From: Acidimicrobiaceae bacterium
GTDB taxonomy: Bacteria > Actinomycetota > Acidimicrobiia > Acidimicrobiales > Aldehydirespiratoraceae
DNA length: 36,319 bases
Direction of reading: 5' to 3'
Assembly: GCA_028819505.1 (NCBI GenBank)
Contig: JAPPLH010000011.1
Location: 1 to 36,319, forward strand
In this document: positions 1 to 36,319 of the stretch, one piece after another
Layout: each line of letters starts with the position of its first letter
Numbering within the stretch: position 1 is the first letter of the stretch
The notes under the pieces: model-generated
Database searches by the model: none
What the model saw: the letters and a program-made list of their open reading frames with translations, nothing else
Told to the model about the DNA's origin: nothing
Translations under genes and position numbers: made by a program

Positions 1-1227
1 ATGACTTACACAAGGCTGGCACAGGTGCCGGAGCAGAGTTTCTTCCTGCTCGGCGTGAGGGGTGTCGGCAAGAGCACTTGGGCCCGTCAGGCCCTGCCAG
101 ACGCGCTGCGCCTGGACCTGCTCGACGAGGCGCTCTTCACGGACCTGCTCGCCGACCCGTCGCTGTTCCGGCAACTGCTGTCGGGGGTGAGACCGGACGA
201 GTGGGTCGTCGTGGACGAAGTGCAGCGCATCCCCAGCCTGCTCAACGAGGCGCACCGGATGATCGAGGAACGAGGCGTGCGTTTCGCCCTGCTGGGATCC
301 AGCGCCCGCAAGCTCAAGACCGCCGGCACCAACCTGCTCGCCGGCCGCGCCCTGCGCAAGGCCATGCACCCGCTGACGGCGGCCGAGCTCGGCGAAGACT
401 TCAGCCTCGACGACGCCCTCCAATACGGCACCATCCCACTGATATGGACCGCGCCCGACCGCCGAGAGGTTCTCCAGAGCTACACCCATCTGTACCTGCG
501 CGAGGAGATCCGGGCCGAGGCTGCGGTCCGCAACCTGTCGGGCTTCGTGAGGTTCCTGCCGGTCGCCGCGGTGATGCACGGCCAGACGGTGAACGCCGCC
601 TCAGTCGCACGCGACGCCGGCATCGCCCGCACGACCGTCAACGGCTACCTCGAGATCCTCGACGACACCCTGTTGGCCATGCAACTGCCGGCCTTCGAGG
701 CACGGCTGCGTGTGCGGGAGAGGCGCCGCCCCAAGCTGTACTGGGCCGATCCCGGCCTCGTGCGGGCGGTCAAGCGTCAGCTGGGGCCGGTGGCCGCCGA
801 GGAGCGCGGCGCCCTGCTCGAAGGCTGGGTGCTGGGCCTGCTACGAGCCCACAACGAGCACCAGCGCATCTACGACGACATCGGCTACTGGGCCGCCGCC
901 GAGTCCGCGGCTGAGGTCGACTTCGTCCTCACCCGCGACGGCGAGCACCTCGCCATCGAGGTCAAGGCGAACACCCGGTACAGCACCGCCATGCTCAAGG
1001 GGCTGCGGGCCGTGGCCGATCTGCCCGGCCTGGCCCGACGCATCCTCGTCCACCGAGGACGGCGCGTCTTCAGGACCGAGGACGGCATCGACGTCTGGCC
1101 CATGGACAGCCTGCACGAGGCCCTCCGAACCGACCAACTCTGGCCTAGAAGACGCCTGGCTGAGATTCCGGAGATCTGGAACGGAACAAGTCCCTCTGGA
1201 TCGACGGCATGTGGAGCGGGCGGCTAG
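1..1227 (+). CDS. AAA-family ATPase with DUF4143 domain
   Basis: The 408-residue protein has the two-part build of the AAA_14/DUF4143 family. Near the N-terminus are a P-loop (GVRGVGKST, about residues 18-26) and a Walker B strand (VVVDEVQ, about 69-75), followed by a sensor-like LLGSSARKL. The C-terminal DUF4143 part ends in a nuclease-fold-like signature, EVDFVL then AIEVKAN about 14 residues later. Family members are cytoplasmic ATPases of unknown physiological role, often found in accessory DNA; no partner gene is visible here. The ATG is the first base of the window, so an upstream in-frame extension cannot be excluded, but the N-terminus looks like that of complete homologues. It converges on pgi and the two stop codons share the bases CTAG (1224-1227), leaving no room for an intergenic terminator. 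Family assignment is confident; function is unknown. Confidence 0.85.
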   Translation: MTYTRLAQVPEQSFFLLGVRGVGKSTWARQALPDALRLDLLDEALFTDLLADPSLFRQLLSGVRPDEWVVVDEVQRIPSLLNEAHRMIEERGVRFALLGSSARKLKTAGTNLLAGRALRKAMHPLTAAELGEDFSLDDALQYGTIPLIWTAPDRREVLQSYTHLYLREEIRAEAAVRNLSGFVRFLPVAAVMHGQTVNAASVARDAGIARTTVNGYLEILDDTLLAMQLPAFEARLRVRERRRPKLYWADPGLVRAVKRQLGPVAAEERGALLEGWVLGLLRAHNEHQRIYDDIGYWAAAESAAEVDFVLTRDGEHLAIEVKANTRYSTAMLKGLRAVADLPGLARRILVHRGRRVFRTEDGIDVWPMDSLHEALRTDQLWPRRRLAEIPEIWNGTSPSGSTACGAGG

Positions 1228-2849
1228 AGCTCCCGCAGGCGGCGGTAGTGGGCGAGCAGGGACTTGGTGGACGGGTCGTGGCCGGTGTCGGCTGGGGCGG
1301 TGCCGGCCTGCAGGTCGGCGGCTATCCCGTCGGCCAGGGTCTTGCCGAGCTCGACGCCGAACTGGTCGAAGCTGTTGATGCCCCAGACGGCGCCCTGCAC
1401 CGCCGTCTGATGCTCGTATAGGGCTACCAGTTGACCGAGCACCGACGGGGTCAGGGCCGGAGCCAGGATCACCGTGGACGGGCGATTGCCGGGCAGCTCG
1501 CGATGGGGGTCGCCCTCCGCCGTCGGGGAGCCGAAAGCCAGCGCGGCAGCCTGGGCGAAGCAGTTGGCCACCAGGGCCTCGTGACGCTCGGCGGCCCCGG
1601 CAACGCCAACAACATCCGCGTCGGGACGGGCCAGCACGATGAAATCGGCGGGCACGACCGTGGTGCCCTGGTGCAGCAGCTGGTGGAAGGAGTGCTGGCT
1701 GTCGGTTCCCGGGCCTCCCCACACGATCTCGGCGGTGTCGCAGCCCACCGGGCTGCCGTCGAGACGGACCCGCTTGCCGTTGGACTCCATGATCACCTGC
1801 TGCAGCCACACACCGAACAGGCGCAGCCGCTGCGAGTACGGCACAACCGCCCGCGTCTGGATGCCCCAGAAGTCGCGGTACCACACCGACAGCAGGCCCA
1901 GCAGCGTGGGGACGCTGGCCGCCGGCCCCGCAGCCACGTGCTCGTCGATGGTGCGCATCCCGGCCAGCATCGCCGCGAAGTTCTCCTCGCCGACGGCGGC
2001 CATCACGGCCAGACCCGCGGCCGACCCCATCGAGAAGCGTCCGCCGACCCAGTCCCACGTCGCGAACACGTCGTAGGGCTCGATGCCGAACTCGACCGCA
2101 CGTCTGCGATTCGCGGTCACCGCCACGAAGTGCCGGCCCGCGGCCTCGAAGCCGAGCACCGGCGCGGCCCAGTCCCGAGCGGCGCGGGCATTGGCCAGCG
2201 TCTCGGCGGTGGCGAAACCCTTCGACACCACGATGAACAGCGTCTCGGCCGGGTCGAGGCCGTCCAGGCCCGCAGCCAGTGCGGCCGGGTCGACGTTGGA
2301 CACGAACCGGCACTCAAGATCACCCGAGCGGAACGCGGCCAGGGCCTCGTGGGCCATGGCCGGCCCCAGCTGCGAGCCGCCGATCCCGATATTCACCACC
2401 GTGCGGATCGGCAGATCCGTAGCCCCTCGCCTCTCGCCGGAGCACAGGGCCCGAACGAAAGCCCCCATCCGTTCACGCTCGGCGGCGATGGCGGGCGCCA
2501 CGTCGACCCCTCCGGTCACGACAGCCTCGCCGGCCGGAGTCCTCAGGGCGGTGTGCAGAACTGCCCGGCCGTCCGTGACGTTGACCGGCTCGCCGGCCAG
2601 CATCGCCTCGATCCGCGCCGCCACACCGGCCCGCTCGGCCAGGGCCAGCAGCAACTCGACAGTTTCATCGGTCGCCAGATGCCGGGACCAGTCGATCACC
2701 AGCTCGCCCGCCGTCGAGGTGCAGCGCCCGGGCCGGTCCGGGTCGGTCTCGAACAGCCCAGCGAGATCCACACCGGCGGCTTGCAACTCACGGGCGTGCC
2801 GGGCCAGCGCGGCCCATTCGGAGGTGGCCGTGATATCCATGGAGGTCAC
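1224..2849 (-). CDS. pgi: Glucose-6-phosphate isomerase
   Basis: Cytoplasmic enzyme interconverting glucose 6-phosphate and fructose 6-phosphate (glycolysis/gluconeogenesis). At 541 residues it has normal length for the long bacterial form. Visible signatures are NIGIGGSQLGP (sugar-phosphate loop), DWVGGRFS (PGI signature 1), MESNGK with the catalytic-region glutamate, GTDSQHSFHQLLHQG with the ring-opening histidine, and SFDQFGVELGK (signature 2 with the active-site lysine). The chosen GTG start is preceded by GGAGG nine bases upstream; an in-frame ATG three codons later lacks such a site. It lies 28 bases downstream of the cytochrome c gene on the same strand, so co-transcription is possible, although the two share no obvious pathway. 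The 3' end overlaps the stop of the convergent ATPase gene. Confidence 0.97.
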   Translation of the reverse strand: MTSMDITATSEWAALARHARELQAAGVDLAGLFETDPDRPGRCTSTAGELVIDWSRHLATDETVELLLALAERAGVAARIEAMLAGEPVNVTDGRAVLHTALRTPAGEAVVTGGVDVAPAIAAERERMGAFVRALCSGERRGATDLPIRTVVNIGIGGSQLGPAMAHEALAAFRSGDLECRFVSNVDPAALAAGLDGLDPAETLFIVVSKGFATAETLANARAARDWAAPVLGFEAAGRHFVAVTANRRRAVEFGIEPYDVFATWDWVGGRFSMGSAAGLAVMAAVGEENFAAMLAGMRTIDEHVAAGPAASVPTLLGLLSVWYRDFWGIQTRAVVPYSQRLRLFGVWLQQVIMESNGKRVRLDGSPVGCDTAEIVWGGPGTDSQHSFHQLLHQGTTVVPADFIVLARPDADVVGVAGAAERHEALVANCFAQAAALAFGSPTAEGDPHRELPGNRPSTVILAPALTPSVLGQLVALYEHQTAVQGAVWGINSFDQFGVELGKTLADGIAADLQAGTAPADTGHDPSTKSLLAHYRRLREL

Positions 2850-2877
2850 TTGGATGGGCCTCCGGTGGCCCGGCCGG

Positions 2878-3699
2878 CTACTCGCCGGCGGCGAGATCGA
2901 TGCCGTGACCCACAGCGGACTCAGTTAGCAGGGCGCTGATCTCGTCGGGCGAGCCGGTTTCGAAGGTTGGGGCATCGGCCATCAGTGCGAGCAGCATCTC
3001 CTCCTCGAGCGCGGCCGTATCAGCGTCGAGGCCGCCGTGGACGACCCGCTCGTAGTACACCACCGAGGCCAGGTCCTCGAGGCTCAGATTGGAGAAGCCG
3101 CTCATGCCGCTGGCAAAGCTGTCCACCTCGCGCTGGCCGCCGGGACGGTCCGGGTTGCCGTAGAAGTCGAGCCCCAGGCGCTTGGTGTCGGCCGTGCCCA
3201 GATACACCCAGGACAGGTGGTGGGCCAGACCGTCGAAACCGGGCGCCGGGCCGAAGGTGAGCAGCAGCTCGCCGTCGTTGAGCTGGCGGCCCGTGGCCGT
3301 GCCCGAGCCGTCGGCGCCGTGGCACGAGGCACACGTGCTGTACACGACAGCGCCGTTGTCGGCCAGCACCAGCTCCTCGGAGTCGGGGGGCTCCAGCATT
3401 CCCACGTAGAAGATGGCCCAGACGGGCAGGAACACCATCACCGACGCGGCCCAGTAGGGCATCCGCTTGCGGGCGCGGGCGGCCTGCACGTAGGCCGGGT
3501 CCGGCTCGGGGGGAGGCACCGGGGCGGCCTCAGGAATGGGAGCGGGAGCAGCCGGGACGGGTACGGCCGCCGCAACAGCCGCGGCCGGCGGGGCTTCGCC
3601 GGCGGGCGCGGCGTCGCCGGCGTCTGAGGGTTCGGTGCCGGTCAGCTCGGCCCGTCGCTGACGCGAGCGTTCGAGCAGATACTCAGGTACCTCGACCAC
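2878..3699 (-). CDS. Membrane-anchored monohaem cytochrome c
   Basis: The 273-residue protein begins with a charged cytoplasmic stretch, followed by an Ala/Pro-rich linker (about 25-70) and one membrane segment (about 82-102, PYWAASVMVFLPVWAIFYVG). A periplasmic-side cytochrome c domain follows, with the haem motif C123-A-S-C-H127. A methionine at about 199 (ASGMSGFSNLS) is the likely sixth ligand. There is no cleavable signal peptide; the internal segment would act as anchor. The architecture matches single-haem c-type cytochromes that feed actinobacterial terminal oxidases or bc complexes, but no oxidase gene is nearby, so the redox partner is unknown. The GTG start follows GGAGA at six bases. 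The cytochrome c assignment is firm; the specific electron-transfer role is not. Confidence 0.85.
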   Translation of the reverse strand: MVEVPEYLLERSRQRRAELTGTEPSDAGDAAPAGEAPPAAAVAAAVPVPAAPAPIPEAAPVPPPEPDPAYVQAARARKRMPYWAASVMVFLPVWAIFYVGMLEPPDSEELVLADNGAVVYSTCASCHGADGSGTATGRQLNDGELLLTFGPAPGFDGLAHHLSWVYLGTADTKRLGLDFYGNPDRPGGQREVDSFASGMSGFSNLSLEDLASVVYYERVVHGGLDADTAALEEEMLLALMADAPTFETGSPDEISALLTESAVGHGIDLAAGE

Positions 3700-3828
3700 T
3701 TAGCGTCTCCATCGGCGGTGGGGGACGGACCGGACGACGCCGGAGCGGCGAGCCCCGGCGACATGAGGATAGGCGGTCTCGCCGCGCTTGGCTTCTTTCT
3801 GCGGACGCGAGCCTCTTGGGCGGGCCAG
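3700..3828. other. Intergenic between soxG and the cytochrome c gene
   Basis: A 129-base gap with no convincing gene. On the minus strand a TATCCT hexamer is a possible -10 for the cytochrome gene, but no good -35 lies 16-18 bases upstream. The soxG stop sits in a weak five-base-pair hairpin (GCCAG/CTGGC) with no T-run. Confidence 0.3.
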
Positions 3829-4410
3829 CTATGGACTGGCGGGTCCGACAGACAGGCCGAACTCCTCGCCCGCGTCGATGAGCGCGTCGAAGAGGTATTG
3901 ACCGAAGGAGCGGTCGCAGAAGATCAGGTAGGACGGCAATCCGTCGACATCATTGCGAGCGATGTCGCAGGTGACCTTGGCCAATGACGCGGAGGCCACC
4001 GCGCCGTCCGGCGTCATCGCGTCGGACCAGTCGAGGCTGCAGACCTTCTCGAGCATCCGGGGCGCATCCGACCCTGTGACCCGGAACAGGGCCCGCCCAT
4101 GGGTCCAGTCCAGGGCGGTCACGAATTCTGCCGATTCCAGCCCGTCAAGGCCATCCACAACATCGGCGACCGCGCCGGCGGCTCCCAGGACGATCCACTC
4201 GCCGGGCCTCGAACCCAGTACGAGCGCCCCGCCCGCTGCGAGGCTGGACGAACCGAACGGTGTGCTCATCCGGTCGGCGGCCACACCGCCGGTCTCGGTC
4301 CGAATCAACCACTTGGTGGTGGGGCTGGCGTCGGTGAGCATGAGGGGGCCACCAGAGGAGAACTCGTAGCTCTGCACCACCGGGCTCTCGAAGGCAGGTG
4401 ATTCAGCCAC
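3829..4410 (-). CDS. soxG: Sarcosine oxidase gamma subunit
   Basis: The 193-residue protein is the smallest of the two non-flavin subunits' partners in heterotetrameric sarcosine oxidase and has normal length for SoxG. Recognisable blocks are the early TKWLIRT, the LGSRPGEWIVLG core, LDWTHGRALFRVTG and, near the C-terminus, the conserved SYLIFCDRSFGQYLFDALIDAGEEFGL. It is related to the tetrahydrofolate-binding GcvT fold and caps the alpha subunit. The start is GTG, lying inside the end of soxA with an eight-base overlap, which suggests translational coupling. It is the last gene of the soxB-soxD-soxA-soxG run, the canonical order. Identity rests on sequence blocks and context together. Confidence 0.92.
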   Translation of the reverse strand: MAESPAFESPVVQSYEFSSGGPLMLTDASPTTKWLIRTETGGVAADRMSTPFGSSSLAAGGALVLGSRPGEWIVLGAAGAVADVVDGLDGLESAEFVTALDWTHGRALFRVTGSDAPRMLEKVCSLDWSDAMTPDGAVASASLAKVTCDIARNDVDGLPSYLIFCDRSFGQYLFDALIDAGEEFGLSVGPASP

Positions 4411-7252
4411 GGAGGCGCTCCCCCGCCGGATCGAAATGGGCGTGGTGGTCCATCACGGTGGCGCCGATGCGCTCGCCGGAGGTCAGCAGCACGGTCACCT
4501 TGGTGCCGCCGACGGCCAGCTCGGGCTCCACCTGGCCCAGACAGATCGACCGTCCCAAGGTGGGCGACATCCGGGCCGAGGTGATGCGGCCCAGGATCTC
4601 GTTGGTGTCGCCCCGCACGATCTGGCTGGCCTCGTCGGGCACCACGTTGGGATCGTCGGGCTGGATGGCCACGATCATGGGCAGCTGGCGGTCTGCGGCC
4701 CAGGCCAGCTCCGGCATTCCCGCGAAGTCGTCCTTGTCGAGCTTGATGAGCGGGCTCAGGCCGGTGCTCGGGCCCAGAGTGAGGCCGTCGGTGTCCTGGC
4801 CCACGATGAAGTGGCCCTTCTCTAGGCGCATGATGCGCTGACCCTCCAGCCCGAAGGGCCCGACGCCGAGGTCCTGGCCGGCGTCCATGAGCGCCTCCCA
4901 GACGTGGAGGCCGTGACCGGCGGGGGCGTGGATCTCGAAGGACAGCTCGCCGGTGAAGCCGATGCGCCACATGAAGCAGCCGGCCACGCCTGCGACGGCG
5001 GCCAGCCGGACCTCCATATAGGGGAAGGCCTCGGGTGACAGGTCCACGCCCTCGGTCACCCGCCCGACCAGCTCCCTTGCCTTGGGGCCGGCCACGTTGA
5101 TGCTGACGTAGGCGGTGGTCACCGGGGTGACGTACACCTGCCAGTCGGGGCGCTCGGTCTGCAGCCAGTTCTCGACCCACTCCCAGACGCCGCCCGCCCC
5201 CGAGCTGGTGGTGGTCATCAGGTAGTGCTCGGATCCCAGGCGGCCGGTGACGCCGTCGTCGAGCACCACACCGTCCTCGGCGCACATCATCCCGTAGCGC
5301 ACCTTGCCCACCGGCAGTTTCGACCACTTGTTGGTGTAGAGCAGGTTGAGCAGCTTCGGGATGTCGGGGCCGCGCAGGTCGAGCTTGCCCAGCGGCGTGA
5401 CGTCGATCAGCCCGACGTTGGTGCGCACATTGCGCACCTCCGCGGCCGGGTCGCCGTAGTGGTCGGGGCGGATCCACTGGCCGGCGAGGATCGTGCTCAC
5501 GCCGTTGGCCTCGTGCCACGGATGGATCGACGACACCCTCACCGGCTCGAACACCCGCCCGGCCAGCGCTCCCAGCGTGAGCGGGGCGTAGGGCGGGCGC
5601 CACACGGTGGTGCCCACCCGGGCGATGGTCTCGCCCCGAGCCTCGGCGATGGCGGCCACAGTGTTGACCGTCTCGAGCTTGCCCTGCGAGGGCCCCATGG
5701 TGGCGGTGGTGTAGCGCTTCGCCAGCTCCACCGAGTCGTAGCCCTCCCGGGCCGCGGCCACAAGATCCTTGGAGCCGACGTCCTCGGAGAAGTCGACCAT
5801 GCCGTGTGTGTCCGACCGGTACAGCTCGGGATGAGGGTCGCGGCCCAGCGGAGTGCGCTCGTCGGGCGCCCAGGCGGGTTCGTCGCCTTCGACCGGCCGG
5901 GCCCGGGCCGTCAGTGCCTGCAGGCGATGAGCCACCGAGGCGGCTCGCTGCGCAGCCAGCCGTCCGGTGGCCGCGCCGTGGGCCCGCAGCTCGTCGATGG
6001 TGCCGTCGCCAGCCAGCCCGCCGGTGGCCAGGACGTTGCCGGGAGGATCCGAACCGAAGAAGCGGGCTGCAACCGGATCGTGGACCGGCCGGTCGCCGGC
6101 CATGTTGAGCAGCGAAGTGGGTGCCGTCCAGCCCGCAGCCACCACGAGCAGGTCGGCCTCGATGCGGTTCCCGCCGGCCGCCACGGCTTCCAGTGCTCTC
6201 GACGAGCCCTGGGCCGAGCTGACACGTTTGCCTTCGCGGCCGTCGATGACCGCGGCGACCTCGACCCCGGCCCGGTCGAGGTCTGCGGCGGCGGCGTCGC
6301 CGTCGGAGTTGGCGGTGAACACCACCGCCCGCTCGCCGGGCTTGACCCCCCACAGGTTGATCAGGCGCCGGGCCGCTCCCGAGGTGATCACGCCGGGGCG
6401 GTCGTTGCCCGAGAACACGTAGGGCCTCTCGATGAGCCCGGGCGCGGCCACCAGCATCTTGGCCCGGGCCTTGATGAGCCGTTCGACCGCGATCGGGTGG
6501 TTGCGCTGGACGATCCCGAGCCAGTTGTCCTCGTAGCGGCCCGTGACGGTGGAGTCGGTGAGAACCTCCACATCGGAGGCGTCGAGAGCGGCCCGCAGCT
6601 CGGCCAGGGCGGCGCGGGCCGGGTCGCTGCTGCCGTAGCGCAGATGGCCGCCCACCGTGTGCTCGTGCTCCACGAGCAGCACCCGGGCGCCGGCGGCAGC
6701 CGCGGCCAGGGCGGCCTCGATCCCGGCGGGACCGGCCCCGGCCACCACCACGTCGGGATGCATGTAGCGCTTGTCGTGGTAGCGGTGGGGGGTGTCCAGG
6801 TCGATCTTCCCGCCCGGCGCGAACGTCGACAGCACCCGCTCGTAGGTGGGCCACAGCCACGCGGGGCGCATGAACGTCTTGTAGTAGAAGCCGGCTGTCA
6901 GGAAGCGGCCGACCAGGCCGTTGGCTGCCTTGATGTCGCGTTGCAGCGACGGCCACACGTTCTGGGCCCGCACGTCCATGCCGGCTTCCAGCAGACGGTG
7001 GCCGGCCCGCACGTTGGGGTCGTCGCCCACCTGCACCATCAGGTTGGGGTCCCAGTAGTCGGCGGTGAGGATGCCGCGGGGCCGGTGGTACTTCATCGAG
7101 CGCGAGAAGACGTGCTCCCCCGCTGCGGCCAGCGCCGAGGCGATGGTGTCGCCCTCGAAACCGTCGAACCGCTTGCCGTTCCAGCGGAAGCGCAGCTTCG
7201 TGGACCGGTCGATCACCTCGGTGGGCTGGGCGGCAAGGCGGCTCATGGTCAT
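4403..7252 (-). CDS. soxA: Sarcosine oxidase alpha subunit
   Basis: Large subunit (949 residues) of the four-subunit sarcosine oxidase, which oxidatively demethylates N-methylglycine to glycine and passes the C1 unit to tetrahydrofolate. The N-terminal domain carries the GDTIASALAA and SRSMKYHRPRG blocks typical of this subunit. A dinucleotide-binding motif follows at about 169-177 (VVAGAGPAG) for the NAD+ site. The C-terminal third is a GcvT/T-protein-like folate-binding domain (RNVRTNVGLIDVTPLGK; GLEGQRIMRLEKGH). An upstream in-frame extension exists but overlaps soxD and lacks family similarity, so the ATG starting MTMSRLAAQP was chosen; the second ATG two codons on is an alternative. Its end overlaps soxG and its start lies 31 bases after the soxD stop. 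Confidence 0.95.
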   Translation of the reverse strand: MTMSRLAAQPTEVIDRSTKLRFRWNGKRFDGFEGDTIASALAAAGEHVFSRSMKYHRPRGILTADYWDPNLMVQVGDDPNVRAGHRLLEAGMDVRAQNVWPSLQRDIKAANGLVGRFLTAGFYYKTFMRPAWLWPTYERVLSTFAPGGKIDLDTPHRYHDKRYMHPDVVVAGAGPAGIEAALAAAAAGARVLLVEHEHTVGGHLRYGSSDPARAALAELRAALDASDVEVLTDSTVTGRYEDNWLGIVQRNHPIAVERLIKARAKMLVAAPGLIERPYVFSGNDRPGVITSGAARRLINLWGVKPGERAVVFTANSDGDAAAADLDRAGVEVAAVIDGREGKRVSSAQGSSRALEAVAAGGNRIEADLLVVAAGWTAPTSLLNMAGDRPVHDPVAARFFGSDPPGNVLATGGLAGDGTIDELRAHGAATGRLAAQRAASVAHRLQALTARARPVEGDEPAWAPDERTPLGRDPHPELYRSDTHGMVDFSEDVGSKDLVAAAREGYDSVELAKRYTTATMGPSQGKLETVNTVAAIAEARGETIARVGTTVWRPPYAPLTLGALAGRVFEPVRVSSIHPWHEANGVSTILAGQWIRPDHYGDPAAEVRNVRTNVGLIDVTPLGKLDLRGPDIPKLLNLLYTNKWSKLPVGKVRYGMMCAEDGVVLDDGVTGRLGSEHYLMTTTSSGAGGVWEWVENWLQTERPDWQVYVTPVTTAYVSINVAGPKARELVGRVTEGVDLSPEAFPYMEVRLAAVAGVAGCFMWRIGFTGELSFEIHAPAGHGLHVWEALMDAGQDLGVGPFGLEGQRIMRLEKGHFIVGQDTDGLTLGPSTGLSPLIKLDKDDFAGMPELAWAADRQLPMIVAIQPDDPNVVPDEASQIVRGDTNEILGRITSARMSPTLGRSICLGQVEPELAVGGTKVTVLLTSGERIGATVMDHHAHFDPAGERLRG

Positions 7253-7283
7253 GCCTTGGCCCCCGGTCGATCGGCTGAGCCCG

Positions 7284-7556
7284 TCATGCCTTGCCGCCTC
7301 GCTTGTCGCCGGGGATCGGGGGTTGGCGGAACTCGTTGGTGGCCGTGTTGCGCTCGAGGGTGAACCAGCGGCGACAGCCGGACCGGCAGTACCAGGTCTC
7401 CCGGAGCCAGCCGGCCGGGTTGTCGCGCAGGTAGAGATAGCTCCGCCACTGCTGGGGGGTCGCAGTGGCGGGATCGGGGCGAGCGTGGGACTCGCCTCCA
7501 TACCGCAGATCCGCAGAATTGCGCGGCCCGCAGTTCGGACAGGGCACCAGCAGCAT
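7284..7556 (-). CDS. soxD: Sarcosine oxidase delta subunit
   Basis: Small 90-residue zinc-binding subunit with typical SoxD length and blocks: LVPCPNCGPRN at the N-terminus, YLYLRDNPAGWLRETW in the middle and GCRRWFTLERNT near the end. In characterised SoxD the zinc ligands are two N-terminal cysteines plus a His-x3-Cys pair; here the second pair reads Cys-R-S-G-Cys, so the usual histidine is a cysteine. That would still give a four-cysteine zinc site. The ATG is preceded by GGTGGGG five bases upstream. Start and ribosome-binding site lie in a copy of a short duplication of the soxB end. It sits between soxB and soxA, as in other sox operons. Confidence 0.94.
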   Translation of the reverse strand: MLLVPCPNCGPRNSADLRYGGESHARPDPATATPQQWRSYLYLRDNPAGWLRETWYCRSGCRRWFTLERNTATNEFRQPPIPGDKRGGKA

Positions 7557-7610
7557 CAGTGCCCCACCGCCGACTGGGAGACTGGCGCGCCCATCAGTGC
7601 CCCACCGCCG
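7554..7610. repeat. 19-bp direct repeat, 38-bp period, at the soxB-soxD junction
   Basis: The 19-base word catcagtgccccaccgccg occurs at 7554-7572 and again at 7592-7610. Read on the minus strand each copy carries the GGTGGGG ribosome-binding site, a TGA and an overlapping ATG. The second copy is the true end of soxB; the first is the start of soxD. The 38 bases between copy starts look like a local duplication that separated two formerly overlapping genes. Confidence 0.85.
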
Positions 7611-8904
7611 CCGCGCCCTTCTCGCCCACCAACTCTCCCGCTTCGAAGCGGCTGAGGGCGAAGGGTGCGATCAGTTCCGGGGTCCGGCCGGTGGCGACGG
7701 CCTCGGCCATCTGCTCGCCGGAGACCGGGGCGGCCTTGAAGCCGTAGGTGCCCCAGCCCACATCCACCAGGAAGCCGTCCACCGGGGTGAAGCCCATCAC
7801 CGGCGAGTAGTCGGGGGTCATGTCGCACAGGCCCGACCACTGGCGCAGCAGCCTCATCCGGGAGATGCCGGGCATGAGCTCGAGCACGTGGCCGGCCAAC
7901 TCCTCGGTGAATTCCAGCGAACCGCGGATCGAGTAGGTGGCCACCGCATCGACGGCGGCGCCGAAGACGAGCTCGCCCCGGTCGGTCTGGCTGATGTAGA
8001 CGTGCAGCGAGCCCGACACCACCACGGTGGGCAGGAACACCTTGACCGGCTCGGTGACCGCGGCCTGAAGCGGGTGGGTGGTGATGGGCAGGCGCACGCC
8101 GGCCATGGCCGAGATGAGGCCGGCCCAGCCGGCAGTGCAGTTGACCACTACCGGGGTGGAGATGTCGCCCCGGCTGGTGCGGACCCCGACGACCTTGCCG
8201 CCGGGGCCCTTGCCGTCGGGGCCGTCGCCGCCCTCGCAGAGGATGTCGAGGACCTCGGTCTTCTGGTGCATCTCGACGCCCATGTGGTCGGCGGCACGGG
8301 CGTAGCCCCAGACCACCGCGTCGTGGCGGACGATCCCGCCCGGCGGGTGGTAGAGGGCGCCCAGGATCGGGTAGCGGGGATGGGAGGAGGTGTCGAGGCT
8401 GGGAGCGATCTTGGAGATCTCGTCGGGGCCGATCACACAGGAGTCGACGCCCTGGAGCTTGTTGACCTCGGCCCGCCAGTTCATGGTGCGCAGGGAGCTG
8501 TCGTTGTGGGCCAGGGTGAGATGGCCGCGCTCGCTCATCATCACATTGATGTTCAGGTCGAGCGCCATGGAGTTGTAGAGCTTCAGCGACCGGTCATAGA
8601 AGGCCACGCCCTCAGGAGTCAGGTAGTTGGCCCGAACGATGGCGGTGTTGCGGCCCGAGGCGCCGCTGCCCAGATAGGCCTTGTCCACGACGGCCACGTC
8701 GGTGATGCCGTGATTGCGGGCCAGGTAGTAGGCGGTGGCCAGGCCGTGCACGCCCCCGCCGATCACCACCGCGTCGTAGGAGCGCTTCAACTCGGTGTCG
8801 CGCCAGATGCGAGGCCAGTAGTCGCCCCGCAGGCCCCGCCAGGCCAGCGCGGCGGCCGAGTACCTCGGCGGACGGCGCCGCAGCCGGCGCCCGATTCCGG
8901 TCAT
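7594..8904 (-). CDS. soxB: Sarcosine oxidase beta subunit
   Basis: The 436-residue FAD/FMN subunit that holds the sarcosine oxidation site. It has an N-terminal Rossmann motif VVIGGGVHGLATAYYLA (about 47-62) and the SoxB-typical SGRNTAIVRANYL. The block GGIVRHDAVVWG contains a histidine near 194 that corresponds to the likely covalent FMN attachment site. Normal family length is about 405-450. Two starts are possible: this ATG (MTGIGRRLRR) or a TTG 54 bases upstream. Neither has a strong ribosome-binding site. The ATG was preferred because the TTG lies inside an AT-rich inverted repeat that looks regulatory. It is the first gene of the soxBDAG operon and probably the most upstream sox gene under its own promoter. 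Confidence 0.93.
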   Translation of the reverse strand: MTGIGRRLRRRPPRYSAAALAWRGLRGDYWPRIWRDTELKRSYDAVVIGGGVHGLATAYYLARNHGITDVAVVDKAYLGSGASGRNTAIVRANYLTPEGVAFYDRSLKLYNSMALDLNINVMMSERGHLTLAHNDSSLRTMNWRAEVNKLQGVDSCVIGPDEISKIAPSLDTSSHPRYPILGALYHPPGGIVRHDAVVWGYARAADHMGVEMHQKTEVLDILCEGGDGPDGKGPGGKVVGVRTSRGDISTPVVVNCTAGWAGLISAMAGVRLPITTHPLQAAVTEPVKVFLPTVVVSGSLHVYISQTDRGELVFGAAVDAVATYSIRGSLEFTEELAGHVLELMPGISRMRLLRQWSGLCDMTPDYSPVMGFTPVDGFLVDVGWGTYGFKAAPVSGEQMAEAVATGRTPELIAPFALSRFEAGELVGEKGAAAVGH

Positions 8905-8950
8905 CGCCACGGCATCGTAGGCGCTGCCCAACCTCTCATCAGCGAATTCA

Positions 8951-8962
8951 AGTATCAATACT
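8951..8962. promoter_or_regulatory. Inverted repeat upstream of soxB, possible operator
   Basis: AGTAT-CA-ATACT is a perfect inverted repeat with five-base arms, located in an unusually AT-rich patch (about 8945-8985) between the F420-type oxidoreductase gene and soxB. On the minus strand the overlapping TATTGATACT could supply a -10. No clear -35 is present, so the promoter role is tentative. Confidence 0.35.
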
Positions 8963-8977
8963 GGACCGATTGAGAAG

Positions 8978-9460
8978 TTATTCGCAGATGACGAGGGGGA
9001 GGTCGCGGGTGGTGCGGGCCTGGTAGTCGTCGTAGTCGGGCCACTGACTCACCGCGAGGGGCCAGAGTTCGGCCTTCTCCTCGGGCGTGGCCGTGCGGGC
9101 TCGCAGGTGATGCGTCTCGGCCCGGTCCTGGATGGTCACATCGGGGCTGTCGACCAGGTTGAGGTACCAGCTGGGATGCCGGGGGGCGCCGCCCATCGAG
9201 GCCACCAGCAGGTAGCGCTCACCGTCACGGATGCGGATGAGCGGGGAGCGGCGCAGGCTGCCGGTCTTGCGCCCCACGGTGGTGAGGATCACGCACTCGG
9301 CGCCCTCCCACTCGAAGCCGTCGGCACCGTCGGTGGCCAGATACCGATCGACGTGGTCGGCGGTCGGCTTCCAAGGGCTCGGCTCATATCCGCCAGCGCT
9401 CACAGCAGCGACACTAGCTCCCGACAACGCCCGTGAGGTCTCCGGCTCGGTGCCGCTCAT
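8978..9460 (-). CDS. Ddn/DUF385-type F420-dependent nitroreductase-fold protein
   Basis: The 160-residue protein shows the signatures of the deazaflavin (F420)-dependent nitroreductase family of actinomycetes: CVILTTVGRKTGSLRRSPL (about 56-74), YLLVASMGG (83-91) and HPSWYLNLVDSPDVTIQ (95-111). Length is typical, with a short N-terminal extension before PSPWKP. Members are split-barrel cytoplasmic proteins binding reduced F420 (some bind other flavins) and reducing quinones or enone-like compounds; the natural substrate cannot be deduced. The ATG begins immediately after the TGA of the upstream XRE-ImmA gene with no intervening base, so the two are almost certainly co-transcribed. The stop is TAA. 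Confidence 0.88.
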   Translation of the reverse strand: MSGTEPETSRALSGASVAAVSAGGYEPSPWKPTADHVDRYLATDGADGFEWEGAECVILTTVGRKTGSLRRSPLIRIRDGERYLLVASMGGAPRHPSWYLNLVDSPDVTIQDRAETHHLRARTATPEEKAELWPLAVSQWPDYDDYQARTTRDLPLVICE

Positions 9461-10510
9461 TCAAACAGCTGAGAGCCGCGGCCCTGGCAAGAAGAACGGA
9501 TAATCGCGACCGGGCACTGCGCCGGCTATGGTGGCCACCTCGTTCGCGCCGAGACCTCGAGCCATCAGAGCCTCGCCGAGACGCTCAGCCAGTTGCGGTC
9601 GCTCCGGGGAGAGTTCGTTGCTGAGGGGCTCGTTGGTACGCCAGCCGCGGGCGCTGAGAGTCTTGTACAGGCCGGTGCGCTGACGGGCTGAGAGCGTCCC
9701 GAGTCGATAGCCGCGCTCGATGAGTGCCTGCATTGACACCCCCCAATGCCGCTTGAGCCCACGAAGCCTGCCCATGCTGAGGTTGCGCAATTCGGAACGG
9801 ATTGAATCAGTCGGCATCAGAAATTCCGCCGCAAAGGCGTTCGCCTCCTCCTCCGGGTCGCCACCCAGCTCGTCACCATGGAGGCAGACATGACCGAGTT
9901 CGTGTGCCAGCGTGAGCCGCAGGCGGTCCGTCGGCGCTCGGCTGTTCACGAGCATCACCGGCCAGTCAGCCACCCATTGCGACAGCCCGTCCACCCGTCC
10001 CCCACCAGTCATCGAACCGAAGTCCTCGGCAATCACCACGCACCCGGCCGATTCCAGCCAGCCGATCAGATCACGCACAGGCCCCGACGGCATGCGCCAC
10101 TGCATCCGAACGAGTCGTGCTGCATCCTCAGGCGAGTACTCCAGCGGGTCGAACAGCGGCAAGGCCAACTCCGCCTCGATCTCCACTTCTCTCATCAGGA
10201 GCCCGACATGCATCCGGTACACGTTCAAGCGCGCCTCGAGTCGGCGCCAGACGGTCGGCTTCGCCGTACGACGGCGCCGCATGTGGGCATCCACCATGAA
10301 TGCCCCCCGGGCTCTGTTGGCCACCTGTAGGAACTCCGGCGTCACGCCGAGTGCAGTTGCCAGCGATTCGAGGGTTCCCTCACTCGGGTCTCGAAGGTCG
10401 TTCTCGTAGCGCGACAACGCCGCCTGGGTGACGGCGGCCGAGTCAGCCAGCCTCTCTTGTGTCATCCCCCGAGCGCGCCGAAGCGTCACCAAGGCTTCGC
10501 CGAGGCTCAC
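9461..10510 (-). CDS. XRE regulator fused to ImmA/IrrE metallopeptidase
   Basis: The 349-residue fusion has an N-terminal Cro/C1-type helix-turn-helix (about 1-60; GMTQERLADSAAVTQAALSRYEN). A linker follows, then a gluzincin-type ImmA/IrrE domain with the zinc motif H203-E-L-G-H207 and downstream acidic residues (EEEANAFAAEFLMP) supplying the third ligand. Related proteins are regulators that bind an operator and may cleave repressors, as IrrE/PprI and ImmA do; many accompany a small coupled partner. Here the GTG start overlaps the stop of the preceding 118-residue gene by GTGA (10507-10510), implying a stoichiometric pair. The gene runs directly into the F420-type reductase gene. The catalytic motif is intact, so activity is likely; the target is unknown. 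Confidence 0.9.
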   Translation of the reverse strand: MSLGEALVTLRRARGMTQERLADSAAVTQAALSRYENDLRDPSEGTLESLATALGVTPEFLQVANRARGAFMVDAHMRRRRTAKPTVWRRLEARLNVYRMHVGLLMREVEIEAELALPLFDPLEYSPEDAARLVRMQWRMPSGPVRDLIGWLESAGCVVIAEDFGSMTGGGRVDGLSQWVADWPVMLVNSRAPTDRLRLTLAHELGHVCLHGDELGGDPEEEANAFAAEFLMPTDSIRSELRNLSMGRLRGLKRHWGVSMQALIERGYRLGTLSARQRTGLYKTLSARGWRTNEPLSNELSPERPQLAERLGEALMARGLGANEVATIAGAVPGRDYPFFLPGPRLSAV

Positions 10511-10863
10511 GACTGGCGGCGGCGGCGCGCCTCAGCGACCATGCCGTCCAGTCGAGACCGCACGACGGCCGGGGTCGGTCCCTCCCGGCCGGGCAGCGGC
10601 GCCGCCGACCCCTCCGTGCTCGACATCTCGTGAACCCACAGGACGTTCTCGATGCCGTGCCTCATGGACAGCACTGCCGGTCCCATCTCGCCAGAATCCT
10701 CGTCCCACACGTAGCCGCAGATCAAGCGGAGTTGTTCCATCCCTGCCAGCACGAGCTGGCCGTCAGGCTGCTCCATGAAGCCGAGCGCGCCCTGCGTCGG
10801 ATATGTGGCGACAGCCGCCGGCGGTCGATGCCGCTTCAGGCGCATGCGGTACCGATCCCGCAC
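10507..10863 (-). CDS. Unknown 118-residue protein coupled to XRE-ImmA
   Basis: I do not recognise this protein. The 118 residues start basic (MRDRYRMRLKRHRPP). The middle is compact and hydrophobic-aromatic (GALGFMEQPDGQLVLAGMEQLRLICGYVWDEDSGEMGPAVL), and the tail is charged and Arg-rich (RSRLDGMVAEARRRRQS). There is no signal peptide, membrane segment or obvious catalytic motif. The GTG start follows GGAGGAGGG about ten bases upstream, a strong ribosome-binding site, which supports a real gene. It overlaps the XRE-ImmA gene by four bases, so the pair is probably translated together. It could be a substrate or partner of the protease, a toxin-like protein or a small regulator; the sequence does not decide. 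Confidence 0.7.
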   Translation of the reverse strand: MRDRYRMRLKRHRPPAAVATYPTQGALGFMEQPDGQLVLAGMEQLRLICGYVWDEDSGEMGPAVLSMRHGIENVLWVHEMSSTEGSAAPLPGREGPTPAVVRSRLDGMVAEARRRRQS

Positions 10864-10890
10864 GATGATCGTGCCCTCCTCCTCTTGTGC

Positions 10891-12183
10891 TCAGTACTGG
10901 AGTTCGCAGCCGTACTCGTCTATCCACCAGCGGGCGGTGCGCTTGGCGTCCGATGGGGTGCGCAGGCCGGGGTCCTGGTGGAGCCGTTCGGGGGTGGGGC
11001 CGACCCGAGCCGCGATCTCGGTGAGGGCCGGCAGGTCGAGGTCGTAGCACTCCACCGCGTTCAGTCCGAGCAGCAGGCGGGTGTCCTCGATGGACACGTC
11101 GCGGAAGTCGCTCTCGAGGCGCCTGGTCGTGTGGGGCCACGAGCCCTCGGGGTGGGGGTAGTCGGTGCCCCACATCAGCGCGTCGATGCCGTTTACGTGG
11201 CGGCGGCGGATCTCCTCCTTGCTCATCGTGGACGCCCCGATGAACACGTTGGTGCCGAAGTACTCCGACGGCAGCCGCGAGATCAGGCCCTTCATGCGCG
11301 AGCCCAGCTTCTTGATCTTGTTGCTGGCCCCGAAGTTCACGTCGGTCTTCCACAGCAGGTCGGCGATCCAGTAGGAGCCGCACTCCACCACCGCATACCG
11401 CAGGCCACCGAACCTGTCGAACTTGCCTGAGAACAGCAGCTGCCACAGGGCCCGATGGGTCCAGAACGGCACCTCCGAGACGTACAGGGCGACGTTATCG
11501 CCGTAGGACGGGAAGTCGGCCTCGCCCGAGTGGGTGTGCACCACCAGGCCGGTCTCGGCGCAGGCGGCCCACACCCGGTCGTAGTGGTCGGACCCGTAGG
11601 GCGGGAAGCCGTGCCACAGGGTGGGGATCATGACCCCCTTGATGCCCGGCTTGCCGGCCAGCCACTCGATCTCGGCCACCGACTTGTCCACGTCGTGGGT
11701 GATGGGCACCAGGCCCACCCCGGCCCGGCGGGGCGGGTTGGTGGCGCAGAAGTCGACCAGCCAGCGGTTGTGGGCCTGGGCCCCGCCGAAGGCCTGCCGG
11801 GGGTCGGTTATCTGGCCCGCGGCCAGGCCCGCGCCGAACGGCGGCGACTCCTGGCCGGTCACCGCGTCGCCGTCGGCGAAGATCACCTCGCCCGCGATGC
11901 CGTCGGCGTCGAGCTCCTTGTCGCGCACCTCGGGGTCGTAGGCGCCGCGCAGCCCCTCGGCGTTCTCGCCCTCCCACTCGGCCAGGAACTCGGCGTTGAC
12001 CTCCTCCTGCACCCGCCGGTGCTCGTGACGCCCGGCCACATAGACGTCGAACTCGTCGTGCAGGGCAGAGTCGAGGTAGGGGCGGTACTCCTCGCACTGA
12101 AGCCCGGCGTGGGTGTCGCTCGACACGATCACATAGGGGGCGTTCGAAGTGTCGACCCCCTCGGTGGGGTTGCTCAGGCTCAT
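10891..12183 (-). CDS. Amidohydrolase-2 family metal-dependent hydrolase
   Basis: The 430-residue protein has the TIM-barrel amidohydrolase_2 (COG2159) pattern. Strand-1 metal ligands sit in IVSSDTHAG (about 19-26), a His-x-His occurs at about 216-218 (VVHTHSG), and the strand-8 aspartate is in LMWGTDYPHPEG (about 341). The family includes decarboxylases and hydrolases of aromatic or carboxylated compounds; homologues of this length are common in actinomycetes and mostly uncharacterised, so the substrate is open. The ATG starting MSLSNPTEGV is preceded by GGAGGTG six bases away; a 14-codon upstream extension has no such site. A promoter candidate (TACAGT) lies just upstream. The 118-residue gene begins 27 bases after the stop. 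Confidence 0.88.
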   Translation of the reverse strand: MSLSNPTEGVDTSNAPYVIVSSDTHAGLQCEEYRPYLDSALHDEFDVYVAGRHEHRRVQEEVNAEFLAEWEGENAEGLRGAYDPEVRDKELDADGIAGEVIFADGDAVTGQESPPFGAGLAAGQITDPRQAFGGAQAHNRWLVDFCATNPPRRAGVGLVPITHDVDKSVAEIEWLAGKPGIKGVMIPTLWHGFPPYGSDHYDRVWAACAETGLVVHTHSGEADFPSYGDNVALYVSEVPFWTHRALWQLLFSGKFDRFGGLRYAVVECGSYWIADLLWKTDVNFGASNKIKKLGSRMKGLISRLPSEYFGTNVFIGASTMSKEEIRRRHVNGIDALMWGTDYPHPEGSWPHTTRRLESDFRDVSIEDTRLLLGLNAVECYDLDLPALTEIAARVGPTPERLHQDPGLRTPSDAKRTARWWIDEYGCELQY

Positions 12184-12223
12184 CAGCGGCACCTCCGTTG
12201 CAGCTCGCCGCTCGGTGCGAGCC

Positions 12224-12252
12224 ACTGTACCCAGCGGCCCCGCTCCTGTTCG
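12224..12252 (-). promoter_or_regulatory. Candidate promoter for the amidohydrolase operon
   Basis: On the minus strand TACAGT (12224-12229) fits the actinobacterial -10 TANNNT and is separated by 17 bases from CGAACA (12247-12252), a weak -35. The predicted start would give a leader of about 34 bases before the ATG at 12183. The -35 lies inside dispersed repeat copy A. Confidence 0.4.
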
Positions 12253-12290
12253 CTGCGCTCACGAGCTGCTCGGGCCCCGGGACCTCGCGG
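12244..12290 (-). repeat. Dispersed 3'-end repeat, copy A
   Basis: One of four related copies in the window (also 22324-22370, 23463-23513 and 29813-29863). On the minus strand it shares the core GTGAGCGCAGCGAACA with copy C. The preceding segment, GGGGCCCGAGCAGCTC, corresponds to GCGGCCCGAGCGGCCC elsewhere. It lies about 30 bases after the stop of the molybdopterin oxidoreductase gene, in that gene's sense direction. Confidence 0.75.
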
Positions 12291-12318
12291 CGCTCGGCCT
12301 CTGGCGGCAACAAATGGG

Positions 12319-15132
12319 CTACAGGGCGTAGGCGGCGGGGGCGGGCTTGAGGGGGCGGGCGTACCACAGGGGGCGGCGCAAGCCTCCGGGGCCGGGTGCA
12401 GGACGGGTCATGGCCAGCCATTCGCGATAGGCCTCGCGGGCCTTGGCCGTGTCCACCACCACGTCGCCGTAGGTGTCGCCCGGCTGGGCCGGGCCAACCC
12501 GCACGCGCTGGTGCCAGCACTGCATGCCCGAGACCGGATCGGGCTGCACGCAGAACGTGAGGTTCTGATGCACGCCGGTGTCGCTCCACCAGATGCGCTC
12601 GGTGTCGGGATCGTCGCTGGCGTGCCGCTCGGGCCGGCCCCTGCGCCGCAGCCGCCACACCGATCCGGTGCTGGTGATGTCGGCGTCGCCGCCGGCCCAC
12701 GAGCCGCCGGCGTTCGCGTCGAGGCGCCACCGGCCCATGTGATGCGACGCGGCCACCACGCCGGGGCGTATCCCCTCGGTGCGCCAGGCGCCGATCACGA
12801 AGTGGCCTATGCGGGTGGTGACCCGCACCAGTCCGTTGACCTCAATGCCCAGCGCCTCGGCGTCGGACGGGTGGATCCACAGCGGGTGGCGGTGGCTCAA
12901 CTCCGACAGCCACTTGCTGTTGGCCGACCGGGTGTGGATCAGCGTCGGGATGCGGAACGTGGGCAGCAGGATCCGCTCGTCCGCCTCGAGCTCCAACCCC
13001 TCCCAGTGGACGTGCGACGGGATCCAGGTGGGGGTGGCGTACTCGGACCAGCCCCAGTCGGCCAGGGTCTGCGAGTACAGCTCGAGCTTGCGCGACGGGG
13101 TGGGGAACCCCTCCCTGGGCGCGCCGTCCACCTCCACCGCGGGGGAGCCGTCACCCAGGCCCGCCAGCTTGAGGCCGGCCAGCTCCTCGGGCGCGCCCGA
13201 CCACGCGCCCGGCGTCCCGGGGCGGCGGAAGACGCCCGAGGAGTCGATGTCGCAACCCTCCAGCGCAGCCAAGTCCACCTCTCGCTCGTAGGGGACATAC
13301 ATGTCGCCGTCGAGCGCGTAGGCGCCCCGGTCCCGCATGAACTCCAGGGGGGTCTGGCCGGCGGCGGCCGCGTCGTCGGCCAGGCCGGGAACGCCCTCGA
13401 ACATGGTCGAGTAGTACTCGTCCACCGACATCGGCGTTCCGGGGTGCTCGGGGCTCTCGAACCAGCGGCGGATGCCCATCGAGCCGTCGGGGTCGATGCG
13501 CCACGACAGCTCGATCCAGAACTCGTTCTCCTCCCACACCTCGCCCGGGTTGAACTCGTGGGTCCGGGAGGCGTGGCCCACGTCCTCCCCCCGGATCTCG
13601 GCGTAGCGGCGCAGCACCGGCTGGCGGAAGCCGATCCAGCGGCCGGCGTGGGTCTCGAAGCTGGCCACGTCGTGGCGCTCGGCGCCCACCCCCATCGGCA
13701 GCACGTAGTCGGCGAAGACGGCCGTCTCCGACCAGGTCGGCGTGAGAGCCACATGGCACCCCACCTTGCCGGGATCCTTGAGGGCCTCCAGCCAGCTGAA
13801 CCCGTCGGGGTTGGTCCACACCGGGTTGTACACCCGGCTGAAGTACACGTCGAGGCGGCCCCGGCCCTCGTGCAGGAGGTGGGGCAGCAGGATCGACATC
13901 TCGTGGTAGGCCAGCGGGTACTCGCGGGGCCAGTTGAGCTCGTTCCACTGCTCGACCGGCGGAGCCCCCGGCGGGTGGGGCGCCTTGTACTTGTTCCAGC
14001 CGTTGCCGGTGGTGCCGCCCACCGTGCCGACCGAGCCGGTCAGCACGTTGAGGAAGAACAGGCAGCGGGCCGTCTGCCAGCCGCCCAGGTTGCCCGCGCC
14101 CGCGGCCCGCCAGTTGTGGGAGGCGAACTTCGTCGGGTGGGCGCCGATTATCCCTGCGATCTCGATGATCTGGGCCGCGGGCACGCCGCAGACCCGCTCG
14201 GCCTCCTCCGGCGTGTAGGCCGCGTAGTCCTCCAGCAGGGCCGGCCCCACCGACTCGAACTCCATCGGTCGGTCGGGGTGACGCTCGCGCAGGTAGGTCT
14301 CCCAGTTGGTCCAGCGCCGCACGAAGTCCTGCTCCCAGGCGCCGTCGGCCAGCAGCAAGCGGGCGATGGCCAGCAGCAGGAACGGCTCGGTGCCCGGCCA
14401 CGCCGGCAGCCAGAAGTCGGCCTTGGCGCCGGTGTTGGACAGCCGGGGATCGACGCAGATCACCATGGCGCCCCGGCCCTGGGCCTCGATGATGCGCTGG
14501 GCGTGGGGGTTGAAGTAGTGGCCCGCCTCGAGGTGCGACGAGATCAGGAAGATGACCTCGGCGTGGGCGAAGTCCGACGACGGCCGGTCGTGGCCCATCC
14601 AGCTCTGGTAGCCGATGCGGGCGTTGGAGCTGCAGATGTTGGTGTGGCTGTTGTGGCCGTCCACCCCCCAGCACTGCAGCACCCGCTCGGCGTAACCGTC
14701 CTCGCCTGGACGGCCCACGTGGTACATGACCTCGTTGCGGCGGCCCTCGGCGATGGCGGTGCGGATGCGGTCGCCGATGTCGTCGAGGGCCTCGGCCCAG
14801 CTGACCCGCTCCCACCGGCCCCCGCCCCGCTCCCCGGCCCGGCGCAGCGGGTGCAGGATGCGCTCGTGGTCGTCGATCTGGTTGAGGGTCGCCGGTCCCT
14901 TGGCGCAGTTGCGGCCGCGGCTGGCCGGATGCAGCGGGTTGCCCTCGACGCGGTCGATGCGGCCGGTGGCGTGGTTGACATGGCACACGAGCCCGCAGGC
15001 CGCCTCGCAGTTGAAGCACGTGGTTGGCACCAGCGTGTGATGGTGCTCGACCCGCCGGGGCCACGCCTTGGCGTCGAGGGTCACCGCGTCGTGCCAGGTC
15101 TCGTGCGGGGGATAGCTGTGCAGTTCGGCCAC
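12319..15132 (-). CDS. Molybdopterin oxidoreductase, DMSO-reductase family catalytic subunit
   Basis: The 937-residue protein begins, after a short leader, with the N-terminal [4Fe-4S] motif C39-x2-C42-x3-C46-x29-C76 (TTCFNCEAACGLVCHV to GRNCAKG). The molybdopterin core follows. The block HTNICSSNARIG (cysteine about 167) aligns with the Mo-ligand region of Cys-type members such as nitrate, formate and polysulfide enzymes. The C-terminal part holds the MopB-binding barrel (SHRHPLWIHPSDAEALGI). No twin-arginine signal is present, so it is predicted to stay in the cytoplasm, unlike PsrA, TtrA or DmsA. The GTG start has AAGGA nine bases upstream and lies 14 bases after the stop of the ferredoxin/NrfD gene, its evident partner. 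The substrate cannot be deduced; sulfur- or nitrogen-oxyanion chemistry or formate-like oxidation are possibilities. Confidence 0.9.
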   Translation of the reverse strand: MAELHSYPPHETWHDAVTLDAKAWPRRVEHHHTLVPTTCFNCEAACGLVCHVNHATGRIDRVEGNPLHPASRGRNCAKGPATLNQIDDHERILHPLRRAGERGGGRWERVSWAEALDDIGDRIRTAIAEGRRNEVMYHVGRPGEDGYAERVLQCWGVDGHNSHTNICSSNARIGYQSWMGHDRPSSDFAHAEVIFLISSHLEAGHYFNPHAQRIIEAQGRGAMVICVDPRLSNTGAKADFWLPAWPGTEPFLLLAIARLLLADGAWEQDFVRRWTNWETYLRERHPDRPMEFESVGPALLEDYAAYTPEEAERVCGVPAAQIIEIAGIIGAHPTKFASHNWRAAGAGNLGGWQTARCLFFLNVLTGSVGTVGGTTGNGWNKYKAPHPPGAPPVEQWNELNWPREYPLAYHEMSILLPHLLHEGRGRLDVYFSRVYNPVWTNPDGFSWLEALKDPGKVGCHVALTPTWSETAVFADYVLPMGVGAERHDVASFETHAGRWIGFRQPVLRRYAEIRGEDVGHASRTHEFNPGEVWEENEFWIELSWRIDPDGSMGIRRWFESPEHPGTPMSVDEYYSTMFEGVPGLADDAAAAGQTPLEFMRDRGAYALDGDMYVPYEREVDLAALEGCDIDSSGVFRRPGTPGAWSGAPEELAGLKLAGLGDGSPAVEVDGAPREGFPTPSRKLELYSQTLADWGWSEYATPTWIPSHVHWEGLELEADERILLPTFRIPTLIHTRSANSKWLSELSHRHPLWIHPSDAEALGIEVNGLVRVTTRIGHFVIGAWRTEGIRPGVVAASHHMGRWRLDANAGGSWAGGDADITSTGSVWRLRRRGRPERHASDDPDTERIWWSDTGVHQNLTFCVQPDPVSGMQCWHQRVRVGPAQPGDTYGDVVVDTAKAREAYREWLAMTRPAPGPGGLRRPLWYARPLKPAPAAYAL

Positions 15133-15146
15133 GGCGACGGTTCCTT

Positions 15147-16661
15147 CTACGACAGCGGGACGGACTGGCCGGCCCGCACGAAGCTGTCCTCGTAGAACCA
15201 CATGCCCGCCAGCGCGGCCAACCCGGCTAGAGCGGGCAGGGCCGGACCGGTGCCGGCGGCGAGAGCGGCTGCGGTGAGGACGGCGGGCAGGAGCAGGCCC
15301 AGCACGATCCCGCCGGCCCAGAAGCGGCGGGCGTAACGGCCGCGGGTCATGGCCGTCACCGCGGCTTCGACGTGACTGGTGCCCTGAGACGTGACCTCGG
15401 CCCCGATGAGCACCCCGGCAGCCAGGAGACCGCCCAGCATCGTCCAGCGAACGGCGGGCACGGCCGGGATCTCCATGGCGAGGTCGGCAAGCGAGTAGGC
15501 CGCGCCCCCGGCCACCGCAGCCTGGGCCAGCAGCGTCGGCAGCAACAGCGGCGTCTGCCACAGGTCCCGACCCTCGCACTGGCCGAACAGGAAGGCGGTG
15601 TAGCCCGCGGTGGCCGCGGCCAGCAGGACGGCGGGGACGGCCAAGCCGGCAAGAGCACCGGCCGATCCTGTCGCACCGGCCACGAACCAGGCCGCGCAGA
15701 CTGCTGCGAAGGCGCCCAGCACCCATGCGCCCTTGACCAGCCAGGACCGCCGGTTGCCGCGGGTGAGCAGGTAGTAGAAGCGCTCCGGCCGGCGCAGGTC
15801 CCCGACGAGCAGCCCGCCCGTGATCGCAAGAAAGATCCCCGCGACCACCGGCGGCATGACTCCCACCGCGGCCTGCGAGTCACCGTGACCCAGCAGGGCC
15901 AGCAGGCCGGCCACGGCCATAACACCGGCGGCGACCGCCTTGGTGACGAGATAGCTCGAGACCTTGGCCTTCCAGGTCATCTGATGGGCGGTGGTGTAGG
16001 CGGTGCGGGCGACCACGCCGTGGCCGTCGGGCTGGGCGGTCGGATGCTGCGGCGTGGTGTCGGCCCAGATCATGCCGTCGGACGCGATGGCGGTCCGCAG
16101 CGGATCCAGCGATGCCTGGTCGGCGCCCCGGTAGTACACCTTGGGCAGTGTCTGCTGCTCGGGGGCCCGCACCGCGGTGTCGCTGCGGGCGATGATCCTG
16201 GTGGTCTCATCGTTCGGGTCATCGAGGTCGGCCACCTTGATGGCATGGGTGGGGCACACCACCACGCAGCTCGGCTCGAGGCCCTGCTCGATCCGGTGGT
16301 TGCAGAAGTTGCACTTGTTGGCGGTGTTGGTGGCGGGGTTGATGTAGATGGCGTCGTAGGGGCAGGCGTTCATGCATCCCTTGCAGCCGATGCAGTTGCT
16401 GTCGTCGAAGTCGACCACCCCGTTGGCGGCCCGGAACAGCGCGCCGGTGGGGCAGATGGTGATGCACGGCGCGTCGTCGCAGTGGTTGCAGCGCATCACC
16501 GAGAAGTGCCGGTTGACGTTGGGGAACGTGCCGGTCTCAATGTACTTGACCCAGGTGCGGTTCACGCCGAGGGGAACGTCGTGCTCGCTCTTGCACGCGA
16601 CCGTGCAGGCATGACAGCCGATGCAGCTGTCGCTGTCCAGCAGGAACCCGAGCCGGGTCAC
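15147..16661 (-). CDS. Fused four-cluster ferredoxin / NrfD membrane subunit
   Basis: The 504-residue fusion starts with a PsrB/NrfC-like ferredoxin domain (about 1-175). Its four cysteine quartets are at 13/16/19/23, 58/61/66/70, 90/93/96/100 and 117/120/132/136, enough for four [4Fe-4S] clusters. A linker leads to an NrfD/PsrC-like integral membrane domain (about 228-504, roughly eight hydrophobic segments) with the family block LRRPERFYYLLTRGNRRSW and terminal FVRAGQSVPLS. In most complexes these are two separate genes. Electrons would pass between the quinone pool and the Mo subunit encoded next. The GTG start follows GAGG seven bases upstream; the longer upstream frame overlaps the TetR gene and is not credible. 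The domain assignment is firm; the reaction is unknown. Confidence 0.9.
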   Translation of the reverse strand: MTRLGFLLDSDSCIGCHACTVACKSEHDVPLGVNRTWVKYIETGTFPNVNRHFSVMRCNHCDDAPCITICPTGALFRAANGVVDFDDSNCIGCKGCMNACPYDAIYINPATNTANKCNFCNHRIEQGLEPSCVVVCPTHAIKVADLDDPNDETTRIIARSDTAVRAPEQQTLPKVYYRGADQASLDPLRTAIASDGMIWADTTPQHPTAQPDGHGVVARTAYTTAHQMTWKAKVSSYLVTKAVAAGVMAVAGLLALLGHGDSQAAVGVMPPVVAGIFLAITGGLLVGDLRRPERFYYLLTRGNRRSWLVKGAWVLGAFAAVCAAWFVAGATGSAGALAGLAVPAVLLAAATAGYTAFLFGQCEGRDLWQTPLLLPTLLAQAAVAGGAAYSLADLAMEIPAVPAVRWTMLGGLLAAGVLIGAEVTSQGTSHVEAAVTAMTRGRYARRFWAGGIVLGLLLPAVLTAAALAAGTGPALPALAGLAALAGMWFYEDSFVRAGQSVPLS

Positions 16662-16695
16662 ACCACAACCTCGCCGCGGTTGAGTAGGAGCACCA

Positions 16696-17316
16696 CTAGG
16701 CGGCGGCGCCGCGAGCGCCGGTGTTGCGGGACAGCCGCTCGATGCCGGCACACAGCAACTCCACGAGATGCCGGAACGTCTCCTCGGGATCATGGGGCAG
16801 CGGATGGCCGTCGCCCGACTCGAGGTGGCTGAATCCGTGGAAGGCGCTGCGCAGGGTGCGGGCGGCATGGACCCGATCCTCTTCGGTGAGGTCGTAGGAC
16901 CTGAGAGCCTGGCCCACCACGGCCAGCACCTGCTCCACCGCGTCCTCCAGTTCGGGATCGCCGGCGCAGGGACAGCGGTCGGTGGCGGCGTAGATGCCGG
17001 GATGGTCCCGGACCATGGCCCTCCAGGCGTGGCCCACAGCCGCGACCGCGTCGTGGCCGGCCAGCCCGACCGCCGAGTCGGCGAGCCGCTCGGCCAGGAT
17101 CTCCCGGCCCAGGAGGCTCAAGCTGCGGATGAGGTCGTCGTAGCCGCCCACGTGCCGGTAGAGGGCGGGCTGGCGCACGCCGAGGGAGCCGGCCACCCGG
17201 GTCAGCGTCAGTTTGTCCAGCCCCTCCCCGTCGGCGATCCGCGCCGCGGCAGTGATCACGGTGTCGCTGTCCAGCGATCGCCGGGCCGAGCCCGGTTCAG
17301 CGTCGCGCAGAGTCAC
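16696..17316 (-). CDS. TetR-family regulator with WHG-type C-terminal domain
   Basis: The 206-residue protein has an N-terminal TetR helix-turn-helix (about 17-65; LTLTRVAGSLGVRQPALYRHVG). The ligand-binding domain resembles the WHG/TetR_C_33 group, with TLRSAFHGFSHLESGDGHPLP near the end. The GTG start has GGAGG six bases upstream, and a longer in-frame extension shows no family similarity. It precedes the ferredoxin/NrfD and molybdopterin genes on the same strand with a 34-base gap, so it is probably the local regulator of that operon, repressing until a ligand binds. The ligand is unknown. Confidence 0.9.
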   Translation of the reverse strand: MTLRDAEPGSARRSLDSDTVITAAARIADGEGLDKLTLTRVAGSLGVRQPALYRHVGGYDDLIRSLSLLGREILAERLADSAVGLAGHDAVAAVGHAWRAMVRDHPGIYAATDRCPCAGDPELEDAVEQVLAVVGQALRSYDLTEEDRVHAARTLRSAFHGFSHLESGDGHPLPHDPEETFRHLVELLCAGIERLSRNTGARGAAA

Positions 17317-17372
17317 ACAGTGCCTCCCAGATGGTTCCGTCGCCCGGCTCCCGCCGCAACCGGAAGTTAGCA

Positions 17373-17403
17373 GGTATAGCGCAGCGTTAGGTCTGACTGA
17401 CAA
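17373..17403 (-). promoter_or_regulatory. Candidate promoter for the TetR / Mo-oxidoreductase operon
   Basis: Minus-strand TTGTCA (17398-17403) and TATACC (17373-17378) resemble -35 and -10 elements, but the 19-base spacer is long. A repeated CTAAC flanks the -10. The leader to the GTG at 17316 would be about 50 bases. Tentative. Confidence 0.3.
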
Positions 17404-17461
17404 ACCCGATTCGGGCCGCAACGGGACGAGCCGACTTCCGACCATGCGCCGGCCATGCCCA

Positions 17462-18334
17462 TCAACTGACGGACTCGAGGAAACTGGTGTCGATGAATGC
17501 GTCGTAGCTTTCCGGCGCCGGCCCAACCTCGCCGGCGGCCGCGAGAGAGTCGATCTGCTCGCTCAGCACCTGCTGCACCGTGCCGGTCAGCCATCCCCCG
17601 GACAGCTGCGCGTCCCTCTCGGGGAACGTGAAGGCGTCGAGGAGCGCGGCGGTGGCGTCGCGGTCCGTGCCGGCAGCCGCCGCGATGGTGTCGATAAACG
17701 GCTCGCGGCTGAGGTTGTAGGCCCGGTAGGTGTTCTCGTTCACCTGCAGGAACCCGGTGACGGTGTCGGGATACACGGCCGCGAACACGCCCGTGGTGGA
17801 GATCACGCCGAGCACGGGTCCGGCGGCGGCCGCCTGCTCGGCTCCGGCGTTGATCGCGGCCACACCCACCAGCAACAGACCGGCGCCGCTCGCTACGGAG
17901 GCCGCGAACGATGCCAGCCCCTGAGAGTAGGCGATGTCGATGTCGCCGGCCTCCAACGCCCGGCCCATGTCGTCGCCCGACGCGAACGGGATCCAGTTGA
18001 CCATCAGATCGAGGACCTCGTCGTAGGTCGGGGCCGCCTGAGACGCCTGATGCGGCGTCGGCCACTCCGCGAAGTACCCCACGTACAGCTCGTCGAGCAT
18101 CATCTCATCGGCGAGAACCGCAAAGGGCGCGCCTTCCTCGTCCTCTGCGACCATGGCGTCGACGCTCGGCCCGCCGGGCGCCTCCCCGACGGGATCAGCG
18201 ATGGACTCGCTCGGGGACTGCGTCTCGACCGCCTCCGCCGCGCCCGTGTCTGCCGCCGGCCCGATCGGCCCGCCGCCGCTGCAGGCGGCTGCGACGAGGC
18301 CTAGCATCGTGAGCACAGCCAGTGGTCGTCTCAT
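17462..18334 (-). CDS. Taurine-type ABC substrate-binding lipoprotein, internally shortened
   Basis: A lipoprotein signal peptide ends in VAAAC with the lipidated cysteine at residue 18. A Gly/Ser-rich spacer follows, then sequence resembling TauA-type binding proteins: YFAEWPTPHQ (about 88-97), VNWIPFASGDDM and IDIAYSQGLASF. After LLLVGVAAINAG (about 153-164) the sequence jumps to the region normally near the C-terminal third, GVFAAVYPDTVTGFLQVNENTYRAY. From memory of TauA-like proteins about 90 residues, most of the second lobe, are missing, so the 290-residue product may not bind ligand normally. The frame is intact. No ATPase or permease gene is adjacent. It follows the aminotransferase by 34 bases and is probably co-transcribed. 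It may be a decaying gene or a repurposed domain. Confidence 0.75.
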   Translation of the reverse strand: MRRPLAVLTMLGLVAAACSGGGPIGPAADTGAAEAVETQSPSESIADPVGEAPGGPSVDAMVAEDEEGAPFAVLADEMMLDELYVGYFAEWPTPHQASQAAPTYDEVLDLMVNWIPFASGDDMGRALEAGDIDIAYSQGLASFAASVASGAGLLLVGVAAINAGAEQAAAAGPVLGVISTTGVFAAVYPDTVTGFLQVNENTYRAYNLSREPFIDTIAAAAGTDRDATAALLDAFTFPERDAQLSGGWLTGTVQQVLSEQIDSLAAAGEVGPAPESYDAFIDTSFLESVS

Positions 18335-18368
18335 CTGCTCCCTGAATCCCCGGCGGATGCCGGGAGTC

Positions 18369-19742
18369 TTACCGGGTCGGGGACTCCAACCAACCGCCCA
18401 AACGGTCGAGCACCCGGTCGAGACGACCGAGCAGATCGTCGATCACGGCTTCGTCGGCCACCAGCGGCGGCGACACCGCCAGCATCACAGCGCCCCTGCC
18501 GTCGGGGCGCACCAGCAGGCGTGCCGAGCGGACCAGCCGGTCGAGCACGCCGCCCGGGAGCAGCTCGGCGACCTCCGAATCGTCGAGTTCCACCCCTCTG
18601 GCACGGTCCCGCATCAACTCGACGGAGTAGAAGTAGCCGGTACCCCTCACGTCCTTCACGCAGGCGTGAGACTCCATCAGCGCCCGCAGACCTTCGCCCA
18701 GACGATCCTCGTTGGCCAGGACGCGCCCGAAGACGTCCTCGTCGCGCATGGCGGCCATGTTGGCCACCGCGACCGCGGCGGCCACCGGATGGCCGCCGAA
18801 CGTGGAGCCGTGGACATACATGGCGAGGGGCGAGTCCCACACCCGATCCACGAGCGGGCCGCGCGCCACCAGCCCTCCGAGGGGCTGGTAGGCGCTGGTC
18901 ACCCCTTTGGCGAAGGTGATCATGTCGGGCTCCGCGCCGAAGCGCTCGCTGCCGAACCAATGGCCCAGCCTCCCGAAGGAGTTGATGACCTCGTCGGCGC
19001 AGAGCAGCACGCCGTACGCGTCGCAGATGCGGCGCAGTTCCTGCCAGTAGCCCTCGGGGGGTACCAGCGCCCCCCGACCGTTCTGCACCGGCTCGGCGAC
19101 GACCATGGCGACGGTGTCGGGGCCCGCCGCGACGATCGCCTCCTCGATCGCCTGCACGCAGTCGAGTTCCCGGGCGGGCCGGCCTGCCGGCGCGGTGCAT
19201 TCCAGCGTGTTGGGTACCCGGAGCACGTTGCCGGCGAGCATCGGCAGGAACGGGTCCCGGAGGCTGGGGATGCCCGTCAGTGCCAGGGCGCCCAAGGTCG
19301 TGCCGTGGTAGGCCCACCGGCGGGCCACCACCTTGTGGCGGCGCTCCTCGCCGTTGGCCAAGTGATAGCAGCGGGCGAGCTTCAGGGCCGATTCCACCGC
19401 CTCCGATCCCGAGCTGACGAAGAACACCCGGTCGAGGCCGCCCGGCGCAGCGTCGGCGATCATCGACGCTGCCTGTATCGCCGAAGGGTGCGCCGTCCCC
19501 CAATTCGGGTAGAAGGCGATCCTGTCCATCTGCTTGGAGGCGGCCGCGGTGAGATCGCTGCGCCCGTGACCGAGATTGGTGCAGAACAGGCCGGCAAGGC
19601 CGTCCAGGTACCGGTCTCCGTCCGCGTCCCACACGTAGCAGCCCTCACCGCGGGCGATCACCACCAGGTCATCGCCGCGCCAAGCGTCGCCCCGCGTGAA
19701 ATGCGGCAGCAGATGACGGCGGGCCTGTTCCCTGTCCCCCAC
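18369..19742 (-). CDS. Class III PLP-dependent aminotransferase
   Basis: The 457-residue enzyme has all core marks of the subgroup: YLDGLAGLFCTNLGHG at the N-terminal substrate region, SSGSEAVESALKLAR (phosphate-binding loop, about 110-124), YHGTT (145-149), ADEV with the ring-nitrogen aspartate at 250, and TFAKGVTSAYQPLGG with the Schiff-base lysine at about 279. Such omega-aminotransferases act on terminal amines (polyamines, beta-alanine, taurine and others) with pyruvate or 2-oxoglutarate. The adjacent taurine-type binding protein hints at an aminosulfonate or similar substrate, but that is inference only. The GTG start is preceded by AGGAGG eight bases upstream. Confidence 0.92.
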   Translation of the reverse strand: MGDREQARRHLLPHFTRGDAWRGDDLVVIARGEGCYVWDADGDRYLDGLAGLFCTNLGHGRSDLTAAASKQMDRIAFYPNWGTAHPSAIQAASMIADAAPGGLDRVFFVSSGSEAVESALKLARCYHLANGEERRHKVVARRWAYHGTTLGALALTGIPSLRDPFLPMLAGNVLRVPNTLECTAPAGRPARELDCVQAIEEAIVAAGPDTVAMVVAEPVQNGRGALVPPEGYWQELRRICDAYGVLLCADEVINSFGRLGHWFGSERFGAEPDMITFAKGVTSAYQPLGGLVARGPLVDRVWDSPLAMYVHGSTFGGHPVAAAVAVANMAAMRDEDVFGRVLANEDRLGEGLRALMESHACVKDVRGTGYFYSVELMRDRARGVELDDSEVAELLPGGVLDRLVRSARLLVRPDGRGAVMLAVSPPLVADEAVIDDLLGRLDRVLDRLGGWLESPTR

Positions 19743-19796
19743 CGTGTACGCCTCCTGTGCCGCCGAGACCGGTCCGTGCCCGGCTGGCCCGCTTAG

Positions 19797-19826
19797 AGGC
19801 TACAACCGTTGTGCGAGTGTGTCTAA
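19797..19826 (-). promoter_or_regulatory. Candidate promoter with central palindrome upstream of the aminotransferase
   Basis: On the minus strand TTAGAC (19821-19826) and TAGCCT (19797-19802) are 18 bases apart and resemble -35/-10 elements. Just inside the spacer sits the perfect 5-1-5 palindrome ACAAC-C-GTTGT (19802-19812), a possible operator. Tentative. Confidence 0.35.
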
Positions 19827-19881
19827 CCCGAACAGCAGGGGTTCTCTACGCTCCGGGCGCGGCGGCTGCTGCAAGACCGGT

Positions 19882-21105
19882 TCACCGCCCGGCGCCGGCC
19901 CGGTAGATCAGGTCCGGGGTCAGCTCGGCCACGCTCGCCGCGCCGCAAAGGGCCATGTCCCGCCTCATGCCGGTGTGGAGGTGCTCGATGACCCAGTCCA
20001 CACCCTCCTCCCCGGCCGCGGCCAGCCCGTACAGGTAGGGCCGGCCGATCATGCACGACGTGGCTCCGAGGGCCAGCGCCTTGACGATGTCGCCGCCCCG
20101 GCGGACGCCCCCGTCGCAGACGATGTCGAGGTCGCCGCCGACCGCCTCGGCCACCGGTCGGACGAGCTCGACGACGGAAGGGGCCGAGTCGAGCTGGCGG
20201 CCGCCGTGGTTGGACAGCACGACGCCGTCGAGCCCCCGGTCGCGGGCGATCACCGCGTCGGCCACGCTCTGGACGCCCTTGACCAGCACCGGCCCGTCCC
20301 ACAGCGAGCGCATCCACTCCACGTCCTCCCACGACAGCGTGGGATCGAACTGCTCGTTCATGAAGGCGGCCAGGTCGACCGCGGTCGAACCGTCGATGTC
20401 GGTGTTGCCGGCCACATTGGCGAACTCGATCGGCTCGGAGAAGGCGAACCGCAGGCTCCAGCCGGGACGGATCATTCCCTCCACAACGATGTCGAGCCCC
20501 ATCTTGGGGGGCAGGGTGAACCCCCGGCGCACATCGCGCTCGCGCCGGCCCAGCATGGCCGCGTCCACCGTGATGCACAGCACTTCGAAGCCGGCCTCGG
20601 CGGCCCTCAGGATCATGTCCTTGAGCAGGCCCTTGTCGCGCCAGACGTACACCTGGAACCACTTCGAGCCGCTGCTGACCGCGGCCACCTCCTCCACCGA
20701 GCGCGTGCCCATGGTGGACAGCGCATAGGGAAGCCCGGCCCGCTCCGCCGCCCGGGCCACGGCCAACTCGCCGGGCGGATGGGCTACCCGGGTGAAGCCC
20801 GTCGGCGCCAGTATCAGAGGGAAGGGCGCCTCGCGTCCGAGAATGGTGCCGGTGGTGTCCACGTTCCCCATGTCGCGCAGGACACGGGGCACGAACTCGA
20901 GTTCCCGGAAGCCGCGCGTGTTGCGGTCCATCGCCATCTCGTCCTCGGCGCCCCCGTCGATGTAGTCGAACACCCCGCCGGGAAGGCGGCGGCGTGCGAT
21001 CCGGCGCAGATCCTCGATGCTGGCCGCCTTCTGCAGGCGTCGCCGCGTCGCGTCGAGTTCGAACCGCCGGAAGCGCAGGACCGATCTGAGCGTGTCGACA
21101 ATCAT
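19882..21105 (-). CDS. FMN-dependent alpha-hydroxy-acid oxidase/dehydrogenase (LldD family)
   Basis: The 407-residue protein belongs to the glycolate oxidase / L-lactate dehydrogenase / mandelate dehydrogenase family. Key elements are GGVFDYIDGGAEDE (active-site tyrosine about 48), LILAPTGFTRVAHP, QVYVWRDKGL, a lysine near 276 (VLVKGVQS) and the catalytic histidine at about 300 in SNHGGRQLD. It closes with VCDGGVRRGGDIVKALALGA, the phosphate-binding loop of FMN. It oxidises an (S)-2-hydroxy acid to the 2-oxo acid; which one cannot be told. The length is slightly above average because of a basic N-terminus. Its ATG overlaps the stop of the preceding coiled-coil gene by ATGA, so the two are translationally coupled. 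Confidence 0.92.
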   Translation of the reverse strand: MIVDTLRSVLRFRRFELDATRRRLQKAASIEDLRRIARRRLPGGVFDYIDGGAEDEMAMDRNTRGFRELEFVPRVLRDMGNVDTTGTILGREAPFPLILAPTGFTRVAHPPGELAVARAAERAGLPYALSTMGTRSVEEVAAVSSGSKWFQVYVWRDKGLLKDMILRAAEAGFEVLCITVDAAMLGRRERDVRRGFTLPPKMGLDIVVEGMIRPGWSLRFAFSEPIEFANVAGNTDIDGSTAVDLAAFMNEQFDPTLSWEDVEWMRSLWDGPVLVKGVQSVADAVIARDRGLDGVVLSNHGGRQLDSAPSVVELVRPVAEAVGGDLDIVCDGGVRRGGDIVKALALGATSCMIGRPYLYGLAAAGEEGVDWVIEHLHTGMRRDMALCGAASVAELTPDLIYRAGAGR

Positions 21106-21476
21106 GACCGCGACAATATCGCACCGGCCCTCGTGGCGGCCCGGGCTTCGGCGTCGGCGAGAGCCCCGGCTCTGGCCCGCAGCCGGGCGGCTTCCTGTTC
21201 GAGCCTGGTGGCCTCGTCGCGCAGTGCCCGGCTGGCTGTCGCCAGGTCGAGCGCGAGGGAATACAGTGCCGCGCCGATGACGCGGCGCAGCTTGTGGCGA
21301 CTGGCGGTGGCGGCCCGTCCCATCCAGACCTCCTCGCGGTGCAGAGCCGCCACCGGCCGGTGGCGCTCAGCCAACACGACCCGTCGACGGTCGAGCACCT
21401 CCGCCACGGCGCGGCACCTCTCGGACCGCAGCGCCTTGAGGGTCGCTTCCTGAAATAGCTGTGTACTGCTTGACAT
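21102..21476 (-). CDS. Unknown helical (coiled-coil) protein coupled to the hydroxy-acid oxidase
   Basis: I do not recognise a family. From the ATG (MSSSTQLFQEATL) the product has 124 residues, almost all helix-favouring. The second half is a heptad-like Ala/Arg/Glu stretch (LRDEATRLEQEAARLRARAGALADAEARAATRAGA), likely a coiled coil. There is no signal peptide or membrane segment. An alternative GTG 36 bases upstream adds 12 residues; neither start has a good ribosome-binding site. The stop overlaps the ATG of the LldD-family gene, which supports expression. It diverges from the phosphatase gene across a gap of fewer than 90 bases. It could be a structural or assembly partner, which is speculative. 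Confidence 0.6.
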   Translation of the reverse strand: MSSSTQLFQEATLKALRSERCRAVAEVLDRRRVVLAERHRPVAALHREEVWMGRAATASRHKLRRVIGAALYSLALDLATASRALRDEATRLEQEAARLRARAGALADAEARAATRAGAILSRS

Positions 21477-21559
21477 AGAATGAACAATATCAGGATGCCT
21501 CGTAAACGCCACCGATCACGCCTGGGGCGGATCCCACGGCGATACGAGCCGGCGCGGAC

Positions 21560-22312
21560 ATGATCGAGCAGGACCTCATCGACTTCGCGGTGGCCGCGGC
21601 CCGGCGGGCGGGGCTGATCACCCTGGACTGGTACCAGTCGCGAGGCCTGTCGGTGACGGCGAAGAGCGACGGATCGCCGGTCACCGAGGCCGACTACGCA
21701 GCCGAGCGGTTCCTGCGAACGGAGATCCTGGCGACCTTTCCCGACGACACGGTCCTCGGGGAGGAGGAGGGCGAGGCGGCCGGGCGCACCGGGCGCACCT
21801 GGGTGATCGATCCGATCGACGGCACCAAGGCCTTCACTCGGGGCGTCCCCCTCTTCGCCACCCTGCTGGCCCTGATCGACGACCGGGGCCCGGCCGCGGG
21901 TGTCGTCTTCCTGCCCGCCCTGGACGAGTGCGTCTGGGCCGGACGGGGCCGCGGCGCCCACTGGGACGGCGTGCCCTGCCGGGTCAGCGACCGCTCCGCC
22001 CTCGACGGGTCCTTCATCTGCACGAGCGGTCTCTCCTACTGGCCGGACCGGGCCCTGCAGAGGGTCCGCGCCGCGGGGGCGCGGGTGCGAACCTGGGGCG
22101 ACGCCTACGGCTACGCCCTCGTGGCGACCGGACGGGCGGAGGCCATGGTCGATCCCGAGTGCTTCGACTGGGACGTCGCGCCGATGTCGGTGATCATCGC
22201 CGAGGCCGGGGGGCGGTTCTCGGACGCGGCCGGCGCCGACGACTGGCGCAGCGGCTCAGCGGTAGCCACCAACGGGATCCTGCACGACGATCTGCTGGAC
22301 TGCTTCAGATAG
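21560..22312 (+). CDS. hisN: Inositol-monophosphatase-family phosphatase, HisN-like
   Basis: The 250-residue Mg2+-dependent phosphatase has the family metal site GEEEG (67-71), DPIDGT (84-89) and WDVAP (204-208). The block WGDAYGYALVATGRAEAMVDP (about 179-199) resembles the histidinol-phosphate phosphatase (HisN) branch more than true inositol monophosphatases, so the likely reaction is removal of phosphate from L-histidinol phosphate in histidine synthesis. Substrate assignment within this family from sequence alone is uncertain. The ATG has only a weak ribosome-binding site. It is the only rightward gene between the left-edge ATPase and rpmH, is divergent from the coiled-coil/LldD pair, and is followed at once by dispersed repeat copy B. 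Confidence 0.8.
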   Translation: MIEQDLIDFAVAAARRAGLITLDWYQSRGLSVTAKSDGSPVTEADYAAERFLRTEILATFPDDTVLGEEEGEAAGRTGRTWVIDPIDGTKAFTRGVPLFATLLALIDDRGPAAGVVFLPALDECVWAGRGRGAHWDGVPCRVSDRSALDGSFICTSGLSYWPDRALQRVRAAGARVRTWGDAYGYALVATGRAEAMVDPECFDWDVAPMSVIIAEAGGRFSDAAGADDWRSGSAVATNGILHDDLLDCFR

Positions 22313-22323
22313 AGGCCGGGACT

Positions 22324-22370
22324 GCGAGCCGCGGCCCGAGCGGCCCATCACCGCAGCGAACAAGAGCGGG
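22324..22370 (+). repeat. Dispersed 3'-end repeat, copy B
   Basis: Plus-strand copy 12 bases after the HisN-like stop, in that gene's sense direction. It contains GCCGCGGCCCGAGCGGCCC followed by CGCAGCGAACAAGAGCGGG, nearly identical to copy C read on its own strand. GCCGC and GCGGC can pair across a seven-base loop. Confidence 0.8.
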
Positions 22371-22423
22371 GACGGGAGCGAGGCAGCACGGCAGACTCTC
22401 CCACTGCGGGCTGTTCCGGATGA

Positions 22424-23446
22424 TCAGGTCGCGGCGTCGCGTGACAGCGCGAAGCCCTCGAACCGGCAGGGCCGCAGTCTCCGGGCTGCCACCTGTCTCA
22501 GCAGGCGGTCGGGGCCGGGGATGGAGGCCAACCCGGCGGCGCCGGGCGCCGGCCTGTGATCGATCAGATGCAAGGCTGTCGAGGCGGCCACGACGGCCGC
22601 GCCCTCCGCCGGGCGGGCCTGGGCGCCGAGCACAACCACGTGGCGGCCAGAAGCACGCCGGCCGCGCAGCTCGACACGCACTGCCCCGACCCCGCCCTCG
22701 GGATGAGGGCGACGCATCATCGGCAGCGGCGCGGTCAGCCGGTCGCGGCGGGTGGCGGCCATCCTGGCCGTCACCCGGTCGACTCCGGGGAACGCCGGGA
22801 CCAGCAGCAGCGCATCCGGGAGCGCTCCCCGGTAGCAGTCCCGTCCAGCCACCGGGTCGGGGAACCAGCACAGCTCCCGTCCCGAGCCGCCAGGCCGTCG
22901 GGTCCAGCGACCGTCCCTCCAGTCGACGGCGAGGCTGCTCAGGGCACGATGGTGCTGGCGGGCGCATGCCGGGCCGCCCGTGCCGACCTTGGCGACATGG
23001 ATCTCGTCGACCGAATCGAGCTCCGCCGCGCCCGCACGAGCCAGCAGGCAGGTGAGGCCGGGCATGAACCCGGCGCCCACCACCAAGGGCACGCCATGCT
23101 GCCTGGCCTGCTGATCAAGCGCCAGCAGGTCGCGGGTCTCGGTGATCTCGTCGGAGGTCGTGACGACCGCCGCGGCCGCTCTCACCGCGCTCAGAGCCAC
23201 CGCGGCCTGCGTGCCCGCGGCCGTGGCCACGACCACTATGTCCGCAGAGTCCGGCACGTCCGGGCCTCGGCCGACGACCACGGTGTCGTCGAACGAGCCC
23301 GAGACTTCCCGCAACCGGGTCTCATCCGTGTCACGAACCTCGACGGCGCCGACGCGGGCACTGGCGGCCAGCATGCGAGCGATCCGAGCACCGGTGGCGC
23401 CCGCACCGAACACGACCGCCCTCGCGCCTGCGCCATCAACCGCCAT
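22424..23446 (-). CDS. Saccharopine-dehydrogenase-like NAD(P)-binding protein
   Basis: The 340-residue protein starts with a Rossmann motif, VVFGAGATGARIARML (about 11-26). DIVVVATAAGTQAAVA and VVTTSDEITETRDLL follow, then VVGAGFMPGLTCLLA, a block typical of saccharopine reductase-type and related proteins. The C-terminal part is less conserved and Arg-rich. The substrate is unknown; it may be a carboxylated amine or amino acid dehydrogenase. The ATG (MAVDGAGARA) has AGGG six bases upstream; a GTG five codons earlier, after AAGG, is an alternative (23461). Dispersed repeat copies B and C flank the gene in opposite orientation. Confidence 0.75.
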   Translation of the reverse strand: MAVDGAGARAVVFGAGATGARIARMLAASARVGAVEVRDTDETRLREVSGSFDDTVVVGRGPDVPDSADIVVVATAAGTQAAVALSAVRAAAAVVTTSDEITETRDLLALDQQARQHGVPLVVGAGFMPGLTCLLARAGAAELDSVDEIHVAKVGTGGPACARQHHRALSSLAVDWRDGRWTRRPGGSGRELCWFPDPVAGRDCYRGALPDALLLVPAFPGVDRVTARMAATRRDRLTAPLPMMRRPHPEGGVGAVRVELRGRRASGRHVVVLGAQARPAEGAAVVAASTALHLIDHRPAPGAAGLASIPGPDRLLRQVAARRLRPCRFEGFALSRDAAT

Positions 23447-23462
23447 CAGGGGCCCTGCCACT

Positions 23463-23513
23463 CCCGCCCTTGTTCGCTGCGCTCACGGGCCGCTCGGGCC
23501 GCGGCCTCGCCCG
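23463..23513 (-). repeat. Dispersed 3'-end repeat, copy C
   Basis: Best-preserved copy. On the minus strand GGCCGC and GCGGCC form a perfect six-base-pair hairpin around GGCCCGA, followed by CGTGAGCGCAGCGAACAAG. The TGA in CCCGTGAGC is the stop codon of the small membrane protein, and the distal end supplies the upstream sequence of the saccharopine-dehydrogenase-like gene. Confidence 0.82.
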
Positions 23514-23695
23514 AATGGGGCGGCATCGCTCCCTATTCGCCCGGCCTCTAGCTCGTCGTCCCGCAGCTCGCGCCAGCCTCCTGTCTGGGGGGGCACGCCG
23601 CCGCGGCCGCGCACCCGGATCGCCGCGGCCACCGCCATCCCGACCATGACGGCAACGAACGTCCGGCGGATCAAGGTGATGAATCCTGCGGCCAA
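23483..23695 (-). CDS. Small single-span membrane protein next to tRNA-Ile
   Basis: A 70-residue frame from a TTG start (or 63 residues from a second TTG at 23674). It has one hydrophobic segment, TLIRRTFVAVMVGMAVAAAIRV, followed by a soluble tail with GGWRELRDDELEAG. Short membrane proteins of this sort occur in the gyrA/tRNA neighbourhood of actinomycetes; I cannot name a family. Its last residues (FGRGRGPSGP) and stop codon are encoded by dispersed repeat copy C. Low start-codon quality and small size make this a moderate call. Confidence 0.45.
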   Translation of the reverse strand: MAAGFITLIRRTFVAVMVGMAVAAAIRVRGRGGVPPQTGGWRELRDDELEAGRIGSDAAPFGRGRGPSGP

Positions 23696-23734
23696 GACGC
23701 CCTCCGGGCAGTGTCGGGCTGTGGGTGCGGAGTG

Positions 23735-23808
<74 letters not shown>

Positions 23809-23823
23809 AGCGGCGCAGCCACG

Positions 23824-24510
23824 CTAGCCGCGGGCTCTCGGCGTGCCACCGGGTGGGGTGGGCGGGGGTTCGGGCGGGGAACCCATGCCGGGGGGCGGGG
23901 CGGCCACCAGAACCCGCCGACGGGTCCGGCGCGAGCGCGGACGGGCCGTCTCCTCCTCGATGACAGTCAGGCGCACTCCCCCGGTGACATCGCTGATCAG
24001 GTTGAACAGCACCGCACCGAGCACTGTCAGGCCGCTGCCCGCCAGAACCAGGACCAGCCCGCCGACGGCCGCGATCCGGAAGATCTGGTCGGCGTTGATC
24101 GTGAACGATTCCAACGCGAACAGCTCCACCACGAAGTTCTCGATGTTGGCGACCAGACCGGAGCTCACCGCCAGGTTCCACAGCGTCACCCCCACGAACA
24201 GCATGACCACCCAGGCACAGAAGTAGAGGATCAACGAGACCTTCAGCACCGACCAGGGCTCGACGTGCCGCACGAGGCGGCGGACCCGGCGGGCGCGCAG
24301 GCGTCGATTGGACCGGGCCCTCAGGGCGCGGCCGACGGCCGAGCGCGGCATCGGCCCCGGGCGGGGACCGAGCAGGGCGCCGTCGGCGACACCCGGATCG
24401 GCGGCGGGAGCACTGGGATCCGGGGCACCACTGGTATCCGGGGCCGGGGCGCCGCCGGACGGCGAACCGTGGTGCTGATCATCGGTGCCGGAAGTCGGCT
24501 CTTCGCTCAT
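23824..24510 (-). CDS. DUF3566 transmembrane protein
   Basis: The 228-residue protein has a long, low-complexity acidic/proline N-terminus (1-60), a basic patch (61-82, RALRARSNRRLRARRVRRLV) and the DUF3566 domain. That domain has two membrane segments: about 90-112 (KVSLILYFCAWVVMLFVGVTLWN) and 145-173 (RIAAVGGLVLVLAGSGLTVLGAVLFNL). A Pro-rich cytoplasmic tail follows. The position after gyrA and before tRNA-Ile is the same as in mycobacteria. Function is unknown; homologues are thought to be membrane proteins linked to envelope or division. The ATG starting MSEEPTSG was chosen because the upstream frame has no family similarity. Confidence 0.88.
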   Translation of the reverse strand: MSEEPTSGTDDQHHGSPSGGAPAPDTSGAPDPSAPAADPGVADGALLGPRPGPMPRSAVGRALRARSNRRLRARRVRRLVRHVEPWSVLKVSLILYFCAWVVMLFVGVTLWNLAVSSGLVANIENFVVELFALESFTINADQIFRIAAVGGLVLVLAGSGLTVLGAVLFNLISDVTGGVRLTVIEEETARPRSRRTRRRVLVAAPPPGMGSPPEPPPTPPGGTPRARG

Positions 24511-24542
24511 AGTTGTCCACGGCCCTCCGACGACGCCGCAGT

Positions 24543-24914
24543 CTAGTTGTGGGCCGTATCCGGGGGCGCAGTCCACTCGACCAGGCGTTCGGCCCGGGCT
24601 GTCTGGCTGGCTCGGCCCACCTGAACGGCGACGGTCACGAGCAGGGCACCGGAGTCGCCGCCGGTCTCCTGCTCGGTGTAGGACAGCAGCACTCCCCCGT
24701 TGGCCGCGGCAAGGGCGGCCGCCTCGGTGCGCCCGGCGGCCGCGCCGGCCAGCGCCGCCGCATCGGCCGCGGTCCGGGCTCGGGCGCTCTCGTCCAGGAA
24801 CCGGCCGATCTCGACGGTCGCCACGACCGCCAGCGTCGACACCAGCAGCATCACCACCATCAGGGGCGCGGCTTGGCCCTGATCCCGGGGCTCCGGCCTC
24901 GCCCGGGCCTTCAT
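24543..24914 (-). CDS. TadE/TadG-like small secreted protein
   Basis: The 123-residue protein starts with a charged leader ending DQGQAAP. One hydrophobic helix follows (about 17-37, PLMVVMLLVSTLAVVATVEIG), then GRFLDESARARTAADAAALAGAAA. This is the TadE/G-like pattern of Flp-pilus-associated pseudopilins and of small actinobacterial secretion-neighbourhood proteins. The ATG overlaps the gyrA stop (ATGA, 24911-24914), so translation is coupled to gyrase, an odd place for such a gene. No other tad genes are in the window. Its role is unknown; the remaining domain is mostly beta-prone (ALLVTVAVQVG). Confidence 0.75.
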   Translation of the reverse strand: MKARARPEPRDQGQAAPLMVVMLLVSTLAVVATVEIGRFLDESARARTAADAAALAGAAAGRTEAAALAAANGGVLLSYTEQETGGDSGALLVTVAVQVGRASQTARAERLVEWTAPPDTAHN

Positions 24915-27448
24915 CGCGCGTCTGGCTCTGCTTCTGAGTGCTCGGAAGGATCCCGGTTGGAGTTGCCGTTGATGTCGTCGCCGACGAGGGCGACAGCCAC
25001 CACCTCGTCGCCGGGGTCGGGATTCATCACCTTGACACCCGACGCCATCCGGCTCCGCTCGGACACGTCGCCCACCGGAACCCGGATCACCACGCCGTTG
25101 GCAGTCACGGCCAGAATCTCGTCGCCAGGATCCACGACGAGCGTCCCGACCACTTCGCCCTTCTCCTCCGTCGGCTTGGACCCGATGTTCCCCTGGCCGC
25201 CCCGGCCCTTGCAGTTGAACGCGGCCACCGGTGTCCGCTTGCCGTAGCCGCGAGTGGTCACGTACAGCAGCGCCGCGCCCGGACGGGCCACCGCGCACGA
25301 CACGACCGAATCGCCGGCGTGCTTGAACTTCAACCCGACGACCCCGCCGGCGATCCGGCCCATCTCACGAACCTCGTCCTGCGCGAAGCGGATCGTCTGG
25401 CCCAGGCGCGACGACAGCAGCACGTCGTGCATCCCGTCGGTCGGCACGACCGCGACCAGCTCGTCGTCGCGCAGGCGGATGGCGATGAGGCCCGCCTTGC
25501 GGGACGAGTCGTAAGCCGTGAACTTCGTGCGCTTCACCCGGCCCTTGGCCGTGGCGAACAGCAGGTACCGGTTCGTCTCGTAGTCGCGCGTGTCGATCAC
25601 AGCCTGGATCCGCTCGCCGTCCTGCAACGACAGCAGGTTCACGATCGAGGTGCCCCGTGCGGTGCGCGAGGCCACCGGCACCTCGTGGGCCTTCAGCCGG
25701 TAGACCCGGCCCCGGTTGCTGAAGAACAGCAGGTATGAGTGGGCCGTGGTGTGGATCAGGTGCATGACGCTGTCGGCCTGCTTGAGCTTCGCGCCGGCCA
25801 CGCCGCGGCCGCCGCGGCCCTGCAGGCGGAACTCGTCGGTGGGAACCGTCTTGACGTAGCCCGACGACGACATGGTGAACACCAGGTCGTCGTCGTCGAT
25901 CAGGTCCTCGATGTCGAGCTCGCCCGGGTCGATCTCGAGCACCGACCGGCGAGCGGTCCCGAACTTGGCGGAGATCTCCTCGAGCTCGTCGCGGATCGCC
26001 ATCCGGAGGCGATGCTCGTCGGCCAGCAGCGCCTCCAGACCCGCGATCAGGGCGCGCTTCTCGGCTGCCTCCGCCTCGAGCTGGGTTCGGCCCAGGCGGG
26101 TCAGGCGGGAGAGGGCCATATCGAGGATGTGGTTGGCCTGCTCCTCGGAGAACCCGTAGGGCTCGGCCATCAGCGACGCCCGGGCCGCTGCGGTGTTCTC
26201 GCTGGCGCGGATGGTGGCGATGATCGCGTCGATGGCGTCGAGGGCTCGCAGCAGCCCCTCCACGATGTGGAGGCGGGACCGGGCCGCGTCCAGGCGGAAC
26301 TGCGACCGCCGGGTCACCACCTCGATCTGGTGCGCGACGTATGCGACCAGCGCGTCGCGCAGGCTGAGCGTCCGGGGCACCCCGTCCACCAGCGCCACCA
26401 CGTTCATGGCGAAGCTGGACTGCAGCGGGGTGTGCTTCCAGAGGTTGTTCAGCACCACCTCCGGGTTGGCATCCCGCTTGAGCTTGATCACGAAGCGGGT
26501 GTCGTCGCCGGAGGACTCGTCGTTGACGTCGGCGATCCCCTCCAACTCCCTGGCGTTGACCAGGTCCGCGATCTTGCGGGCGACGGCGCCGGCCGACACC
26601 TGGTAGGGCAGCGCCGTGACCACCAGCGCATTCCGGCCCGCGGTCTCGGCGAGCGTCACGTCGGCTCGCATCTTCACCGAGCCGCGCCCGGTCCGGTAGG
26701 CCGACTCGAGCCCGTTGCGGCCCAGGATCCTCCCCCCGGTCGGGAAGTCCGGGCCGTGCACCCGCGCCATCAGGTCCTCGACGCCGGCGTCGGGGTCCTC
26801 CAGGAGCAGCACCACCGCGTCGACCACCTCGGCGAGGTTGTGAGGCGGGATGTTGGTGGCCATGCCCACCGCGATCCCCTGGCTGCCGTTCACCAGCAGG
26901 TTCGGCAGGCGGGCCGGAAGGACGGCCGGCTCGGCGAAGTCCCCCGAGTAGTTGTCGACGAAGTCGACGGTGTCCTCTCCGATGTCGGCGAGCATCGACA
27001 TGGCCAGCGCATCGAGGCGGCACTCGGTGTAGCGGGCCGCGGCCGGGGGATCCTCGGGCGAGCCGTAGTTGCCGTGGAAGTCGATGAGGGGGTGCTGCAG
27101 CGAGAACGGCTGGGCCATCCTGGCCAGCGCGTCGTAGATGGCTGCGTCGCCGTGGGGGTGGAAGCGGGCCATCACGTCGCCCACCACCCGGGCGCACTTG
27201 ACATGTCCCCGGTCGGGACGGAAGCCCTGGTCGTACATCGACCACAGGATCCGGCGGTGCACCGGCTTGAGGCCGTCGCGGGCGTCCGGCAGCGCCCGGC
27301 TGATGATCACCGACATGGCGTAGTCCAGGAATGAGCTCTCCATCTCCTCCTGGATCTCGACGACGGTCACCCCCGGGCTGTCGCCGGTCGCGATGCCCGC
27401 GGGGTCCGGGGAGTCAGTTGCGCCGCTTCCGCCTGTCATGTCGTTCAT
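24911..27448 (-). CDS. gyrA: DNA gyrase subunit A
   Basis: The 845-residue protein is full length. Visible are the winged-helix start ([30 protein letters not shown]), the quinolone-determining region [10 protein letters not shown] (98-106), catalytic tyrosine 140 in ARYTECRL, and a C-terminal beta-pinwheel with a GyrA-box-like QGRGGRG. It negatively supercoils DNA together with GyrB. The residue equivalent to E. coli Ser83 is alanine (A102), as in mycobacteria (Ala90), which in that group goes with lower fluoroquinolone affinity; Asp87 is kept (D106). The ATG has GGAAG five bases upstream inside a duplicated leader. The 3' end overlaps the TadE-like gene. Confidence 0.98.
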
Positions 27449-27513
27449 GGGTGCTTCCGTTGGGGGGATCAGTTGGGTGGCTCCGTTGGGGTGCTTCCGT
27501 TGGGGGGGATCAG
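27449..27513. repeat. 40-bp imperfect duplication in the gyrB-gyrA spacer
   Basis: A 24-25 base element (ggtgcttccgtt, then a run of G and atcag) occurs at 27449-27472 and 27489-27513, offset by 40 bases. A shorter decayed piece, ggtggctccgtt, lies between them. The copies differ in one G of the homopolymer. Read on the minus strand, each carries TGATCCCCCC and the GGAAG ribosome-binding site; the right copy includes the gyrB stop and the left copy serves gyrA. Confidence 0.85.
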
Positions 27514-29576
27514 AAGTCGAGGTTTCGGACTTCTCGGGCGTTGGTGACGATGAAGTTCTTGCGCTGCTCCACGTCGTCGCCCATGAGCACTGAGATGACC
27601 TGATCGGCGATCGCGGCCTCCTCGACAGACACCTGCAGGAGGCTGCGCGTACGCGGGTCCATGGTGGTGGAGCGCAACTCGTCCCAGTCCATCTCTCCCA
27701 GTCCCTTCAGCCGCTGGAACTCGCGCTTGTGCTTGGGGCGCTCGGCCAGGAAGGCGTCCTTGGCGGCGTCGTCGAGCAGGTAGACCGTCTTCGAGTTCGA
27801 CACCTTGGTGGAGTACAGCGGCGGCTGGGCCACGTACACGTAGCCCGCTTCGACCAGAGGGCGCATCTGGCGGTAGAAGAACGTGAGCAGGAGCGTGCGG
27901 ATGTGGCTGCCGTCCACGTCGGCGTCCGCCAGCACTATCACCTTGTGGTACCGGGCCTTGGCGACGTCGCAGGCGTGGTCGTCGGGATCGCGGCCGCCGG
28001 ACGCGCCGCCGTCGCCATTGCCGTCGACAGCGCCGCTGGGTCCCGCCGCTACGCCGATGCCGGTCCCTATGGCCGCGATGATGGCCTGTATCTCGTTGTT
28101 CTTGAGCATCCTGTCGATGCGGGCCCGCTCGACGTTGAGGATCTTTCCCCTGATCGGCAGAACCGCCTGGGTCTCGGGATCGCGTGCCCGCACGGCAGAA
28201 CCGCCCGCGGAGTCCCCCTCGACGATGAACAGCTCCCTGCGGTACGAGTCGGTGGCGGTGCAGTCCTTCAGCTTGTCGGGCATGCCGGCGCCGTCCAGCA
28301 GCGACTTGGAGCGAACCTCGGAACGGACCCGGGCGGCGGCCTCGCGGGCCGCGGAGGCCGCCACAGCCTTCGACAGCGCCCGTCTCGCTTCGACCGGGTG
28401 CTCCTCGAGCCATTCCGACAAGCGGCGGTTGGTGACCCGCTCGGTGAAGGACCGCATCGACATGTTGCCCAGTTTGGCCTTCGTCTGCCCCTCGAACTGC
28501 GGCTTGCCGATGCGCACGCTGACGATCGCGGTGAGGCCCTCACGGATGTCCTCGCCGTGGAGGTTCTCAGCCTTCTCCTTCAGCAGCCCCTTCTCGCGGG
28601 CGTAGGCATTGACGGTCCGGGTCAGCGCCGAGCGGAACCCCTGCTCGTGCATGCCGCCGTCGATGGTCGATATCCCGTTGGCGAAGCTGTGCAGGCCGTC
28701 GGTGTTGAATCCGGTGTTCCACTGGAACGCCACTTCCACCTCGTGCGGGTTGCCGTCGATGGTCTCGGCGTCGGAGAAGTGCCCGACGGCATCGAAGAGG
28801 CGCACCTTCGACTGGTTCAGGCGGCTCACATAGTCGACGATGCCGCCCTCGTAGCGGAACGAGGCCCACTCGGAGTGTCCGTGCGGGCCTGGCCTCAGGT
28901 CGCGGACCCGGATCTCCAGCCCCCGGTTCAGGAACGCCATCATCTCGAGGCGCTCAGCCACCGTCTGGTACCGGAACGACACATCCTCCAACACCGAGGG
29001 GTCCGGCCAGAAGCGGATCGTCGTGCCCGTCCTGATGCCGCCGTTCAGCTCCGGCGCGGGCCCCAGCACGGACAGCGCCTCCGCGATCTCGCCACCGTCG
29101 ACGAAGGTCATGCGATGCCGTTGCCCGGAGCGGTAGATGTCGACCTCCACCCTCGCGGAGAGGGCATTGACGACCGAGACGCCGACGCCGTGGAGACCGC
29201 CCGAGATCTTGTATCCGTCGCCCCCGAACTTCCCTCCCGCGTGCAGCAGCGTCATCACCAGCTCGGCCGCGGGAACGTGGTCGTGGAGGGGATGCGGCTC
29301 GGTGGGGATGCCGCGGCCGTCGTCGCCCACCTCGCATGAACCGTCCTCGTGGAGCGTCACGTCGATCCGGGTGCAGTATCCCGCCATGGCCTCGTCCACC
29401 GAGTTGTCCACAACCTCCCACACGAGATGGTGCAGGCCGGTCGGGCCGGTCGACCCGATGTACATGCTGGGCCGTTCGCGCACCGCCTCGAGGCCCTCCA
29501 GGACGGTGATCTCGAGCGCGCCGTACGAGGGGTCGGCGCCGGGGGCTGTCTCGGTTGCCGGCTCGCTTGCAGTCAC
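27510..29576 (-). CDS. gyrB: DNA gyrase subunit B
   Basis: The 688-residue subunit has the GHKL ATPase domain (NSVDEA 58-63, DDGRGIP 85-91, GLHGVG 127-132), transducer, and TOPRIM (EGDSAGG 453-459, DADVDG 551-556), closing with a normal tail domain. Between IGTGIG and the helix before DADVDG lies a Gly/Ala/Asp-rich insert of about 29 residues (508-537), where family members usually have only a few. The reading frame is intact and the motifs are complete, so the gene should be functional. The GTG start has GGAGGG ten bases upstream. It is followed by gyrA after a duplicated 61-base spacer. Confidence 0.97.
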   Translation of the reverse strand: MTASEPATETAPGADPSYGALEITVLEGLEAVRERPSMYIGSTGPTGLHHLVWEVVDNSVDEAMAGYCTRIDVTLHEDGSCEVGDDGRGIPTEPHPLHDHVPAAELVMTLLHAGGKFGGDGYKISGGLHGVGVSVVNALSARVEVDIYRSGQRHRMTFVDGGEIAEALSVLGPAPELNGGIRTGTTIRFWPDPSVLEDVSFRYQTVAERLEMMAFLNRGLEIRVRDLRPGPHGHSEWASFRYEGGIVDYVSRLNQSKVRLFDAVGHFSDAETIDGNPHEVEVAFQWNTGFNTDGLHSFANGISTIDGGMHEQGFRSALTRTVNAYAREKGLLKEKAENLHGEDIREGLTAIVSVRIGKPQFEGQTKAKLGNMSMRSFTERVTNRRLSEWLEEHPVEARRALSKAVAASAAREAAARVRSEVRSKSLLDGAGMPDKLKDCTATDSYRRELFIVEGDSAGGSAVRARDPETQAVLPIRGKILNVERARIDRMLKNNEIQAIIAAIGTGIGVAAGPSGAVDGNGDGGASGGRDPDDHACDVAKARYHKVIVLADADVDGSHIRTLLLTFFYRQMRPLVEAGYVYVAQPPLYSTKVSNSKTVYLLDDAAKDAFLAERPKHKREFQRLKGLGEMDWDELRSTTMDPRTRSLLQVSVEEAAIADQVISVLMGDDVEQRKNFIVTNAREVRNLDF

Positions 29577-29833
29577 GCCGGGCGGGCCCTCCTCCCACGG
29601 TCCCGCAGGCCGCGGGCGACGACGGATCGAAGGTCTGCCGCGATAGCAGGACAGGGGCTCGGAGCGCTCACTGGCACGACCCGGCCGCAGCAGACAAGGA
29701 CCGGGCGAGCCGGGGGCACCGAACCGGGACGAAGCCCTTCATCGAGCCACCGATCACGCCCGCCATCCTATCAGCGGGCATCAGCCGAACGGCGCGCCTC
29801 GCGGCAGCGTATCCCGCTCTTCTTCGCGGGCGC
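29577..29833. other. Intergenic upstream of gyrB with a weak promoter candidate
   Basis: A 257-base gap. On the minus strand TAGGAT (29765-29770) fits TANNNT, but the best -35 at 17 bases is only GCCGTT. This would leave a leader of about 180 bases before the gyrB GTG. The right end holds dispersed repeat copy D. I see no gene or convincing terminator. Confidence 0.3.
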
Positions 29834-29863
29834 TCACGGGCCGCTCAGGCCCGGCCTCACCCG
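29813..29863 (-). repeat. Dispersed 3'-end repeat, copy D
   Basis: This aligns with copy C over about 50 bases with a few substitutions and small indels; GAGCGGCCCGTGAGC is identical in both. It begins within the last codons of the DUF721 gene; the TGA of CCCGTGAGC is that gene's stop. It lies on the minus strand, in the sense direction of the gene it terminates. Confidence 0.72.
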
Positions 29864-30157
29864 CACCGCGATCGACTTCAGCCGATCGGTGGACGACAGT
29901 TCATTGATCCGCTCCAGCACCTGCTCGGCCAGCCACCGCACCTCGCTGGCCCACATCGAGTCGGAGGCCACGATCACCAGCCGGTCGCCCTCCACCGCGG
30001 CAGGCCGGCAGTGGCGGGCCACATCGGCCCCCACCACCTCCTCCCAGCGGCGGAACACCGTCGACAGCAGATCGGCGGGCGGCGCGCCCAGCGAGCCCAG
30101 GACCCGCTCCAGAGCATCGGCCAGCTCGATGGGCTCATCGCCCGCCGGCGCGGTCAC
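29834..30157 (-). CDS. DUF721/DciA-like protein
   Basis: The 107-residue protein carries the DUF721 core: LADALERVLGSLG, FRRWEEVVGADVARHCRPAAVEGDRLVIVASDSMWASEVRWLAEQVLERIN. DciA in other bacteria loads or operates the replicative helicase, and in actinomycetes the gene typically lies between recF and gyrB, as here. The GTG start overlaps the recF stop by GTGA (30154-30157). The final residues (RVRPGLSGP) and the stop are contributed by dispersed repeat copy D, so the native C-terminus may have been replaced or extended. Confidence 0.88.
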   Translation of the reverse strand: MTAPAGDEPIELADALERVLGSLGAPPADLLSTVFRRWEEVVGADVARHCRPAAVEGDRLVIVASDSMWASEVRWLAEQVLERINELSSTDRLKSIAVRVRPGLSGP

Positions 30158-31239
30158 AACGACCTGGCGGTGCCGTCGGCCACCCGGATCAGCTGCTGGG
30201 GCTGGACGCCCGCGGGCAGCTGGGACGCGGCGGTGGTGAGGATCCGCTGACCGGGCGGGAGCGTCTCCAACAAGGCGGTCGCCCGGCCGGCGTCCAGTTC
30301 TGAGAACACGTCGTCGAGCAGCAGCACCGGCGCCACGCCCCGGCGCTCGCGGACCTCCGCGTCCACCGCCAGCCGCAGTGCCAGCGCAAGGGACCTCTGC
30401 TCGCCCTGAGAAGCGTGGCTCCGGGCCGGAAGACCCCCCACCTCCAGCAGCACGTCGTCGCGGTGGGGACCCACCGTGCTCGTGGATCGCTTGAGATCGG
30501 TGGGCCGGGCAGCTGCCAGGGCGGCGGCCAGCGAGTCGTCCCCCCAGGATGAGAGGTAGGTCAGACCGGCGTCGCCCTGCCCCCGGGCGATGTGCCCGTA
30601 GTGGCGCCGGACGCGCGGCTCCATCGCCGCCAGCAGGTCGCGGCGCCGGACGCGCAGCTCGTCGCCCACCGCGGCCAGCTTGTCATCCCATACGTCCAAG
30701 GTGACGGCCACGTCGCCGGCAGCGCGACCCTGTGCCTGGCGCAGCAGAGTGTTGCGCTGGCGCAGGACACGGTCCAGTTCGCTGCGCAGCGCCCCCCACG
30801 ACGGCCGGACCGCCGCCAGGGCATCGTCCATCCAGCGACGCCGGACTGCGGGCTCGCCCTTCACCAGTTCGAGGTCGTCCGGCGCGAAGGCCGTAGCCGT
30901 GAGCACGCCGAGCAAGTCACGGCGCCGCGCCACCGGTTGCCGGTTCACCCTCACCCGGTTCGGGCGGGCCCGGGCCAGTTCGACCTCGACGAGTACCTCG
31001 CGGTCCCCGGCCCCGAGCCCCGAGCAGCGGATGACTGAGGCCGGCGCCCCGTCGCGTATGAGGGCCGCGTCGGCGGCGCCCCGGAACGAGCCCAGGCCGG
31101 CTGCGAAGCCCACGGCCTCGAGCAGATTGGTCTTGCCGTGGCCGTTCGGTCCCATGATCGCGGTCATGCCGGGGGCGAAGACGACCTCGGCCTCGCCGTA
31201 GGACCGGAAGTCGAGAAGCGACAGCGAGCAGACCCGCAC
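30154..31239 (-). CDS. recF: Recombination/replication repair ATPase RecF
   Basis: The 361-residue SMC-like ATPase has Walker A GPNGHGKTN (30-38), the ABC-type signature ASQGEQRSLALAL and Walker B VLLLDDVFSELDAGR. Its length is normal. RecF binds gapped DNA and directs RecA loading with RecO and RecR. The GTG start (MRVCSLSLLDFRSYGEAEV) has no clear ribosome-binding site, but the N-terminal sequence is the family norm. It begins 39 bases after the dnaN stop and overlaps DUF721 by four bases. Confidence 0.97.
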   Translation of the reverse strand: MRVCSLSLLDFRSYGEAEVVFAPGMTAIMGPNGHGKTNLLEAVGFAAGLGSFRGAADAALIRDGAPASVIRCSGLGAGDREVLVEVELARARPNRVRVNRQPVARRRDLLGVLTATAFAPDDLELVKGEPAVRRRWMDDALAAVRPSWGALRSELDRVLRQRNTLLRQAQGRAAGDVAVTLDVWDDKLAAVGDELRVRRRDLLAAMEPRVRRHYGHIARGQGDAGLTYLSSWGDDSLAAALAAARPTDLKRSTSTVGPHRDDVLLEVGGLPARSHASQGEQRSLALALRLAVDAEVRERRGVAPVLLLDDVFSELDAGRATALLETLPPGQRILTTAASQLPAGVQPQQLIRVADGTARSL

Positions 31240-31278
31240 GGCCGGCGCCCGGGACGATCAGCTCAGCCGGGGGACCGA

Positions 31279-32415
31279 TCAGCTCACCCGCACCGGCATG
31301 AGCAGGTAGAGGAACCCCTCGTCCCCCACCGAACGCAGCAGCGCCGGCTTGACTGCGTCCGCAGTCTCCAGCGCGACTTCCTCTCCGGTGGTGGCCTCGA
31401 TGCCATCGATGAGGTAGCCGGGGTTGAACGCGACAGTCAGATCCTCGCCGGCGTAGTCGGCCTCCATCGACTCGTTCGCCTTGCCGACGTCGTGGGTTAT
31501 GGCGATGACCTCGAGGCTGCCGTCACTCATCACCAGCCGGACCGGCGTCGAATCCTGGGCGAGCAGGCGCACCCGTCGAACGACCTCCAGCAGCTGTTCG
31601 CGATCGGCGGTCAGGCGATTCGGATGGTCGGTGGGGATCAAGCCCTGATAGTTGGGGAATTCCCCCGGAATCAGCCGCGTGGTCAACTGCACGTCGCCCA
31701 CTGCGAACTGCGCGTAGTGCTCCGCCAACTTCAACGTCACCTCATCGGAATCCGCGATCAGCCGCTGCAGCTCGCCGAGGGCGCGACTCGGCACGAGCAC
31801 CTTCTGCTGCTCGCCGAGGATCGACGAACCCTCGAGGTCGCGCACCGACAGCCGGTACGAGTCCGTCGAGACCAGCCGCAGCCGGCCCTCCCCCTCCGAG
31901 GCCATCAGCACACCGGTGAGGATCGGCCTCGACTCGTCCGACGACGCAGCCCGGACGACCTGGCTGAGCGCATCCCGGAACGCGGCCCCGCTGAAGGTGA
32001 CTGCCGGGCTGAACGACGCCGAGTCGCCGTCCTCGCCCGTCTCCTGGGTGAACGACAACTGCGGGTAGTCCTCCTCCGGGATCAACCGGATCGAGAACTC
32101 CGACGACCCGGCCACGATCGAGGCCTCGCCCTCGGTCACCGAGAACTCCACCGCTCCGGCCGGAACCGCCCGGACGACATCGGTGAGCAGCCGGGCCGGC
32201 GTCACCGCGGCGCCGGCGGACGTGCCCAGCACCTCCGCCGTCACCGACAGGGTCAAGTCGAGGTCGCTGCCGGTGACGGTGAGCACACCATCGGCGAGGT
32301 CGAGGTGGGCGCCGGTCAGCGCGGCCCGGCTCGAGCTCGCGCCGGCCGCGGCCCGCACCGCGACCGTCAGAGCATCCAGGAGTGTGTCTCGTTCGCAACG
32401 GAACTTCATGCCCAT
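31279..32415 (-). CDS. dnaN: DNA polymerase III beta sliding clamp
   Basis: The 378-residue ring subunit starts MGMKFRCERDTLLDALTVAVRA and ends with the clamp-typical YLLMPVRVS. Other recognisable blocks are RPILTGVLMASEGEGRLRLVSTDSYRLSVR and RLIPGEFPNYQGLIP. It tethers polymerase III to DNA. The first ATG is used; GGAG lies about 13 bases upstream, a long spacing, and a second ATG two codons later is possible. It is separated from dnaA by 251 bases. Confidence 0.98.
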   Translation of the reverse strand: MGMKFRCERDTLLDALTVAVRAAAGASSSRAALTGAHLDLADGVLTVTGSDLDLTLSVTAEVLGTSAGAAVTPARLLTDVVRAVPAGAVEFSVTEGEASIVAGSSEFSIRLIPEEDYPQLSFTQETGEDGDSASFSPAVTFSGAAFRDALSQVVRAASSDESRPILTGVLMASEGEGRLRLVSTDSYRLSVRDLEGSSILGEQQKVLVPSRALGELQRLIADSDEVTLKLAEHYAQFAVGDVQLTTRLIPGEFPNYQGLIPTDHPNRLTADREQLLEVVRRVRLLAQDSTPVRLVMSDGSLEVIAITHDVGKANESMEADYAGEDLTVAFNPGYLIDGIEATTGEEVALETADAVKPALLRSVGDEGFLYLLMPVRVS

Positions 32416-32666
32416 GATCTTGCTGCTTCTCCTCTAGCTGGATTTCAGAAGGGTTGTAGAGGTATTAGGGGCTGTGGATTGGGGATTGTGGTCCGTCCGC
32501 CTAGGAATCACAACGCTTCTGATATGCCCAGACTTGCCGTGGCGCCCAGCGGGCTGGCGGCGGGCCGGCGGCTTGGCGTGGATCCCGGCGTCGTTCGACA
32601 CAGCTGTCCAGAGGCGGGGGGCAGCCGTCCCCATGGTTCTCCCCCGGCAGCCCGGTCCGGCGCAGC
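32416..32666. other. dnaA-dnaN intergenic spacer
   Basis: In many actinomycetes this spacer is oriC. Here its 251 bases contain only imperfect DnaA-box-like words: tgtggattg (32473-32481, seven of nine versus TGTGGATAA) and ctgtccaga (32603-32611, seven of nine versus TTGTCCACA). The dnaN-proximal 100 bases are relatively AT-rich. No clear promoter hexamer pair or gene was found. Confidence 0.5.
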
Positions 32667-34058
32667 TCATGAGAGCTCCCCTATCCGCCTCTGGAGGTCC
32701 TGGATCTGGTCGAAGACGTCCTTGCGCTCGGTCATGTGGTGCTCGATCTTGCGCACGGCGTGGATGACGGTGGTGTGGTCGCGGTTGCCGAAGGCCCTGC
32801 CGATCTCCGGGTAGGACAGGTCGGTCATGTTCCTGGTCACGTACATGGCGACTTGGCGGGCGTCGACGAGGGGCCTGCGCCGGCTGCCTCCGGTGATCTG
32901 CTCGACCGAGAAGTCGAAGAGATCGGCCGTGGCGTCGAGGATGCCTCCGACCGTGACCGGCGCCTTGACAGTGTTGCTGATCAAGTCGGCCAGGACGCGC
33001 TTGGCGAGTTCGTAGGAGCATGGTTGACCGGTGATATTGGCGTAGGCGGTGACCTTGATGAGGGCGCCCTCGAGCTCACGGATCGAGTCGGTGACGTTCT
33101 CAGCGATGAATGAGAGGACTTCGCCTGGGATCTCGATGGCCGCCGACTCGGCCTTCTTCTCCAGGATGGCCAGCCGGGTGACCAGATCCGGGGGTTGGAT
33201 GTCGGTGATGAGGCCCGACTTGAACCTGCTCCTGAGCCGGTCCTCCAGAGTGGGTATCGCATCGGGGGAGCGATCGGAGGACAGGACTATCTGCGCGCCG
33301 TTCTGCAGGAGGTCGTTGAACGTGTGGAAGAACTCCTCCTGAAGGCCGTCCTTGCCCTCCATGAACTGGATGTCGTCGACCAGCAGCACGTCGTTGCTCC
33401 GGTAGAGCAGCTTGAACTCCGGCTGGGTGCTGTTCCGTATCGCCTGCACGAACTCGTTCAGGAAGGTCTCGCTGGTGACGTAGCGCACCTTGTAGGAGGG
33501 GTAGTGGCTGTTCACATAGTGGGCGATGGCCCTCAGGAGGTGGGTCTTGCCGAGGCCGGAGTCTCCGTGGATCAGCAGCGGGTTGTACGGCCCGGCCGGG
33601 GCCTCGGCCACAGCGAGCGCCGCCGCATGCGAGAACCGGTTGGAGGTTCCGGTCACGAACTGCTCGAAAGTCAAGCGAGCATGCGGCCTGGAGTCTCCGT
33701 TGGCGCCCGCGGCGCCTGGGTCGGGCTCGGTGCCACGCAGGGCCGGTGCCTCCTCCGCAGGCGCCTCCGCGTGGCTGGCTGAGAAGCGGTCGGTCTCGCC
33801 CCAGCCCGGGTCGATCTCGATCCGCACCATCACATCAGGCTCGGCGTCGTCCAGGGCGTCGGTCAGCAGATCGAAGTAGCGGCGCTCGATCCGGGCCTTC
33901 TGGAGGCTGGTAGGCACGACCAGCGTCAGGGACCGCTGGTCGAAGGCGGTTGCTCGGGCGCCGCTGAAGGTGGTTCGCCAGACGGCGTCGCTCACCTGGC
34001 TACGGATGTTCTGCGCGCAAGTGGTCCAGATCCGCTCCGCTTCGGCGTGGATGTTCAT
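32667..34058 (-). CDS. dnaA: Chromosomal replication initiator DnaA
   Basis: The 463-residue initiator has all four domains. Domain I starts MNIHAEAERIWTTCAQNIRS, and an acidic/Ala linker spans about 90-128. The AAA+ core has Walker A GDSGLGKTH (165-173) and Walker B LLVDDIQF. The C-terminal DNA-binding domain has SRRRPLVDARQVAMYVTRNMTDLSYPEIGRAFGNRDHTTVIHA. It unwinds the origin and regulates its own transcription. The ATG was chosen because AAGGAGA lies ten bases upstream and the longer frame has no similarity. A DnaA-box cluster lies just upstream of the start, in the leader of the candidate promoter. Confidence 0.98.
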   Translation of the reverse strand: MNIHAEAERIWTTCAQNIRSQVSDAVWRTTFSGARATAFDQRSLTLVVPTSLQKARIERRYFDLLTDALDDAEPDVMVRIEIDPGWGETDRFSASHAEAPAEEAPALRGTEPDPGAAGANGDSRPHARLTFEQFVTGTSNRFSHAAALAVAEAPAGPYNPLLIHGDSGLGKTHLLRAIAHYVNSHYPSYKVRYVTSETFLNEFVQAIRNSTQPEFKLLYRSNDVLLVDDIQFMEGKDGLQEEFFHTFNDLLQNGAQIVLSSDRSPDAIPTLEDRLRSRFKSGLITDIQPPDLVTRLAILEKKAESAAIEIPGEVLSFIAENVTDSIRELEGALIKVTAYANITGQPCSYELAKRVLADLISNTVKAPVTVGGILDATADLFDFSVEQITGGSRRRPLVDARQVAMYVTRNMTDLSYPEIGRAFGNRDHTTVIHAVRKIEHHMTERKDVFDQIQDLQRRIGELS

Positions 34059-34074
34059 GTGCGTTGGATCTCCT

Positions 34075-34107
34075 TTCTCCACAGAATCGTCCACAAGATG
34101 TGGACAA
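34075..34107. promoter_or_regulatory. Cluster of three DnaA boxes
   Basis: TTCTCCACA (34075-34083) and TCGTCCACA (34087-34095) each match TTGTCCACA at eight of nine positions. TGTGGACAA (34099-34107) is the perfect box on the minus strand. The second and third face each other three bases apart. They lie 17-50 bases upstream of the dnaA ATG, fitting origin binding and autoregulation. Confidence 0.85.
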
Positions 34108-34175
34108 GAGATCTCCGTGGCTCCCTTTGATGCAGGAGGACGGCGCCCAGATCCGCTTGAAGTGGTGGGCAGCGG

Positions 34176-34203
34176 AACGTAGCAGCATCCGCACCGGCTG
34201 CAA
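34176..34203 (-). promoter_or_regulatory. dnaA: Candidate dnaA promoter
   Basis: On the minus strand TTGCAG (34198-34203) and TACGTT (34176-34181) are separated by 16 bases and match -35 and TANNNT -10 patterns. The transcript would start near 34168 and carry the DnaA-box cluster in its roughly 110-base leader. Confidence 0.5.
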
Positions 34204-34275
34204 GTCGGCCGCCGGAGCGCGGGCAAACTGCAAGTTCAGGCTTGCTGAAGTCGAAGTTGACTACATCGACGTAAG

Positions 34276-34290
34276 ATGTATGGCATACAT
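34276..34290. promoter_or_regulatory. Perfect 7-1-7 palindrome in the rpmH-dnaA region
   Basis: ATGTATG-G-CATACAT is a perfect inverted repeat in an AT-rich patch of otherwise GC-rich DNA. It overlaps a possible rpmH -10 and follows a second imperfect repeat (ACATC, seven bases, GATGT). It could be a regulator-binding site or part of the unwinding region. Confidence 0.55.
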
Positions 34291-34401
34291 GTTCTTTGAT
34301 CCGGTGCGGGACCGGTGGACGGTGGACGGCTCGCGGCGCCTGTCCGGGCCGGCTGGTTGTCGCAGCGCAGGGTCAGCCCTACGGTGGATGCCGACTGCCG
34401 T

Positions 34402-34410
34402 TCATCCACA
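34402..34410 (+). promoter_or_regulatory. DnaA-box-like site near rpmH
   Basis: TCATCCACA matches TTATCCACA at eight of nine positions. It is isolated from the cluster at 34075-34107 by about 295 bases, within the same intergenic region. Confidence 0.5.
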
Positions 34411-34473
34411 GCATCGACCCGGATGGCGGCTCGTGTGGCGTGCTCGGAGCCGAGCAGGCCGGGGAGGATCTCC

Positions 34474-34608
34474 ATGAAGCGCCCTTTTCAGCCGAATATA
34501 AGAAAAAGGCATAAGAAGCACGGGTTCCGAGCGAGGATGAGGACACGCGGAGGTCGTGCGGTGCTGCGGGCGCGCCGCCGCCGCGGGCGGAGTCGGCTGG
34601 CCGCGTGA
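34474..34608 (+). CDS. rpmH: Ribosomal protein bL34
   Basis: The 44-residue, strongly basic protein is recognised directly: [20 protein letters not shown] then [21 protein letters not shown]. It is a structural component of the large ribosomal subunit. The ATG is preceded by GGAGGA five bases upstream. Its position opposite dnaA is conserved across bacteria. The stop overlaps the rnpA GTG start by GTGA (34605-34608). Confidence 0.97.
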
Positions 34609-34928
34609 ACAGCCCGGCGATCAGCCGCGGCGCGCGTCACGAAGCTGGAATGCCGGCCAGCGTTCGCCGCGGTCCTCTCAGGGTCTCGTACCGCGCCGTT
34701 CCGACAGACGCGCGCGTCATGTTCGCGGTGCCGAAGTCGGTGGGGACGGCGGTAGTGCGCAACCGGGCTCGTAGGCGGGTGCGGGAAGCCCTGCGCGAGC
34801 TCGCCGGCGACGGTACGATCGCGCTGCGCGATGGAGAGTATCGCCTGGGCATCTCGTCGTCGCTCGAGGGCCTGTCAGCCGCCGAGCTCCGTGAGACCTT
34901 GGGCGAGCTGCTGGGAGGCGTCCGGTGA
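34605..34928 (+). CDS. rnpA: Ribonuclease P protein component
   Basis: The 107-residue basic protein carries the RNase P signature [16 protein letters not shown] (about 51-66), preceded by [11 protein letters not shown]. It helps the RNA subunit process tRNA 5' ends. The N-terminal region before GPLRVSYRA is short and lacks the usual Phe-rich helix, at the lower end of family length. The start is GTG inside the rpmH stop, and the stop overlaps a GTG of the next frame, so rpmH-rnpA-yidD form a coupled operon. Confidence 0.93.
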
Positions 34929-35266
34929 CGCGCCGGTGGTCGACGTGTCCGAGGCCGGCGCCGCTGACCGGTCTGGGCGGAGCTGCCGGGATGCATTCGC
35001 TGATGCGCCGGCTTCCGGCACGAGTCGCCTGCGGCGCGATACGGGCTTACCGACTGGTCCGGGCCGGTCGCCCGCCGATGTGCCGGTACATGCCGTCGTG
35101 TTCGGCCTACGCGCTCGAGGCGCTGCAGAAGCACGGCACGGTGCGCGGCACGTGGCTGACGGCACGCCGCCTGGCCCGCTGTCACCCGTGGGGCTCGACG
35201 GGGTGGGATCCGGTGCCTGACGGACTGGGAGTCGCCGCTGCGACGGGGAAGTCCTCCGATGCTTGA
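34925..35266 (+). CDS. yidD: YidD, membrane protein insertion efficiency factor
   Basis: The conserved YidD body is clear: [51 protein letters not shown] then GWDPVPD. It includes the cysteines and the short amphipathic helix that attaches to the inner membrane near YidC. The coupled GTG start gives 113 residues; an in-frame ATG at 34991 (MHSLMRRLP), with GGAG eight bases upstream, gives 91 residues and matches usual family length better. The true start is therefore uncertain. The stop overlaps the yidC ATG by eight bases. Confidence 0.93.
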
Positions 35267-36319
35267 TCCCCTGTTCGATGTCGTTACCGCAGTGCTGGCC
35301 TGGTTCTACTCGCTGTGGCCGTCCTACGGCATGGCCATTGCCTTCCTGACCCTGACCGCCATGATCGCGGTGACCCCCCTCACCCTGAAATCGACGCGAA
35401 GCATGCTGCAGATGCAGCAGCACATGCCTGCGGTGAAGAAGCTCCAGAGCCAGCACAGGGGCGATCGGCAGGCCATGAACGAGGCCACCATGGCCTACTA
35501 CAGGGACCATGGGCTCAATCCGGCCGGATGCCTGCTCCCGATGCTGGTGCAGGGCCCGATCTTCCTCGTCATGTACCGGGTCGTGCATGGACTCACCAGG
35601 CGCACGACGGAGATCGGCACCCAACTCGGGTTCACGTCGCGCCGCTTCGCCGACAGTGCGTCCGGCGGGGTCGCCCAGTACGCCGAGACCCCGGTCTCGA
35701 GGGGCGAGCTTCCGTTCGACCCGGACTTCCTGTCCAGGGACAGCGACTTCTACGCACGCTTGAGCGACAACGTCGAGATGGTCTCTTGGGGCGTCGATCT
35801 GTCCCGGAGCGCGAGTTCGGCGATGGCTGCCGGCGTCGTCGCGGCGCTCCCCTACCTGCTGATGATGGTGATCGTGCTGGTCACCGGCCTCTACCAGCAG
35901 CGCCAGATCCAAGGCCGGCAGAACGTCGCAGCCGCCAATCCCCAGCAACAGATGATGATGAAGCTGATCCCGTACCTCCTGCCGGTCATCTCCTACGGGA
36001 TCCCGGCCGCGGTGGTGATCTACTTCATCGTCTCGAACACGGTCCGGATCGCGCAGCAGGCCTACATCACCCGGTCCTTCTACCGTGGGGAGGATTCTCT
36101 CGGGGCGCAGGTTGCCAAGCAGCGTTCGGCCGCCGAGGCCGAAGGTGCCGGCGCAGCCGGGACCCAGGACCGACCGTTGAGATCGGCGACTGAGAGCAAG
36201 GGTGCTCCGACGCCGAGGAGGGACGCCAGATCCAAGGCGCCTGCGCGCAAGCGGGCTCAGGGTTCGGGCGGGGCGCCTGCGCGCAAGCGGGCTCAGGGTT
36301 CGGGCGGGGCGCCTGCGCG
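35259..36319 (+). CDS. yidC: YidC/Oxa1 membrane insertase (3' end outside window)
   Basis: The open frame from the ATG ([20 protein letters not shown]) runs to the window edge, 353 codons without a stop, so the gene is partial. It has the YidC layout of Gram-positive-type insertases: first membrane segment (about 8-40), then a basic cytoplasmic hairpin ([40 protein letters not shown]). [20 protein letters not shown] follows, then two or three more segments, including [16 protein letters not shown] and [31 protein letters not shown]. The cytoplasmic tail is basic and ends in 12-residue repeats ([12 protein letters not shown]). It inserts membrane proteins alone or with Sec. GGAAG lies seven bases before the ATG. 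Confidence 0.95.
36236..36319 (+). repeat. 36-bp tandem repeat in the yidC tail
   Basis: At least 2.3 identical copies with a period of 36 bases continue past the window edge. Each encodes [12 protein letters not shown] in the yidC frame, adding positive charge to the cytoplasmic tail. The copies are base-identical within the window, pointing to recent expansion. Confidence 0.9.

Follow-up and report, generated by a model that had tools for sequence, protein, structure and literature searches.

The window analysed here, a stretch of 36,319 nucleotides from an Acidimicrobiaceae bacterium, encodes on its reverse strand a 290-residue TauA-type lipoprotein from which a large internal segment has been lost in frame, and a short form with the same junction is present in a second species of the genus. 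On balance, we think it probable that the product is a long-established one-lobed derivative of TauA, no longer engaged in transport and maintained as a lipoprotein by weak selection. The ancestor was a binding lipoprotein of the TauA type, most of whose domain II was removed by a 288-base in-frame deletion, and the locus of the short gene has lost its ATPase and permease genes. The short protein is probably still exported and lipid-anchored via a long linker, and its lobe I probably folds alone. Closure on a ligand in the manner of TauA is not expected of it, and taurine binding would have been lost; with neither such closure nor a cognate importer at the locus, the protein would no longer act as a transport receptor. 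It would most likely have been kept for a non-transport job of the remaining lobe, for example low-affinity ligand binding or protein binding at the membrane.

The gene and the parts of its product are located as follows.

17462..18334, reverse strand: one-lobed TauA-type lipoprotein gene, 290 aa (open reading frame, TIGR01729 match, alignment with relatives, segment length)
18281..18334, reverse strand: signal peptide and lipobox, residues 1-18, with Cys18 (by eye from sequence and alignment)
18095..18280, reverse strand: long linker, residues 19-80 (alignment with relatives)
17852..18088, reverse strand: lobe I (TauA domain I), first part, residues 83-161 (NCBIfam, alignments with relatives and with TauA)
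17851..17852, reverse strand: deletion junction between residues 161 and 162, with 96 codons of lobe II absent (alignment, segment lengths)
17465..17851, reverse strand: what is left of lobe II (residues 162 to about 172), followed by the second part of lobe I up to residue 290 (NCBIfam, alignments)

The sequence-only reading had described both ends of the protein as TauA-like, and this was borne out by the alignment with relatives and by a match to the NCBIfam TauA model TIGR01729 (E 2.8e-10), the best stretch of which pairs protein residues 167-285 with profile positions 174-298 of 300. The score of 40.1 bits is below the curated cut-off of 304.25 bits, as is that of a full-length relative from genome G001 (129.8 bits), which gives a single unbroken match to profile positions 12-298. 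For the SsuA model of NCBIfam, the best stretch pairs residues 109-166 with profile positions 29-85 of 290. A Pfam scan of the 290-residue protein gave no match, a Protein Data Bank search returned weak matches only (SsuA 2x26, E 0.075; TauA 6ssy, E 0.1), and two AlphaFold models built from nine-sequence alignments had mean pLDDT values of 36 and 32, too low to be of use. The sequence-only reading had named a compact known family of this length, or coverage of both lobes, as observations that would speak against it; no such family was found in Pfam or NCBIfam, and lobe II is not covered in the TauA alignment. The signal peptide and lipobox, assigned by eye, are intact as had been claimed, and this export signal is common to the relatives: a similar lipobox motif is seen by eye in the second short form and in nearly all full-length relatives shown. 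The linker is similarly long in the second short form and shorter in the closely related full-length copies that were aligned.

Alignment with the relatives revealed one large gap, between VGVAAI (ending at residue 161) and NAGAEQ (starting at residue 162). The segment from the EL(N/Y)V motif to the C-terminus spans 209 aa in both the window's own genome (G000) and the congener with the second short form (G002). Among the 30 copies of full-length type, 28 have 305 aa over this segment, the two exceptions being G036 (300 aa) and the first copy of G426 (trimmed to the first 305 residues of a 625-aa tandem piece); the gap is therefore 96 residues (288 bases) long and in frame. The in-frame loss had thus been recognised correctly from the sequence, with its size put slightly too low at about 90 residues; the start assigned to it at VGVAA also stands, and the end assigned to it at the VYPDTV region does not, since residues 162-187 (from NAGAEQ) are present. 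A direct repeat at the deletion ends was sought by eye, with nothing convincing found.

A profile of the full-length relatives matched TauA (6ssy) end to end using HMMER (E 1.7e-23). With domain I of TauA comprising residues 23-104 and 202-319 and domain II residues 105-201, as given in the accessible part of PMC6906117, the alignment places the deletion at approximately TauA residues 102-189, i.e. most of domain II. Judged from sequence only, the window protein with its 96 missing residues would not form the two-domain architecture around a ligand cleft. The positions of TauA Glu106 and Thr132 lie inside the deleted part of both short forms in this alignment, and the Asp205 position is Gly in both, so that the taurine-binding set Gln30/Glu106/Thr132/Asp205 is broken in the window protein at 106, 132 and 205. 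In TauA, mutation of Glu106 abolishes taurine binding and Asp205Ala weakens it from 1.6 nM to 22.9 µM, according to the same accessible text (PMC6906117). Against reading the Gly as a sign of lost binding stands the observation, also in that text, that the working receptor SsuA has Gly at the Asp205 position (PMC6906117). At TauA positions 30, 106, 132 and 205, the HMMER alignment shows Phe, Asp, Val and Asp in the full-length relatives; because of the residues at the first three of these, taurine can only be presumed to be their ligand, and that their own taurine binding is unproven counts against the preferred reading.

Matches to the window protein were found in 31 of 149 related genomes (the window's own included), and in 28 of 395, 18 of 51 and 56 of 397 genomes of class, family and order samples, respectively, these four samples overlapping and having different cut-offs. 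A gap-free single alignment through the protein was obtained for G000 and G002 only; most other relatives gave a two-piece match with the lobe-II segment in between, a few weak matches covered the signal peptide and linker region only, and neither contig-end matches nor those listed as a single piece are assignable to the short or the full-length form. No further short form was recognised in the overlapping samples of 149, 395, 51 and 397 genomes. Five of the relatives are Acidimicrobiaceae or Acidimicrobiia metagenome bins. Checking relatives for the same short form, as the sequence-only reading had proposed, thus located it at the syntenic place in the congener G002. It is scarcely credible that an assembly or read error cut the middle out of a normal gene: G000 and G002 are draft assemblies (completeness 94 and 85%), but the identical in-frame junction occurs in two genomes, within diverged sequence and together with 14 common residues absent elsewhere.

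These 14 residues, one of which is the Gly at the Asp205 position, are absent from all 30 full-length copies compared. The two short forms are 53% identical end to end, and six neighbouring proteins are 76-95% identical between G000 and G002, with a seventh, small protein at 70% over 97 residues. In the gene tree the short forms make up a clade on long branches with a support of 100, possibly inflated by long-branch attraction; G004 (run of N), G007 and G014 (both incomplete) had been dropped before the trees were built, and G009 was without a piece having the needed start. Divergence at four-fold sites, of which each pair offers 64-72, is 0.37-0.45 between the window gene and its counterparts in the close congeners G013 and G015 (0.45 being the second G013 copy); the aminotransferase gene gives 0.19-0.20 for these pairs. 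When G011 and G001, which are more distant, are compared, the two genes show no such difference, at 0.35-0.44 and 0.40-0.44. These figures are consistent with a window gene that predates the divergence of the close congeners. A recent in-frame deletion, one of the two explanations first offered, is contradicted by this synonymous divergence and by the junction common to G000 and G002, and two independent deletions are disfavoured by the identical length, the 14 common residues and the clade support. That a half-protein is kept in a second species argues for an old remodelled protein, possibly still of use, and not a fresh accident. A tree of three neighbouring proteins groups G000 with G013, G008, G010, G006 and G015 and places G002 apart, with G003 (support 79). 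Because G000 and G002 are not sisters there, reconciling this tree with the gene tree calls either for transfer or for a locus that was lost and gained repeatedly, and the history of the locus is mosaic.

The short gene lies at a site that in other members of the genus can hold an import cassette. Its neighbours in the window are as follows.

18369..19742, reverse strand: class III aminotransferase, upstream gene of the cassette, with taurine as its presumed substrate (Pfam PF00202, context)
16696..17526, reverse strand: TetR-type regulator open reading frame of the cassette, real start probably about 17313 by eye (PF13305; PF00440 below cut-off)
15147..16664, reverse strand: 4Fe-4S and NrfD-type anchor protein, bordering the cassette site on the right (Pfam, context)
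12319..15132, reverse strand: molybdopterin oxidoreductase adjoining the anchor gene (Pfam/NCBIfam, context)
19882..21105, reverse strand: FMN-dependent 2-hydroxyacid (lactate-type) dehydrogenase, bordering the cassette site on the left (Pfam; 16 of 16 genus genomes)

Between the dehydrogenase and FeS-anchor genes, the site in congeners can contain an aminotransferase, a TauA-type protein, a TauB-type ATPase, a TauC-type permease, a phosphate acetyltransferase (Pta) and a TetR regulator, in some genomes spread across contig ends. The order in G000 is dehydrogenase, aminotransferase, short gene, TetR regulator and FeS protein, and in G002 dehydrogenase, short gene and FeS protein; ATPase, permease and Pta queries found no match in the G000 window or the G002 stretch. 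Close orthologues of the ATPase and permease are present in 9 of the 16 genus genomes (ATPase identity at least 79%), and none were found elsewhere in the G000 or G002 draft genomes. The site is empty in G003, G005, G008 and G012, and in G006 the contig ends within the aminotransferase. The cassette would serve taurine breakdown. Xsc would use the product of a taurine aminotransferase, and it scores over its cut-off in 11 of the 16 genus genomes, including G000, with G002 having a 250-position fragment at a contig end. The aminotransferase scores 573.8 with its best model, just short of the cut-off of 574, and its 25 listed models include no taurine-specific one.

Several features of the neighbourhood were noted in passing. 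The TauB-type ATPase (L046:6043-7413 and its orthologues) is 457 residues long, with approximately 200 residues that have no Pfam assignment ahead of the ABC domain (214-353); at the more distant loci L041, L048, L049 and L055 the ATPase has 266-271 residues by our gene calls. The fused FeS-NrfD anchor gene (part of window region 12319-16664) borders the cassette site in 13 of the 16 genus genomes, the contigs of the other three ending earlier, and is kept where the cassette is absent, together with the molybdopterin oxidoreductase wherever the contig extends that far. All NCBIfam matches of these two genes are below cut-off; as a guess, they might encode a sulfite-oxidising complex.

In the main rival reading, the import cassette is being lost at this locus and the short gene is what remains of it, decaying slowly and of little or no use to the window's species; its frame would still be open because stops accumulate slowly in GC-rich genes. 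We take this to be a substantial possibility, though not the one we favour. Loss at the locus is directly visible, with the ATPase and permease in nine genomes, four empty sites and partial cassettes in G000 and G002, and the 53% identity of the short forms against 70-95% for their neighbours points the same way; this much higher rate of evolution in the short forms than in the neighbouring proteins likewise counts against the preferred reading. We compared decay with retention using an MG94-type branch model, fitted to 12 of 32 sequences over 209 codons from one starting point with up to 80 iterations, in which the synonymous branch lengths are large. Under F3x4, omega was 0.072 for the background, 0.36 for G000, 0.22 for G002 and 0.28 for the stem (F1x4: 0.12, 0.57, 0.31 and 0.47, respectively). 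Setting omega to 1 on all three short-form branches cost 31.7 lnL units (F1x4: 17.3), a result that rejects neutrality for the short forms taken together. On single branches the cost was 10.9 (F1x4: 10.4) for G002, 1.2 (0.9) for G000 and 1.7 (1.2) for the stem, with neutrality not rejected for the latter two; the G002 branch is clearly constrained, and the window's own branch is not distinguishable from neutral drift. Forcing the background omega cost 8.9 lnL units for G000 and 5.9 for G002 (F1x4: 11.8 and 7.0). Selection in the short-form pair is thus relaxed but present, and is detected singly on the G002 branch only. A first codon model (12 of 32 sequences, one starting point, 60 iterations) rejected neutrality by 51.9 lnL units, with omega 0.157 for the short forms versus 0.047; we relied on the more cautious later fit and not on these stronger figures.

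Comparison of the short forms with each other showed that third positions differ at 80 of 209 sites versus 109 of 418 for first and second positions (p 0.002), an excess found in the segment from residue 91 onward and lacking in the first 60 aligned residues, and that, where residues differ, they resemble each other somewhat more than after shuffling (mean BLOSUM62 -0.12 vs -0.51, s.d. 0.20). Under simulated neutral change, the probability of encountering no stop was approximately 0.2 for G000 and 0.08-0.10 for G002; the stop-free state of the short genes is weak evidence, which also counts against the preferred reading. Decay draws on the G000 branch and on this probability of about 0.2, but it is opposed by the rejection of neutrality jointly and for G002, by the third-position excess in the C-terminal part, by the absence of any indel across the 209 codons aligned between the short forms (the linker before them differs in length, in frame), and by the signal peptide and lipobox that both retain, as seen by eye. 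The second explanation first offered, a one-lobed derivative with a new role, is supported as to the single lobe by sequence mapping onto TauA, and the new role is suggested by the selection detected jointly and on the G002 branch.

Compared with TauA of E. coli (PDB 6ssy, TIGR01729), the window protein aligns over both parts of lobe I, and the genes of its full-length relatives adjoin those of an ATPase and a permease that in NCBIfam match TauB and TauC best, both below cut-offs. In contrast, the window protein appears from alignment to lack most of domain II and with it the Glu106 and Thr132 positions, has Gly at the Asp205 position, and carries a lipobox and long linker, and the short-form locus has no TauB- or TauC-type gene. 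Natural one-lobed proteins of this general kind are already known: RmSBP of Rhodothermus marinus, a natural single-domain substrate-binding protein akin to two-domain binding proteins, has a solved structure and a function that is not known, according to the accessible part of PMC10805632, and what is new here is the TauA-type variant. In RmSBP the similarity is to the C-terminal domain of Trp- and Phe-binding proteins, whereas the window protein would retain a discontinuous TauA-type lobe, and RmSBP-type genes are reported to be often near a chemotaxis receptor gene, whereas the short gene lies in a decayed cassette with two-lobed relatives in congeners (PMC10805632, accessible part). No chemotaxis receptor domain was found in the seven neighbouring window proteins scanned with Pfam. 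A literature search, open-access and mostly covering titles and abstract openings, found no description of a one-lobed TauA.

In the type II binding proteins HisJ, LAO and ArgBP, one isolated lobe can bind ligand weakly, as reported in the accessible part of PMC10601554, which makes a functioning lone lobe plausible. These isolated lobes and those of ribose-binding protein are likewise lone lobes but were made for study, whereas that of the window protein appears from its sequence to have arisen in evolution and is common to two species. A lone lobe might also pair with itself, with another binding protein or with a permease, and so act as a two-lobed receptor or regulate another importer. The isolated lobes of ribose-binding protein can come back together as a functional heterodimer (PMC10601554, accessible part), one permuted half gives a segment-swapped dimer (PMC9815098), and contig 37 of G000 (26257-28761) encodes a separate NMT1_2-type (PF13379) protein adjoining an ATPase and permease that are distant kin of the lost taurine-type importer. 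We nevertheless consider pairing improbable, as the isolated lobes of HisJ, a type II protein, do not interact (PMC10601554, accessible part), no second G000 protein matches the binding domain of the short protein (the sole other match has E 0.03 over residues 3-67), and the only neighbours common to both short forms are the dehydrogenase and the FeS protein.

A bolder version of the preferred reading, which we think rather unlikely, is that a two-lobed receptor became a one-lobed lipoprotein, freed from its pump and with a set of newly acquired residues, its ligand Asp being lost among these changes, and was selected in two lineages for a new membrane-surface task, so that binding-protein history would have been reversed by one step. 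Most work on lone lobes has used constructs, and binding proteins themselves are thought to descend from single-lobed ancestors. Here a natural example would be available in a genus that also offers two-lobed relatives, empty sites and partial cassettes, so that the folding, binding and usefulness of a lone discontinuous lobe could be tested directly; sister species that carry a two-lobed relative at this locus would provide the controls. As a relic, the gene would still record the dismantling of an import cassette.

Other rearrangements of TauA-type genes were observed among the relatives. Two head-to-tail copies in one stop-free frame of 674-875 codons are present in at least 14 genomes (G011, G013, G015, G016, G041, G105, G322, G426, G479, G552, G563, G576, G616 and G695), with tandem loci including L033:4885-6936, L034, L035, L036, L039:8511-10553 and L042:8802-10862, and the two copies are almost identical to each other in G015, G016, G041, G105 and G322. 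In G018, a second TauA-type gene (L040:9015-9884) adjoins the full-length one and is without the first part of lobe I, not lobe II, its TIGR01729 match covering profile positions 71-298 only.
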